DNA of 64,000 bases from Oscillospiraceae bacterium (GTDB lineage Bacteria > Bacillota > Clostridia > Oscillospirales > CAG-272), in NCBI GenBank assembly GCA_015064185.1, contig SVSS01000003.1, positions 1-64,000 of the forward strand, written 5' to 3'. Shown piece after piece: positions 1 to 64,000 of this stretch; the stretch's first letter is position 1; each line of letters begins with the position of its first letter. The translations under genes were made by a program, and so were the position numbers. Below the pieces are notes generated by a model. That model ran no database searches. It was not told the DNA's origin and saw nothing but the letters and a program-made list of their open reading frames with translations.

Positions 1-44
1 TTGCAAAAGACACAAGCGAATATTATTTTCATGTTCAAAAGAAT

Positions 45-488
45 ATGTATGAGCTTGTGGATTTCGCGGCAGATAAACTCGGCAGAACCGTGTTTTTCAA
101 TCCTTCTCTCTCAATGGAAGAAAAGGTAGAGCGTACACTGAAATGCGGTGAGTTGATGCTAAATGCTTTTGAAGAGACCGGAGAAGCATTCTTCCTTATG
201 CTCGCGCGTTCGTTCCTTGGCAGGATGGAAAACGACTTGAGCTATCGAGGCGGAACGGATGAACAGGTAATCGCAGTTATGGATAAAAACCTGTATGTGA
301 TAAAAAAGCTTGAAGATATGAGAGCGAAAAATCAGGCATTGCATCACGTCTTTGACCGTTATGGAGAAGCGAAAAGCGAAAACTTTTTCAAATTCAATCT
401 TGATTATCGCACTAACGCTAAAGGTGGTAGACGTGCCAAGCTTCTCAAAAACTCCGAGTACAGAGCTGTTTTAGATAAGTACAGATAA
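45..488 (+). CDS. hypothetical protein, probably 5'-truncated by the window edge
   Basis: 147-aa ORF; the frame stays open upstream of the ATG to base 3 (AKDTSEYYFHVQKN-M), so the true start is probably outside the window; terminator follows. Confidence 0.6.
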   Translation: MYELVDFAADKLGRTVFFNPSLSMEEKVERTLKCGELMLNAFEETGEAFFLMLARSFLGRMENDLSYRGGTDEQVIAVMDKNLYVIKKLEDMRAKNQALHHVFDRYGEAKSENFFKFNLDYRTNAKGGRRAKLLKNSEYRAVLDKYR

Positions 489-500
489 ATAACATTTCTC

Positions 501-530
501 GCCCCGCGCAATGCGGGGCTTTTTCTTTGC
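501..530 (+). terminator. Rho-independent terminator
   Basis: GCCCCGC-GCAAT-GCGGGGC followed by TTTTTCTTTG. Confidence 0.85.
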
Positions 531-547
531 TTTCAGCATAACAAAAA

Positions 548-664
548 AGCCTTCTCCTGTGGGAGAAGGGGGACCGCGCCAGCGGTGGATGAGGAGTTAG
601 TTTAAGTTGAAAAACACCTCATCCGTCACGCTTCGCGTGCCACCTTCCCCCTCTGGGGAAGGCT
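548..664. repeat. imperfect palindromic interspersed repeat (GCCTTCTCC...GGGGAAGGC type)
   Basis: AGCCTTCTCC...GGTGGATGAGG / CCTCATCCGTCACGC...CCTTCCCC...GGAAGGCT inverted arrangement, related to repeats at 53847 and 59588. Confidence 0.7.
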
Positions 665-758
665 ATTGGGTTTACCGCTAATTTGCAGACCTACGGGGAA
701 TGCTTTTTGCCTTTTGTGATACGCCAAAGGGCACACCGCAGCCGCAGCGCTTTTAGCC

Positions 759-1061
759 TTATGCCTGATAATCGAAGGAAAGGCGCTCCGTGACAACGGG
801 ACGTACAAGCTCGGTTGATATTTCCACGTGAAGCGGATGCTTTTGATATGCCGCGAGCGCCGCCCTGTCGGTAAAGGTGGAATCCATCATCAGGTCACCT
901 GCGGACGTGTCATAGCATTCGGTCAAAATATGCATTTCAACAAGTCCGTCGATCTTGCCCACAAGCCCCTCCAGCGCCTCCTTGATCTTAGCCGCCGTTT
1001 CGCGCTTTTCGGTCAGCCCTTCCTTCATTTTCCAGATGATCATATGCTTTATCATAAGCAA
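759..1061 (-). CDS. Dabb (stress-responsive A/B barrel) domain protein
   Basis: MIKHMIIWKMKEGLTEKRE...LVEMHILTECYDTSAGDLMMDSTFTDRAALAAYQKHPLH resembles the Dabb family. Confidence 0.8.
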   Translation of the reverse strand: MLMIKHMIIWKMKEGLTEKRETAAKIKEALEGLVGKIDGLVEMHILTECYDTSAGDLMMDSTFTDRAALAAYQKHPLHVEISTELVRPVVTERLSFDYQA

Positions 1062-1148
1062 TTCCTCCTTACTGTTTATACGGTTATTGTATCACACCGC
1101 GCGAAAAAAATAAAGCCCTTTAAAAACATTTTTGTTTTTAAAATCAGG

Positions 1149-1177
1149 TTGACTTTTCCGCCCTCGCATCCTATAAT
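1149..1177 (+). promoter_or_regulatory. sigma-A type promoter of the MATE gene
   Basis: TTGACT-17 bp-TATAAT. Confidence 0.75.
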
Positions 1178-1210
1178 GAGGAATAGTAGTGCAGCGCTTA
1201 TGCACCGGGG

Positions 1211-2668
1211 GTGATTTTTATGACAGCTGCGAAAAAAAGGACGATCAACATGACCGAGGGGCCCTTGTTCTATAAGATCCTTCTTTTCATCCTGCCTCTC
1301 ATGGCAACAAACCTTTTGCAAACCCTTTACAATGCCGCCGACATGATGGTGGTCGGGCTTTCCTCCGAGCCCGATGCCGTGGGTGCCATTGGCATCACAG
1401 GCTCGTTTATCAACCTCGTTCTCAACGTATTCATCGGCTTGGCAACGGGCGCCAACGTCGTGGTAGCGCGCCACCTTGGCGCACGCGAGGGGGAGCGCGC
1501 CTCTCGCACGGTACACACCGCCCTTTCCATTGGCCTTGTTTTGGGTGTTGCGGGCGCCATGCTCGGCCTTGTCATTTCTCGCCCTGTGCTCGCCCTTATG
1601 GGCGCAAAGGGAAAGCTGCTTGACCTCGCCACGCTCTACACATGTATCTACTTTGCAGGTGCACCCTTTTTGTCGCTGACCAACTATCTGATCTCGATCT
1701 TCCGCGCCAAGGGTGACACCAAAACGCCACTTGTTGTGCTTGCCGCCGCAGGCCTTTTAAACGTACTGCTCAATCTTTTCTTTGTGCTTGTGCTTGGCCT
1801 TTCGGTAGAGGGTGTGGCGCTTGCCACCGTGCTTTCAAATGTTGCCTCCTCTTTGTGGCTTCTCTTTAAGCTCTCGCGAGATGACGGTGCCTGTCGCTTT
1901 AGCCCCAAAAAGCTTTGCTTTGACACCCTTGCCTTTCGTAAGATCCTTTATATAGGCTTGCCCGCAGGCATACAAGGCTCGCTTTTTTCCCTGTCAAACA
2001 TGATCATTCAATCCTCTATTTTGCAGGTCAACAACGCCCTGTGCCCGCCCGGCAGCGCCTTTGAGCCCGTGGTAAAGGGTAACGCCGCTGCAGCCAATTT
2101 GGAGGGCTTTGTCTACACCGCCCAAAACTCGGTCTACCAAGCCGCCATCACCTTTACCAGTCAAAACACGGGCGCGGCGAAATACGAGCGCGTGTGGCGC
2201 GTTATGGCATGCTGCTACGCGATCGCCTTCGGTATTTGTGCGTTTTTCAGCGGCACGATCTTCCTTTTGCGTGAGCCGCTTCTTTCACTATACAACGTAA
2301 CACCGGGTGCTACGGAAAGCCTTGATTTTCTTGCCTTTGAGGCAGCGCGCAAGCGCTTGACGTATTTGGTGCTCCCCTACTTTCTTGTTGGCTTTATGGA
2401 AAGTGGCTGTGGCGTCATACGCGGGCTTGGAAAATCCATTTCCTCCACCGTCATCTCTTTGCTTGGCGCTTGTGCCTTTCGCATCGCTTGGGTCTATACC
2501 GCATTTCGCATCATCCCAACGCTTGAGGTGCTGTATCTCTCTTATCCGATCTCCTGGTCACTTACTGCCCTGGCACACTTTACCTGCGCCACCCTTGCGC
2601 TACGGCATTTTCTAAAAACGCGCAAAACCGATCGGGAGATCCGCCAGATGCACGATCATCAGCATTAG
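1211..2668 (+). CDS. MATE family efflux transporter
   Basis: MATE-type sequence, e.g. ILPLMATNLLQTLYNAADMMVVGL and duplicated helical halves. Confidence 0.93.
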   Translation: MIFMTAAKKRTINMTEGPLFYKILLFILPLMATNLLQTLYNAADMMVVGLSSEPDAVGAIGITGSFINLVLNVFIGLATGANVVVARHLGAREGERASRTVHTALSIGLVLGVAGAMLGLVISRPVLALMGAKGKLLDLATLYTCIYFAGAPFLSLTNYLISIFRAKGDTKTPLVVLAAAGLLNVLLNLFFVLVLGLSVEGVALATVLSNVASSLWLLFKLSRDDGACRFSPKKLCFDTLAFRKILYIGLPAGIQGSLFSLSNMIIQSSILQVNNALCPPGSAFEPVVKGNAAAANLEGFVYTAQNSVYQAAITFTSQNTGAAKYERVWRVMACCYAIAFGICAFFSGTIFLLREPLLSLYNVTPGATESLDFLAFEAARKRLTYLVLPYFLVGFMESGCGVIRGLGKSISSTVISLLGACAFRIAWVYTAFRIIPTLEVLYLSYPISWSLTALAHFTCATLALRHFLKTRKTDREIRQMHDHQH

Positions 2669-2689
2669 CCCTCTTTTTCCTCAAAAAGC

Positions 2690-2725
2690 AACAAAAGGAG
2701 CAGTAAAAAATCTGCTCCTTTTGTT
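2690..2725 (+). terminator. Rho-independent terminator after MATE gene
   Basis: AACAAAAGGAGCAG-taaaaaat-CTGCTCCTTTTGTT. Confidence 0.8.
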
Positions 2726-2834
2726 ATTGTGCCGAATTTTAACTGTTTTTAAAAAATTTCCACCAAATTGTAGATTTTTTAACAATTTTGTGTTATATTG
2801 GAATAAGTATATTCTTTTGGAAGGAAACCACGAC

Positions 2835-3611
2835 ATGCCCGAAAAGCCCTCCCCTCACACCGGTCACAGAGAACGCATGCGTAAGCGCTTGGCAGCCACC
2901 TCTCCTGCAGGCTTTGCCGATCATGAAATTCTTGAAATGCTGCTTTACTACACCTATGCCCGTGGCGACACCAACGAGATCGCGCACTCGCTCATCGAAG
3001 CATTTGGCTCGATAGAGGGGATCCTTGATGCCGATCCTGCACGCTTGCAAACGGTTTTGGGCGTTGGTGAGAATTGTGCTCTTTTCCTCACGCTCCTTGG
3101 CGAGATCTCTCGCCGCTATTTTACACAAAAGGTTTCGGACGGGGAGGGAGCGCGCGCAGTGCTTGACACGCCTGAGCGGCTTGCAAGCTATCTTGCCCTG
3201 CGCTTTGTGGGCGCCACAAAAGAGCTTGCCTATGCACTTTTGCTTGACAACGGCATGCGCCCTGTGGATTGCTTTCCCATCAGTGCGGGCACCGTTTCGG
3301 GCGTTTCGATATCGGTGCGCGACATTGCCGAGCGTGCATACACCAAAAAAGCGGCCGCCGTGGTGCTGGCGCACAATCATCCGGGCGGCATTGCCGTTCC
3401 GTCAAGCGAGGATATTTCCCTGACCCTTCGCATTTCTGAGGCACTTTCCCTGCTTGGCATTCCGCTTGTTGAACATTTTGTATTTTCAGACAGATCCTAT
3501 GCCCCTATTCTTTGCCGCTTTGAAGAAAGGCAGGCCGAGAGCGTTGCTGCCTCGCCGCTTTTTGATAAGATAAAACAAAATTTTCAAAAGAAGAAAGGAG
3601 ACCGTTCATGA
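2835..3611 (+). CDS. radC: RadC family JAB-domain protein
   Basis: JAMM motif AHNHPGG...PSSED; start taken at ATG 2835 (MPEKPSPHTGHRERMRKRL) after a GGAAGG-type RBS. Confidence 0.9.
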   Translation: MPEKPSPHTGHRERMRKRLAATSPAGFADHEILEMLLYYTYARGDTNEIAHSLIEAFGSIEGILDADPARLQTVLGVGENCALFLTLLGEISRRYFTQKVSDGEGARAVLDTPERLASYLALRFVGATKELAYALLLDNGMRPVDCFPISAGTVSGVSISVRDIAERAYTKKAAAVVLAHNHPGGIAVPSSEDISLTLRISEALSLLGIPLVEHFVFSDRSYAPILCRFEERQAESVAASPLFDKIKQNFQKKKGDRS

Positions 3612-4744
3612 ACAACGATCAGCAAACCACCACCAAAGAAAAAAACGCGTTTTTGCGTTTTCTTGCACGAAAGGATATTGTTTTTTCAGCCAAGCGATAT
3701 GGCATTGATGCCCTGGGCGCAATGGCACTGGGCCTATTTGGCTCACTGCTGATCGCAACGATCTTCAATGCGATCGGTCTGATCCCCCCGCTTGCCTTCT
3801 TTAAGACCATTGGCGGCTACGGCGCACAGGCCGCGGGCCCCGCTATGGCCGTTGCCATTGCATTTGCGCTGAAGGCGCCGCCCCTTGTGATGTATTCCTC
3901 TGCCCTTGTCGGCCTTATTGCAAACAGTCAAGGCGGCGCGGGCGGCCCTCTTGCCGTGCTTCTGATTGCCGTTGTTGCCATTGAATGCGGCAAGGCGGTT
4001 TCCAAGGAGACCAAGGTCGATATTCTTGTTACCCCCTTTGTAACCGTGTTTGTTGGCGGTGTGCTCGCTATCCTTGTTGCCCCGCACATCGGCACGGCGG
4101 TTGGCTTTATCGGTAAATTTATCGGTTGGGCTACCTTCCTGCAGCCCTTCCTTATGGGCGTTGTCATTTCGGTCGTTGTAGGTGTGGCTCTCACGCTCCC
4201 CATCAGCTCCGCCGCGATCTGTGCCGCCATCGGCCTTTCGGGCGTTGCCGCCCTTGCCAGCGGCACCATGACCCCCGATCAGGTGCACGGCGTGGCGCTT
4301 GCCGGCGGCGCGGCGGTTGCAGGCTGCTGTGCGCAAATGGTAGGCTTTGCTGTGATCAGCTTTAAGGAAAACGGCTGGGGCGGCCTTGTTTCGCAGGGTC
4401 TTGGCACCAGCATGCTCCAAATGCCCAATATCATTCGCAACCCCCGCATCTGGATCCCCGCAACGCTCGCTTCTGCCATCACGGGCCCCATTGCCACATG
4501 CGTATTTAAGCTGCAGATGTACGGTGCTGCCATCAACTCTGGCATGGGCACCTGCGGTCTGCTTGGCCCCATTGGCATTGTGCTTGGTTGGTTTGATAAA
4601 GCCTACCCCGCAAGCGTTGGTGCCTTTGATTGGATCGGGCTCCTGCTGGTTTGCTTCGTGCTGCCTGCTCTGCTTTCCTTGGGCTTCTCCATCCTTTTGC
4701 GCCGCATCGGCTGGATCAAGGAAAACGACATGAAGCTGGATTGA
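3608..4744 (+). CDS. PTS transporter subunit IIC (EIIC_2-like membrane protein)
   Basis: Hydrophobic 378-aa protein with PTS-EIIC_2-like sequence (GLIPPLAFFKTIGGYGAQAAGPAMAVAIAFALKAPPLV); overlaps radC stop. Confidence 0.75.
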   Translation: MNNDQQTTTKEKNAFLRFLARKDIVFSAKRYGIDALGAMALGLFGSLLIATIFNAIGLIPPLAFFKTIGGYGAQAAGPAMAVAIAFALKAPPLVMYSSALVGLIANSQGGAGGPLAVLLIAVVAIECGKAVSKETKVDILVTPFVTVFVGGVLAILVAPHIGTAVGFIGKFIGWATFLQPFLMGVVISVVVGVALTLPISSAAICAAIGLSGVAALASGTMTPDQVHGVALAGGAAVAGCCAQMVGFAVISFKENGWGGLVSQGLGTSMLQMPNIIRNPRIWIPATLASAITGPIATCVFKLQMYGAAINSGMGTCGLLGPIGIVLGWFDKAYPASVGAFDWIGLLLVCFVLPALLSLGFSILLRRIGWIKENDMKLD

Positions 4745-4767
4745 TGATAGATTTATGAAAGTAATGG

Positions 4768-4805
4768 AAAAGGGAGAGGACTTTTGCAAAAGTCCTCTCC
4801 CTTTT
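4768..4805 (+). terminator. terminator hairpin (GAGGACTTTTGCAAAAGTCCTC family)
   Basis: AAAAGGGAGAGGACTTTTGCAAAAGTCCTCTCCCTTTT; the core recurs at 18301. Confidence 0.7.
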
Positions 4806-4823
4806 CCCTACTTGCGCGTTTGT

Positions 4824-4888
4824 GTAGGGGCGATTCACGAATCGCCCGCGATATGGTTTGTTTCGGGCGATTCGTGAATCGCCCCTAC
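4824..4888. repeat. interspersed palindromic repeat, GTAGGGGCGATTCACGAATCGCCC family
   Basis: GTAGGGGCGATTCACGAATCGCCC ... GGGCGATTCGTGAATCGCCCCTAC; further copies at 18124 and 20430. Confidence 0.85.
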
Positions 4889-5022
4889 GGGATATCATAT
4901 CATTGTGCACCATGTTTGCGCCTTCTGTGGAAAATCATATCTCCGCACACCTTGTTCGCACATTCTCTTGTAGGGGAGGCTTTTTGCCTCCCGTTTTTTC
5001 ATATTGCGGACGCCGGTGCCTA

Positions 5023-7548
5023 CTACACCACCCGATAGCCTGCCGCAACAATGGCGGCAGTCATATCCTCTGGGGTGATCTTGTCTTCTGCCGTAACGGT
5101 TACGGTCTTGGCTTCAAGATCTACCTTTGCCGTTTTTGCGCCAAGCGCCAATATTGCCTTTTCCACGTGTGCCGCGCAGTGCATGCACATCATGCCATCT
5201 ACGTGCAGTACCGTGGTTTTCAACTCTTTTTTCCCAAACAGCATTTCGTTTTTCTCCTTTGCCTTTTTCTCTTTTCTTTGCTTTTCTCTTTCCTTTAATA
5301 CCGAGGGCACAAATCTGCCAAGCCGCAGGGCGTTACACACCACAAACAGCGAGGATAGGCTCATGGCGGCAGATGCCACCATGGGTGTGAGCAAAAGCCC
5401 CCAAACGGGATAAAAAACACCTGCCGCAAGCGGAATACAAAGGGTATTGTAAAGCAGCGCCCAAAACAGGTTTTGGCGGATATTGCGACGCGTTGCGCGC
5501 CCCATTTCTATCGCCGCCGCGGCATCCATCAAGGAGTTGCCCGCCAGCACCACACCGGCACTCTCCACGGCAACGCCCGTGCCTGCTCCAATGGCAACAC
5601 CAACATCAGCACAGGCAAGGGCGGGCGCATCATTGATGCCGTCCCCCACCATGGCGGTGGGTGCCTCGGCTACATATTCCTGCACAATGCGCGCCTTATC
5701 GGCGGGCAACAGCCTTGCGCGATACTTAAGAACACCTGCAAGCGCGGCGATCCTTTCGGCTGTTATCTCGTTATCGCCCGTGAGCATCACGGTCTTGACA
5801 CCAAGCCCGTTAAGCGCACGCACCGCCGCGGGGCTGTCGGCGCGCAGTGTATCCGCCACGCCAAAGACGCCAAGGATCTCCTTGTCACAGGAAACAACGA
5901 CCACGCTTTTGCCCTCATTTTCAAGGCGCGTAACGGTCTTTTGCGCCTCTTCTGTCAGCGAAGGGCACTCCTTGCCCGAAAACAGCGCCGTTTGCCCCGC
6001 AAACAGCCGTTGCCCCTGATCTGTAAGGGCGGTCACACCAAGCCCTGTTACAGAGCGAAAATCGTGCAATGCAATGCGCCGCTCGGTCAGCGCCGCCAGC
6101 GGCTTTGCCACGGGATGCGCCGAATATTCCTCAAGCGAGGCAATTGCCGTGAGAAGTGCGTCGCGATCCCCCGAAAGACAAACGGTGTCGGTTACAGCCA
6201 TTTTCCCTTCGGTGAGCGTGCCCGTTTTGTCTGTTAAGAGGGTTTTTACACCTGCCAGCACCTCAAGTGCCTCGGCGCTTTTAAAGAGAATACCAAAGTG
6301 CGCCCCTCTGCCACACCCCACGGTAATGGCGGTGGGGGTCGCAAGGCCAAGCGCGCAGGGGCAGGAGATCACAAGCACCGATACCGCCGTGCGGAAGGCA
6401 AGGGCAATATCCCTTGCTACGATCAGCCAAACGGCGGCGGTCAGCGCGGAAATGGCAAGCACAGCAGGCACAAACACGGCACTTACGCGGTCTGCAATGC
6501 GCTGTGCGGGCGCCTTTGTGGCGGCAGCCTCCTCAAGCAGCGCCGCAATACGGCGCAGTGCCGTGTCCTCTCCCACGCGATCAACACGCAGGTGTATGGC
6601 GCCGTCCTCTAAGACGGTTGCGCCCGAAACGGTATCGTTTTCCTTTACTGTGCGGGGCAAGGATTCGCCCGTGAGCATTGCCTCGTTTACGCTGCCTGTG
6701 CCCGAAATTACAGTACCGTCAGCGGGTATTTTTTCACCCGTGGGTACGCTTACCACGTCACCAACCTGCAGCGCCGCTAGCGGCACGGTTACCGTTTTTC
6801 CGTCCTTTACCAAGCGGGCGGTGGTGGGCTCCTCGGCAATCAGCGCACGCACAGCGCCCACCGCGCGGTGTCGCGCGCGCCCCTCAAGATATTTTCCAAG
6901 AGAAACAAGCGTGAGGATCATGGCGGCGGATTCAAGATACAGCTCGTGCAGATATTGATGCACCAAGGCATGATCGTGTGTGGCTACACCCACAAAAATA
7001 AAGATGCCCGCAACCACCCCGTAAGCAAGGGATGCCGCCGACCCGATCGCCACAAGCGAATCCATGTTGGGTGCGCCGTGAAAAAGCGCCGAAAATCCGC
7101 TGCGGTAAAAGCGCCGCTGGGGAATGATCACCGCGGCGGTCAATACCGCCTGTAACAGGAAAAATGCCACGGGATAGCGCCCTGCATCCAAAATAAAGGG
7201 TGCGGGGAGTGGGGTCATGTGCCACATGGCTACCAGCATTAAAATTGCGGTCAGCACAGCGCTGTACAAAAGCCTTGCCTTTTCCCGTTTTCTTTCCTGC
7301 TCGTCGCGCGCGCCGCTCTTCTCCTTTTCCTCGGCAAGCCCGTAGCCCGCACGCGAAAGCGCGCCCTTCAGCCTTTGAAAGAGTGCCTTTTCGTTTTCCC
7401 CTTCGCCAAGGGTGATCGTCAACGTATTGGAAAGAAGACTTACCGTAAAGGGTGTTTGCTGCTGTAATACACCGCGCACAGCACGCTCTACGTGCGCCAC
7501 ACAAGCGGCACACGTCATGCCCTTTACCGCAAAAACGATTTTTTTCAT
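5023..7548 (-). CDS. copA: copper-translocating P-type ATPase with N- and C-terminal HMA domains
   Basis: GMTCAACVAHVE N-terminal HMA, SCPCALGLATP, DKTGTLTEG, GDGINDAPALA, C-terminal GMMCMHCAAHVE HMA. Confidence 0.95.
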   Translation of the reverse strand: MKKIVFAVKGMTCAACVAHVERAVRGVLQQQTPFTVSLLSNTLTITLGEGENEKALFQRLKGALSRAGYGLAEEKEKSGARDEQERKREKARLLYSAVLTAILMLVAMWHMTPLPAPFILDAGRYPVAFFLLQAVLTAAVIIPQRRFYRSGFSALFHGAPNMDSLVAIGSAASLAYGVVAGIFIFVGVATHDHALVHQYLHELYLESAAMILTLVSLGKYLEGRARHRAVGAVRALIAEEPTTARLVKDGKTVTVPLAALQVGDVVSVPTGEKIPADGTVISGTGSVNEAMLTGESLPRTVKENDTVSGATVLEDGAIHLRVDRVGEDTALRRIAALLEEAAATKAPAQRIADRVSAVFVPAVLAISALTAAVWLIVARDIALAFRTAVSVLVISCPCALGLATPTAITVGCGRGAHFGILFKSAEALEVLAGVKTLLTDKTGTLTEGKMAVTDTVCLSGDRDALLTAIASLEEYSAHPVAKPLAALTERRIALHDFRSVTGLGVTALTDQGQRLFAGQTALFSGKECPSLTEEAQKTVTRLENEGKSVVVVSCDKEILGVFGVADTLRADSPAAVRALNGLGVKTVMLTGDNEITAERIAALAGVLKYRARLLPADKARIVQEYVAEAPTAMVGDGINDAPALACADVGVAIGAGTGVAVESAGVVLAGNSLMDAAAAIEMGRATRRNIRQNLFWALLYNTLCIPLAAGVFYPVWGLLLTPMVASAAMSLSSLFVVCNALRLGRFVPSVLKEREKQRKEKKAKEKNEMLFGKKELKTTVLHVDGMMCMHCAAHVEKAILALGAKTAKVDLEAKTVTVTAEDKITPEDMTAAIVAAGYRVV

Positions 7549-7813
7549 AGCAGTCCTCCTTCCCTTTTTCCACTGTTAGTATAGACTATCTTTTCGGGAA
7601 AATCAAGTTTTTTCCCCTCTTTGCTCGGGACAAAAAGTAAAAAAAATGTGAACATTTATTAAATTTATATATTTTTATATTATATTTAGTTGAAATTTAA
7701 TAGTATCTATGTTATAATATTTTACAATATATGTCGTATTTGCACTGACATCAACAATGGCAAGTAAACCTCGCGTTTTTTGAGAGGGCTTGCCAAAAAG
7801 GAGGGTAAAAAGC

Positions 7814-9217
7814 ATGGAATGTCCAAAAGAAATATTGGTCATGTGGGATATGGTAAAAAAAGCCCTGCGAGAGGAATATTCCGCCACCTACTGTGACCTT
7901 TGGTACGGTGATATTACCCCTGCTAGCTATGATGTTTCCACAAAAACGCTGATCTTTGATACAAAGTCTACCTTCATTACCAACCAGCTGATCGAAAAGC
8001 ACAAAACAAAGCTCGAGCAAAAATTTGCCGATGTTTGCGGACTTGATATCATCCTCGGCTTTCACAATCTTGAGGAGGATGATCCGTTTGACATCCAGCT
8101 GATGCAAATGACGCGGCAAAAATTTGGAGAAAGCGGCGCGCAAATGCTGAAAACGCAGCTCCTTTACGAAAATGCGCCCGTGCAGGACGGTGCCGAAAAG
8201 GCGCTTCGCTCCCGCTACACCTTTACCAACTTTATTGTGGGTGAAACAAACAAATTTGCCCGCGCGGCATGCTGGAAGGTAGCAAACAACCCCTCAAACG
8301 AGTGGAATCCCTTGTTTATTTACGGTCCCTCCGGCGTTGGTAAGACCCACTTGATGTACGCGGTGGTCAACGAGATCTTGATGCAAAACCCCTATGCCAA
8401 GGTGATCTACACCAAGGGCGAGGAATTTGTAAACTACATGATCGAATGCCTTTCCCACAAATCGATGTCGGCGTTCCGTGACAGATATCGCGAATGTGAT
8501 GTGCTTCTCATTGATGATATTCAGTTTATCGCGGGCAAGGTTTCCACACAGGAGGAGTTCTTTAACACCTTTGATACGCTGTTCTCCGACGGCAAGCAGA
8601 TCATTCTTGCCTCTGACCGCCCCCCGCGTGACATCAATCCTCTTTCCGAGCGTCTTCGTTCTCGCTTTGAGCAGGGGCTGCTTGCAGATATCGGCTTGCC
8701 CGATTTTGAGCTTCGCACCGCGATCATCAAGAAAAAGGTAGAGGATATGAATATCATTCTGCCCGATGAGGTGCTCAGTTATCTTGCGGAAAATCTGCGC
8801 TCCAACATCAGACAAATTGAGGGTGCTATTAAAAAGCTTGCCGCAAAAAGCATGCTTGACGGCAGAAATATAACCCTTGAGCTCGCACGCGATTGTGTCA
8901 GTGACCTGCTCGGCGATACCGAGCCCTTGAATGTAACCATTGATAAGATCTTTGCCGCTGTTTATAAAAAATTTGATATCCCGAAGGAGGAGATCGTTGG
9001 CAAAAAGCGAACCAAGGAGATCGCAAAGGTTCGCCACATCACCATCTACCTCATTCGCGAGATCACCGAAATGTCTTATCCCAACATCGGTAAGCTGTTT
9101 GAGCGCGATCACGCAACGATCATGTCCTCACTTGAGGTTGTAAAAAAGAACATCACAGCAGATCCTCTCTTGGCGGCGGATATTGAGAATATAAAAAAGG
9201 AGATCCAAGGGCTTTGA
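7814..9217 (+). CDS. dnaA: chromosomal replication initiator DnaA
   Basis: Walker A GPSGVGKTHLMYA, DDIQF, DnaA signature RDHATIMSS; start at MECPKEILVMW. Confidence 0.97.
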   Translation: MECPKEILVMWDMVKKALREEYSATYCDLWYGDITPASYDVSTKTLIFDTKSTFITNQLIEKHKTKLEQKFADVCGLDIILGFHNLEEDDPFDIQLMQMTRQKFGESGAQMLKTQLLYENAPVQDGAEKALRSRYTFTNFIVGETNKFARAACWKVANNPSNEWNPLFIYGPSGVGKTHLMYAVVNEILMQNPYAKVIYTKGEEFVNYMIECLSHKSMSAFRDRYRECDVLLIDDIQFIAGKVSTQEEFFNTFDTLFSDGKQIILASDRPPRDINPLSERLRSRFEQGLLADIGLPDFELRTAIIKKKVEDMNIILPDEVLSYLAENLRSNIRQIEGAIKKLAAKSMLDGRNITLELARDCVSDLLGDTEPLNVTIDKIFAAVYKKFDIPKEEIVGKKRTKEIAKVRHITIYLIREITEMSYPNIGKLFERDHATIMSSLEVVKKNITADPLLAADIENIKKEIQGL

Positions 9218-9227
9218 TTTCAGTGTA

Positions 9228-9610
9228 TTTTACACAGCAAAGCAAAACCTGTGAAAAAGCCTGCCGAAAACAGGCTGAAAAGTAAAAATATCCTTATATT
9301 TTCTTTCTTTCCCGCTTGTGGAAAAATTGGGGTTTGTCCCATTTACTTTTTCTTTTGAAGGCTTTTCCACAAATCGGTTCCTGTGTAAAACTTTTATACT
9401 TTACCTTTTTCCCTTCTTTGACTCGATTTTTTTGATTTTGCCTTTTTCAAGGCTTTTTAAGGGTCTTCTTTTCCCTCCTTCTTTCCTACGACCTTTCAGT
9501 ACGTCTTATCCTTCCTTTCTTCTTTATTTACAAGGCTTTGGAAAGTTTTCCACAGTTTCCACCGCACCTAATACTATTACGAAATTATTATATCATTATA
9601 TCATTTTATC
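9228..9610. other. oriC: putative oriC / basal unwinding region
   Basis: Six TTTTNCACA DnaA-box-like sites: 9228-9236, 9250-9258(rc), 9317-9325(rc), 9363-9371, 9382-9390(rc), 9546-9554. The last is followed by a GC-rich spacer, DnaA-trio-like CTA-ATA-CTA-TTA (9568-9579) and an AT-rich stretch. Confidence 0.85.
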
Positions 9611-9657
9611 GCGGCCCTTCGGGCGCGAGCAAAAAAATAACGTAAGAGGATTTTTTT

Positions 9658-10812
9658 ATGAAGATTATTTTTAACCGTCAACAAATTCTTTCTGCCGTTT
9701 CTCCCTTGATGATCGCAGCATCGGGAAAATCCACGCTTTCCGCAACGGATGGCATTTTAATTGAAGCAAAGCATCCCGATCTTTGCATTTTTACCGCTTA
9801 TGACCATGAAAAGGGTGTCAGAACAAGCATTGAAACAAAGGTATTAGAAGAAGGTAAATATATTATCAATGCTCAAAAATTCATTGCTACAATGCGTGTA
9901 ATGGATGGAGATGAGGTAACCTTTACCGTTGACAGTCAGCTTTGCGCACAGTTTTCTTGCGGAAGATCCTCTCACAAAATGAATGCCTTAAACGGTGAGG
10001 ATTTTCCCGAGCTGCCCTTGCTTGAAAGTGAGCGTGGATTTGCAATTACCTGCGGCACACTTCGTGAGATGCTGACAAAAACCATGTATGCAATGGGTGT
10101 AAACGATCAGCGTCCTGTTTTGAACGGTTGTTTCTTTTCCATTGAGCAAGATTCGCTGATGTTGGTTTCCTGCGATAGCTTTAAGCTTGCAAAATGCCGT
10201 TTGAAGACAGAGCTTGTAAATAACAATAAGGATGGCAGTGACCTTCGTTACCGCTTTATCGTTCCTGTAAAAACGGTAAACGAGCTGTATAAGCTGATCA
10301 CGGGTGATGCTGAAAAGGAGATCAGCATTTCCATGACGCGTCGCCATATCATCTTCCACATTGATAATATCGTATTTTTCTCCCGTCTTGTGGACGGCGA
10401 ATACATTGATTATGACCGTATCATCATCAGACAGCATAAGATCTATGCAACGGTAAACAGAGATGTATTGCTTGCAGCCCTTGACCGTGCCGCTCTTATT
10501 ACCGAGGAGCGTGTTGCCGGCAGCGTGCGCTCTCACGTAAAGCTGCAAATAGAGAGTGGGCTTCTTAAAATAATGGCATCCTCTACGGCAGGCAGCACTT
10601 ATGATGAAATTGAAATTGAGCATGAGGGAGCAGATATCCTGATTGCCTTTAATAACAGATACCTGATCGATTCTGTACGTGCCTGCGAGGCAGAAACAGT
10701 ACGCATTGCGCTTTCCTCTCCCTTAACAAGTGTGAATATTGAGCCGCAAGAGGGTGGCAGTGAGGACTCGGAGGATCTGTTTATGCTGTTGCCCGTTCGC
10801 ATGAAGGAGTAA
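9658..10812 (+). CDS. dnaN: DNA polymerase III beta sliding clamp
   Basis: DnaN sequence (MKIIFNRQQILSAVSPL...); gene order dnaA-dnaN-recF. Confidence 0.96.
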   Translation: MKIIFNRQQILSAVSPLMIAASGKSTLSATDGILIEAKHPDLCIFTAYDHEKGVRTSIETKVLEEGKYIINAQKFIATMRVMDGDEVTFTVDSQLCAQFSCGRSSHKMNALNGEDFPELPLLESERGFAITCGTLREMLTKTMYAMGVNDQRPVLNGCFFSIEQDSLMLVSCDSFKLAKCRLKTELVNNNKDGSDLRYRFIVPVKTVNELYKLITGDAEKEISISMTRRHIIFHIDNIVFFSRLVDGEYIDYDRIIIRQHKIYATVNRDVLLAALDRAALITEERVAGSVRSHVKLQIESGLLKIMASSTAGSTYDEIEIEHEGADILIAFNNRYLIDSVRACEAETVRIALSSPLTSVNIEPQEGGSEDSEDLFMLLPVRMKE

Positions 10813-10813
10813 T

Positions 10814-11923
10814 ATGCTGGCAAGAAAAATCACGGTCAGTGATTTCAGAAATATCTCAAATGCTACTGTTTGCTTTGAAGAAGGCATCAACGTGCTTTGC
10901 GGTGATAATGCCGAGGGAAAAACAAATTTGCTTGAAGCCATTTATTTTGCCTCTATCGGAAAAAGCTTTCGGGGAAATCATACAAACGAAATGATACGGT
11001 TTGGGCAAAAGGAGTCCATTCTCTCGCTTGATTTTAGGGCGAACGGAAGAGAGCAAACAATTTCTCTTTGTCTTGGTGGCGGCAGAGTGCGCGCGGCGGA
11101 AAAAAACCGCGTAAAAATACGGCGTATGTCTGAGATCGTAGGCAGCTTTCGGGCAGTTCTCTTTTGCCCGGAGCATTTGAGTCTTATTAAAGATGGTCCC
11201 GCCGAGCGCAGGCAGTTTCTTGATATTGCGATCAGTGCTGCCGATCCTCTTTATATGGGTGCGCTGCAACGCTACAACCGTGTATTAAAGCAAAGAAACG
11301 CGCTGATCAAAACAGCGGAAAAGGATAAAGACTTATTTGAAGCAACCGTTGATATTTGGTCAAGACAGCTGGCACATGAGGGCGCTTATATTGCAAAAAG
11401 CAGACAACGGTACGTAGAAAATGCCGCGGAATATATGAAGGAATGCTTTAGGGAAATGACAGGCTCTCGCGAGGAGCCCGCACTTCTTTATCTCGGTGTT
11501 GGCGGCAAGGAAGCTACCGATTACAGCGACTCCTCAAAAACTGAGGAGATTCTCTATCAAAAGCTTAGCCAAAGCCATGAAAGAGAAATTGCCGCAGGTG
11601 CTACCCTTTGGGGTATACACAAGGATGATGTAGAGGTTTTACTAAACGGTCACCCCGCACGCAGCTTTTGCTCTCAGGGGCAGCAAAGATCGCTTGCATT
11701 GGCACTGAAAATTGCCGAGGGCGAGCTTTGTAAAAAGGATTGCGGCGAATATCCTGTGCTTTTATTTGATGACGTGCTTTCCGAGCTTGACCGCGGCAGA
11801 CGCGAATATCTTTTAAAGCACATAAAGGGTAAGCAGGTGATCATGACGACCTGTGAAAAAGAAGGGTTTGAAGCCGATCACTTGATCGTGGTAAAAAACG
11901 GAACTTACCAAAGAATGGAATAG
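10814..11923 (+). CDS. recF: DNA replication/repair protein RecF
   Basis: GDNAEGKTNLLEAIYF Walker A; LLFDDVLSELD Walker B. Confidence 0.97.
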   Translation: MLARKITVSDFRNISNATVCFEEGINVLCGDNAEGKTNLLEAIYFASIGKSFRGNHTNEMIRFGQKESILSLDFRANGREQTISLCLGGGRVRAAEKNRVKIRRMSEIVGSFRAVLFCPEHLSLIKDGPAERRQFLDIAISAADPLYMGALQRYNRVLKQRNALIKTAEKDKDLFEATVDIWSRQLAHEGAYIAKSRQRYVENAAEYMKECFREMTGSREEPALLYLGVGGKEATDYSDSSKTEEILYQKLSQSHEREIAAGATLWGIHKDDVEVLLNGHPARSFCSQGQQRSLALALKIAEGELCKKDCGEYPVLLFDDVLSELDRGRREYLLKHIKGKQVIMTTCEKEGFEADHLIVVKNGTYQRME

Positions 11924-11931
11924 AAAATATT

Positions 11932-12186
11932 ATGTTTTTACACGTGGGAAACAACAAAAATATCAGAAAAAAGGAAATCATCGGTATTTTTGATGCCGAT
12001 ACCGCCACTGTTTCGGTCACAACGAGAAGATTTTTATCAGGCTCCGATAAGCGTGGCGAGATAGAGGCAGCAAATGAGGAAATTCCGAAATCCTTTATTC
12101 TTTACAGAAAAAAAGAGGGGTACGGTATTTGCTTTTCTCAAATATCAACCTCGGCATTGCTTGGCAGAAGCGAGCAAAACGGATAA
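11932..12186 (+). CDS. remB: extracellular matrix regulator RemB-like (DUF370)
   Basis: Small protein MFLHVGNNKNIRKKEIIGIFDADTATVS... between recF and gyrB, the usual remB position. Confidence 0.85.
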   Translation: MFLHVGNNKNIRKKEIIGIFDADTATVSVTTRRFLSGSDKRGEIEAANEEIPKSFILYRKKEGYGICFSQISTSALLGRSEQNG

Positions 12187-12209
12187 TGAACAAAACAAAG
12201 GAAGGATAA

Positions 12210-14177
<1,968 letters not shown>

Positions 14178-14194
14178 TGAAAGGAGATAAAAAT

Positions 14195-16720
14195 ATGGAA
14201 TACAAGAACGAAAATATTGAATTTCCCAATCAGATCATCGAAGATGTAGAGATGTCGGGGCGCGTCAAGCAGGCGTTTATTGAATATGCAATGTCTGTTA
14301 TCGTTGCCAGAGCCCTGCCCGATGTGCGCGACGGCATGAAGCCCGGTCAGCGCCGCATCATGTACGCAATGTACGAGGATCACCTCACCTCGGACAAGCC
14401 CTTCTTTAAATCCGCTACCACCGTTGGTAACGTGCTTGGTCGCTATCACCCCCACGGTGATGCCGCCGTTTACGGCACCATGGTGCGTATGGCACAGGAT
14501 TTCTCACTGCGCTATCCGCTGGTAGAGGGTCAGGGTAACTTTGGCTCTATTGACGGTGATAGCCCTGCTGCTTACCGTTATACCGAGGCACGCCTTGCCA
14601 AGATCTCAAACGAGCTGATGGCTGACCTTGAAAAGGAGGTCGTGCCCTTTGGCCCGAACTTTGATAACCGCCGCCGTGAGCCCCTGGTGCTCCCCTCCCG
14701 CTTCCCGAACCTCTTAGTGAACGGCTCGGTTGGTATTGCGGTTGGTATGGCGACCAACATCCCGCCCCATAACATGGGCGAGGTCATTGATGCAACCATT
14801 TATCGCATGGAAAACCCTGAGGCGACCGTTGAGGAGCTGATGCAGTACATCAAGGGTCCCGACTTCCCCACCGCCGCTACCTGCTACGGCGTGCAGGGCA
14901 TTATCGATGCGTATCGCACGGGTAAAGGACGCGTGATGGTGCGTGCCAAGTGTGAGGTCGATGAGGAAAACCATTGGATCAAGGTAACCGAAATTCCCTA
15001 CCAGGTCAACAAATCCGCGCTCGTTATATCGATCGCAGAGCTTGTAAAGGAAAAGAGAATTGATGGCATTACCGATATCAAGGACGTATCCTCTGACCGA
15101 AACGGTATTTGCATTCTTATTTCCTACCGTCGCGATGTCAACGGTCAGGTCATTCTCAATCAGCTCTATAAATACACCCAGCTGCAGGATACCTGCTCGA
15201 TCAACATGCTGGCACTTGTCGGCGGCGAGCCTCGCGTGCTTTCCCTGCCGCAGATCCTTGACTACTATATCGCCCACCAGATGGACGTGATCACCCGCCG
15301 CACCAAGTTTGACCTTGATAAGGCGGAGGCTCGCGCGCATATCCTTGAGGGCTATAAGATCGCAGGCGATAATATCGATGACGTTGTGGCGCTGATCCGT
15401 GCCGCATCCTCGGTTGCCGACGCCAAGGAAAAGCTGATTGCAAATTACAGCCTTACCGAAACGCAGGCGCAGGCGATCGTTGAAATGACGCTTGGTAAGC
15501 TGACAGGCCTTGAGCGACAAAAGATCGATGATGAGCTTGAAAAGCTGCATCAGATGATCAAGGAATTCCGCGCCGTGCTTGCCGATGAGCAAAAGGTAAA
15601 GGATATTATCAAGGATGAGATGCTTGAGATCCGCCGCAAATACGCAGATGCACGCCGCACCGAGATCGTGGAGGCGACCGACGACATCGACCTTGAGGAT
15701 CTCATTGAACGTCACGATTGCGTGATCACCCTCACCCATGCGGGTTATATCAAGCGCCAGCCTGCCGATACCTACGCGGCACAGCATAAGGGCGGCAAGG
15801 GCATTATCGGTATGACCACCAAGGAGGAGGACTTTATCGAAAAGCTGATGGTCGTGCACAGCCACGATTACCTCATGCTCTTTACCAACACGGGTAAGGT
15901 GTTTATGCGTAAGGCATATCAGATCCCCGAGGCATCGCGCACGGCAAAGGGCACCAATATCATAAATGTTGTGGAAACCGTACAGGGTGAGACCATTACA
16001 GCGATGATCTCTGTTTCCGACTTTGGCGAGGAGGATTTCCTTACCATGGTCACCAAATACGGTGTCATCAAGCGTACACGCTTGAAGGAATATGAATACC
16101 AGCGTAAGGGCGGCAAGATCGCACTCTCGCTCGATGAGGGAGATGAGCTGGTGTTTGTGATGCACAGTAAGGGTGACAAGGACGTGCTGCTTGCAACGCA
16201 CGAGGGCAGTGCCGCACGCTTTACCGAAAGCGCGGTAAGACCCCTTGGCAGAACGGCGCGCGGCGTGCGCGGCGTTAAGCTCCGTGAGGGCGACTATGTT
16301 GTGGGTGCCGTGATCGTTGACGACACCAAGCAGCTTATCACTGTAACCGAAAACGGATACGGAAAACGCACACCGTTTGAGGATTTCCGCGTGAAGGGCA
16401 GAGGTGGTCTTGGTGTTACCTGTCACAACCTGACTGAAAAGACGGGCTTGCTTGCAGGTATTGCCGCTGTGACCGATGAGGATGATCTGATGATGATCAC
16501 CAACCTTGGTACGATCATTCGTACCCCCGTGGCGCAGATCAATACCTACTCCCGTACCGCCGCAGGCGTTATCGTAATGCGCCTTGGCGAGGGTCAGACC
16601 CTTGCGGGCTTCTCAAAGGTAGCCCATGAGGAGCAGGAGAATGAGGAGAATGCCCCCGAGGCACAAGTTGAAGTAACCGAGGCGCAGGCTCCCGCTGCAG
16701 AGCAGCCCGAAAACAAGTAA
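14195..16720 (+). CDS. gyrA: DNA gyrase subunit A
   Basis: [39 protein letters not shown]; start after AAAGGAGATAAAAAT. Confidence 0.98.
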
Positions 16721-16882
16721 AATAAAAAAAGACAGCCCCGAGTATGCTTGACATATTCGGGGTTGTCGCAGGCATAGCCAAGGCGAGCCCCACAGGGCAT
16801 ATCCTTTGGTAAAAAGAGGGACAGGGGAACCGTGTCCCTGTCACAATATCCCCCAAAACGGGGCAAAAAATAGGAGATCTAT

Positions 16883-17848
16883 ATGAAAAAACGTCTGATA
16901 GCCGTTATCGTGGCGATCGCGTTGATCCTTGTATCACTGGGTGTGTTTTTGGTGGTGCGGCATATCAAAAACAACCGCCCGCCCGAGCTTGAGAGCTTAA
17001 GACCCCGTGTGATCGCGCTCATTGACGCTTCGCACGAGATCAACGAGATCTTTTGGGGCGAGGGGTTGCCCACCCACCCGCGCGTATATCGCGAATATTA
17101 TACACGTGTGCCGTTTTATTTGCAAGAGGACGGCGATCACTATATCTTCAGCGACGCGCAGACCGACTACAAGCTCTATTATTATACCTTTACTGACGCA
17201 GAGGTTGGTGACATTCTTGCGTATCAGTATTGTCTGAAGGTCGCTGACGGCGAGTACGTTGACGTAGAAAAGGGCGGCGCCCTTACCATTGCCGATAAGA
17301 TCAAATACCGCTATGCGCTTGTTTCAAGCGAGGCGGATGCGAGTGCCATCTTCTCAGCAGACGGCAAATACTATATTCCCTTACCCGAATATGTTGAAAC
17401 GGAAGCGGAGTTTTATTACACCGCCTCCGATCCCGCGTATTACGATTACGTGCGTGACGATGCGGGATATCTCACAACGGCAGCCATTAAGATCAAGGCA
17501 GAGGGCGTTTATGCCAATGATTTTCTCACCTCCGTGTATGAAAGTATCTTCACGGGTATAACGATATCCGACAGCCAAAACGGCACGCTTTATGCGCGCT
17601 ATACCGATCATACCGACACGGAAGGCGGAGGGCATTTGATGAAGTCGAATTTGTGGGAGCCGATCGCGGTTTCTCGCACCTATCTTTACGATACCATGCG
17701 CATGAGCGAGAAGCGCAAGAGCAACGCGACCGACGTTTTTATTGATATCGACAGCTACGTGCCCGGCAAAGAGAGCGAAACGCAAACCATTACCCTTTCC
17801 TTTACCCTGCAAAACGGCGCTTGGTATCTCAACTCCGCAACCTATTAA
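16883..17848 (+). CDS. hypothetical membrane-anchored/exported protein
   Basis: 321-aa ORF with N-terminal TM helix (RLIAVIVAIALILVSLGVFLVV) and GGAGAT RBS. Confidence 0.75.
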   Translation: MKKRLIAVIVAIALILVSLGVFLVVRHIKNNRPPELESLRPRVIALIDASHEINEIFWGEGLPTHPRVYREYYTRVPFYLQEDGDHYIFSDAQTDYKLYYYTFTDAEVGDILAYQYCLKVADGEYVDVEKGGALTIADKIKYRYALVSSEADASAIFSADGKYYIPLPEYVETEAEFYYTASDPAYYDYVRDDAGYLTTAAIKIKAEGVYANDFLTSVYESIFTGITISDSQNGTLYARYTDHTDTEGGGHLMKSNLWEPIAVSRTYLYDTMRMSEKRKSNATDVFIDIDSYVPGKESETQTITLSFTLQNGAWYLNSATY

Positions 17849-17869
17849 GAAAAAGGATCGAGAAAAAGG

Positions 17870-17907
17870 AAAGCAACAGCGTCTGCCGCGGCAGACGCTG
17901 TTGCTTT
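17870..17907 (+). terminator. strong hairpin terminator
   Basis: AAAGCAACAGCGTCTGCC-GC-GGCAGACGCTGTTGCTTT. Confidence 0.75.
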
Positions 17908-18123
17908 ATGAGAAGGAGTGCCGTACGTTCCTGTGAGAGATCTTCTCACCGCGCACACCTTGCGTGCGCTTCCCCTACGATGCTTGCGGAAATATCCATT
18001 CTTTGGCGCGGGGTACACGTAGGGGCTGGCACCTTGACAGCCCGAAATGCGAGGCAACGGGGCGTCAGGGCGCCGCCCCCTACATAAATCATATCATGAA
18101 GCACCGTGTTTGCGCTTCCCTTT

Positions 18124-18190
18124 GTAGGGGCGATTCACGAATCGCCCGCCGAAACCGCACCAAAATGGGCGCTTCGTGAAGCGCCCCTAC
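18124..18190. repeat. interspersed palindromic repeat, GTAGGGGCG family
   Basis: GTAGGGGCGATTCACGAATCGCCC...GGGCGCTTCGTGAAGCGCCCCTAC. Confidence 0.85.
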
Positions 18191-18300
18191 GGGAAATCAT
18201 CTCTCCGTACGCCTTGTTCGCACATTGCCCTGCCCTTCCCCTTTTTAAAGGTTTTGGGAGTGTGGGAGTGAATGTTTTTTGCCGTGGGGCAAAAAACAAA

Positions 18301-18340
18301 GAGGGAGAGAGGACTTTTGCAAAAGTCCTCTCTCCCTCTC
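18301..18340 (-). terminator. terminator hairpin of the acyl-CoA ligase gene
   Basis: GAGGGAGAGAGGACTTTTGCAAAAGTCCTCTCTCCCTC; T-rich beyond the stem on the minus strand. Confidence 0.7.
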
Positions 18341-18359
18341 TTATTTTCTCCCCACTCGA

Positions 18360-20054
18360 TTACTTCACCAAGTGGCGTTTGATCTTGCGGGATGTGGTTT
18401 TTTCAAATTCGGTATCACGCAGCTCAAGACCCTTGATCTTTTTAAACGAGGGCAGTTTTTTGTTGAGCTCGGTGAGCTTGCCGTAAATAACCTTATAGAC
18501 GGTATCAGAATCCGTTCCTTCGGGGAACAGATCCCTGTTCGGGTATACCACGGCGGTCAGCAGCACGGTCTCACCATCGGTATCCTTTCTGCCAACCACA
18601 ACGCTTTCGGCAATTTCTTCAATTTTTTCAAGGTATTCCTCGATCTCCTCGGGGAACACGTTTTTGCCGTTTTCCAGAACGATCACCGATTTCAAACGAC
18701 CCGTGATATAGATATAGCCCTCGGCGTCCATATAGCCAACGTCCCCCGTGCGATACCAGCCGTCCTCGGTAAATGCCTTGGCATTCTCCTCGGGATTGTT
18801 GTAGTAGCCAAGCATGACGTTCTCGCCCTTGACCTGGATCTCACCCTCTTCAAAGCCCTTGTCGTTGACATTGCCCGTTTTGGCAATGCGTGACTCGCAG
18901 CAGGGCACAGCAGGGCCGACCGAGCCTGCCTTTGGCGCATAGTAGGGTGCAACGGAAATCAGCGGCGAGCATTCGGTAATGCCGTAGCCCTCGCAGATCT
19001 GCACGCCAAATGCCTCGAAATTCTTTACCATTTCGGGGTTCAGGGGCGCGCCGCCGCAGATGATCTTCTCAAGGCGACCGCCAAAGGCGGCAAGCACAGA
19101 GGAGAAGAGCTTGCGACGCAGGTCTATGCCGACCTTTCTCATACCGTTTGAAATTTTGATCATGTTACGAAGCAGCTTATCCTTGCCCTTTTTGCGTGCC
19201 TCGTCCCAAATTTTTTTGTACATCGTGTTGACGAACAGCGGCACGAGGATAAGACCCGTAGGCTTAAACTCGGCAAAGTTGCGCATGAGGTGGCGGAGCG
19301 TATCGTTGATGCCGATCGAAATGCCGTAGCAAAGGCTGGCAAGCATGATGGCAAGCTCGTAGGTGTGGTGCAGGGGGAGTACCGAAACGGTCACGTCATT
19401 TTCGTTAAAGTTTACGGTATTACAAGCTGCATTCACGCACGCGCAAATGTTTTTCTCACAGAGCATAACGCATTTGCTAGAGCCCGTGGTGCCCGAGGTA
19501 AAGAGCATCACGGCAAGCGACTCGGGGTCGCGATCAGGGAGCTGATAGCCATTCTCAAGCGATTTTTCTCCCATTTTAAGGATTTCTGCAAAGGGAACGA
19601 CCTTTTCCGTGGCACAATCCTCTTGGGGCTCCATAGGCGCAAAAATACGCAGTGTGGGATGGCGCTCCATTACGGCTGCCATTTTTTGATTGAAGCTCGC
19701 GGAATAAACGATCGCTTCCGCATCAACGCTTTCGAGCAAGCCCTCGATCTCGCCAATGGCAAGCTCCTTATCCATGGGGATGATGACACCGCCCGCAGCG
19801 GTTACCGCGAGGTAGGTGGCAACCCACTCGGGCGAGGTTTCGCCAATGACGGCAACGCGCTTGCCGGCAAGCCCCAATGCACAAATGCCTGCCGCTAACG
19901 CGTGTGCCTTGTGTGAAAATTCTGCATAGGTAAGCGCGCCAAAGGTCTTGCCTGTGGGAAAGCGAAAGGCATTCTTCTCTCCCCTTGCCGCAAGCGCGGG
20001 GATCATATCCTTAAAGGAGCGCATGGGCGTAAAGATACGCGGTGTTTTCTTCAT
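18360..20054 (-). CDS. AMP-binding enzyme, long-chain acyl-CoA synthetase-like
   Basis: MLFTSGTTGSSKCVMLCEKN, ICEGYGITECSPLIS, GWYRTGDVGYMDAEGYIYITGR. Confidence 0.93.
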   Translation of the reverse strand: MKKTPRIFTPMRSFKDMIPALAARGEKNAFRFPTGKTFGALTYAEFSHKAHALAAGICALGLAGKRVAVIGETSPEWVATYLAVTAAGGVIIPMDKELAIGEIEGLLESVDAEAIVYSASFNQKMAAVMERHPTLRIFAPMEPQEDCATEKVVPFAEILKMGEKSLENGYQLPDRDPESLAVMLFTSGTTGSSKCVMLCEKNICACVNAACNTVNFNENDVTVSVLPLHHTYELAIMLASLCYGISIGINDTLRHLMRNFAEFKPTGLILVPLFVNTMYKKIWDEARKKGKDKLLRNMIKISNGMRKVGIDLRRKLFSSVLAAFGGRLEKIICGGAPLNPEMVKNFEAFGVQICEGYGITECSPLISVAPYYAPKAGSVGPAVPCCESRIAKTGNVNDKGFEEGEIQVKGENVMLGYYNNPEENAKAFTEDGWYRTGDVGYMDAEGYIYITGRLKSVIVLENGKNVFPEEIEEYLEKIEEIAESVVVGRKDTDGETVLLTAVVYPNRDLFPEGTDSDTVYKVIYGKLTELNKKLPSFKKIKGLELRDTEFEKTTSRKIKRHLVK

Positions 20055-20429
20055 GATAATCCTCTTTTCCCGTGCTTGTTTTTTTCCTGTGAGAAGCAAA
20101 GGCTCTCACCCACAGGGAAAGTGCACGATCATAATTCATTATACCCCAAAAACAGCAGCCCTGTCAAGTAATGGAAGCGTTACAAGAAAAAGGTGTTTGC
20201 AATATGGTAAAATGTGGATAATTTTGCAGGAGGGGAACCCCTCCCCTACATGGTGTGGTTCACAAGGCGCGCTTTGTTTGCATTCGCCTTGTAGGGGTGT
20301 CTACAAACCGCTTGCGGTTTGCGTGAAAAAATCGCGGTGCGATTCTTCGTTTCACAAATCGCCCGAAAAATGATAACGGGTGCCCTACGGGAGATCAAAA
20401 CCACCGGTGCACCTTGTTCGTATATTTGT

Positions 20430-20494
20430 GTAGGGGCGATTCACGAATCGCCCGAACCAAACCGCACCGCGGGCGATTCATGAATCGCCCCTAC
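20430..20494. repeat. interspersed palindromic repeat, GTAGGGGCG family
   Basis: GTAGGGGCGATTCACGAATCGCCC...GGGCGATTCATGAATCGCCCCTAC. Confidence 0.85.
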
Positions 20495-20724
20495 GGGATA
20501 TCATATCATTGTGCACCTTGTTCGCACCTTCTATGGGATATCGTATCATGGTGCGCTCTGTTCGCACATTCTCCTGTAGGGGAGGCGTTTTGCCTCCCGG
20601 TTTTTTCTTTTGCCCTACCGTCTATCTCCAAATACAAAAATATCGCCCCATCGCAGCACGGCTCCAATCGAGAGGTGTGCTTTGGTCGGGCGATATCTTT
20701 ATGAAGTTTGGTTTTTACGGGCGC

Positions 20725-21228
20725 TCAAAGCAGTGCGTCTATCATGGCAAGCACAAAGGGGATCAGCTTAATGAGCAGGATCGCAAGACCGATTGAAAGA
20801 AAAACGGTGAGAATAAATTGCAACGGGCCGTTTCCCTTTTTATCAAAGCGTCCCTCGGCGCGGTATTTGAGTGCCTCGGGAATATAGTAGCGTGTGTCGC
20901 TCCCTTCACCCTCTGCTTTTTGAACGGTTTTTTGCAGCACGAGGTTGTGGCGCAATTCAAAGCCAAGTAAGCCTTTTTTGCTAAGATCGAGCTCCGCAAG
21001 TGTTTTTGCCGAGTCGGGCGATAATGCCGCGGCACGAAGCAGCGCACGCACAAGGCTGCCGGGAACACTGCGCTGGTAGAGCGTGTAAAGAGAGGAAAGC
21101 ACAATGCCAACGCAAATGCCCAGGATAAGAAGCGTTACCATTGTGGCATCGCTTTGGTCAAAGGTAATGTTTTCGTATTCCTTTGCCTCAAGGGTAAACA
21201 GAGAGACAAGGGAGAGCGGGGTGCGCAT
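20725..21228 (-). CDS. hypothetical two-TM membrane protein
   Basis: 167-aa ORF translationally coupled to serS; TM segments near both ends. Confidence 0.7.
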   Translation of the reverse strand: MRTPLSLVSLFTLEAKEYENITFDQSDATMVTLLILGICVGIVLSSLYTLYQRSVPGSLVRALLRAAALSPDSAKTLAELDLSKKGLLGFELRHNLVLQKTVQKAEGEGSDTRYYIPEALKYRAEGRFDKKGNGPLQFILTVFLSIGLAILLIKLIPFVLAMIDALL

Positions 21229-22511
21229 CAAAGCGCCTCGGGCTTGATCACATCACAGCCCATGTAGGTGCGCAGTGCCTCGGGAACGGTAACGGAGCCG
21301 TCCTCGTTTTGATAGTTCTCAAGAATAGCCGCAACCGTACGGCCGACTGCCACGCCCGAGCCGTTCAGGGTATGCACCAAGCGGGGCTTATCCTTGGGAT
21401 TCTCGCGGAAGCGGATGTTTGCACGGCGTGCCTGGTAGTCCTCGAAGTCGGAGCAGGAGGAAATTTCCACGTAACGACCGTAGGAGGGCATAAAGACCTC
21501 GATATCATAGGTCATGGCGCTCGAAAATCCAAGGTCACCCGAGGAAAGGCGTACAACGCGGTAAGGAAGGCCAAGACCCTGCAAAACGCGCTCGGCATCG
21601 TTTGTTAGCTTTTCAAGCTCATCATACGAGGTTTCAGGGCTGGTAAATTTTACCAATTCAACCTTGTTGAACTGATGCTGACGGATAAGACCTCTCGTGT
21701 CACGTCCGGCAGAGCCCGCCTCGGCGCGGAAGCAAGCTGAATATGCGCAGAAGGAAAGGGGCAGCTTTGCACCGTCAAGGATATCGTCGCGATACATGTT
21801 GGTAACGGGCACCTCTGCGGTGGGGATGAGGAAGAAATCGTTGTTTGCTACGCGGAAAGCGTCCTCCTCAAACTTCGGCAGCTGACCCGTGCCGCGCATC
21901 GAGTCGCGGTTTACCATGTAGGGCGGGAAAATTTCGGTGTAGCCGTGGTCGGTGTGGGTGTCAAGGAAATAGTTGATTATGGCGCGCTCCAAGCGAGAGC
22001 CCATGCCACGGTAAAAGTGGAAGCGGGCGCCGGTAACCTTTGCGGCAGTATCGGGATCGAGAATGCCAAGCTCCTTGCCGAGATCCCAGTGCGCCTTGGG
22101 CTCAAAGCCAAAGGCTTTGGGCTCGCCCCAGCGGCGGATCTCTACGTTGTCAGAGTCATCCTTGCCAACGGGAACCTTTTCGTTCGGGGTGTTGGGAATG
22201 GAAAGCAAAATGGTGGAGATCTCGTTGTCAATGGCGGAGATCTTTTCTGTTTCTGCCTTTACTGTGTCGGAAAGCTTTTTCATTTCCGCAAAAATAGGCG
22301 CAACGTCCTTCCCTTCCTTCTTCAGGGCGGGAATTTGCTTGGAAATTCTGTTTTGCTCAGCCTTTTTCTGCTCGGTGTCGGCAATCAGTGCGCGGCGCTC
22401 CACGTCAAGCGTGAGCAAGCGATCGATGTCTGCGCTGTAATCCTTCTGGCGGCTTGCAAGGCGTTCCTTGACAAGCTCGGGATTTTCTTTGATAAATTTA
22501 ATGTCTAACAT
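21228..22511 (-). CDS. serS: serine--tRNA ligase
   Basis: [21 protein letters not shown]..., class II motifs, [21 protein letters not shown]. Confidence 0.97.
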
Positions 22512-22528
22512 ATCATGGCCCTCTTTTC

Positions 22529-23428
22529 TTATTCTTCCTCGGCAAAAAGCCCGTCGCCGCAAAGCGCTGTTAACAGCGCTTCCATATCGGCGTCATCCTC
22601 GTAAAAGATCTCAATAGAGCGTTTTTTGTCGTTTTGTGTAATTTTTACTTTTCTGCCAAGAGCTTCGCGCGTGCGTCGCTCAAGATCCTTCATCCATACG
22701 CGATTTTGCGTGTGCCCTGTAATATCGGGCATCTCCTCGCGTGGCTCGGCGTTTTCACGCTTTACAAGTGCCTCAACCTCGCGTACCGAAAGCTTTTTCG
22801 CCGCGATGCGCGCTGCCATCAGAGGAATCAATTCCTGATTTTTCAGCGCAAGCAGCGCACGTGCGTGTCCTGCGGTCAAAAATCCATCCTTTTCCTGCAG
22901 AAGTGTAAGCACTTCATCGGGCAGATCGAGTAAACGAAGGGTGTTTGCTACGGCAGAACGGGATTTTCCCGCGATTTTGGAAACCTCCTCCTGCGTCATG
23001 TCGAAGCGCTCCATCAAGGCATTGTAGCCAAGCGCCTCCTCAACAACGTTAAGGTCCTCACGCTGTACGTTCTCAATGAGTGCGATCTGTGCGGTTTTCA
23101 GGTCGTCACCGTCAAGCACAACGGCAGGAATTTCGGTAAGCCCTGCCATTTTTGCGGCACGCCAACGGCGCTCGCCGGCAATGATCTCATATGCACCCTC
23201 AAAATTGGGGTTGGGGCGCACCAAAATAGGCTGAAGTACACCGTAAGCGGCAATGCTGTCGGCAAGCGCCTCAAGCGCTTCGCGGTCAAATTGCTTGCGG
23301 GGCTGATCGCTGCGCGGCTCAATTTCGGAAATGCGCAGCGTGGTGGCAGTTCCATCCTTCATACCCATGATGTTGTCATCAAGTATGGAGTAAAAGTCTT
23401 TTCCAAGAGCACTTTGTCTTTTGGCCAT
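22529..23428 (-). CDS. parB: chromosome partitioning protein ParB (Spo0J type)
   Basis: [45 protein letters not shown]. Confidence 0.93.
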
Positions 23429-23480
23429 GTTGTTTCTCTCCTTATTTTATAGTGTTGACAAGGGCTGCTTTTGCGCACGG

Positions 23481-24242
23481 TTAGGGGCGCTCGTGCAGCT
23501 CCTTGGCGAATTGCAGGTAATCTGCGGTGCCTTTTGCGCGTTTATCGTAATAAACAACAGGCTTTCCAAAGCTGGGTGCCTCGCACAGACGCACGTTTCT
23601 GCCAATGGTTGTGGTAAAAACGCGGTCGCCGTAGTGCTTTTTCAGCTCTTCCTTTACCTGTATGGAAAGCGCAAGGCGGGGATTGTGCATGGTTAGCAGA
23701 ATTCCTGTGATAGAAAGGCGTGGATTATACCGCTTTTTGATGTGCCCCAGTGTGGTAGAGAGCTGTGTCAGCCCCTCCAGCGCATAATATTCGCATTGCA
23801 TGGGGATCACGACCCCGTCGCTTGCGGCAAGCGCGTTGATCGTTAGCATACCAAGCGAGGGCGGACAGTCAATAATAATATAATCGTAGCGATAACGGAT
23901 GTCGACAAGCGCATTTTTGAGGTGTGCCTCGTCGCCATCGCCGTCAAGCAGGTCAAATTCAGCGCCGGCAAGCGAAATGTTGGCGGGAATCAGGTCAAGC
24001 TTGCGAAATCCGGTGGGTAAAACGGCATCCTCTGCGCGGCAACCGCCAACCAGAAGGTCGCGCACGGTAAAGCGCAGACCTTTTTTGCGCACACCAACAC
24101 CGCTTGTGGCACTTCCCTGCGGATCAAGGTCGATCAAAAGGGTGTCAAACCCAAGGGAGCCGAGGCAGGCGGCAGTATTCACTGCGGATGTTGTTTTGCC
24201 AACACCGCCCTTTTGATTGGCAAATGCGATAATTCTGCCCAT
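23481..24242 (-). CDS. parA: chromosome partitioning ATPase ParA (Soj type)
   Basis: Deviant Walker A KGGVGKTTSAVN, DLDPQGSATSG. Confidence 0.96.
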   Translation of the reverse strand: MGRIIAFANQKGGVGKTTSAVNTAACLGSLGFDTLLIDLDPQGSATSGVGVRKKGLRFTVRDLLVGGCRAEDAVLPTGFRKLDLIPANISLAGAEFDLLDGDGDEAHLKNALVDIRYRYDYIIIDCPPSLGMLTINALAASDGVVIPMQCEYYALEGLTQLSTTLGHIKKRYNPRLSITGILLTMHNPRLALSIQVKEELKKHYGDRVFTTTIGRNVRLCEAPSFGKPVVYYDKRAKGTADYLQFAKELHERP

Positions 24243-24536
24243 AACTGCTTTTGGTGCTCCTTTCTTGGGTTGCGTGGCGTCCGGGATACAGGCAGAAGTG
24301 TGATTGCCTGCTACGAATGCGGATCGGTGTGTATTATTATATCATTTAAACCGCGTTTTTGCAACAGTATTTTGCCGATTTTTTGATTTTTTTACGCGCG
24401 CGAGAAAAATAAGGAGAAAAACACACGCGCCGTAAAAACAAAGGGTAAAAGGATCTCAACAGGCAAATAGATATAAACAAAGGCCTGCTGCCGCAAGGAA
24501 AGCGGGCTTAAATGGCAAGAGGTCGTTGTTGTTTTG

Positions 24537-24690
24537 TGTTTCACGTGAAACATCAATGTAAAAATATCTCGCGGCTGCATTAAGACTGCGCGGCGGCAAT
24601 GTGTTTCACGTGAAACAAAATTGTCGCAAACAAAAATGTTTCACGTGAAACAGTGCTTAATTCCGAGTCAAAGTTGTTTCACGTGAAACA
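24537..24690. promoter_or_regulatory. parS: cluster of four perfect parS centromere sites
   Basis: TGTTTCACGTGAAACA at 24537-24552, 24602-24617, 24637-24652, 24675-24690. Confidence 0.97.
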
Positions 24691-24692
24691 AC

Positions 24693-25685
24693 CTATCCCT
24701 TTTTTGGGATCCGAATGAGAATATGCGCAAACTCTTCGTCCTCTTCCTTGCGGTAGTCTGCGCTCACCCCCGTCTTTTTAAATATACCCAGCGTGCGCTC
24801 AATGGAATTGTATAGCGGTTTGAGGTCGCGCAGGGCAAACTTTCGCGGTGTGACCCCAACTCCCTGCACGTTAAGCGCTTGCTTTTGTGGCAAAACGGGC
24901 TCGTTTTCGGCGCTTTTTTGCTGTTTTGGGGCAAAAAGCACATCCATTTCCTGTTTAAGCGTGGGTATTTGGTCAGCTTGAGGGTGCTCCTTGCTTTCAT
25001 TTAGGAATACTTTGCCACCCAAGCGTTGATCTACCAGCGCTTCTGTGCTTGCTACATTTCGGTTCTCCTTTTGTGCTGTGGTGATCACTTCAAGGCGCAT
25101 TGCCGGGTCTGTGATCCGCAAAAAAGCGCGCGCGTGGCGCTCGGAAAGCCCACCTGCCACAATGATGCGGCGCTCCTCGGGTGTTAATTTTAGCAGCCGT
25201 AGCTTGTTTGCGATGGCAGATTGCGAGAGCCCCATCTTTCTTGCAATCTCCTCTTGGGTCATGTGGTACTCCTGCATAAGGCGAAAAAATGCCTCTGCAA
25301 GGGCAAAAAAGTGCAGATTTTCGCCTCTCAACTGTAAAATTGCCGCCATTTGCATGCATTTTGCGTCATTTGGCGCTAATACAAGGCAGGGGAGCTTGTC
25401 TATGCCTGCAAGGGCGGCGGCGCGAAAGCGGCGCTCGCCGTCTATCAACTCATAGATGGGAAATCCGTCCTTTTGCGTGGATAATTTCACGCAAAGTGGC
25501 TCCAATATGCCGTATTTTCTGATAGATGTGGCGAGTCTAATGATGGCATTTTGCTCATTTTTGGGGTTTTGCGGTGCGCTTTGCACCAAAATTTGCTCTG
25601 CGGCAAGAAAAATAGGTGTTTCCACCGCGCTTCCTCTGCCAAAATGCATTGCCGAAGCGGTCGCGCCGCTATATAAACTCTTCAT
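24693..25685 (-). CDS. noc: ParB-family protein, nucleoid occlusion (Noc)-like
   Basis: ERRFRAAALAGIDKLPCLV; HTH GLSQSAIANKLRLLKL; SERHARAFL; start at 25685 with GGAGGT RBS; gene order rsmG-noc-soj-spo0J. Confidence 0.85.
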   Translation of the reverse strand: MKSLYSGATASAMHFGRGSAVETPIFLAAEQILVQSAPQNPKNEQNAIIRLATSIRKYGILEPLCVKLSTQKDGFPIYELIDGERRFRAAALAGIDKLPCLVLAPNDAKCMQMAAILQLRGENLHFFALAEAFFRLMQEYHMTQEEIARKMGLSQSAIANKLRLLKLTPEERRIIVAGGLSERHARAFLRITDPAMRLEVITTAQKENRNVASTEALVDQRLGGKVFLNESKEHPQADQIPTLKQEMDVLFAPKQQKSAENEPVLPQKQALNVQGVGVTPRKFALRDLKPLYNSIERTLGIFKKTGVSADYRKEEDEEFAHILIRIPKKG

Positions 25686-25914
25686 TTTTAACCTCCATGT
25701 TGAAATTTTGGTGTTCAACTGTATCATAGCACAGGTGTATACGGGAAAAATGTCACAATTAAATGGTAAAATATGGAAATTAAAAACAAAAAATCACGGT
25801 GAAGCGTGAAAAAAGCAGAAAGGTGGGGGTTATACAAGAGAAAATGAGGGTCGTTGGCAAAAAATATGTGCGATCGGGCGATTCCTTGACCTGTAAAACG
25901 ATGCTTTTTATAAA

Positions 25915-25948
25915 AAAACGCCTGCAAAGCCATTCTTTGCAGGCGTTT
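25915..25948 (-). terminator. terminator of the rsmG transcript
   Basis: AAACGCCTGCAAAG-AATGG-CTTTGCAGGCGTTTTTTTA on the minus strand. Confidence 0.8.
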
Positions 25949-26048
25949 GGGATTATATGATAGGGTGTTTGCCCTATATGGGTTGCGCGTTTTGTCTTGT
26001 GCGGTGCTTTTGCGCAAGCGCTTAACGGGTCTGCTTTGCGGTGAGGCT

Positions 26049-26804
26049 CTAAAGCGGCTTTTTAAGAATGCGCGCATAGGGGCGTGGCAGATCTGCAGGA
26101 GTGGGCTTAACTTTTTTGATTTCGATGAGCAGGCGCTCATCGCCCTCGCCCTCCCCTACAAGCGTAATGCTTTTGGTTTGGAGAACAGCGCCACCAAGGC
26201 GCGCGATGGCACGCCCGGCTGCAGCAAGCTCTTCTTCGCCTCGCTTGGCCTTCATGGCAACAAAGCTGCCCCCAAGGCGTACAAATGGCAAGCAAAGCTC
26301 GGCTAGCACGGGGAGCGCCGCCACAGCACGCGCCGTGACAACATCATACTGCGCGCGGTGGGCGGGATCGTGCGCCAGCTCCTCTGCGCGTGCCGCAATG
26401 GCGGTGAAATGGGGGATCTCGAGGCTATTTGCGGTGCTTTGCACGTAATTGATGCGTTTTTCGGTGCTATCGAGTGCCGTAATGGCAAGATCGGGCCGAA
26501 AAATGCCAAGCGGCAGGCAAGGGAAGCCTGCGCCGCACCCAACGTCAAGTATTTTGGCGTTTTTGGGCAAAAATGGCTCCACGGTAAGGCTATCAAGGAA
26601 ATGACGAACGATAATCGCCTTTTCCTCCTTAATAGCGGTCAGATTCATGGTTTTTCCCACCTCAAGCATGTGTTGCATGAGAAAATAGAACTTCCTTGAC
26701 TGCGCTTCATCAGCAAGTGGCGAAAAACCATTATGTGCCATAACGGTATTTAAAAAGTCGTTAAATTCATTAAAATTCATTTGAGTGAAATACTCCTTGA
26801 ACAA
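26049..26804 (-). CDS. rsmG: 16S rRNA (guanine527-N7)-methyltransferase
   Basis: NLTAIKEEKAIIVRHFLDSL, ILDVGCGAGFPCLPLGI, VTARAVAALPVLAELCLPF. Confidence 0.96.
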   Translation of the reverse strand: MFKEYFTQMNFNEFNDFLNTVMAHNGFSPLADEAQSRKFYFLMQHMLEVGKTMNLTAIKEEKAIIVRHFLDSLTVEPFLPKNAKILDVGCGAGFPCLPLGIFRPDLAITALDSTEKRINYVQSTANSLEIPHFTAIAARAEELAHDPAHRAQYDVVTARAVAALPVLAELCLPFVRLGGSFVAMKAKRGEEELAAAGRAIARLGGAVLQTKSITLVGEGEGDERLLIEIKKVKPTPADLPRPYARILKKPL

Positions 26805-27086
26805 TCAGTATGTTGTGGTAGCCTTGTAAAAGAAAATTGCTTGACATTGCTCGCTTATAGGGGTTACAGTCCTTGTTTTTCGTGGCTTGCGCGGTTTTTT
26901 TGTTGATCTGCCGCGGCTTGCCCTGATTTTGACGGCTCTTTTGGACAGCTTGTGGGCAAAACCATGCCGATCATGTGCCTTCGCAAAGGCAATTTGGGGC
27001 TGTTGCGAGTAACATTACGCGATTGCGTGCCTTTGCAAGCGCAATTTTGCACTGTTTCGGGCGTTTTGTGGCAAAATCCCGGAAAA

Positions 27087-28952
27087 TCAATGCACACCAA
27101 GGTAAATAAGCAGCACCGAGATGTCCGCAGGACTTACACCACTGATGCGCGAGGCTTGCCCAACGGTTGCAGGTCGTATGGCGGAAAGCTTTTGTGCCGC
27201 TTCTATTCTAAGACCGGTTATTTTTTGATAGTCAAGGGTGTCGGGAAGCATTCTTGACTCTAACTTTTCATGTCGAGAAACTTCTACCATTTGGCGGTTA
27301 ATGTAGCCTTCATACTTGATTTGAACTTCCACAGAAAGCGCGGCTTTCTTTGTCAGGATAGGGCGTGAGGGGTCAAGAGGCTTGAGAGAATCATAGGTGA
27401 TGCCGGGGCGGCGCAAAAGATCGGCAAGAGAGATGCCTGTGGAAACGGGGGATTGCCCCAATCCCGCGAGAAACGGGTTGACCAATGCGGGCGAGAGGTG
27501 TGTGGTGTTCAGGCGCGTGATCTCCGCTGAGATGGCGGCTTGCTTTTCTTCGAAGGCGGCAAAGCGTGCATCGTCGATCAGTCCAACCCTGTGTGCAATG
27601 GGCGTCAAGCGCGCGTCGGCGTTGTCCTGGCGCAGCAGTAAGCGGTATTCCGAGCGTGAGGTCATCATGCGGTAGGGTTCGTTTGTGCCCTTGATGATAA
27701 GATCGTCAACCAAGGTACCAAGATAAGAGCTTGCGCGCGGTAAAATCACAGGGGGCTGACCCTTTACCTTAAGGGCGGCATTCATGCCGGCAAGCAGGCC
27801 CTGTGCCGCCGCCTCCTCGTAGCCCGAGGTGCCGTTAAACTGCCCCGCGCCGAAAAGACCGCCGATCTTTCTGAATTCAAGGGTTGCGGTAAGCTCCGTG
27901 GGGTCACAGCAATCATATTCTATCGCATAAGCATAGCGCATCATCTCGGCGTGCTCAAAGCCGGGGAGCGTGTGCAGCATTTCTGCCTGCACGTCGGTAG
28001 GCAGAGAGGTTGAAAAGCCTTGCAAGTAAAGCTCATCCGTGTCAGCGCCAATGGGCTCAAGGAAGAGCTGGTGGCGCTCCTTGTCGGCAAAGCGCACGAC
28101 CTTATCCTCGATTGAGGGGCAATAACGGGGACCTGTGCCGTGAATATGGCCGCCATACATGGCGGAACGGGATAGATTTTCGCGAATGACGCGATGCGTT
28201 TCTTTGTTGGTATATACAATGTGACAGGGGAGCTGCGCAACACCTGCCATATAGTCCTCGGGTGTGTCGGCGGCATAGGGCAGAGGGTCAGCCTCGCCCG
28301 GCTGCACCTCTAAGCGGTCAAGCGCCACAGATCGGCGGTTGATGCGCGCAGGTGTGCCTGTTTTAAAGCGGCGCAGGGTCACGCCAAGGTCACCAAGGGC
28401 TGCGGAAAGTCCGCGCGAGGGTAAAAAGCCGTCGGGGCCGCTTTCATAATTCACGTCGCCCACGAAAATGCGGCTTTCAAGGTACGTGCCTGCGGCAACA
28501 ATGGCACATTCACATGCCCAAAGCTCGCCAAGATGGGTCATTACCCCGCAAACGTGATTGTTTTCATCGGTTTTGACCGAAACGATCTCGGCTTGCACAA
28601 GGCGCAGGTTTTCGGTGCGCTCAAGCACCGATTTCATGTACGCCTGGTAGTGCTTGCGGTCTGCCTGCACGCGCTTGGAGTGCACGGCGGCACCCTTACC
28701 AAGATTCAGGGTGCGCGATTGGAGCGTTACGGCATCTGCCGCGCGACCCATTTCGCCGCCGAGCGCATCGATCTCATACACGAGATGCCCCTTTGCCGTG
28801 CCCCCGATCGAGGGGTTGCAGGGCATATTGGCGATCGCCTCAAGAGAAATGGTAAATAAAACGGTATCAACGCCCATGCGAGCGCTTGCCAGCGCCGCCT
28901 CGATGCCGGCATGCCCCGCACCGATCACGGCGACCTTGGTAGAAAGCTTCAT
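27087..28952 (-). CDS. mnmG: tRNA uridine-5-carboxymethylaminomethyl modification enzyme MnmG/GidA
   Basis: VIGAGHAGIEAALASARMG, CNPSIGGTAKGHLVYEIDALGGEMG. Confidence 0.97.
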   Translation of the reverse strand: MKLSTKVAVIGAGHAGIEAALASARMGVDTVLFTISLEAIANMPCNPSIGGTAKGHLVYEIDALGGEMGRAADAVTLQSRTLNLGKGAAVHSKRVQADRKHYQAYMKSVLERTENLRLVQAEIVSVKTDENNHVCGVMTHLGELWACECAIVAAGTYLESRIFVGDVNYESGPDGFLPSRGLSAALGDLGVTLRRFKTGTPARINRRSVALDRLEVQPGEADPLPYAADTPEDYMAGVAQLPCHIVYTNKETHRVIRENLSRSAMYGGHIHGTGPRYCPSIEDKVVRFADKERHQLFLEPIGADTDELYLQGFSTSLPTDVQAEMLHTLPGFEHAEMMRYAYAIEYDCCDPTELTATLEFRKIGGLFGAGQFNGTSGYEEAAAQGLLAGMNAALKVKGQPPVILPRASSYLGTLVDDLIIKGTNEPYRMMTSRSEYRLLLRQDNADARLTPIAHRVGLIDDARFAAFEEKQAAISAEITRLNTTHLSPALVNPFLAGLGQSPVSTGISLADLLRRPGITYDSLKPLDPSRPILTKKAALSVEVQIKYEGYINRQMVEVSRHEKLESRMLPDTLDYQKITGLRIEAAQKLSAIRPATVGQASRISGVSPADISVLLIYLGVH

Positions 28953-28983
28953 AAGATCTCCTTTAAAGAGTTTGGATGAGAGT

Positions 28984-29261
28984 TAGGCAAGAGGGAATAA
29001 TCCGAACTCGGTTTTGAGAAGCAAATATCTGCATCTGCATCAGGAAATTTCCTTGTAATATCCCCATATTACTGCGAAAATTCCCCTCGCATCTACAAAT
29101 ATTTGCTTTCTCAAAACTCCAAGGGACCCTCAAGCGTTGTTTTTTTGATGATTTTGGTGCTTGGCGATCGCCGCCAAGTACGAACTTGGTAAGAGCGATA
29201 AGTACCGAAAGCGCGAAAAAGCAAGGCTTGAGGGCGGGTTCGGATTATTCCCTCTTGCCTA
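28984..29261. repeat. palindromic structured element (MITE-like or ncRNA), 24-bp perfect terminal inverted repeats
   Basis: TAGGCAAGAGGGAATAATCCGAAC (28984-29007) and its exact reverse complement (29238-29261); nested inner stems; TA at both ends. Confidence 0.8.
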
Positions 29262-29840
29262 GCGTGTGGTGTTCGATAAAACGGTGCCGGACGGGTTGTA
29301 AAAACGGCACACGGATAGCATTTTTGCGGTTGCCTCGAAGTAAAATATCGCGCGGCGCTTTTCGCGGTTCTTGTCGTTGCCCAACTCAAAAAGCATAATA
29401 TAGATATCGGGAGCAGACATGCTTGAAACACCCACAAACTCTCGCTCGGGCGCATAGGCGGTTGCGCGATCTGCTTCCAGAGGGGCTTCAAGGGGCGCAA
29501 TACGCACGGCATCCTTTAGCTTCATTTCAAAGATCTTGCGGCGCGAGCGGTTGCCATAGATCTTGGTAAAGGTAAGCGTGCCTGAGGTAACGGAGTATTC
29601 ATAATCCACCGAAACATAGCGCCACGTGATAAAAATAATCAGCCAAAGCGAGAGGGGGACAAAGGCAAGCAGAGGTGCTATAATTTGAGCTTTCATACCA
29701 AAAAACAGGACCACCAAGGGATAAAGGCAATAAAACGCGATAAGCCCGATCCGCGCGGCAAGCCACTTTCCCTTGGGCTTTTGTGAAACAACAAATTCAT
29801 AGGTTAAAAACTCATTCACAGAGCACTCACTCCTTTTCAT
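29259..29840 (-). CDS. hypothetical membrane protein
   Basis: 193-aa ORF with two TM segments; its TAG stop lies in the right terminal repeat of the adjacent element. Confidence 0.7.
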   Translation of the reverse strand: MKRSECSVNEFLTYEFVVSQKPKGKWLAARIGLIAFYCLYPLVVLFFGMKAQIIAPLLAFVPLSLWLIIFITWRYVSVDYEYSVTSGTLTFTKIYGNRSRRKIFEMKLKDAVRIAPLEAPLEADRATAYAPEREFVGVSSMSAPDIYIMLFELGNDKNREKRRAIFYFEATAKMLSVCRFYNPSGTVLSNTTR

Positions 29841-29985
29841 GTATTATTACTTTTCAGTATATCATAAAAAAGTAGATATTTCAATCTTTTTGTAAAGTAT
29901 CCTCGCAAAAGCTCTTGCTATTTTTTTAGTAAAGCAGTATAATGGTATTATTATATGGATCGGCAGTGCCGAGAAGGAGAGTAAA

Positions 29986-30255
29986 ATGAAAGCAGTTATC
30001 ACCGTTACAGGCAAGGATAGCGTTGGTATTATCGCCGCTGTGAGCACCTTTTGTGCAGAGCACGGCGCAAACATTACCGAGATCACGCAGAGCGTGCTCA
30101 GCGAATATTTTGCAATGATCATGATCGCAGAGATCGACAAGCTCTCGGTGCCCTTTGCGGATTTTGCCGCCAATCTCGCGGCAATGGGAAAGGAAAAGGG
30201 GCTTGATATCCGCGCGATGCATGAAGATATTTTCAACACCATGCACCACATTTAA
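29986..30255 (+). CDS. ACT domain-containing protein
   Basis: MKAVITVTGKDSVGIIAAVSTFCAEHGANITEITQSV, UPF0237/ACT-like. Confidence 0.9.
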   Translation: MKAVITVTGKDSVGIIAAVSTFCAEHGANITEITQSVLSEYFAMIMIAEIDKLSVPFADFAANLAAMGKEKGLDIRAMHEDIFNTMHHI

Positions 30256-30267
30256 GGAGAGTGCACC

Positions 30268-31626
30268 ATGCTGAACGTAGCCGATATTCTGGAAACGATC
30301 GGGATGATCCGAGAGGAAAATCTCGACATCAGAACCATAACGATGGGCATTTCGCTCCTTGACTGTGTGAGCGAGGATGCGAACCGCCTTTGTGACAAGG
30401 TGTACGATAAAATAACCAAAACCGCAGAAAAGCTGGTGGATACCGGTGTTTCGATCGAGCGCGAGTACGGTATTCCGATCGTAAACAAGCGCGTGTCCGT
30501 CACGCCCGTGTCGCTCATTGGCGGCGCGATCTCCCCCGAGGGGTACTTAAAGCTGGCACATGCCCTGCAACGTGCCGCAAAAACGCTTGGTATCAACTTC
30601 ATTGGCGGATACTCTGCGCTGGTGCATAAGGGCATGACGCAAGGGGATAAAAATCTCATTTCCGTCATTCCCGAGGCACTTGCCGAAACCGAGAACGTAT
30701 GCTCCTCGGTAAACGTGGCAAGCACAAAGGCGGGCATCAATATGGATGCCATTCGCCTGATGGGCAGCACGATCAAGCGTGCGGCTTATCTCACGCGTGA
30801 CAACAATTCGATTGGCTGTGCCAAATTGGTGGTTTTTGCCAACGTCCCCGAGGATAACCCCTTTATGGCGGGTGCGTTCCACGGTGTGGGTGAGCCCGAT
30901 AGCGTGATCAACGTGGGTGTTTCGGGCCCCGGCGTGGTGGCAGCGGCAATTCGCCGCGCGGGCGCGTGCGATCTTTCGCAGCTTGCCGACGTCATTAAGA
31001 CCACAGCCTTTAAGATCACGCGCGTTGGTCAGCTTGTTGCCAGCGAGGCGGCAAAGCGTCTTGGCGCACCCTTTGGTATCATCGATCTTTCCCTTGCGCC
31101 CACCCCCGCGATCGGCGACTCGGTTGCCCGCATCCTTGAGGAGATGGGGCTTGAGGTCTGCGGCGCACACGGCACGACCGCGGCGCTTGCCATGCTCAAC
31201 GATGCCGTAAAGAAGGGCGGCGTTATGGCTTCCTCTCACGTTGGCGGACTTTCGGGCGCGTTCATTCCCGTTTCTGAGGATGAGGGCATGATCGCCGCGG
31301 TAAACGCGGGTGCGCTCTCCATTGAAAAGCTCGAGGCAATGACCGCTGTTTGCTCGGTCGGTCTTGATATGATCGCTGTGCCCGGCGATACCACCGAGGA
31401 GGTCATTTGCGGCATTATTGCCGACGAGATCTCGATCGGTGTGGCAAACACCAAGACCACAGCCGTGCGCCTGATTCCCGCCTACGGTAAGACTGTTGGG
31501 GATAGCGTTAGCTTTGGCGGCCTTTTGGGAACGGCGCCCATTATGCCCCTTCGCACCTATTCTCCCGCAAAATTCATTTCGCGCGGCGGCAGAATTCCCG
31601 CGCCCATCCACAGCTTGAAAAATTAA
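30268..31626 (+). CDS. PFL family protein (UPF0210/DUF711)
   Basis: Full-length match by recognition; paired with the upstream ACT protein as commonly seen. Confidence 0.9.
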
Positions 31627-31633
31627 AAGTACA

Positions 31634-31676
31634 AAACGCACCTCTTGGCACAAAATGTGCCCCAAGAGGTGCGTTT
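31634..31676 (+). terminator. hairpin terminator
   Basis: AAACGCACCTCTTGG...CCAAGAGGTGCGTTT. Confidence 0.75.
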
Positions 31677-31940
31677 CTTATAACGGGCAGAGCCGCGCCG
31701 CGCGCCGCACAAACATAAGGCAAAACGGCGGAAAGCAAGGCGTGGCAAGGGTTTGGCGGCTTTTGCCCGCAAAGGCGACACAAAACGAAAAAAAGAAAAT
31801 ACCATTTTTTGTCATTGTGGGAAGAAAAATGCCAGAAAAGGGAAAAATGAGAAGCAAGGTGGGAAGAAAAGCCCTTCAAAAACGCAACATTTCCAAAAAC
31901 GGAAAGGCGTGGGTTTTTTCACCTGGAGGTGTGCGGAGCC

Positions 31941-32043
31941 TGTGGAAAACCCTGTGGAAACTGTGTAAAACTCCTTTTGTAGCACGGCTTTCAGGATTTT
32001 TTTGCCTGTAAAAGATCTGTGCAAAAGTGGGGTGTTATGCACA
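31941..32043. promoter_or_regulatory. cluster of five DnaA-box-like sites outside oriC
   Basis: TGTGGAAAA 31941, TGTGGAAAC 31953, TGTGTAAAA 31962, TGTGCAAAA 32018, TTATGCACA 32035. Confidence 0.6.
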
Positions 32044-32179
32044 AAAAGCACGAAGCCTGTCGTTGCGAAAAAGGAAAGGCTTTTCCGAAGTGCGAAAAGT
32101 TTAAAAATCCTTTCAACCGCGCTCTGCGGCACGCCGCTTTTTTGATGTGGGGCGAGAGGCAAATTTTGTACTTCTCCCC

Positions 32180-32208
32180 TTGACATAAATGTTCTTAAAG
32201 TTTATAAT
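32180..32208 (+). promoter_or_regulatory. consensus sigma-A promoter of the transketolase operon
   Basis: TTGACA-17 bp-TATAAT. Confidence 0.85.
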
Positions 32209-32260
32209 TATAATGATATAATATGACATTGCCCGACAAGCGGGCGCACAGGAGGAAACC

Positions 32261-33094
32261 ATGGAAAGGGCAAAAAAACAACAGCTTGCCAAAATTGCCG
32301 CTCAAATGAGACTTGATATTCTTGACCAGGTTCACGCTGCGGGGTGCGGCCATCCCGGCGGCTCGCTTTCGATTGCCGACATTATGGCATATCTTTATTT
32401 TTCCGAGATGACCGTGGATCCTGCCGATCCTGCTATGGCATCGCGTGACCGTTTTGTGCTTTCCAAGGGGCACACTGCCCCCGCGCTCTATGCGGCGCTT
32501 GCCGAAAAGGGCTTTTTCCCGAAAGAGGAGCTTTTGGGTCTTCGCAAGATCCATTCCTTTTTGCAGGGTCATCCCGATATGAAGAATATCCCCGGTGTAG
32601 ATATGAGCACGGGCTCGCTTGGTCTTGGTGTGTCTGCCGCTTGCGGCATGGCGCTTGCCGCTAAGCTTGACGGGCGCGACTATCGCACCTACACCATGCT
32701 TGGTGACGGTGAGAGTGAGGAGGGTCAGGTTTGGGAGGCAATGATGTTTGCCGCGCACTACAAGCTTGACAACCTTGTTGTGATGATCGACTGGAACGGC
32801 TTGCAGATCGACGGGCCTGTCACCGAGATCATGAACCCCACGCCCCATGATAAAAAGCTTGAGGCTTTTGGCTTCCACGTCATGGTTGTTGACGGCCATG
32901 ATTTTGACGAGATCGAAAAGGCGTTTGAAAAGGCAAAGACCGTAAAGGGTAAGCCCACCGCCATTATCTTTAAGACCGTGAAGGGCAAGGGTGTTTCCTT
33001 TATGGAAAACCAGGTTAACTGGCACGGCGTGGCGCCCAATGATGAGCAGTATGAGATCGCCGTAGCCGAGATCAAGGCGAAGGCGAAGATTTAA
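32261..33094 (+). CDS. transketolase, N-terminal subunit
   Basis: GCGHPGGSLSIADIMAYLYF, TPP-binding GDGESEEGQVWEA. Confidence 0.95.
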   Translation: MERAKKQQLAKIAAQMRLDILDQVHAAGCGHPGGSLSIADIMAYLYFSEMTVDPADPAMASRDRFVLSKGHTAPALYAALAEKGFFPKEELLGLRKIHSFLQGHPDMKNIPGVDMSTGSLGLGVSAACGMALAAKLDGRDYRTYTMLGDGESEEGQVWEAMMFAAHYKLDNLVVMIDWNGLQIDGPVTEIMNPTPHDKKLEAFGFHVMVVDGHDFDEIEKAFEKAKTVKGKPTAIIFKTVKGKGVSFMENQVNWHGVAPNDEQYEIAVAEIKAKAKI

Positions 33095-33109
33095 AGGGGG
33101 GGCAAAGAG

Positions 33110-34051
33110 ATGGCAGAAAAGATCGCAACCAGACAAGCCTACGGCGAGGCACTTGCCGAGCTCGGCGAAAAATATAATTTTGTGGTGCTTGACGCGGACC
33201 TTGCGGCAGCGACCAAGACAGGCATTTTTAAGAAAAAGTTCCCCAACCGTCACTTTGATTGCGGTATTGCTGAGGGAAATATGATGTCGGTGGCGGCAGG
33301 CCTTGCGGCAGCCGGCAAGATCCCGTTTGTTTCCTCCTTTGCCATGTTTGCCGCAGGGCGCGCTTTTGAGCAGATCCGCAATTCTATCGGCTACCCGCAT
33401 TTGAACGTAAAGATCGGTGCTACGCACGCAGGTATTACTGTGGGCGAGGACGGTGCTACGCACCAATGCAACGAGGATATTGCTCTGATGCGCTCGATTC
33501 CCGGCATGACGGTGATCAATCCCGCGGATGCGGTAGAGGCGCGTGCGGCAGTTGAGGCGGCGCTTCATTTTGACGGCCCTGTGTATCTGCGCTTTGGCAG
33601 ATATGCTGTGCCCGTGATCAACGATAAAAACACCTACAAGTTTGAGCTTGGTAAGGGTGTGCAGCTGCGCGAGGGCTCTGACGTGACCATCATTGCCACG
33701 GGCATTATGGTAGATATGGCAAACACTGCGGCAGATATGCTGCAGGCAGAGGGCATTTCCGCGCGCGTGATCAATATTCACACCATCAAGCCCCTTGACC
33801 GCGAGATCGTGCTGAAGGCGGCGAAGGAAACGGGTGCGATCGTTACCGCAGAGGAGCACAGCATCATTGGCGGTCTTGGCGCCGCCGTTGCCGAAACGGT
33901 ATGCGAGGGCTACCCCGTGCCCGTTGTGCGCGTGGGTACAAACGACGTGTTCGGCCGCTCGGGCTCGGTGCCCGCGCTTCTTGAAGCGTACGGGCTTACC
34001 CCCGAAAATATTGTCGAAAAGGCAAAGCAGGCAATTGCACTCAAAAAATAA
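33110..34051 (+). CDS. transketolase, C-terminal subunit
   Basis: TATRQAYGEALAELGEKY-type start, DCGIAEGNMMSVAAGLAAAGKIPF. Confidence 0.95.
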   Translation: MAEKIATRQAYGEALAELGEKYNFVVLDADLAAATKTGIFKKKFPNRHFDCGIAEGNMMSVAAGLAAAGKIPFVSSFAMFAAGRAFEQIRNSIGYPHLNVKIGATHAGITVGEDGATHQCNEDIALMRSIPGMTVINPADAVEARAAVEAALHFDGPVYLRFGRYAVPVINDKNTYKFELGKGVQLREGSDVTIIATGIMVDMANTAADMLQAEGISARVINIHTIKPLDREIVLKAAKETGAIVTAEEHSIIGGLGAAVAETVCEGYPVPVVRVGTNDVFGRSGSVPALLEAYGLTPENIVEKAKQAIALKK

Positions 34052-34060
34052 AAAGAAACA

Positions 34061-34087
34061 AAAACGCCGCACCATGCGGCGTTTTTC
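34061..34087 (+). terminator. Rho-independent terminator
   Basis: AAAACGCCGC-ACCAT-GCGGCGTTTTT. Confidence 0.85.
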
Positions 34088-34095
34088 GACGGAAT

Positions 34096-34431
34096 ATGGA
34101 AACGAAAAGATTTTTAAAAAACGATAACGGCTTTATTTGCACGCATTGCGGTAAGGCGGTGGAGCCGCTTGGCTACACCTCGCGCAACCACTGCCCGTTT
34201 TGCCTGTGGAGCCTGCACGTGGATATCAATCCGGGGGATCGCGCCAACAGCTGCGGCGGTGAAATGGAGCCTGTGAGTGCCCAGCCCGATGCCAAAAAGG
34301 GATTTGTGATCCTGCACCGCTGTGTGCGATGCGGAGAGATCCACCGCAATCGCGCCGCGCACGAGGCGGCAGTACAGCCCGACAACAAAAAGCTACTCAT
34401 TGCCTTAACGGCAAAACCGATCATAAAATAG
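34096..34431 (+). CDS. RNHCP domain-containing protein
   Basis: SRNHCPFCLWSLHVDINPGDRANSCGGEMEP...HRCVRCGEIHRNR. Confidence 0.93.
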   Translation: METKRFLKNDNGFICTHCGKAVEPLGYTSRNHCPFCLWSLHVDINPGDRANSCGGEMEPVSAQPDAKKGFVILHRCVRCGEIHRNRAAHEAAVQPDNKKLLIALTAKPIIK

Positions 34432-34448
34432 AAAGGTAGGGAAACGGT

Positions 34449-35483
34449 ATGAGAAAATTACGCTGTATGATATTAATGCTGCTATTTTCTCTTATGCTTG
34501 TCGCCTGCGGCGGCGAGGGAACTACCTATTTATATGATGCAGGGACACATACACACGTTTACGGCAACCGTTACGATGTAACGCCCGTGACCTGCGTGTG
34601 TGAGGGTACACAGATCCGCTATTGCAAGATCTGTCACGCGGCGGTGACCGATACCGTTGCCGTGCCCGAGGATATTGCCGCACGCGCACATGCGTTTTCC
34701 GATACCGTGGTGGCACCAACCGAGGCGGATGAGGGCTATACCAAGCGGAGCTGCACGCTATGTGAATACGTCATTGAGCGAACCGACGTGATCCCCGCAC
34801 GCTACGCGCTGCTTACCGATGCTGCAACAAAGACCGAGGCGCCGACAGGTGTGCAGGGCATATTGATGTCGGACACTGCCACACATATGCTTTCGTACAG
34901 TGTGGGCGCAGATGGCGCTGTGTCGCCTGAGATCGCCCGCCGCTTGGCGGTGGCATTGGCGATCACCGAGGCGATGGAGCAGCAAGCCGCTACGTTTACC
35001 GCGGACACCCCCATTATGCTTGTCAGCGGCGTGGGTGCGGGAAACAGCTATACGGTGCGAGAATTACTGTATGAATGGATCGCAAGCGGCGATGCCGATA
35101 TTGCACGCGGCTTTGCCATGGCGCTTGACGGCAGCGAGGCGGCATTTGCCGCGCGCGTGGCGGCGCGCCTTTTAAAGCTTGGTGTTGCCGAGCACGTGAC
35201 GGTCGACCCCTTTGTCCCCGAGGCACAAGGGGCAGCAACCCTTTATGCCACGGGCGTGCTACTTGCGCGCGCCCTTGATGAGGCGCTTCTTTGTGAGGCT
35301 TTTGCCGATGCTGTGCCCGGCCTTGTGCGGATCGCGGGGAAAAAGCCTGCGCTGTATCTAGCGGTGGATGGGATTCGCATTTCGGCACTGAAAAATGACG
35401 CGGGTGTGTACTGCTTTTTGCTGCTCAGCGGCGAAAACACCCCTTCTGATCTTGAAAACATGCTGTTTTCGGCTGTTTTATAA
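34449..35483 (+). CDS. lipoprotein with Cys-rich repeats and a degenerate S11 peptidase/PBP-like domain
   Basis: Lipobox LVAC-GGE; two CxxC-containing repeats; C-terminal region with S11-like arrangement but without a recognisable SxxK/SxN. Confidence 0.6.
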   Translation: MRKLRCMILMLLFSLMLVACGGEGTTYLYDAGTHTHVYGNRYDVTPVTCVCEGTQIRYCKICHAAVTDTVAVPEDIAARAHAFSDTVVAPTEADEGYTKRSCTLCEYVIERTDVIPARYALLTDAATKTEAPTGVQGILMSDTATHMLSYSVGADGAVSPEIARRLAVALAITEAMEQQAATFTADTPIMLVSGVGAGNSYTVRELLYEWIASGDADIARGFAMALDGSEAAFAARVAARLLKLGVAEHVTVDPFVPEAQGAATLYATGVLLARALDEALLCEAFADAVPGLVRIAGKKPALYLAVDGIRISALKNDAGVYCFLLLSGENTPSDLENMLFSAVL

Positions 35484-35507
35484 AATTACCCGAAAGGAAA
35501 GAAAGCA

Positions 35508-36323
35508 ATGAAAGAGTTTTTTACAAATCTTTTTAACACGGTGGTCGGCACCGTGACAAGCAATTGGAACAAGATCTTGACGTTTTTGATCGTTCTTGTC
35601 GTCGGATACATCGTAGTAAGGGTGATCGGGCGCATATTTGCACGCGCCATGGATCGCTCAAAGCTAAAGGGCGCAACGGGCAACTTCCTCAAGTCGCTTG
35701 TAAAGGTTGCGCTGCTCGCGCTTTACGTCATTATTTTGCTGTCCATGCTTGGCGTGGATACGACCTCGCTTGTGGCGATCTTCAGTGTGCTGACGCTCGC
35801 CATCTCGCTTGCTGTGCAGGGCGTGGTATCCAATCTTGCCTCTGGCATTACGCTGGTGGTCACAAAGCCCTTTGAGGAGGGCGATTTTGTGGATATCGGT
35901 GGCGCCTCGGGCACGGTTGAAACGATCTCTATTTTCTCAACCAAGCTGAAAACGGGCGATAATAAGGTCATTATTATCCCCAATGGCAACGTCACGGCCG
36001 CCAATATCACCAATTATTCTACCAAGGGCACGCGCAGACTCGACCTCACGGTTTCGGCGGCATATGGCACAGAGGTGGCAAAGGTAAAGCGTGTGATCCT
36101 TGATGTAATTTCTCGCCATGACGAGATCTTTAAGGACCCCGCACCTATGGTGCGCCTCGCTGAGCACGGCGCCAGCTCCATTGATTTTACGGTACGTGTG
36201 TGGCTTGATGGCGGCGATTATTGGAACACAAACTTTGACCTGAAGGAAGAAATTTACGATGCGTTTAACGAAAACGGCATCGAGATCCCCTTCCCGCAAA
36301 TGGATGTGCACATGAAGCAATAA
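35508..36323 (+). CDS. small-conductance mechanosensitive channel MscS family
   Basis: SLAVQGVVSNLASGITLVVTKPFEEGDFVDIGGASGTVETISIFSTKLKTGDNKVIIIPNG. Confidence 0.95.
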   Translation: MKEFFTNLFNTVVGTVTSNWNKILTFLIVLVVGYIVVRVIGRIFARAMDRSKLKGATGNFLKSLVKVALLALYVIILLSMLGVDTTSLVAIFSVLTLAISLAVQGVVSNLASGITLVVTKPFEEGDFVDIGGASGTVETISIFSTKLKTGDNKVIIIPNGNVTAANITNYSTKGTRRLDLTVSAAYGTEVAKVKRVILDVISRHDEIFKDPAPMVRLAEHGASSIDFTVRVWLDGGDYWNTNFDLKEEIYDAFNENGIEIPFPQMDVHMKQ

Positions 36324-36642
36324 ATTTTAAGCAACATAAAACACAGCGGCAGGACCGACGGTCCTGCCGCTGTTCTTGTAAAATGAAAACCCCGCCACTG
36401 TGGCGGGGCTCAAAAGAGGTTAACCGATAAGAAGAAAGGAGCAAGAGGAAAATAAAAAAGAGAGATCGTAGGGACGCCTGTCCCTACAAAAACAACAGGA
36501 ATCAAATTCGCTCCAAAACGGACGGTCGAGGACGCCTGTCCCTACAAAAAAACAAGAATGTAAAATTGCATTCTTGGGATAGGGCATATGCTCAAAAATG
36601 AAATCCCCCCGCTATGCGGGGGGATTACTGTGATAATAGGCT

Positions 36643-38439
36643 TTATTTTTCGCTTTCGTCGATGACGGCAATGGCAAGGTCGGCAAGCGCCTTGGGCTCT
36701 GCGGGAGCAGGGCAGCCCGACATCAGCTCGCTTGCGTTTTGCACCTTGGGGAAGGCAATGACGTCGCGCAGGGAATCGGCACCTGCCATAACCATGGCAA
36801 GGCGGTCAAGACCCATGCCCGAGCCGCCGTGGGGCGGTGCGCCGTACTTGTAAGCGTCCACAAGGAAGCCAAACTTCTTTTCAATATCCTCAGCGGTAAG
36901 GCCAAGCGCGTTGAACATCTTTTCCTGCAGCTGCCAATCGGTAATGCGGATCGAGCCCGAAAGGAGCTCGGTGCCGTTGAGAACCATATCATATGCCTTG
37001 GCACGCACCTTGCCGGGGTCGGATTCAAGGTAGGGCAGGCACTCCTCCATCGGCATGGTAAAGGGGTGATGCATCGCATCCCAAGCACCCGTTTCTTCGT
37101 TCCACTCAAAGAAGGGGAATTCGGTGATCCAAAGGAAGTTGTACTGTCCTTCGGGAATCAGCGCAAGCTTTTTGCCAAGGAGGTTACGCAGAGCCCCCAG
37201 GGTGGGGAGCACCACGCGGTTTTTATCGGCAACGATAAGTGCAACGTCGCCCTTTTCCATACCAAGTGCCGCGATCACGGCATTTTGCTCATCGGGGGTG
37301 AGGAACTTTGCAAAGGACATATTAGGTGCATCATCGACCCAGCGAATATAGGCAAGACCCTTGGCGCCAATGCCCTTGGCGTGCTCGGTCAGCTTGTCGA
37401 TCTCCTTGCGCGAGAGGGTCGCCGCCGCGCCCTTGGCTACAATGCCGCGCACGCTGCCGCCTGCAGCGATCGCACCGCTAAAGACAGCAAAGCCGCAATC
37501 CTTTACCGCGGGGGAGATATCGATGATCTCCATGCCAAAGCGTGTGTCGGGCTTGTCGCTGCCAAAGCGCTCCATTGCCTCGGCATAGGTCATGCGCTCG
37601 AACGGCGTTTTCAGCGCAACGCCCAAAAGCTCGCGGAAGGCGCGCACGATAAAGCCCTCGTTCATCTCCATGATATCCTCTGCGGTTGCAAAGGACATTT
37701 CAAGGTCGATCTGTGTAAATTCGGGCTGACGGTCGGCACGCAGGTCCTCATCACGGAAGCAGCGCGCAAGCTGAATGTAGCGATCAAATCCCGAAAGCAT
37801 CAAAAGCTGCTTGTAGATCTGGGGGGATTGGGGCAGGGCATAAAAGCTGCCCTTGTGTACGCGAGAGGGCACCAGATAATCGCGCGCGCCCTCGGGGGTC
37901 GCCTTGATCATCATGGGTGTTTCGATCTCCATAAAGCCGTTTTCAAAGTAATACTCGCGTGCGATGCGTGCAAGCTCGTGGCGCATGCGGATGTTTTTCT
38001 GCAGCTCGGGGCGTCTTAAGTCAAGATAGCGGTATTTAAGAGCTGTTTCGTCCTTTACGCGCTTGCTGTCCGAAACCTCAAAGGGAGGCGTTTGCGCGGC
38101 GGAAAGGATCTTCATTTCGGTGACATACACCTCAACCTTGCCCGTCGGGAGATTGGGGTTTACGGCGCCCTCGCCACGGGCGCGCACGGTGCCGTGCACG
38201 GCAATCACGTACTCGGCGCGGCAGGAAAACGCTTTTTCAAACACCGTTTTGGGGGTGGTGTCATCAAAAGCAAGCTGCAAAAGACCCGTACGGTCACGCA
38301 GATCGATGAAAATGAGTGCGCCAAGGTCGCGCTGGCGCTGTACCCAACCCATGACCGATACCGTTTTGCCGATATCCGCTTCAGTAAGGGTGCCGCAGTA
38401 ATGTGTTCTTTTGTCCTGTGCGGTTAGAAATTCAGCCAT
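36643..38439 (-). CDS. aspS: aspartate--tRNA ligase
   Basis: GWVQRQRDLGALIFIDLRDRTGLLQLAFD; FRDEDLRADRQPEFTQIDLEMSF. Confidence 0.97.
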   Translation of the reverse strand: MAEFLTAQDKRTHYCGTLTEADIGKTVSVMGWVQRQRDLGALIFIDLRDRTGLLQLAFDDTTPKTVFEKAFSCRAEYVIAVHGTVRARGEGAVNPNLPTGKVEVYVTEMKILSAAQTPPFEVSDSKRVKDETALKYRYLDLRRPELQKNIRMRHELARIAREYYFENGFMEIETPMMIKATPEGARDYLVPSRVHKGSFYALPQSPQIYKQLLMLSGFDRYIQLARCFRDEDLRADRQPEFTQIDLEMSFATAEDIMEMNEGFIVRAFRELLGVALKTPFERMTYAEAMERFGSDKPDTRFGMEIIDISPAVKDCGFAVFSGAIAAGGSVRGIVAKGAAATLSRKEIDKLTEHAKGIGAKGLAYIRWVDDAPNMSFAKFLTPDEQNAVIAALGMEKGDVALIVADKNRVVLPTLGALRNLLGKKLALIPEGQYNFLWITEFPFFEWNEETGAWDAMHHPFTMPMEECLPYLESDPGKVRAKAYDMVLNGTELLSGSIRITDWQLQEKMFNALGLTAEDIEKKFGFLVDAYKYGAPPHGGSGMGLDRLAMVMAGADSLRDVIAFPKVQNASELMSGCPAPAEPKALADLAIAVIDESEK

Positions 38440-38454
38440 TTTTTAACTCCTTTT

Positions 38455-39012
38455 TCACTCGATCACTTCGCCGTCGGCGGTGAAAAGCGGTAATTTTTCA
38501 AGATAAATGATATCCTCGCGGTTTTGCGCATCGCCCTCGGCAAGCACAGCCATACGGCCGCATACAATACCGCCGGCAGCCTTTACCAGCTCCTCCACGG
38601 CGTGGAGGGATGCACCCGTTGAGATCACGTCGTCAACGATCAAAATACGCTTGCCGCGCATCAGATCCGCATCGGCTTGGTCAAGGAAAAGCTTTTGCTC
38701 CTTGGCGGTGGTAATGGAGCGTACCGTTACCTCCATCACGCCCGTCATGTAAAGCTTGGGGCTCTTGCGTGCCAGCATATATTTTTGGTTGCCTGCAAGG
38801 CGCGCCATTTCATGCACCAGCGGAATGCCCTTGGCTTCCGCAGAGATCAAATAATCGTACGCGGGTGCGCGGTCAAGCAAGGCTTTCGCGCAAGCGGTGG
38901 TAAGCTCGGGATCGCCAAAAATGACAAAGGCACCGATCGAAAGATTTTCATTCAGAGGACAAAGCGGCAGTGCGCGGTCAAGACCCGCGATGTTCATTTT
39001 ATAGGCTTTCAT
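38455..39012 (-). CDS. type I phosphoribosyltransferase family protein
   Basis: PRPP-binding motif ILIVDDVISTGASLHA. Confidence 0.88.
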   Translation of the reverse strand: MKAYKMNIAGLDRALPLCPLNENLSIGAFVIFGDPELTTACAKALLDRAPAYDYLISAEAKGIPLVHEMARLAGNQKYMLARKSPKLYMTGVMEVTVRSITTAKEQKLFLDQADADLMRGKRILIVDDVISTGASLHAVEELVKAAGGIVCGRMAVLAEGDAQNREDIIYLEKLPLFTADGEVIE

Positions 39013-39090
39013 GGTATCTCCTTGTTTTGTTAGAGTTATGATTTATAAAGTTATCATTTACATTATACACATGTTTTTAAAAATGTCAAC

Positions 39091-40125
39091 TCATAGGGCG
39101 CAGATCAGCTGCTCGATCGGGTCATAATCGGCATAAGAGCTTTTCAGCGCAAGGTCGGTCTTGGCAACAAGCGCGATCACGCGTGCCAATCGCTGCGGAC
39201 CTGTGCGCGCAAGGGACTTGGCTAGAAGCCCCACTTTATATTCGTGCATTTTGAGAACAGCGGAAATTTCCTTGTTGCTTTTACCCGCTTCAAGAAGCAC
39301 CTGTACACCCTGCAGCTCCGAAAAGATGCGCGCGATCTCACCAAGGATCACGGTTGGCTCAACACGCTCAAACTTCAGCACCGCCAAAGCATCGAGCGCG
39401 GCGCGCCCGTCGCCTGCGAGAATGGCGTTTGAGAGGGCAAAGGCATCAGGGAGCATGGCGGGCACGGCAACCGTTTGGATATCGGACACCGCAACCTCGG
39501 TGCGCCCGTGCTCCTTTACATAACAGGCAAGCTTTTCTATCTCGTTTGCCAGCACGAACATCGTTTTGCCTGCGTGTGCGATGAGCGCCGTGCAGACCTC
39601 GGGTGCGGCGGCAACGCCATAGTGTGCAAAATGCTTGGATGCCCAACGCGCCAGGCGTGCATCGGTGGGTGCAACAAACTCGACGGGTGTGGTTACCTCG
39701 GCAAGCTTTTTAAATACCGTTGAAGGCTTTTTCGGCAAATATCCCTCGTCGATGAGCCCTGCCGCCACAAGAAGAATGATGCAGTTGAAATCATATTCCT
39801 TAAGCTCGGCAAGCGCCTCGGTGAGTGCATCGACCTCGCTGCTCTTCATGGTATGAAAATCAAAGCCGCGCAGTACAATAAGGCGGGCATCGGTCATCAT
39901 AGGCGGCGCCGCCATGGCGTCAAGGAGCCTGTCGGGCGTGTAATCGGTAAAATCTATGGTAACGTCATTGAAAAACGCCATAGCGGGGTCGGGGCAAAGG
40001 TGCGCGCGCGTTTCGCGCACGGCGGCAGCCTTGAGGTAATCCTCCTCGCCGAAAAACAGGAACGCGCGCCCCGGGGCCTTTGCGATATTCTTGCGGTATT
40101 CTTCATCCCTGATGATCGCGTTCAC
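39091..40125 (-). CDS. holA: DNA polymerase III subunit delta
   Basis: FLFFGEEDYLKAAAVRE..., HolA-like architecture. Confidence 0.88.
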   Translation of the reverse strand: MNAIIRDEEYRKNIAKAPGRAFLFFGEEDYLKAAAVRETRAHLCPDPAMAFFNDVTIDFTDYTPDRLLDAMAAPPMMTDARLIVLRGFDFHTMKSSEVDALTEALAELKEYDFNCIILLVAAGLIDEGYLPKKPSTVFKKLAEVTTPVEFVAPTDARLARWASKHFAHYGVAAAPEVCTALIAHAGKTMFVLANEIEKLACYVKEHGRTEVAVSDIQTVAVPAMLPDAFALSNAILAGDGRAALDALAVLKFERVEPTVILGEIARIFSELQGVQVLLEAGKSNKEISAVLKMHEYKVGLLAKSLARTGPQRLARVIALVAKTDLALKSSYADYDPIEQLICAL

Positions 40126-40331
40126 GGCAAAGCCCCCCTTCGTAAAAATACATCTTTATTATACTCTTCCTTATAGCCTTTTGTCAATCATATAGAATTT
40201 TTTATGAAAGAAAAAATCAAAAAACTTGCAAAAAACACTTGCGCACGGGCGCCCTGAGTGTTATAATAAAAAATATCAAAAAACAAAGTGTCGCAACACT
40301 CTGCGGCAAAATATACAAGGAGGAAAAAACA

Positions 40332-41339
40332 ATGGCATTTGATCCCAACAAAAGACCCGACGATATGGCTCGTATTACCACAAAAGAGCTGGCGGATCGC
40401 TTCATCGAGGAGCAGGTAAACGCGGTACGAGCACAGGTAGGCAACAAAAAGGTGCTTCTGGCGTTGTCGGGTGGTGTAGATTCCTCCGTTGTGGCGGCGT
40501 TGCTCATCAAGGCGATCGGCAAGCAGCTTATTTGCGTGCACGTTAACCATGGCCTTATGCGCAAGGGCGAGAGCGAGCAGGTGATCGAGGTGTTTGGCAA
40601 GGCGCTTGACGCAAACCTCGTTTATGTTGATGCAACCGACCGCTTCCTCGACCTGCTTGCAGGCGTCAGCGACCCCGAGAGCAAGAGAAAGATCATCGGT
40701 AAGGAGTTTATCGAGGTCTTTGCCGACGAGGCAAGAAAGCTCGAGGGCGTAGAGTTCCTTGCACAAGGCACGATCTATCCCGATATTCTTGAGAGCGTGA
40801 AGCAGGCAGAGGGCAAAAAGGCAGTGAAGTCCCACCACAATGTGGGTGGTCTTCCCGAGGATCTCAAGTTCGAGCTTGTTGAGCCCGTAAAGCTTTTGTT
40901 TAAGGACGAGGTGAGAGTTGTTGGTGAGGCGCTGGGGCTCCCCCACGCAATGGTGTATCGTCAGCCCTTCCCCGGCCCCGGTCTTGGCGTAAGATGCCTT
41001 GGTGCCATTACCCGCGAACGCCTCGCGGCACTGCGCGAGGCAGATGCCATTTTGCGCGAGGAGTTTGATAACTTTGGTCTTGCCGGCAAGGTTTGGCAGT
41101 ATTTTGTGGTCGTGCCCGACATCAAGAGCGTTGGTGTGAAGGACGATAGCCGCTATGAGGGCTGGCCCGCGATCCTTCGCGCTGTCAACACCAAGGATGC
41201 GATGACGGCAACCATTGAGGAGATCCCCTACGAGGTGCTTCACAAGGTGACTGCAAGAATCACCGCCGAGGTCGAGGGCATCAACCGCGTGCTTTACGAT
41301 ATCACGCCTAAGCCCACGGGTACCATTGAGTGGGAGTGA
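40332..41339 (+). CDS. guaA: GMP synthase ATP-pyrophosphatase subunit (no glutaminase domain)
   Basis: [19 protein letters not shown]-loop; [19 protein letters not shown]-terminus; 335 aa only. Confidence 0.93.
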
Positions 41340-41488
41340 GCATTGCGTAGCAAAACTCAACTATGATCGCCTGCGGCGAGATATTAGTATGGCTTGCGGC
41401 GTTTGGGGCAACGGTTTTGATTTGCTTTGTGCTTGGTCTTGCTATTTTGTCCTTGTTGATATAATCGAAGGCGCTATCTGTCTTGCTA

Positions 41489-41533
41489 GGAGTGCCATCA
41501 AATGCATATGCATTTGATGGCACTCCATCTTTT
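41489..41533 (+). terminator. 38-bp perfect loopless palindrome followed by a T-rich tract
   Basis: GGAGTGCCATCAAATGCAT|ATGCATTTGATGGCACTCC-ATCTTTTTC. Confidence 0.7.
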
Positions 41534-41704
41534 TCTTGACAGCAGAGAAGGGGCTATGGTATGATAAAAATAGAGCTGTTTGGCAAAACAACCCTATAAC
41601 GGGTGCGTTTTTGGGGGCTCAACCAACAGTATGTGGACTTTTTCTGCCGCAACGGATATACTAAAGTAAATAAAACGCCGCCGTTGGCGGCAAAAGGAGC
41701 GAGT

Positions 41705-42415
41705 ATGTTAAAAATTGAGCACTTGACAAAATGCTATGGCGAGAAAAAGGCAGTAGATGATCTCTCGCTGCACATTCAAAAGGGTGAGATCTGTGCGTTT
41801 ATCGGCCACAACGGTGCGGGAAAAACCACCGCCATCAAATCGGTGTGCGGCATTTTGCGCTTTGATGCGGGTGAGATCTATATTGACGGCATCTCGGTCA
41901 AGGAAAATCCTCTTGCCGCAAAGCAGCTTATCGCGTATATTCCCGACAATCCCGATCTTTACGATTTTATGACGGGCATTGGCTACCTTAACTTTGTAGC
42001 CGATATTTTCGGTGTGGAAGCATCCTTGCGTGATGAGCGCATCCATCGCTTTGCCGATATGCTGGAACTGACAAAGGATCTTGCACAGCCAATCTCTGCC
42101 TACTCGCACGGTATGAAGCAAAAGCTTGCCATTATTTCGGCGCTCGTACACGAGCCGCGCTTGCTTGTAATGGATGAGCCCTTTGTCGGGCTTGACCCTA
42201 AGGCGGCGCACCTCTTAAAGGAGCTGATGCGCGAAATGTGCCGCGAGGGCACGGCGATCTTTTTCTCCACACACGTTTTGGAGGTTGCCGAAAAGCTTTG
42301 TGACAAGGTTGCCATTATCAAGGGTGGCAAGCTCATTCGCGCGGGCAAAATGGAGGAGGTAAAGGGCGACACCTCGCTTGAAGCCGTCTTCCTTGAGCTG
42401 GAGGGTGCGCAATGA
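41705..42415 (+). CDS. ABC transporter ATP-binding protein
   Basis: GHNGAGKTTAIKSV, SAYSHGMKQKLAII, LLVMDEPFVGLDP; start after AAAGGAGCGAGT. Confidence 0.94.
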   Translation: MLKIEHLTKCYGEKKAVDDLSLHIQKGEICAFIGHNGAGKTTAIKSVCGILRFDAGEIYIDGISVKENPLAAKQLIAYIPDNPDLYDFMTGIGYLNFVADIFGVEASLRDERIHRFADMLELTKDLAQPISAYSHGMKQKLAIISALVHEPRLLVMDEPFVGLDPKAAHLLKELMREMCREGTAIFFSTHVLEVAEKLCDKVAIIKGGKLIRAGKMEEVKGDTSLEAVFLELEGAQ

Positions 42416-44013
42416 TCAAGGCTCTTTTTAAAAAGCAGATGCTTGAGGTCTTTTCTTATCTCTTTATGACAAATAAGAAAAAGACCCGTCGCACGGGCAA
42501 GGCGCTTGCCTATGCCTTGGTGCTTTACGGCTTTTTGTTTGCCTACCTTTGTGTGATGCTCTTTTTCATGGCAAGGTTCCTTTGCGAGGCGCTTGTGCCG
42601 TTGGGGCTCACGTGGTTCTATTTTGCTATCATGGCGTTGATGTCCCTTGTGATGGGCATCATCGGCAGTGTATTTAACACCTACACAACACTGTATCAGG
42701 CAAAGGATAACGACACCCTCTTGGCCATGCCAATTCCGCCCCGTTATATCCTGCTCGTGCGCCTTGCGGGTGTTTACGTATCAGGCCTGTTTTTTGAGCT
42801 TTTGGTGATGCTTCCCGCAACGGTTGCGTGGTTTATGTATGGCGAGGTGACGGCGCTTGGCGCGATCTTTGCCGTGCTCCTGCCTTTTGTGCTTTCCTTT
42901 TTCGTGCTGTCACTTTCCTGCCTTTTGGGGCTGCTGGTGGCGGCGATCGCCGCGCGTATCCGCCACAAGTCGCTTGTCATTACGCTCCTCTCGCTCGGCT
43001 TTCTCGCGCTTTATTTCTGGGGCTACAGCAAGCTGATGAGCTCGCTTACGGACCTGATGACCGTGCTCGGCGATATTGCCCAAAGGGTGAAGGGCCCCTT
43101 GTTCCTTTTCTACCATATGGGGCGTGCCGCCGAAGGGGAGGCGCTTTCGATGCTGATCTTTACGGGTATCGTGCTCGGTATTTTCCTTTTGATCTATCTC
43201 TTGCTCTCGCGTAGCTTCCTTGCGCTTGCTACCACCAACAGGGGTGCGGCAAGAAAAGCATATAAGCGCGAGCGCACCGCGCAAAGGAGCGTTGGCAGGG
43301 CACTGCTCGTGAGGGAACTGAGGCACTTTGTTTCAAGCTCCGTTTATATGCTGAACTGCGGGCTCGGCGCGCTGATGCTGCCCATTATGGGCATTATGCT
43401 GCTGATATTTAAGGACGACGTGCGTGCAATGCTCCCTCTATTTGAGGCAATGCTCGGAGGCGCTGACGTGATATATCTGCTCTTTGCGGCATTTGTGTGT
43501 ATGATGACGTCAATGATCGATCTCACCGCCCCTTCGGTGTCGCTTGAGGGCAAAAATATTTGGATCGTGCAGTCGCTCCCCGTTGAGCCGCGCAGGGTGC
43601 TGTATGCAAAGCTCCTTTTGCACCTGCTCATCGGCGTGCCCGCGGCATTGGTTGCGGCGGTGTGTCTTTTGATCGCCATTTCTCCCTCGCTACCGTTTTT
43701 GATCCTCATTCCGCTTGCCATGCTGCTGTTTTTGCTGTTCATTGCACTGTTTGGATTATTTATGAATCTGAAAGCACCAAACCTCTCTTGGGCAAACGAA
43801 ACAGTGCCTGTCAAGCAATCCATGAGCGTAACCGTTACGCTTTTTGGCGGCTGGGTGCTCACTGCAGCTTTGGGTGCTCTTTACGTACCCCTGCACGGGC
43901 ACGTGGCGCCCGCCCTTTACCTCGCGCTTGTGTGCGTGCTGCTGGCAGGTGCTTGCACAGCGCTTTTCCTGTGGATCAGAAAAAAGGGCGCGGAGATCTT
44001 TGCAATGTTATAA
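42412..44013 (+). CDS. ABC transporter permease (large ABC exporter type)
   Basis: Multi-TM 533-aa protein overlapping the ATPase stop. Confidence 0.85.
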   Translation: MIKALFKKQMLEVFSYLFMTNKKKTRRTGKALAYALVLYGFLFAYLCVMLFFMARFLCEALVPLGLTWFYFAIMALMSLVMGIIGSVFNTYTTLYQAKDNDTLLAMPIPPRYILLVRLAGVYVSGLFFELLVMLPATVAWFMYGEVTALGAIFAVLLPFVLSFFVLSLSCLLGLLVAAIAARIRHKSLVITLLSLGFLALYFWGYSKLMSSLTDLMTVLGDIAQRVKGPLFLFYHMGRAAEGEALSMLIFTGIVLGIFLLIYLLLSRSFLALATTNRGAARKAYKRERTAQRSVGRALLVRELRHFVSSSVYMLNCGLGALMLPIMGIMLLIFKDDVRAMLPLFEAMLGGADVIYLLFAAFVCMMTSMIDLTAPSVSLEGKNIWIVQSLPVEPRRVLYAKLLLHLLIGVPAALVAAVCLLIAISPSLPFLILIPLAMLLFLLFIALFGLFMNLKAPNLSWANETVPVKQSMSVTVTLFGGWVLTAALGALYVPLHGHVAPALYLALVCVLLAGACTALFLWIRKKGAEIFAML

Positions 44014-44020
44014 TGTAAAA

Positions 44021-44056
44021 ACACCCCAAAACGCAGCGCGTTTTGGGGTGTATTGC
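44021..44056 (+). terminator. hairpin terminator, identical to the one at 48557
   Basis: ACACCCCAAAACGCAGCGCGTTTTGGGGTGT. Confidence 0.8.
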
Positions 44057-44148
44057 TTTTATTTATCTTTTATACAGTGTTGCTTGACGATAAAAATTAT
44101 AGGCATTGTCGGTTTTATCAATAGGAAGCATTCCTGCGTGCCTGTGAA

Positions 44149-44177
44149 TTGAAAAACAACACCGTTTGTGGTATAAT
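44149..44177 (+). promoter_or_regulatory. sigma-A type promoter of the response regulator gene
   Basis: TTGAAA-17 bp-TATAAT. Confidence 0.7.
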
Positions 44178-44232
44178 AAAGTAACACGCCTTGTTTGAAA
44201 CAAAATTTCTCAAGCAAATAAAAGGAGCAACC

Positions 44233-44886
44233 ATGAAAACGATACTGATCATCGACGACGATATGCACATTGGCAATATGCTACAGGAGCTTCTCGAAAG
44301 AGAGGGCTACGGAGTGCTTCGCGCGTATTCGGGCACGGAAGCGTTATTGCTGCTTCCACAGAAAACGCCCGATCTTGTGCTGCTTGACCTGATGCTCCCC
44401 GGGCTTTCGGGTGAGGAGGTCTTGCCCAAAATTAAGAACATTCCCGTCATTGTGGTAAGTGCCAAAATAGACGTGCAGGACAAGGTGGATCTTTTGCTTG
44501 GCGGGGCGGCGGATTACGTCACAAAGCCCTTTGATACCAAGGAATTGCTTGCAAGAATTTCGGTGGCGCTACGAAACACATTGGCGCAAGTGCCACTTTT
44601 GCATTACGATGCGATTACCTTGAACACGGCAAGCTATGCCGTGTTTGTTGACGGTGCCGAGGTCAAGCTGACGCGCACGGAGTTTGCCATCCTCAAATAT
44701 CTGATGCAAAACAGTGCACAGGCACTTTCCAAGTCGCAATTACTTGACCGTATTGCCCTTGATACACCCGATTGTACCGAAGGCTCGCTAAAAATTCATG
44801 TTAGCAATCTGCGAAAAAAACTGCGTGACGTGTCGGGGAAAGATTATATTGAAGCTGTTTGGGGCATCGGTTTTAAGTTGAAATAA
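44233..44886 (+). CDS. OmpR/PhoB family response regulator
   Basis: IIDDDMHIGNMLQELL receiver; winged helix C-terminus LTRTEFAILKYLMQNSAQALSKSQLL. Confidence 0.95.
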   Translation: MKTILIIDDDMHIGNMLQELLEREGYGVLRAYSGTEALLLLPQKTPDLVLLDLMLPGLSGEEVLPKIKNIPVIVVSAKIDVQDKVDLLLGGAADYVTKPFDTKELLARISVALRNTLAQVPLLHYDAITLNTASYAVFVDGAEVKLTRTEFAILKYLMQNSAQALSKSQLLDRIALDTPDCTEGSLKIHVSNLRKKLRDVSGKDYIEAVWGIGFKLK

Positions 44887-44910
44887 GGCAAAAAACCGCA
44901 AAATGAAAAT

Positions 44911-44952
44911 CTTTACGAAATCTTAACCCTTTTCTTTACCGCTACCTTAACC
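44911..44952. promoter_or_regulatory. tandem direct repeat, putative response-regulator operator
   Basis: CTTTACGAAATCTTAACC (44911) and CTTTACCGCTACCTTAACC (44934), about two helical turns apart. Confidence 0.55.
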
Positions 44953-44997
44953 GCTTTGCGGTAAGATATCGGCAACATCCAAAAGGAGGAGTTCGAG

Positions 44998-45912
44998 ATG
45001 GAATACGTACTCACAACACAAAACTTATCCAAATCCTACCGCAAGTTTCAGGCGCTCGATAATTTCACCATGCGCGTGCCAAAGGGCGCGATCTATGGCT
45101 TTGTCGGCAAGAACGGCGCGGGTAAGACCACGCTAATCCGCCTTGTTTGCGGTCTGCAAGCGCCCACGGCTGGCTCTTACAGCATCTACGGCATCGACTA
45201 TAAGGACAAGAGCATTTCAAAGGCGCGCCGCCGCATGGGCGCGGTGGTGGAAACGCCCGCGATCTATATGGATATGACCGCCACGGAAAACTTGAAGCAG
45301 CAGTATCTTCTGCTCGGACTTCCTTCCTATGAGGGGATCGACGAGCTGCTTTCTCTTGTGGGGCTTGCGAACACAGGAAAGAAAAAGGCGCGCAACTTCT
45401 CGCTTGGTATGAAGCAGCGCCTTGGCATCGCCATCGCGCTTGCGGGCGATCCCGATTTTCTCGTGTTGGACGAGCCCGTGAACGGCCTCGATCCACAGGG
45501 CATCATCGAGATCCGCGAGCTGATCCTAAAGCTCAACCGCGAGCGACAGATCACCGTGCTGATCTCCAGCCATATTCTGGACGAGCTTTCCCGTCTTGCC
45601 ACGCATTACGGCTTTATTGATAAGGGTAGGATGGTCAAGGAGATGAGCGCCGCGGAGCTGGAGGCGTCTTGCCGCAAATGTATGCGCGTGGAGGTCAGCA
45701 ACACCGCCGCGCTGTCGCGCGTGCTGGACGGTATGAGCGTGGAATACAAGATCCTTACCGACACCACCGCCGATATTTACGCAAAGCTTAATATTTCGGA
45801 GCTGACACACGCGCTCGATAAGAGCGCCTGCGAGCTGCGCGCGATCACCGAGCACGATGAATCCCTTGAAAGCTACTTTGTGGGGCTTGTGGGAGGTGGC
45901 GAGCGTGAGTAA
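44998..45912 (+). CDS. ABC transporter ATP-binding protein (BcrA/lantibiotic-immunity type)
   Basis: GKNGAGKTTLIRLVCGL, NFSLGMKQRLGIAIAL, LVLDEPVNGLDPQGI. Confidence 0.93.
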   Translation: MEYVLTTQNLSKSYRKFQALDNFTMRVPKGAIYGFVGKNGAGKTTLIRLVCGLQAPTAGSYSIYGIDYKDKSISKARRRMGAVVETPAIYMDMTATENLKQQYLLLGLPSYEGIDELLSLVGLANTGKKKARNFSLGMKQRLGIAIALAGDPDFLVLDEPVNGLDPQGIIEIRELILKLNRERQITVLISSHILDELSRLATHYGFIDKGRMVKEMSAAELEASCRKCMRVEVSNTAALSRVLDGMSVEYKILTDTTADIYAKLNISELTHALDKSACELRAITEHDESLESYFVGLVGGGERE

Positions 45913-46744
45913 TCTTTTGCGCGCAGGATTTGTCCGTTATCTCAAAAATCCACTTGCAGTCATTACCGCCGTTGCCTCGCTTGTGATAGGGCTTCTTGGC
46001 GGTCGCAATGCAGTCTACACCATCGATGATGTGTATTTGATCGCGTTGTTCATTGCATTTGCCGCATTTATTTCGCTACTCGTCGGGCGCGAGCACGGGG
46101 AAGGCGGCTTTCGCAATAAGGCGATCGCGGGTTACACGAAGGGACAGATCTTTTTCTCGGAATGGCTGCTGCACACGGTGTTTTGCCTGTGCCTGCTGCT
46201 GCTCTTTCTTGTCGGCTTTGCACCACTCGCGCACGAGGTGCTTTCCCCCGTGCCCGCGAGGGTGCTTGCTCTGATCGCCCTTTGCTTTGTATGTATGACG
46301 GTAGCTGTTGTGACTCTGCTTTGCGTGCTTTCCATGCTGGTTAGCTCTCGCGCCGTGTCGGCGATCCTTTCGGTGCTGTTGGTGATCGGGCTGTTGTTTG
46401 CTTCTTATAAGATTGAAGAAGCGCTTTCCACACCGCAATATTATTACATAAGTCACTATGATGAGCAAAACGAGCTTGTATGGGAAGAACAAAAGGAAAG
46501 TCCGCTTTATGTGGACGGCGCGGCGCGCACGTTTCTTACGCATCTGAATTATACGATCCCCTTGGGGCAAAGCGAGCCGTTGATCCAGTGCATTGGTGTA
46601 TGGAATTACGACGTGTCATGGATCGATGAGCATTCTTGTTCGCATCTGAAGATCGTGAAATTTTTTCCGCTTTATTCCTTGGGGCTAACGGTAACCATCG
46701 GTGGCATCGGTTATGCGATCTTCCGCCGCCGTGACCTGAGATAG
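45905..46744 (+). CDS. ABC-2 type permease
   Basis: GTG start at 45905 overlapping the ATPase stop; six or more TM segments. Confidence 0.8.
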   Translation: MSNLLRAGFVRYLKNPLAVITAVASLVIGLLGGRNAVYTIDDVYLIALFIAFAAFISLLVGREHGEGGFRNKAIAGYTKGQIFFSEWLLHTVFCLCLLLLFLVGFAPLAHEVLSPVPARVLALIALCFVCMTVAVVTLLCVLSMLVSSRAVSAILSVLLVIGLLFASYKIEEALSTPQYYYISHYDEQNELVWEEQKESPLYVDGAARTFLTHLNYTIPLGQSEPLIQCIGVWNYDVSWIDEHSCSHLKIVKFFPLYSLGLTVTIGGIGYAIFRRRDLR

Positions 46745-46747
46745 GGG

Positions 46748-47602
46748 GTGGACGGCGTGAAAAATCTGCTTTCTGCCACCTTTCGGCGGCTTTTTAAGGG
46801 GAAGTTGTTTTGGATCGGCATGCTTGCCATGGGTGGTTTTGGTGCTGTTGCAACGATCGCACGGGCACGCGATGCCTACATTCTGCAGGGAATGGGCTAC
46901 GACACCCCCGACGGGCTTTTGTTTATCGGTCTCACTTATTTTCTCATCACCGTGGCGGTATTCGACAGTCTTTTTATCGGTGCCGAGCACGCAGACGGCA
47001 CGTGGCGCAATAAGCTGATCGTGGGACAGGGAAAGGTGCAGATCTACCTCACGTATCTGACCGTTACCACCGCAGCCACGCTCCTGATGCACCTTGTCTA
47101 TATCGGCGTGGTGTTAGGGCTTTCCGCGCCGCTGCTGAACCCCTTTTTGACACCGATAAAGGTGAACGTGGTGTTCTTTTTCTGCTCGCTTGCCACCGTG
47201 GTGGCAATGAATGCCCTGATGGTAACGCTTTGTATGCTCGTGCAAAACAGGGCGGTTGTGGCGGTTGGCGCAATGCTGCTTGCCATTGGCTTGATGATGG
47301 GCGGTATGGCGATCTATCAAATGCTCTGTGCCCCCGAATTTTTGAGCGGTCCGGCAACGATCGTAAACGGCGTGCTGATGCCACCCCCCGAGCCCGTGCC
47401 CAACCCCAAATATCTCACGGGTGTAAAGCGCGCATTCTTCCAATTTTTGCACGATTTTCTGCCCGGCGGGCAGGCGCTGACCATTGGTATGACAGGCGAG
47501 TTGCCTGCAAACGTGTGGCGGCTGCCCGTGTTTTCGGCGTTGCTCACCTTGCTTTCCACCCTTGGCGGCGCGTGGGGCTTTTGCCACCGTGATTTAAAAT
47601 AA
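46748..47602 (+). CDS. ABC-2 type permease (second paralogue)
   Basis: GTG start; multi-TM; same layout as the preceding permease. Confidence 0.8.
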   Translation: MDGVKNLLSATFRRLFKGKLFWIGMLAMGGFGAVATIARARDAYILQGMGYDTPDGLLFIGLTYFLITVAVFDSLFIGAEHADGTWRNKLIVGQGKVQIYLTYLTVTTAATLLMHLVYIGVVLGLSAPLLNPFLTPIKVNVVFFFCSLATVVAMNALMVTLCMLVQNRAVVAVGAMLLAIGLMMGGMAIYQMLCAPEFLSGPATIVNGVLMPPPEPVPNPKYLTGVKRAFFQFLHDFLPGGQALTIGMTGELPANVWRLPVFSALLTLLSTLGGAWGFCHRDLK

Positions 47603-47617
47603 TATCAAAAAGGAGGT

Positions 47618-48502
47618 GTGCGTATGGTTGCGTTATGGATCGCGGTGGGGGTGTTGTCCCTTGCCGTACTCTTGCTTGTGTGCAAGGTTTTCTCCATGCA
47701 AAAGGCAACAAGAGAGATCGCCGCAGGCTTTGCCGAGCATCTACAAAGCGATACCAATACGCTGATCTGCGTATCCACCAGGGATCGACATATACGCACA
47801 CTTGCCGCCTCGATCAACCGAGAGCTGCGCACGCTACGCGAGATGCGGCACCGCTATCAAAATGGCGACAAGGAATTAAAAAGCGCCGTCACCAATATCT
47901 CGCACGATCTGCGCACACCGCTCACCGCCATTTGCGGGTATCTTGACCTTTTAGAAGCGGAGGAAAAATCCGAGCAGACCGCCCGTTATATCGCGCAAAT
48001 TGCAAACCGGATCGAGGTTTTGAAGTCGCTGACCGAGGAGCTGTTCCGCTTTTCGGTGATCTCGGCTGAGCCGGCGCTCGCGCCTGAGCATCTGAACGTG
48101 TGCCGCGTGCTGGAGGATACGCTTGTTTCCTTTTACGGCGCGTTGGAGGGAAGGGGCATCCATACAGAGATCTCCTTGCCGGAAGCCCCCGTGTGGCGCA
48201 CTTTAGATGCCTCTGCACTTTCTCGCATTTTTAGCAACATCGTGAGCAATGCGGTAAAATATTCCGACGGAGATTTTAGCGTCTGTATGAGCGAGGACGG
48301 CCGCATCGTGTTTACCAATACGGCGCACACCTTGTCTGCGGTGGACGTGGAAAAGCTGTTTGACCGCTTCTATACGGTCAATTCCGCGAGAAGCTCCACA
48401 GGCCTCGGGCTTTCGATCGCCAAGATCCTGGTCGAGCGGATGGGTGGGTGTCTGACCGCCCAATATAAGCATGGGCAGCTTAACATTATTTGTACTTTCT
48501 AA
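47618..48502 (+). CDS. sensor histidine kinase
   Basis: NISHDLRTPLTAICGYLDLL H-box; IVSNAVKYS N-box; STGLGLSIAKILVERMGG G-box. Confidence 0.95.
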   Translation: MRMVALWIAVGVLSLAVLLLVCKVFSMQKATREIAAGFAEHLQSDTNTLICVSTRDRHIRTLAASINRELRTLREMRHRYQNGDKELKSAVTNISHDLRTPLTAICGYLDLLEAEEKSEQTARYIAQIANRIEVLKSLTEELFRFSVISAEPALAPEHLNVCRVLEDTLVSFYGALEGRGIHTEISLPEAPVWRTLDASALSRIFSNIVSNAVKYSDGDFSVCMSEDGRIVFTNTAHTLSAVDVEKLFDRFYTVNSARSSTGLGLSIAKILVERMGGCLTAQYKHGQLNIICTF

Positions 48503-48556
48503 AAAATTATGATCTGTCGGGTCATGTGCAAAAAAGCACCACACCGTAACCGAAAA

Positions 48557-48590
48557 ACACCCCAAAACGCAGCGCGTTTTGGGGTGTTTT
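48557..48590 (+). terminator. hairpin terminator, identical stem-loop to 44021
   Basis: ACACCCCAAAACGCAGCGCGTTTTGGGGTGTTTTCTT. Confidence 0.8.
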
Positions 48591-48594
48591 CTTG

Positions 48595-49296
48595 TTATTT
48601 GCGCTTGCGCGCAGGCACGAGGGAGAGTGCGAGAAGCGCCTGCGAGGGCACGTAAAAGATCCATGCGAGGTTGAAGCCCGGGTGCGCTAAGTGGTAGATG
48701 AAGCCGCCCTTGGCGAGGGGAAGATATCCTTCAATGAGGGAAAGCCCCACAAAAACATCACAGCAGGAAAAGAGCAAAAGCCCCGCGGCAAACAGGGGCG
48801 GCTTTTCGCCCAGCAAAAAGGCGAAGACCACATTTAAAAGCAGATTGGCGAAGTAAAACATCGAAACAAGCGCCACCGCATCGGCATTTTTGCCGAGCAC
48901 CAAAAGTGTGATAGCGAGTGTGAGAATTGGCACACCAACGCGCAAAAGTGCGTGCACGGTGCGGCGTTTTTCGTTTGTATCGGTAAAATAAATGCGCGCA
49001 AAATAGCAAAGCTGCGTTACTGAAAAAAAGAGCATGGCAGCAAGCTTTTCCTCAGCGCCGCGCAAAACCAAAAAGTAATCGGCACAAACGGTAGCGAGGA
49101 GTGCTGCTTGCGTGAAATAGTAGCACTTCGTGTGGGAGAAAAGCAAAAACGCAAACAGGCAGGCAAGCACAACAGCCGCATAGGAGCACAAAGTAGCACC
49201 TCTGCCGGGCAGCACTTGGAGCAGGATGCCGAGCGTGAGCTCCGCTATTAAAAACGCGCCACACAAGAGCTTGTCGAGGTGTTTATTCTTTCGCAT
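48595..49296 (-). CDS. multi-TM membrane protein, possibly YhhN/TMEM86-like
   Basis: Eight hydrophobic segments; family assignment tentative. Confidence 0.55.
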   Translation of the reverse strand: MRKNKHLDKLLCGAFLIAELTLGILLQVLPGRGATLCSYAAVVLACLFAFLLFSHTKCYYFTQAALLATVCADYFLVLRGAEEKLAAMLFFSVTQLCYFARIYFTDTNEKRRTVHALLRVGVPILTLAITLLVLGKNADAVALVSMFYFANLLLNVVFAFLLGEKPPLFAAGLLLFSCCDVFVGLSLIEGYLPLAKGGFIYHLAHPGFNLAWIFYVPSQALLALSLVPARKRK

Positions 49297-49361
49297 ATTC
49301 GCCCTCCTTTTTTAATCTGCTTTTATTATAGCGCTTTCTTTGAAAAAGTCAACCTGTTTTA

Positions 49362-49391
49362 TTGACAAGAGGGGCGCAAATTTGGTATAAT
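49362..49391 (+). promoter_or_regulatory. sigma-A type promoter of the MBL-fold gene
   Basis: TTGACA-18 bp-TATAAT. Confidence 0.75.
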
Positions 49392-49417
49392 AAAGAAAAA
49401 TAATCAAGGAGCATTCT

Positions 49418-50236
49418 ATGAAGCTTACCTATCTTGGAACCTCCTCTGTTGAGGGCTTTCCCGCTGTTTTTTGTAATTGTAAAAACTGTGCCGCGGCGCG
49501 CAGGCTCGGCGGTGTGAATATTCGTACGCGTACACAGGCACTTGTCAACGAGGATCTTTTGATCGACCTGCCCGCTGACACCCTCCATCACTTTTTGCAG
49601 TTTGGCATAGAGGCGCACAAGGTCAAGTACCTGTTTGTAACACATTCGCATAAGGATCATTGCTACCCGCAGGAGCTGGGATGCCACCGTCACCCCTGCG
49701 CCAAGGAAATGGAGCAGCCGGTCCTGCGCGTATTTGGCAGTCACGGCGCACACGCCCTGATGGCTCCCTTTGCCTCGGACAACGTTGTTGTGTCGGAGCT
49801 GAAGCCCTTTGATGTGGTAGAGCTTGCGGAGTACCGTGTGACCGCGCTGCCCGCTAGGCACATGGGTGAGAATGAAGGCGCACTCATTTACCTCATTGAT
49901 GACGGCGAGAAGAAGGTGCTTTATGCCCATGATACAGGCTACTTTCTTGATGAGGTGTTTGATTACTTAAAGGATAACGGCATCGTGCTGGATCTGGTCA
50001 GCTACGACTGTGCTTACGGCGATAAATTCGTTGCCGATACGGGCGGACATATGGGCATTGAAAACATCGTGCGCGTGCGTGAGCGTCTTCTCGAGATCGG
50101 CGCAGTGAATGAAAAAACCATTCACGTACTCAATCATTTCTCGCATGGTATCAATCCCTTGCAAAGCCGCCTTGAAAAGCTGGTGAGAGGCCAGGGCTTC
50201 TCTGTGGCACACGACGGCCGCGTAATGGATATCTAA
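49418..50236 (+). CDS. MBL-fold metallo-hydrolase (PhnP-like)
   Basis: THSHKDHCYPQEL metal motif; CNCKNCAAAR; AHDTGYFLDE. Confidence 0.88.
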   Translation: MKLTYLGTSSVEGFPAVFCNCKNCAAARRLGGVNIRTRTQALVNEDLLIDLPADTLHHFLQFGIEAHKVKYLFVTHSHKDHCYPQELGCHRHPCAKEMEQPVLRVFGSHGAHALMAPFASDNVVVSELKPFDVVELAEYRVTALPARHMGENEGALIYLIDDGEKKVLYAHDTGYFLDEVFDYLKDNGIVLDLVSYDCAYGDKFVADTGGHMGIENIVRVRERLLEIGAVNEKTIHVLNHFSHGINPLQSRLEKLVRGQGFSVAHDGRVMDI

Positions 50237-50250
50237 AAAACAAAAACAAA

Positions 50251-50292
50251 GGCTTGTGCAGCAGCCATGTGGCGCTGTGCAAGCCCTTATTT
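50251..50292 (+). terminator. hairpin terminator
   Basis: GGCTTGTGCAGC...GCGCTGTGCAAGCC-CTTATTTTTTT. Confidence 0.8.
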
Positions 50293-50754
50293 TTTTGCAA
50301 GATTTAAAATCGGAACACCGTTTTGCTGCGCGTAGGAGCAGGTGTAAAACGTGCCACCCTGCCGTTTTGTAATGTAGGCAACGCAAAGCTCACTTCCGTC
50401 AACCAAGGCGCGGTTGCGTGCATACATACAGCCCGACCGATAAGTGTCAAAGAGAAAGCGCACGCTGTTGGCATGATCGATGATATCCTGCCAGAGAAGC
50501 CGCTCTCCCTCGCGCCAGTTTTTTGCCTGATCGCGGCAGGGCAAGATGAGGTGAAGCTTGATCTCGGGATGCTTTTCCCGCGCTGAGAGCACGCGAAGGG
50601 CGGCAAGCATATCAAAGCCAAGTGCGCCGCCCGCGCGAAATTCGGTAAAGCCCTCGGCAATCAGTGCTTCAAGGGTGCGGTCAAGGCGCAGGGTAAGAGC
50701 AAGACGCGCGGTGGCGGGAATATCGCGGTGTCCTGTAAAGCAGCAGATCTTCAT
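50287..50754 (-). CDS. SLOG family protein (DUF1273/YpsA-like)
   Basis: MKICCFTGHRDIP...FRAGGALGFDMLAALRVL...LILPCRDQAKNW. Confidence 0.85.
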   Translation of the reverse strand: MKICCFTGHRDIPATARLALTLRLDRTLEALIAEGFTEFRAGGALGFDMLAALRVLSAREKHPEIKLHLILPCRDQAKNWREGERLLWQDIIDHANSVRFLFDTYRSGCMYARNRALVDGSELCVAYITKRQGGTFYTCSYAQQNGVPILNLAKK

Positions 50755-50995
50755 ACGGTACCCCTCCTTTCTTTTTTTTACAGTATAGCACAAATCCCCA
50801 TGCAACGGTAGCGGTTTTGAAAATATTCCTCAAAAAATCAGTTTTCCATCGCAAGTTTTTCGACTTTTCGGCAGCGCACGCCGCCCCCCGACGGTTTTTT
50901 GCAGCTTTTTCCAAATAGCAATCAATTTCGGCGGCACGTGGCGACGGCTTTTGCACCTCACGGGGACTACAATAAAGGCAAAAACGGAGGTCGTT

Positions 50996-53341
50996 ATGCA
51001 AAACGAGAAAACAAAGGAGAAGCCTCGCGCGCGGGCAGAGGGGGAGCGCGCCGCGGCTGAAGAGATCTGCCGCCATCTTATTTTTGCCGCCCTTGGCGCA
51101 TTGCTCTCGGCGGCAGAGCTGGTGTTTGGTGTACATCCATTTGGCATAGCGCTTGCCGCGGCGGCAAGCAAGTATTTTTACGCCACGGCGCTGGGTGTTG
51201 CCGTGTTTGCACTGGCGGTGGGGGATCATACCTCGCTTGTGGCGCTTGGGGTGCTGGCGCTGTTGCGCGTTGCGGTGTCGCTCCTTGCACAGGAAAAGAT
51301 CTGTGCAAAGAACATTTTTCACGAGCGGCCGCTCTTTCGCATCGCCGCCTCGGCGGTTGCAGTGCTTGGCGTGGGTATTTCGGGAGTGGTGAGTGGGGGC
51401 TTCCGCTTTTATGATCTCTTTGCCATGCTGCTTGCCGTTGCCGCAGCACCGCTTGCCACCCTTCTTTATATCGGTGTTTTTGAACGTGAGCATGGGGTTG
51501 TGGCGTATCACTTTGAGCTTGGCGTAGCGGCACTTGTGCTTACCGCAGTGTTTGCTATGCGCACGGTCAGCTTTTTCGGCATTTATCCCGCCGCTGCAAT
51601 TGCCGCAGGCATCGCCTTTTTGCTTGTTTCGCATCGCGGTATTTTGTGGGGCACGGTTGGCGGTGCGCTGGCAGGTCTTTGCTTTGATTGGCGTATGGCG
51701 CCTGCCTTTTTGCTTTGCGGGCTCTCTTTTGCTCTGCTTGAGAAAAGCAGCAGGGGCGGCGGTGTGTTGGCAGGCAGCGCGGCGGCAGGTGCGTATGCCT
51801 TTTTGGTTGCCTCTGCAGCGGGGCTTGCTTCGATATTGCCCTCGCTTTTAGTTGCGGGCGCGCTCTTTCTTGCATTTGACAGCGCAGGGCTTGTGGAGGG
51901 CGCACCCGTGCGCCATTTGATGCTGGCACGCCGCCGTGCGGCGGCGCAATCTGCAAGAGCAGAGGAGCAGGCGGTAAACGCCTTACAGCTAAAGGAGATG
52001 TCGGGGGCGCTGCTGGATCTTTCGGGTACGTTTTATGAGATCAGCAGCCGTATGCGCCGTCCAAGCCTTAGCGCGCTCAGGCACCTATGTGACAAGGCAT
52101 TTGATAGCGTGTGCCCCGGGTGCCGTAACCGCGAGGTCTGCTGGGGGAGCGACTATCAGCAAACCGCTAAGACGGTTGACGGTGTATGCCGGCGCCTGTA
52201 TAAGAACGGCATGGTGCAAAAGGGGCACGTGGAGGGTGCGCTTGCCATGCGCTGTGCCGAGCTTGCGCGTATTTTACATGTGATCAATAACGGCGCAACC
52301 GCGCTTGCTGAGGAGGCGCTGCATGGCGATAAAACCTCGGTCGTGGCAATGGATTACGCGGCAATGGGGCGCGTAATCAAGGAAACCGTGGAGCAAAGCA
52401 GTGAGGATTTTGTTTGTGATACCGGTGTGGGGGAGCGTATTTTTGGGCGCCTGCTGCGCCTTGGCTACGGCCTTGAATCGGTGGCGGTGTGCGGCAAAGC
52501 ACGCAGGCGTGTGATTTTGCGTGGGGTACGCGCCACAGGCCGCAGTATTCGTATGCGCGAAATTCGCGGTGTGATCGAAAAGCACTGTCATTTCATGCTC
52601 GGCTCGCCCGAGGTGCGAGAGCACGAGGGGCTTTGCGATATTGTGTTCCCCGAGCACCGCAAGCTTACCGCCTCCTCAGTAAAGCTTACGCGTCCCAAGG
52701 GCAGGGGCGAAGGAAAGCATTGCGGCGATAGCGTGGCGGCATTTGCGGGGGAGCATGGGCTTGAATATGCCTTTATTTGTGACGGCATGGGCAGCGGCAC
52801 CGATGCGGCGCTTACCTCCGCGCTTGCCTCTGTGTTTTTGTCAAGGCTTTTGCAGGCAGGGGGGCGCGCGGATAGCTCGCTGCGTATGCTCAACGGCTTT
52901 CTTGCGGCACGCAGTCAGGGCGAGAGCGAGAACAGCACCACGGTCGATCTTTTGGAGATCGATTGCATCAAGGGCGAGGCGGTGCTCTTTAAATGTGGTG
53001 CCGCCCCCACGTATCTGTTGCGACGCGGCGAGGTAACACGCTTTTTCTCGCGCACTGCGCCTGTTGGCATTTTGGAGGCACTGGATGCCGAGCGCATCAC
53101 CTTTGCCGTGGAGCCCGGTGACGTTGTGGTGCAGGTCAGTGACGGATTTACGGGCGGCGAGGAGGATTGCCCATGGCTTACTGAGCTCATTTCCACACGT
53201 TACGATGGGGATAGCGAGGCGTTTGCCCGCATGGCGCTCAACCGTGCCTCGGGCGAGGGCGACGACGATCTTTCCATTATCGTGACCAAGATTGGAGAAG
53301 CCCCTTTGCCGTGGGAGGCGGAAAAGCGCACCAGCGCATGA
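50996..53341 (+). CDS. spoIIE: stage II sporulation protein E (membrane PP2C-type phosphatase)
   Basis: N-terminal TM array; C-terminal PP2C domain AFICDGMGSGTDAALTSALAS...VVVQVSDGFTGGEED. Confidence 0.9.
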   Translation: MQNEKTKEKPRARAEGERAAAEEICRHLIFAALGALLSAAELVFGVHPFGIALAAAASKYFYATALGVAVFALAVGDHTSLVALGVLALLRVAVSLLAQEKICAKNIFHERPLFRIAASAVAVLGVGISGVVSGGFRFYDLFAMLLAVAAAPLATLLYIGVFEREHGVVAYHFELGVAALVLTAVFAMRTVSFFGIYPAAAIAAGIAFLLVSHRGILWGTVGGALAGLCFDWRMAPAFLLCGLSFALLEKSSRGGGVLAGSAAAGAYAFLVASAAGLASILPSLLVAGALFLAFDSAGLVEGAPVRHLMLARRRAAAQSARAEEQAVNALQLKEMSGALLDLSGTFYEISSRMRRPSLSALRHLCDKAFDSVCPGCRNREVCWGSDYQQTAKTVDGVCRRLYKNGMVQKGHVEGALAMRCAELARILHVINNGATALAEEALHGDKTSVVAMDYAAMGRVIKETVEQSSEDFVCDTGVGERIFGRLLRLGYGLESVAVCGKARRRVILRGVRATGRSIRMREIRGVIEKHCHFMLGSPEVREHEGLCDIVFPEHRKLTASSVKLTRPKGRGEGKHCGDSVAAFAGEHGLEYAFICDGMGSGTDAALTSALASVFLSRLLQAGGRADSSLRMLNGFLAARSQGESENSTTVDLLEIDCIKGEAVLFKCGAAPTYLLRRGEVTRFFSRTAPVGILEALDAERITFAVEPGDVVVQVSDGFTGGEEDCPWLTELISTRYDGDSEAFARMALNRASGEGDDDLSIIVTKIGEAPLPWEAEKRTSA

Positions 53342-53427
53342 GTAAAAAATAATACAAAATCCTTTTAGCACAGGAGCGCCCTTTTCCATGACTCACAGCG
53401 GCTTTAGAACTTTTTGGGTCTGTGATA

Positions 53428-53456
53428 ATTATAGCACTTTTAAGGTCTATTGTCAA
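53428..53456 (-). promoter_or_regulatory. consensus sigma-A promoter reading antisense toward the 3' end of spoIIE
   Basis: Minus-strand TTGACA-17 bp-TATAAT. Confidence 0.7.
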
Positions 53457-53512
53457 CCCTTTCATTTAAAAATCATATACAATTATTTTAAGGTTTAAAT
53501 GGGGGATCAGGG

Positions 53513-53779
53513 ATGAACAGATTAAGGGATGTTAGAGAGGATTTTGATTTTACCCAAAAGGAAATTGCCGAAAAACTGCATATTCAGCAAACACACTATT
53601 CGCGGTACGAACGTGGAAAGCAGATGATGGGAATTGATAAATATATAATTCTTTCTCTTTTTTACAATATTTCCATCGATTATCTTTGCGGAATGGTAGA
53701 TACGCCCCGCACCTTGACGGGAATAAGTTACAAAGAGAATTTGCAGATTAAAAAGAAAAAACAAAGGGACAGTAAATGA
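53513..53779 (+). CDS. XRE family transcriptional regulator
   Basis: HTH_3: FTQKEIAEKLHIQQTHYSRYERGKQ. Confidence 0.9.
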   Translation: MNRLRDVREDFDFTQKEIAEKLHIQQTHYSRYERGKQMMGIDKYIILSLFYNISIDYLCGMVDTPRTLTGISYKENLQIKKKKQRDSK

Positions 53780-53846
53780 ACTGTCCCACAGGTATATGCT
53801 CTGTTTTTAAAGGCTTAGGGCTGTTGCGTTTAAGTTATGTTGCATA

Positions 53847-53977
53847 AAAAAGCCTCCCCTGTGTAAGGGGAGGTGGCTTGAGAAGCAAGACGGAGGGATT
53901 GTAAAAGCATAAATACTTTGCCAAAAACAATCCCTCACCGCCTTTGGCGGAGCTCCCTTTACACAAGGGAGCCTTTT
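53847..53977. repeat. imperfect palindromic interspersed repeat
   Basis: AAAAGCCTCCCCTGTGTAAGGGGAGG...GAGGGATTG / CAATCCCTC...CTCCCTTTACACAAGGGAGCCTTTT. Confidence 0.8.
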
Positions 53978-54032
53978 TCATTTCCATGCTTTATGCAATA
54001 TTCCCTTAGTGCAACAGTCCTCTTTTTATCTT

Positions 54033-54734
54033 TTATTTTATTGAGCAAAGGTCCTTGATCACAGCGCCTGCAAGCACAAGGCCTGCGGCGGCGGGCACAA
54101 AGGAGATGCTGGCGGGCGCGTGCCTGCTCCCCTCGGTAAAGGTCGTGCCGCAGGGCGGCTCGGGCGACCAGACCACCTTTAGGTGCTTGATCCCCTCCTT
54201 GCGGCAAAGCCCGCGCACGGTACGTGCAAGAGGACAGCCCTCGGTCTTGTAGATATCGGATACACGAAAGGCGGTGGGGTCAAGCTTGTTGCCCGTACCC
54301 ATTGCCGAGATAATGGGTGTGCCCGTGGCGTTTGCGCGGCGCACAAGCTCCATTTTGGCGGCGACGGTATCTATGGCATCTATCACGTAATCATACTGTG
54401 AAAAATCAAACCGGTCGGCATTTTCGGGCAGGAAAAAGGTGTTGTGCACTGTGATTTTCACATCGGGATTGATATCGCGGGCGCGATTTGCCGCCACCTC
54501 TGTTTTATACTGTCCCACGGTGCTGTGCAGGGCAATGATCTGGCGGTTTAGATTGCTTTCGCTCACGGTATCGTTGTCGATAAGATCAAGCGCGCCGACA
54601 CCCGCACGCACCAGCGCCTCAACGGCATAGCCGCCAACGCCACCAATGCCAAACACGGCAACGTGTGCGTTTTGTAGGCGCAAGATCGCCTCCTCGCCCA
54701 AAAGCCCCGCCGTTCTTGTAAACTGCTCCTTCAT
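54033..54734 (-). CDS. tcdA: tRNA threonylcarbamoyladenosine dehydratase (ThiF family)
   Basis: VAVFGIGGVGGYAVEALVRAGVGALDLIDNDTVSESNLNRQIIAL. Confidence 0.93.
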   Translation of the reverse strand: MKEQFTRTAGLLGEEAILRLQNAHVAVFGIGGVGGYAVEALVRAGVGALDLIDNDTVSESNLNRQIIALHSTVGQYKTEVAANRARDINPDVKITVHNTFFLPENADRFDFSQYDYVIDAIDTVAAKMELVRRANATGTPIISAMGTGNKLDPTAFRVSDIYKTEGCPLARTVRGLCRKEGIKHLKVVWSPEPPCGTTFTEGSRHAPASISFVPAAAGLVLAGAVIKDLCSIK

Positions 54735-54736
54735 CA

Positions 54737-55117
54737 TCAGAGCATGGGTGCTTCAAAGCCCATGCGTGCGCGCTCGGCGGTGTCGATCATTTGATTGATC
54801 TCATGCTGCACCAGCGCGATGGTGACCACAGGAATGAAAAAGCCAAGCAGCATCCAGAGGAGCTTGTTGTCGCTTTTTGGCATGCCGTGCATTTCCTTGA
54901 TCGCGTTTATGTTATCATCAGCGTCAAGACCAAGCAGCAAGCCGCCAACACTTGAGTAAAAGAGCATCATCAAGGTTGTAAGGATAACGGGGATAGAAGT
55001 TTTTTTGCCTTGCTGCTGCAGTGCTGTGCAGGTCACATATGCCCACCAGACTGCGTAAATACCGCAGGTGAGAATGGAAAATATAACGACATTGGCAACA
55101 CTCCGTTTTTCGAGCAT
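54737..55117 (-). CDS. DUF4234 domain-containing membrane protein
   Basis: NVVIFSILTCGIYAVWWAYVT. Confidence 0.82.
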   Translation of the reverse strand: MLEKRSVANVVIFSILTCGIYAVWWAYVTCTALQQQGKKTSIPVILTTLMMLFYSSVGGLLLGLDADDNINAIKEMHGMPKSDNKLLWMLLGFFIPVVTIALVQHEINQMIDTAERARMGFEAPML

Positions 55118-55151
55118 AATCAATACCTCCAAGCAAAATACTCTAAAAAAC

Positions 55152-55188
55152 AGTATAACGCGGCGGCTGACATTTGTCAACCGCCGCG
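55152..55188 (-). promoter_or_regulatory. overlapping palindrome/terminator and promoter of the DUF4234 gene
   Basis: Minus strand CGCGGCGGTTGACAAATGTCAGCCGCCGCGTTATACT; TTGACA-17 bp-TATACT. Confidence 0.6.
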
Positions 55189-55197
55189 CGTGATTTT

Positions 55198-57864
55198 TCA
55201 TTCAGCAGCCTTTTTCTTATCGATCAGTCTGTGCACAAGCTTTACTACCTCAACAAGAGGAATGATGCAGAAGCCGAGGCCCATTGCAATCAGATATTCC
55301 TTCCAATCGATGGATGCCATTTCGAACAGGCCTGCAACCTCGGGGATCAGCACGACCACAGAGGTCAGCACGAGAGAAAGGATACCTGCGCCCCACAGCC
55401 ACTTGTTCTGACCCTTGAGGGTGAAGATAGAGCCGCGCAGCGAGCGCATGTTGAAGGAGTGGAAGACCTCACACATAGCGAGCGTGAGGAACGCCATTGT
55501 GGTACCGTGTACACTGTTGGTGATCTCAAAGTTACCGGTCTCATACCAGTGACCGATAAAGTAAGAAGCAAGCGTAATGAGCGTTACCAGCACACCCTGA
55601 TAAGCAACGGCAGCGCCAAGACCGCCCGCAAAGATGCCCTCTTTCGAGTCACGCGGCATACGCTTCATCACGTCAGCCTCGGGCTTTTCCATGCCGAGTG
55701 CGAGTGCGGGGAAGCAGTCGGTGATGAGGTTGATCCAAAGAAGCTGTACGGGCTGGAAGATGGTAAAGCCAAGCAGAGTGGCAAAGAAGATAGCCAGCAC
55801 CTCGGAAAGGTTGGAGGCAAGCAGGAACTGAATTGCTTTACGGATGTTGTCGTAAATGCGGCGTCCCTCGCCTGCGGCGGAAACGATGGTAGCAAAGTTA
55901 TCATCGGCAAGGATCATATCGGCAACATTTTTCGTTACGTCAGTGCCGGTAATGCCCATGCCAACGCCGATGTCGGCATTTTTGATAGAGGGTGCGTCGT
56001 TTACGCCGTCACCTGTCATTGCGGTAACCTTGCCCTTCTTGCGCCAAGCGTTAACGATTCTCGTCTTGTGCTCGGGCTGCACGCGTGCGTAAACACTGTA
56101 TTTTTCAACCTCGACGTCAAAATCCTCATCGGAGATCTTGTCAAGGTCAGCGCCTGTGATCGCTTCATCGGCGCTCTTAATGATGCCAAGCTGCATGGCG
56201 ATCGCAACAGCGGTATCCTTGTGGTCGCCTGTGATCATGATCGCGCGGATACCTGCGGAGCGGCACTCGTCAATAGCGGGCTTGACCTCGGGGCGAACGG
56301 GGTCGATCATGCCAACAAGACCCACGTAGCAAAGATCACACTCTACAACCTCGGACTCGTAAGCCTCGGGCAGTGCGGCAAGCTCCTTCTTGGCAGCGGC
56401 AAGCACACGAAGTGCTTGGTCAGCCATCTTCTTGTTGGAGGCAAGGATGTCGGCACGGACCTCCTCAGTCATTGCCACGACCTCGCCGTTTACAAGCGCG
56501 GTAGTGCAGCGCTTGAGAACTTCGTCGGGCGCGCCCTTGGTAAACTGTACAAGTGCGCCGTCCTCGGTCTTGTGTACCGTGGACATCATTTTACGCATGG
56601 AATCGAAGGGAACCTCGCCAACACGCACGAGGATATTTTTCTGCTCGTTCTTGCTCATGCCAACCTTTTCGGCGTAGTTGACAAGCGCACACTCGGTGGG
56701 CTCACCGATCGCGGTGCCAGCCTCAACGTCAAACTCCGCATCGGAGCAAAGCGACATTGCGTTTGCAAGCAGCTTTTCATCGGAGCCAACGAAATCAACG
56801 ACGGTCATCTTGTTCTGGGTAAGCGTACCTGTTTTGTCGGAGCAGATGATCTGCGTGCAGCCAAGCGTTTCCACAGCGGTCAGCTTGCGGATGATGGCAT
56901 TGCGCTTCGACATATTGGTTACACCGATCGAAAGCACGATGGTTACAACGGTTGCAAGACCCTCGGGAATTGCGGCAACCGCAAGAGAGATCGCCAGCAT
57001 AAAGGAATTGAGAACCGTGTCAAAGCCAAAGCCGTCACGGATCAGCTGTACGCCGAAGATCACTACACAAATACCGATAACGAGGTAGGTAAGGATCTTG
57101 GAAAGACCCGCAAGCTTGATCTGAAGGGGAGTTTTACCCTCCTGCGCGTTTGCAAGCGCGTCTGCGATCTTGCCCATTTCGGTATCCATGCCGGTGGCAA
57201 CAACAACTGCCTTGCCACGGCCGTATACAACGGTGGAGCCCATAAATACCATGTTTTTACGGTCACCAAGCGCAACGTCGCCGTTCTCGCCTGCTTTAAG
57301 GGCAGTATCCTGCTTGGTTACGGGTACGGATTCGCCCGTCAGTGCTGCTTCCTCAATCTTCATCGAGGCGCATTCGATGATACGCGCATCAGCGGGAACA
57401 GCGTCGCCTGCCTCAAGCACGATGATGTCGCCAACTACAAGATCCTCGCTGTGAATGGTGATCTGCTTGCCGTCACGAATGACCTTACAGGTGGCGGCGG
57501 CAATTTCTTGCAGTGCTTCTATTGCTTTTTCTGCTTTGCTTTCCTGGAACACACCGAGAATGGCGTTGATGAGCACAACTGCCATGATGATCACAACGTC
57601 CGCGGGGAACTCCCAGTGACCTGCGCTGATGCCGTTGTAGATCTCAACGCCTGCCGAAATAATAGCGGCAACGATGAGGATAATGGTCATCGGCTCGGCA
57701 AGCTGCTTTAAAAAGCGCTTTACAAGAGATTCTTTCTTGCCCTCAGCAAGCTTGTTTTTGCCGTTTTTCTCAAGGCGCGCGGCGGCTTCCTCTTGGGATA
57801 AGCCCTGCTCGCTTGTGGCCACCTCGGCGAAAACGGCACTCGTTTCTTCAAGATAATGCTTCAT
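55198..57864 (-). CDS. calcium-translocating-type P-type ATPase
   Basis: ICSDKTGTLTQNKM, TGDGVNDAPSIKNADIGVGMG, PEGLATVVTIVLSIGV; start at 57864. Confidence 0.94.
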   Translation of the reverse strand: MKHYLEETSAVFAEVATSEQGLSQEEAAARLEKNGKNKLAEGKKESLVKRFLKQLAEPMTIILIVAAIISAGVEIYNGISAGHWEFPADVVIIMAVVLINAILGVFQESKAEKAIEALQEIAAATCKVIRDGKQITIHSEDLVVGDIIVLEAGDAVPADARIIECASMKIEEAALTGESVPVTKQDTALKAGENGDVALGDRKNMVFMGSTVVYGRGKAVVVATGMDTEMGKIADALANAQEGKTPLQIKLAGLSKILTYLVIGICVVIFGVQLIRDGFGFDTVLNSFMLAISLAVAAIPEGLATVVTIVLSIGVTNMSKRNAIIRKLTAVETLGCTQIICSDKTGTLTQNKMTVVDFVGSDEKLLANAMSLCSDAEFDVEAGTAIGEPTECALVNYAEKVGMSKNEQKNILVRVGEVPFDSMRKMMSTVHKTEDGALVQFTKGAPDEVLKRCTTALVNGEVVAMTEEVRADILASNKKMADQALRVLAAAKKELAALPEAYESEVVECDLCYVGLVGMIDPVRPEVKPAIDECRSAGIRAIMITGDHKDTAVAIAMQLGIIKSADEAITGADLDKISDEDFDVEVEKYSVYARVQPEHKTRIVNAWRKKGKVTAMTGDGVNDAPSIKNADIGVGMGITGTDVTKNVADMILADDNFATIVSAAGEGRRIYDNIRKAIQFLLASNLSEVLAIFFATLLGFTIFQPVQLLWINLITDCFPALALGMEKPEADVMKRMPRDSKEGIFAGGLGAAVAYQGVLVTLITLASYFIGHWYETGNFEITNSVHGTTMAFLTLAMCEVFHSFNMRSLRGSIFTLKGQNKWLWGAGILSLVLTSVVVLIPEVAGLFEMASIDWKEYLIAMGLGFCIIPLVEVVKLVHRLIDKKKAAE

Positions 57865-57895
57865 ATTGCTCCTTTCTTTTCCGAAGGGTGGAAAA

Positions 57896-57938
57896 AAGAC
57901 TCGCGGGGCGGCGCTAACGAGGCTGCCCCGCGAGTCTT
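57896..57938 (-). terminator. leader terminator of the P-type ATPase
   Basis: Minus strand AAGACTCGCGGGGCAGCC...GCCGCCCCGCGAGTCTTTTTTCC. Confidence 0.85.
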
Positions 57939-58017
57939 GTCGATCAAGATAAGCCAGGCCTTGCGGCTTGTGTTGTTGACTTATCACACAATTTCTGTGT
58001 CAACTACTCCCTCACGG
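57928..58017 (-). ncRNA. probable yybP-ykoY (Mn2+) riboswitch aptamer
   Basis: CCGUGAG-GGAGUAG ... GACAAGA-CUCGCGG: 7-bp P1 with the characteristic GGAGUAG and CAAGA loop segments, upstream of a cation ATPase. Confidence 0.7.
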
Positions 58018-58029
58018 AAATACGAAGGG

Positions 58030-58058
58030 ATTATAGCATATATTTTCCTGTTTGTCAA
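58030..58058 (-). promoter_or_regulatory. consensus sigma-A promoter of the ATPase leader
   Basis: Minus strand TTGACA-17 bp-TATAAT. Confidence 0.85.
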
Positions 58059-58137
58059 GGGTTTTTATAAAATATCTTATACTTGACTTTCCTTAATATA
58101 AATGTTAGACTAAAAGCAAGAGAAAGGGAGTGAAAAT

Positions 58138-58599
58138 ATGGTTTTTCGCAAATTGGGAGAGGGCGACGTTGCCGCTTACTTGGAAATGGCAACCGATTTT
58201 TATAATTCGCCCGCGGTACTGCACAGTATTCCCCAAAATTACATTGAAAATACAGTAAAAGCCGTGCTTTCGGGCACGCCCTTTGCGGATATTTACGTGT
58301 TTGAAGAAAACGGTGCTGCCATTGGCTATGGCTTGCTTGCCTATACCTACTCGCAGGAGGCGGGGGGCACGGTGTGCTGGCTTGAGGAGATCTACGTGCG
58401 CCCAGAGGCGCGGGGCGCGGGGGTGGGCGCCGCCTTTATTGAATTTGTAAAAGAAACCGTGTTTGCCGCACGCTACCGCCTTGAGGTTGAGCCCGACAAT
58501 ACGCGTGTGAAGGCGCTTTACCGACGCCATGGCTTTTCGCCGCTTGCCTATGAGAGCTATGTGCTTGAAAACCGAGAAGAAAACGGCAAAAAACAATAA
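58138..58599 (+). CDS. GNAT family N-acetyltransferase
   Basis: LEEIYVRPEARGAGVGAAFIEFVKETVFAARYRLEVEPDNTRVKALYRRHGF. Confidence 0.93.
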   Translation: MVFRKLGEGDVAAYLEMATDFYNSPAVLHSIPQNYIENTVKAVLSGTPFADIYVFEENGAAIGYGLLAYTYSQEAGGTVCWLEEIYVRPEARGAGVGAAFIEFVKETVFAARYRLEVEPDNTRVKALYRRHGFSPLAYESYVLENREENGKKQ

Positions 58600-58736
58600 C
58601 GCATGGGCGACAAATGCTCTTTTTTGCGTGAAAACGCGAAAAAAGTCGAAACACGGCATTGATTTTTTAAATTTTACATGCTACAATGAATATAGTATAT
58701 TAAGGCTTTAAAATTTATATCAAAAGGAGAAAATGT

Positions 58737-59423
58737 ATGTTTTGGTTTGGGAGAAGAAAAAAACGCCGTGAGCAGGAGCGCCTCGCTGCAGAGCAGGCAG
58801 CCGCGGCAGAGCAAGCAAGAATTGCCGAGGAAATGAAGAAGGCAGAGGAAATGCGCCAAGCCGAGCTTGCGCAAAAGGCAGAGGCCGCAAGAAAGGCAGC
58901 AGAAATTGCCGCTGCCGAGGAGGCAGCCGCCGCGGAGCAGGCGAAGGCAACCGAGCAAGCACCTGAAAAGGTGGAGGAAGAAACGTGTGCCAAAGGGGAA
59001 GCACCCGCCGAGGAGATCGGCGAGGAGGTTGCAAAATCAAACGGCAAATTTGAGATCAAGCGCGCGAGTGACGGCAGATACATGTTTAACGTGCGTGCGG
59101 GTAACACGCAGGTGATTGCAAGCTCGCAGATGTACAGCTCGATGGCATCCTGCAAAAACGGCATTGCCAGCGTTGGGGTAAATGCGCCCTTGGCGGCCAT
59201 TGAGGATCAGACCCTGCAAACCATCAATGTGGAAAAGTGCCCCAAGTTCCAGATTTATTTTGACAAGGCAGGGCAGTACCGCTTCAATTTGATTGCCAAA
59301 AACGGCAATAACATTCTTTCCTGCACGCAGGGCTACCGTCAAAAGGCAAGCTGCAAAAACGGCATCAAGAGTGTGATCGCAAATGCAAGCGCCCCCACTG
59401 AGATTTTGAAGACCGAAAAATAA
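58737..59423 (+). CDS. tandem DUF1508 (YegP-like) protein with Ala/Glu-rich coiled-coil N-terminus
   Basis: Two copies of GKFEIKRASDGRYMFNVRAGN...SCKNGIASV / PKFQIYFDKAGQYRFNLIAKN...SCKNGIKSV. Confidence 0.85.
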   Translation: MFWFGRRKKRREQERLAAEQAAAAEQARIAEEMKKAEEMRQAELAQKAEAARKAAEIAAAEEAAAAEQAKATEQAPEKVEEETCAKGEAPAEEIGEEVAKSNGKFEIKRASDGRYMFNVRAGNTQVIASSQMYSSMASCKNGIASVGVNAPLAAIEDQTLQTINVEKCPKFQIYFDKAGQYRFNLIAKNGNNILSCTQGYRQKASCKNGIKSVIANASAPTEILKTEK

Positions 59424-59448
59424 AAAGCGCAACGCTATAAAAGCAAAG

Positions 59449-59484
59449 GGGAGCGCGCACTTTTCGTGCGCGCTCCCTGTTTTA
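59449..59484 (+). terminator. Rho-independent terminator
   Basis: GGGAGCGCGCAC-TTTTC-GTGCGCGCTCCC-TGTTTT. Confidence 0.85.
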
Positions 59485-59518
59485 GTGCCTTCAGGCACCC
59501 CCGCATCAAGTGCGAAAC

Positions 59519-59855
59519 AGACAACCACCTGTTATACGGGTGGGGAACAATGGGTTATACTTCTTTCGTATAGAGTGTGTCGTTACATAAGGCTTCTCCT
59601 TGAGGAGAGGCTCCCGCGTAGCGGGTGGTGAGGTGTAGCCGCCATAGCGGCGTGTTCGAGTTTTGGAATGAGCCGCACAAACGCGCTTCGCGCTACACCT
59701 CATCCGTCAGCCTTTGGCTGCCACCTTCTCCTCAAGGAGAAGGCTTTTCGATATGCGAATTGTTTTTGCATCACAAAAGCCGGCGGCTTGAGCCGCCGGC
59801 CGGGAGTATTGGGCTTTTAGACTTAGTGCATACCACCCGTTTGACGGGTGGTTGT
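59519..59855. repeat. nested palindromic repeat array
   Basis: Outer CACC..GGGTGG inverted pair enclosing a GGCTTCTCC...GGAGAAGGC palindromic repeat and GCCGGCGGC-ttga-GCCGCCGGC. Confidence 0.7.
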
Positions 59856-59859
59856 GATT

Positions 59860-60441
59860 TTAAATTTTCTCTACCGCTGCTTTGTATTCCTCAAAGGTGG
59901 CAATTACGTTAAGGGCGGCAAGCAGGGCATTGGGGGTCATGTCGGTGGGCAGGGCAAAGTGCGCGGCAAGTGCTGCGCGGCGCGCCGTTGCATTCTCGCA
60001 TCCCGTTAGGCGATCCTCAAAGAAATCGACCTTGGATATGGGGCGCGCAGTGTTGCGTATCTTGCCATCCGAAAGTGGTTTTAAAAGCTCATACAAAAGC
60101 AGGGTATCCTGCCCCTCAACGCCAAGAAGCCCTTCTGCAGAGGGTGCTTGCTTGCGCTTTTCCGTACCCTTTTTTTGCGGTACGTATAGCGGAATAATGC
60201 GCTCTTTTGGTATCGCTGTGCCGATGTGTGCGCGAATGAGCTTGCCTGCCCCATCGGGGTCGGTCAACACCACAATGGGGGTTTTGGCAGCAAGGGCGCG
60301 CAGCAGCGCCAGCTTTTCCTTTTTTTTGAAAATACCAAACCCCTCGGTGGTCAGGATCTGCCCCTCCATCACGGCAAGAAGCCGCAGGCGGTCGTATTTT
60401 CCTTCTACTACCACGGGGTAGGGGATCTTTAGCTTTTCCAT
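59860..60441 (-). CDS. rnmV: Toprim-domain ribonuclease M5-like protein
   Basis: VVVEGKYDRLRLL, VVLTDPDGAGKLIRAHI. Confidence 0.82.
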   Translation of the reverse strand: MEKLKIPYPVVVEGKYDRLRLLAVMEGQILTTEGFGIFKKKEKLALLRALAAKTPIVVLTDPDGAGKLIRAHIGTAIPKERIIPLYVPQKKGTEKRKQAPSAEGLLGVEGQDTLLLYELLKPLSDGKIRNTARPISKVDFFEDRLTGCENATARRAALAAHFALPTDMTPNALLAALNVIATFEEYKAAVEKI

Positions 60442-60456
60442 TGTTTTGTACCCTCT

Positions 60457-61275
60457 TTAAAAAATCAAAGTAAGAAGCACGGCAATGCCGAGGAGAATGC
60501 GGTAAACACCAAAGGCGAAAAAGGTGTGGCGACGTACGAAATCGGTCAAAAAGCGAAGTGCCGCAAGCGAAACGAGGAAGGCTGTGAGCGTGCCAACACC
60601 GAGAATCAGCCATTCGGTTGGAGCGAGTCTGCCCCCCGAAAGGAAAAATTTTGTCACCTTCAGCACCCCCGCGCCCGCCATGGTGGGTAGGCCCAGAAAA
60701 AAGGAAAAAAGTGCTGAAACGGGGCGAGAAATGCCAAGTAAAAGACCCCCGAGGATCGTTGCGCCCGAGCGCGAGGTGCCCGGGATGAGTGATAGCACTT
60801 GAAAGGCGCCGATCTTTAGTGCATCGGCATACCCAATGTCGCCCACGTGGTGTATGCGGGGGAGCGCTTGGCGGCGCTCGATCGCCAAAAACAAAACGCC
60901 GTAAGCAATGAGAGAAACGGCTACCGTTAGTGGGTTAAACAGCAAGCTGTTGATGAGATCGTCAAAGAGGAGCCCGATGATAGCGGCGGGGAGCGTTGCA
61001 ACAAGGATCTTGCCCCACAACGCAAGGCACGCGCGGCGCGCCTCAGCATTCTTTCCCCTTAAAAAGGGGCAAAGGGTACTGAAAAACAGCACCCCGACGG
61101 CAGACATGGCGCCAAGCTGTATCACCACCTCAAACAACTCAAAAAAGTCGTCGTCAAGCGTTACGGGCAAAAAATGCCGCAACAAAATAATGTGCCCTGT
61201 TGAGGAAACGGGCAGCCACTCTGTCACGCCCTCCAATATACCAAAGCATAGGGCAAGCAATATCGCGTAAAGCAC
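60457..61275 (-). CDS. uppP: undecaprenyl-diphosphatase
   Basis: GVTEWLPVSSTGHIIL, SLIPGTSRSGATILGGLLLGI. Confidence 0.96.
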   Translation of the reverse strand: MLYAILLALCFGILEGVTEWLPVSSTGHIILLRHFLPVTLDDDFFELFEVVIQLGAMSAVGVLFFSTLCPFLRGKNAEARRACLALWGKILVATLPAAIIGLLFDDLINSLLFNPLTVAVSLIAYGVLFLAIERRQALPRIHHVGDIGYADALKIGAFQVLSLIPGTSRSGATILGGLLLGISRPVSALFSFFLGLPTMAGAGVLKVTKFFLSGGRLAPTEWLILGVGTLTAFLVSLAALRFLTDFVRRHTFFAFGVYRILLGIAVLLTLIF

Positions 61276-61390
61276 AGACGTATACTCCTTTCTTCATATA
61301 AGGTAAACGTCTGTTGTTTTATTCCCAATGTGTGAAGCGGGAGGGGAAGCCCCTCCCCTACATTTTAAGATTGATGGCAAGAAAGCGCCA

Positions 61391-62659
61391 TCAATCCTTC
61401 TTTTTGCCGCCCTCGCGCCGTATCATTGCGGCATAGGCGGCGGCTGCTTGCTCGGTTTTGTTATCTCCGTAAACATAGTATTTTTTGCCCTTCAGGTCAT
61501 CGGGCAGATACTGCTGCTTTACATAGTGATAGGTGTAGTCGTGTGGGTAACGGTAGCCCTTAAACAGCGGCGATTGCAGGTGCGTTGGGGCGGTAACGCC
61601 AAGCCCGCGTTCTACGTCCTCACGTGCTGCGGCAACTGCGAGATACGCCGAATTGGATTTCGGTGCCGTGGCAAGCAAAAGCGCCGCGTTTGCAAGGGGG
61701 ATCTGTGCCTCGGGGAAGCCAAGCTCCTTTGCGCTTTCACAGCAGGCGCGCACAATGGCGGCAGCCTGCGGATAGGCAAGCCCCACATCCTCGCTGGCAA
61801 TGACCTGTAAGCGGCGGCAAAGGGAGATCAGGTCGCCTGTTGCCACTAATTTTGCTACATAAAAGGCGGTGGCATCGGGGTCAGAGCCGCGAATGGATTT
61901 TTGCAGGCAGGACAAAAGATCGTAGTGCGTGTCGTCGTTTGCGTTTCCTACTTTCGCGTGAAAGCTTTCGATATGCTCGCGCAAAATGGCACACGTGTCG
62001 GTGTTTTTCTCGCCACTCTCGGTCGCACTCGCCGCAAAATAGCCGTTTTCAAGGAGTCCGATGCCGCGACGCACATCGCCGCCAACTGCCGATGCTACAA
62101 AGGAAAGCGTTTCATCGTCTGCCGTAACGTGGGTGCCGTTGTCGGCATTGAGCTTTGCCAGCGCGCGTGAAAGGGCGGGAACCATTTCGGCGGGGGCAAC
62201 GGGCTTGAACTCAAACAGAGAAGAGCGTGAGATGATCGCGTTATAAATGTAAAAATGGGGATTTTCCGTGGTAGAGGCAATCAGCGTCACGCGCCCGTCC
62301 TCCATGTATTCAAGGAGCGCTTGCTGCTGCTTGCGGTTGAAATATTGGATCTCATCAAGATAGAGCAGCACGCCCCCCGAACCAAACACGTTGTTGGTTT
62401 CGCTAAGGACCTCCTTGACCTCGGCAAGCGTTGCCGAGGTGCAGTTAAAGCGGCGAAAGAGCATCCCCGATCTTGCCGCAATGATTGCGGCAGCGGTGGT
62501 TTTACCCGTGCCGGGAGGGCCAAAGAAGATCATATTTGTCACGCGCCCGCTTTCCACCATGCGGCGCACCACGCCACGCGGCCCAAAGAGGTGCGTTTGC
62601 CCCACAATGGTATCAAAGCTGTCGGGGCGCAGAATGTCGGCTAACTGTTCGTTTCTCAT
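61391..62659 (-). CDS. rarA: replication-associated recombination protein A
   Basis: FFGPPGTGKTTAAAIIA, LYLDEIQYFNRKQQQALLEYMEDGRV. Confidence 0.94.
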   Translation of the reverse strand: MRNEQLADILRPDSFDTIVGQTHLFGPRGVVRRMVESGRVTNMIFFGPPGTGKTTAAAIIAARSGMLFRRFNCTSATLAEVKEVLSETNNVFGSGGVLLYLDEIQYFNRKQQQALLEYMEDGRVTLIASTTENPHFYIYNAIISRSSLFEFKPVAPAEMVPALSRALAKLNADNGTHVTADDETLSFVASAVGGDVRRGIGLLENGYFAASATESGEKNTDTCAILREHIESFHAKVGNANDDTHYDLLSCLQKSIRGSDPDATAFYVAKLVATGDLISLCRRLQVIASEDVGLAYPQAAAIVRACCESAKELGFPEAQIPLANAALLLATAPKSNSAYLAVAAAREDVERGLGVTAPTHLQSPLFKGYRYPHDYTYHYVKQQYLPDDLKGKKYYVYGDNKTEQAAAAYAAMIRREGGKKKD

Positions 62660-63927
62660 AGGAGCGCCTCCCCCTTATCGTCGCCTGCACGCAGAATGTC
62701 GCCCTCTGCGGCGGCAAAGGGCAGACGGGCGTAAAAGACCATCAACGGGTGCGGCGCGCTTTCAATGGGGGTGCCCGCCTCATCGTAAAGCTCGGTGATC
62801 CTGCAGGGCATACCTACCTTGCCGGGCGTGAGGAGCTCGGCGCTATCACCAAGGGAGAGCTTGTTGCGTTGGCGGAAGCGGCAAAGCACACCTGCCGCAT
62901 TCTCTTTTTCAAGGCTCGCAGGCGGGTCAATTTGCTCGATCGCCGCGGCAAAATATGCCTTCTCGCGGATATAGCCGGGGTCGCGGCAGAGCTGTGCTTC
63001 CTCTCGCACGTCATCAAACCAATAGCCCGTGCAGTATTCGCGGTGCGAAACGCTTTCCACCTCGCGGTAGAGTGCCTCATCAAAGATGTATCCCTGCGGG
63101 TCCCTCTGATAGGCGTCGATCGCCATGCGGTAGGCGTTTGTAATGACTGCCGTGTAGTAGGCACTCTTCATGCGCCCCTCGATCTTAAAGGAGGAAACAC
63201 CCGCCTTTATCAGCTCGGGCACGTGGCGCAGCATGCACATATCCTTTGAGGACATGACAAAGGTGCCGTTCTCGTTTTCAATGATGGGCAGGTGCTCATC
63301 GGGGCGCTTTTCCTCTACGATGGTGTAATTCCAGCGGCAGGGCTGTGTGCACGCGCCGCGGTTGGCATCGCGCCCGGTAAACTGATTGGAAAGCATGCAG
63401 CGCCCACTGTAGGATACACACATGGAGCCGTGCACAAATGCCTCAAGCTCGATCTCGGGGTCAAGTGCTTCTCTGATGGCGCGCACCTCGCGAAGCGTGA
63501 GCTCCCTTGCCAGCACCAAGCGCTTAGCACCAAGTGCCGCCCACGCCTTTGCCGCGGCAGGGCTCACAATGCTCGACTGCGTGGAGATATGCAGCTCCAT
63601 ATCGGGCAAAAGCTCGCGCACGGTGGAAAAAACGCCAAGGTCGGTGACGATCATGGCATCGATCCCCACACCCGCAAGCCCCGAAAGATAGGAGCGCAGA
63701 CGGGGGTACTCGCCACCGTGCGGCATGGTGTTGACGGTAAGGTAGAGCTTTTTGCCACGCGCGTGCACGTATTCTGCTGCTGCGGCAAGCTCCTCATCGG
63801 TAAAGTTGTCGGCAGCGGAGCGCATGCCAAATCCCTTGCCCGCAAGATACACCGCATCCGCACCAAAGCGGAGCGCCGCGCGCAGCTTTTCCATATTTCC
63901 CGCAGGGGAGAGCAGTTCCACAGCCAT
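62656..63927 (-). CDS. peptidase U32 family protein
   Basis: ELLSPAGNMEKLRAALRFGADAVYLAGKGFGMR; YSGRCMLSNQFTGRDANRGACTQPCRW. Confidence 0.95.
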   Translation of the reverse strand: MAVELLSPAGNMEKLRAALRFGADAVYLAGKGFGMRSAADNFTDEELAAAAEYVHARGKKLYLTVNTMPHGGEYPRLRSYLSGLAGVGIDAMIVTDLGVFSTVRELLPDMELHISTQSSIVSPAAAKAWAALGAKRLVLARELTLREVRAIREALDPEIELEAFVHGSMCVSYSGRCMLSNQFTGRDANRGACTQPCRWNYTIVEEKRPDEHLPIIENENGTFVMSSKDMCMLRHVPELIKAGVSSFKIEGRMKSAYYTAVITNAYRMAIDAYQRDPQGYIFDEALYREVESVSHREYCTGYWFDDVREEAQLCRDPGYIREKAYFAAAIEQIDPPASLEKENAAGVLCRFRQRNKLSLGDSAELLTPGKVGMPCRITELYDEAGTPIESAPHPLMVFYARLPFAAAEGDILRAGDDKGEALL

Positions 63928-64000
63928 AAGAGTCACCCTTCCAAAAGCAAATTTATACTTCCTTAATTATAGTCCATTTTTTATTTCCTGTCAAGAAAGA

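Follow-up and report, generated by a model that had tools for sequence, protein, structure and literature searches.

The 278-bp element at positions 28984 to 29261 (+ strand) of the window, by which we mean the whole 64,000-nucleotide stretch of DNA analysed, is a mobile, TA-duplicating repeat with a covarying fold. It sits between genes, and its ends, arms and total length persist from copy to copy through base changes that compensate one another within pairs. We find it fairly probable that it is a non-autonomous, MITE-like TA-inserting repeat of about 278 bp that is moved in trans, and that its folded strand is recognised during mobilisation. The preliminary description had left a choice between a MITE and a structured RNA. 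The two proved not to be exclusive, as both a mobile element and a conserved fold were found; the IS630/mariner origin that it proposed for the MITE, on the other hand, was not supported.

Ends and predicted fold

The 278 bp include a TA at both ends, the left one at 28984-28985 and the right one at 29260-29261. The perfect 24-bp terminal inverted repeats reported earlier were confirmed, 28984-29007 being the exact reverse complement of 29238-29261, and the inverted-repeat arms extend to 28984-29010 and 29235-29261 (27 nt, 96%; + strand), which form the 5' and 3' sides of the closing stem. The minimum-free-energy fold contains the three-way junction with two arms that had been drawn for this sequence. 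Arm 1 (29011-29117, +) is a long interrupted stem of helices 2-5, and arm 2 (29127-29234, +) is a long interrupted stem of helices 6-9 that is rich in G-U on the + strand; in the consensus structure a junction segment (29118-29126, +) separates them. The sequences of both described apical hairpins occur at their given coordinates. That of arm 1, GTAATAT-CCCC-ATATTAC (29055-29072, +), is present in the predicted fold; at that of arm 2, GTGCTTGGCG/CGCCAAGTAC (29157-29181, +), the predicted folds pair this portion otherwise and place the tip slightly further on. The minimum free energy of the element is -143.3 kcal/mol compared with -71.3 +/- 5.0 for shuffled sequences (z -14.3), and none of 200 shuffles folded as well.

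As stated in the preliminary description, there is no convincing ORF within the element. With a length below 500 bp, terminal inverted repeats of 24-27 bp and no transposase gene it is a MITE in the broad sense. Since it carries no gene, we infer that a TA-choosing enzyme would move it in trans.

Insertion site and empty alleles

The element is antisense to both of its neighbours in the window. The mnmG (gidA) gene lies outside it at 27087-28952 (minus strand; Pfam GIDA, E 2.7e-149), and on the other side a 193-aa ORF at 29259-29840 (minus strand; Pfam DUF6106 match below cut-off) has its stop codon at the insertion point. This stop is TAG and is partly made of the element's right TA; at the corresponding place in the empty allele of the congener G015 it is TAA.

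The suggestion that the terminal TAs represent a target duplication was upheld by the empty-site comparison. G015 has a single TA at the site, GATGAGAGT-TA-GCGTGTGG, and when the window flanks are joined by one TA they match G015 with 98% identity over 242 bp and no gap. The element was inserted at a TA and left one TA on each side. The simplest reading of the alignment is that it arrived after the split from G015, duplicating the TA exactly. A second empty site, with a copy in G003 and none at the same site in the host genome (G000), is consistent with insertion, and a 4-bp junction gap makes the TA duplication unreadable there. Upstream of mnmG in G003, the same intergenic gap holds a degenerate sequence (L159:810-890) that looks like a remnant of the element's right part.

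Copies and genomic contexts

The element is dispersed, with multiple copies in the host genome itself and in congeners. In the host genome there are three full copies, with identities of 100, 94 and 85%, and one fragment, and among 20 congeners many carry full or partial copies, with a maximum of 22 match rows per genome. Congeners and related genomes from gut metagenomes together provided 36 distinct full-length sequences, which occur in 37 contexts. Scanning named genome contigs for the pattern led to uncultured Clostridia/Oscillospiraceae assemblies, mostly from the gut of deer, sheep, goat and yak; three further matches, L110, L111 and L113, look like chance. Plasmid collections and phage collections gave no match to the element. 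Several contigs (C31, C40 and C14 of G003; C2, C3, C14 and C18 of G019) have an end within or right at one of these palindromes, and counts of copies based on short-read assemblies are therefore probably too low.

TA flanks both ends in 35 of the 36 aligned copies. In G019 copies lie head to tail with one TA common to adjoining copies, and 16 of 138 distinct end contexts show an element end abutting another element. Within 5-20 kb of context, where genes were taken as longest-ORF predictions, only one of 42 copies overlapped a predicted ORF, and this was at a contig-end tandem. The gene gaps that hold copies are divergent, convergent or co-directional, with no preferred orientation of the element to the genes. 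Among the 42 copies with context no significant orientation bias to coding strand or GC skew was found; for family A, to which the element of the window belongs, 16 of 30 copies agreed with the majority coding strand and 10 of 30 with the sign of the GC skew, both on short contigs. Such a bias would be predicted by a strictly lagging-strand mechanism, and a bias relative to replication would also be looked for in an IS200/IS605-type single-strand element.

Short derivatives with TA ends were also detected, of 74-76 bp and 45-46 bp. Miniatures of 74, 45 and 46 bp, again bounded by TA, lie at L075:1334-1450 and L081:2445-2490, and two of them form a tandem with a common TA. As the derivatives of 45-76 bp keep the TA ends, the arms may be dispensable, unless the derivatives are deletion products. 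The short direct repeat GCAAGAGTGA, found in the left end and again within arm 2, could yield the 76-bp form by deletion.

Covariation and strand signals

Covariation was assessed in 36 copies over the 92 pairs of the consensus fold. The fold proved to be conserved and covarying across copies, with standard pairs in 96.7% of the pair cells and both-side changes in 43 of the 92 pairs. Cells with both-side changes numbered 239, compared with 57.7 +/- 5.8 after shuffling and at most 36 with the partners slid. Compensating changes were found in the closing stem (8 pairs with both-side changes) and in both arms, arm 1 having them in 23 of its 35 pairs. By letter, unpaired columns are not conserved above paired columns.

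Template switching in palindromes can copy one arm to the other, and quasi-palindrome correction of this kind occurs in bacteria. The covariation could then stem from mutation bias and not from selection, which would agree with the symmetric variation of the element's ends. Such a bias should, however, remove mismatches and internal loops. Instead the loops persist at their positions and distant copies have a loop motif in common, and total length is near 278 nt in most of the order-wide matches described below. We consider this explanation very unlikely.

In arm 2 we found G-U in 14 columns versus A-C in 2 (p 0.004; 16 representatives, majority-G-U pairs excluded), a bias that falls short of proof because neither the columns nor the lineages are wholly independent. 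No wobble bias towards one strand is seen in arm 1 or in the ends. The + strand has the lower fold energy in 28 of 36 copies. The wobble bias is suggestive of selection on the + strand, as RNA or as single-stranded DNA, over part of the element.

These strand signals and the strong covariation would speak for a structured RNA, be it an RNA gene or a cis-regulator, that is incidentally mobile, its transcript being retained to serve the host or the element. Against this, copies have no preferred orientation to genes, their presence is sporadic, the element is antisense to both neighbours in the window, and no Rfam family corresponds to it: in Rfam 15 neither the window nor 16 loci holding diverse members matched a relevant family, the matches of the window being miRNA models only and far below threshold. 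We regard an RNA gene or regulator as improbable. Host effects of the mobile repeat, for example on the processing of read-through transcripts between neighbour genes, are likely side effects.

A sister family and relatives across the order

The sequence abutting several family A copies led us to a second family, B, which has the layout of family A, a length of 277-281 bp and the ends TA-GCCGCACGGGARYCGAAC or TA-GCCGTAAGAGAGTCGAAC. The GGTTCGATTCCCGTGCGGC beside several copies had hinted at a tRNA-derived origin; this was rejected, as ARAGORN found no tRNA there and GGTTCGATTCCCGTGCGGC is the end of family B. Elements of the two families adjoin with one TA in common at L137:1503-2105 and L069:3545-3899, and also in L024 and L105.

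A covariance model, R1, built from family A alone matches family B over its full length (E about 1e-31 to 1e-43). Over the order R1 matched 26 of 149 genomes, in 18 of 87 genera and 12 families, and most matches are full length at about 275-282 nt. The inspected order-wide sequences mostly have TA at both ends, and their terminal letters differ widely (TAGGGTAGAG, TAAGCAAACA, TAGCTTCAAT and others). In a diverse structure-guided set, with the alignment fitted to the model, mean identity is 53% and standard pairs occupy 91% of the pair cells. Elements of the same design with differing terminal sequences occur across the order.

It should be noted that the antisense strands of family A copies score 104-130 bits with R1. 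The scores thus partly reflect general shape, and the case for distant kinship leans on the shared length, on the TA ends and on the loop motif. This motif, CYYG...CYGCG around the arm-1 hairpin, recurs at almost the same place in 12 of 25 distant copies, compared with 5 for the antisense strands and a shuffled expectation of 0.3, and supports a presumed kinship for part of the distant copies. The matches in L209-L213 have neither TA ends at the called boundary nor the loop motif. L214 and L215, from family f2, are 164-175 nt long and apparently consist of arm 1 only, within long inverted ends.

Lineages differ in the letters of their ends but keep the closing stem and arms paired, and for this reason a folded single strand is probably what is recognised. 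The machinery of mobilisation would then read a folded single strand, either DNA during replication or transfer, or RNA, and not only the terminal double-stranded sequence. More tentatively, and with less than even confidence, we speculate that there may be an order-wide superfamily defined by a conserved two-armed single-strand fold of about 278 nt, not by its ends, and moved at TA by a structure-reading enzyme.

Search for a mobilising enzyme

The search for a partner covered DDE_3, DDE_Tnp_1 and RAYT (REP-associated tyrosine transposase), in incomplete metagenome assemblies, and among these no mobilising enzyme was found. Multi-copy insertion sequences are often lost from such assemblies. 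A TA-targeting partner transposase would be expected to have the ends TAGGCAAGAG or TAGCCGCACG.

The assignment to IS630/mariner made in the preliminary description found no backing, as DDE_3 (IS630) transposases were detected in none of the 21 genus genomes and no matching ends were found. DDE_Tnp_1 (IS4/IS5-type) transposases were likewise detected in none of the 21. No pairs of matching ends 0.8-4 kb apart, as in a transposon-sized version, were found in the genus, and the scanned order-level DDE_3 loci gave no match to the element's ends. Within the order, 31 of 396 genomes have IS630 transposases, with none among the matches listed for the host family f1. The ends of two inspected IS630 elements, from a genus that also carries the structured repeat, differ from those of the repeat.

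An ordinary IS630/Tc1-mariner MITE, whose double-stranded terminal repeats are recognised by the transposase and whose internal fold is an incidental palindrome, would typically have a TA duplication and inverted ends of about 24 bp, for which RUP and IS630-Spn1 provide a precedent (PMC2229807, PMC3049150), and suitable transposases do occur in the order. But the genus lacks both the transposase and the matching ends in the searches above, and an incidental palindrome would not retain two arms, length and compensating changes order-wide. We therefore think an ordinary MITE of this kind rather unlikely.

A hairpin-acting HUH enzyme would explain both the conservation of the fold and the absence of DDE transposases, and the RAYT of these bacteria might mobilise the folded single strand. 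Some genomes of the genus have a RAYT gene, which in most loci is flanked by a DUF512-like gene and der; it matches NCBIfam REP_Tyr_transpos at 1e-17, under the cut-off of that model. The divergent RAYT (HUH) gene of the host genome is at L230:1450-1998 (minus strand; G000:C10), and others were seen in L228, L229, L231, L235, L237 and L238. As a mobiliser the RAYT was set aside. Its association with the element is weak in the genus, where it occurs in 7 of 14 genomes with elements and 0 of 7 without (p 0.047), and unsupported over the order, where the two co-occur in 8 of 26 element-bearing genomes (149 in total) compared with 5.6 expected (p 0.20). No RAYT was matched in G019, G093, G045 and G122 despite their many copies of the element; G093, G122 and G045 are nearly complete genomes with 6-10 element matches each. 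Moreover, the GTAG repeats within the RAYT gene are identical to others found in the window, so that the gene has a partner system of its own. The element is not made of GTAG-tagged short palindromes, and its ends begin with TA followed by letters specific to the lineage. Mobilisation by this RAYT appears highly improbable to us.

The GTAG-tagged inverted repeat pairs of the window (GTAGGGGCGATTCACGAATCGCCC...) are REPIN-like and lie at 4824-4888, 18124-18190 and 20430-20494. Inside the RAYT genes of the genus the GTAG repeat sequence reads as 'VGAIHESP', and the repeat-derived peptides differ among RAYT orthologues. Near the REPIN-like pairs, palindromes with GGACTTTTGCAA at 4766-4807 and 18284-18355 represent another short dispersed repeat.

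Comparison with known repeats

Palindromic TA-flanked repeats of the ERIC and Correia type have been known for decades, and the movement of several of them is still open. In the open-access literature the element falls outside the named families of TA-inserting palindromic MITE-like repeats, and an earlier description elsewhere is possible. We set it apart from ERIC, Correia/NEMIS, RUP and CIR by their published descriptions. All are palindromic, intergenic and non-autonomous with TA ends (PMC2229807, PMC3049150, PMC10969869). The element differs in its order-wide spread, in its changing ends with a constant fold, and in having 278 bp and a closed three-way junction, compared with about 100-200 bp for the others (PMC2229807).

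ERIC (IRU, RU-1) is an intergenic, palindromic repeat with TA ends in many genera of enterobacteria (PMC2229807, PMC10969869), but has 127 bp, a single long stem-loop and terminal repeats of about 7 bp, in contrast to the 24-27-bp closing stem and two arms seen here. Correia/NEMIS of Neisseria shares with the element TA ends and terminal inverted repeats of about 24 bp; it forms a strong stem when transcribed, for which RNase III cleavage is reported (PMC2229807, PMC10969869), but it is shorter (a 107-bp species is named in PMC2229807), belongs to Neisseria and has no two-armed junction. RUP of pneumococcus targets TA, and its mobilisation in trans by IS630-Spn1 has been proposed (PMC2229807, PMC3049150); it has 107 bp and a partner IS with the ends of RUP, whereas an equivalent partner was sought for the element and not found. 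CIR of Caulobacter and Brucella has TA ends and a predicted two-armed RNA (PMC2229807), yet it is about 110 bp long with the arms joined by a linker and no closing terminal inverted repeats, while the element is closed by its terminal stem. The repeats of REPIN/RAYT systems are, like the element, palindromic and dispersed, and they are linked with an enzyme that reads hairpins; they consist of GTAG-tagged short units with no TA duplication and are a separate system in the host genome.

The element represents a larger, two-armed kind of such repeats, for which there are deep comparative data and recent insertions, as well as lineages in which the ends have changed and the fold is kept. Changed ends with a kept fold make it testable whether sequence or shape is recognised, and correlating copy number with gene content across a large set of genomes could lead to the enzyme.

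Other features of the window

At 24534-24690 the window has several parS-like TGTTTCACGTGAAACA sites beside a parB-like gene (24693-25727). Together with mnmG and rsmG, these sites and the parB-like gene fit a region near the replication origin.
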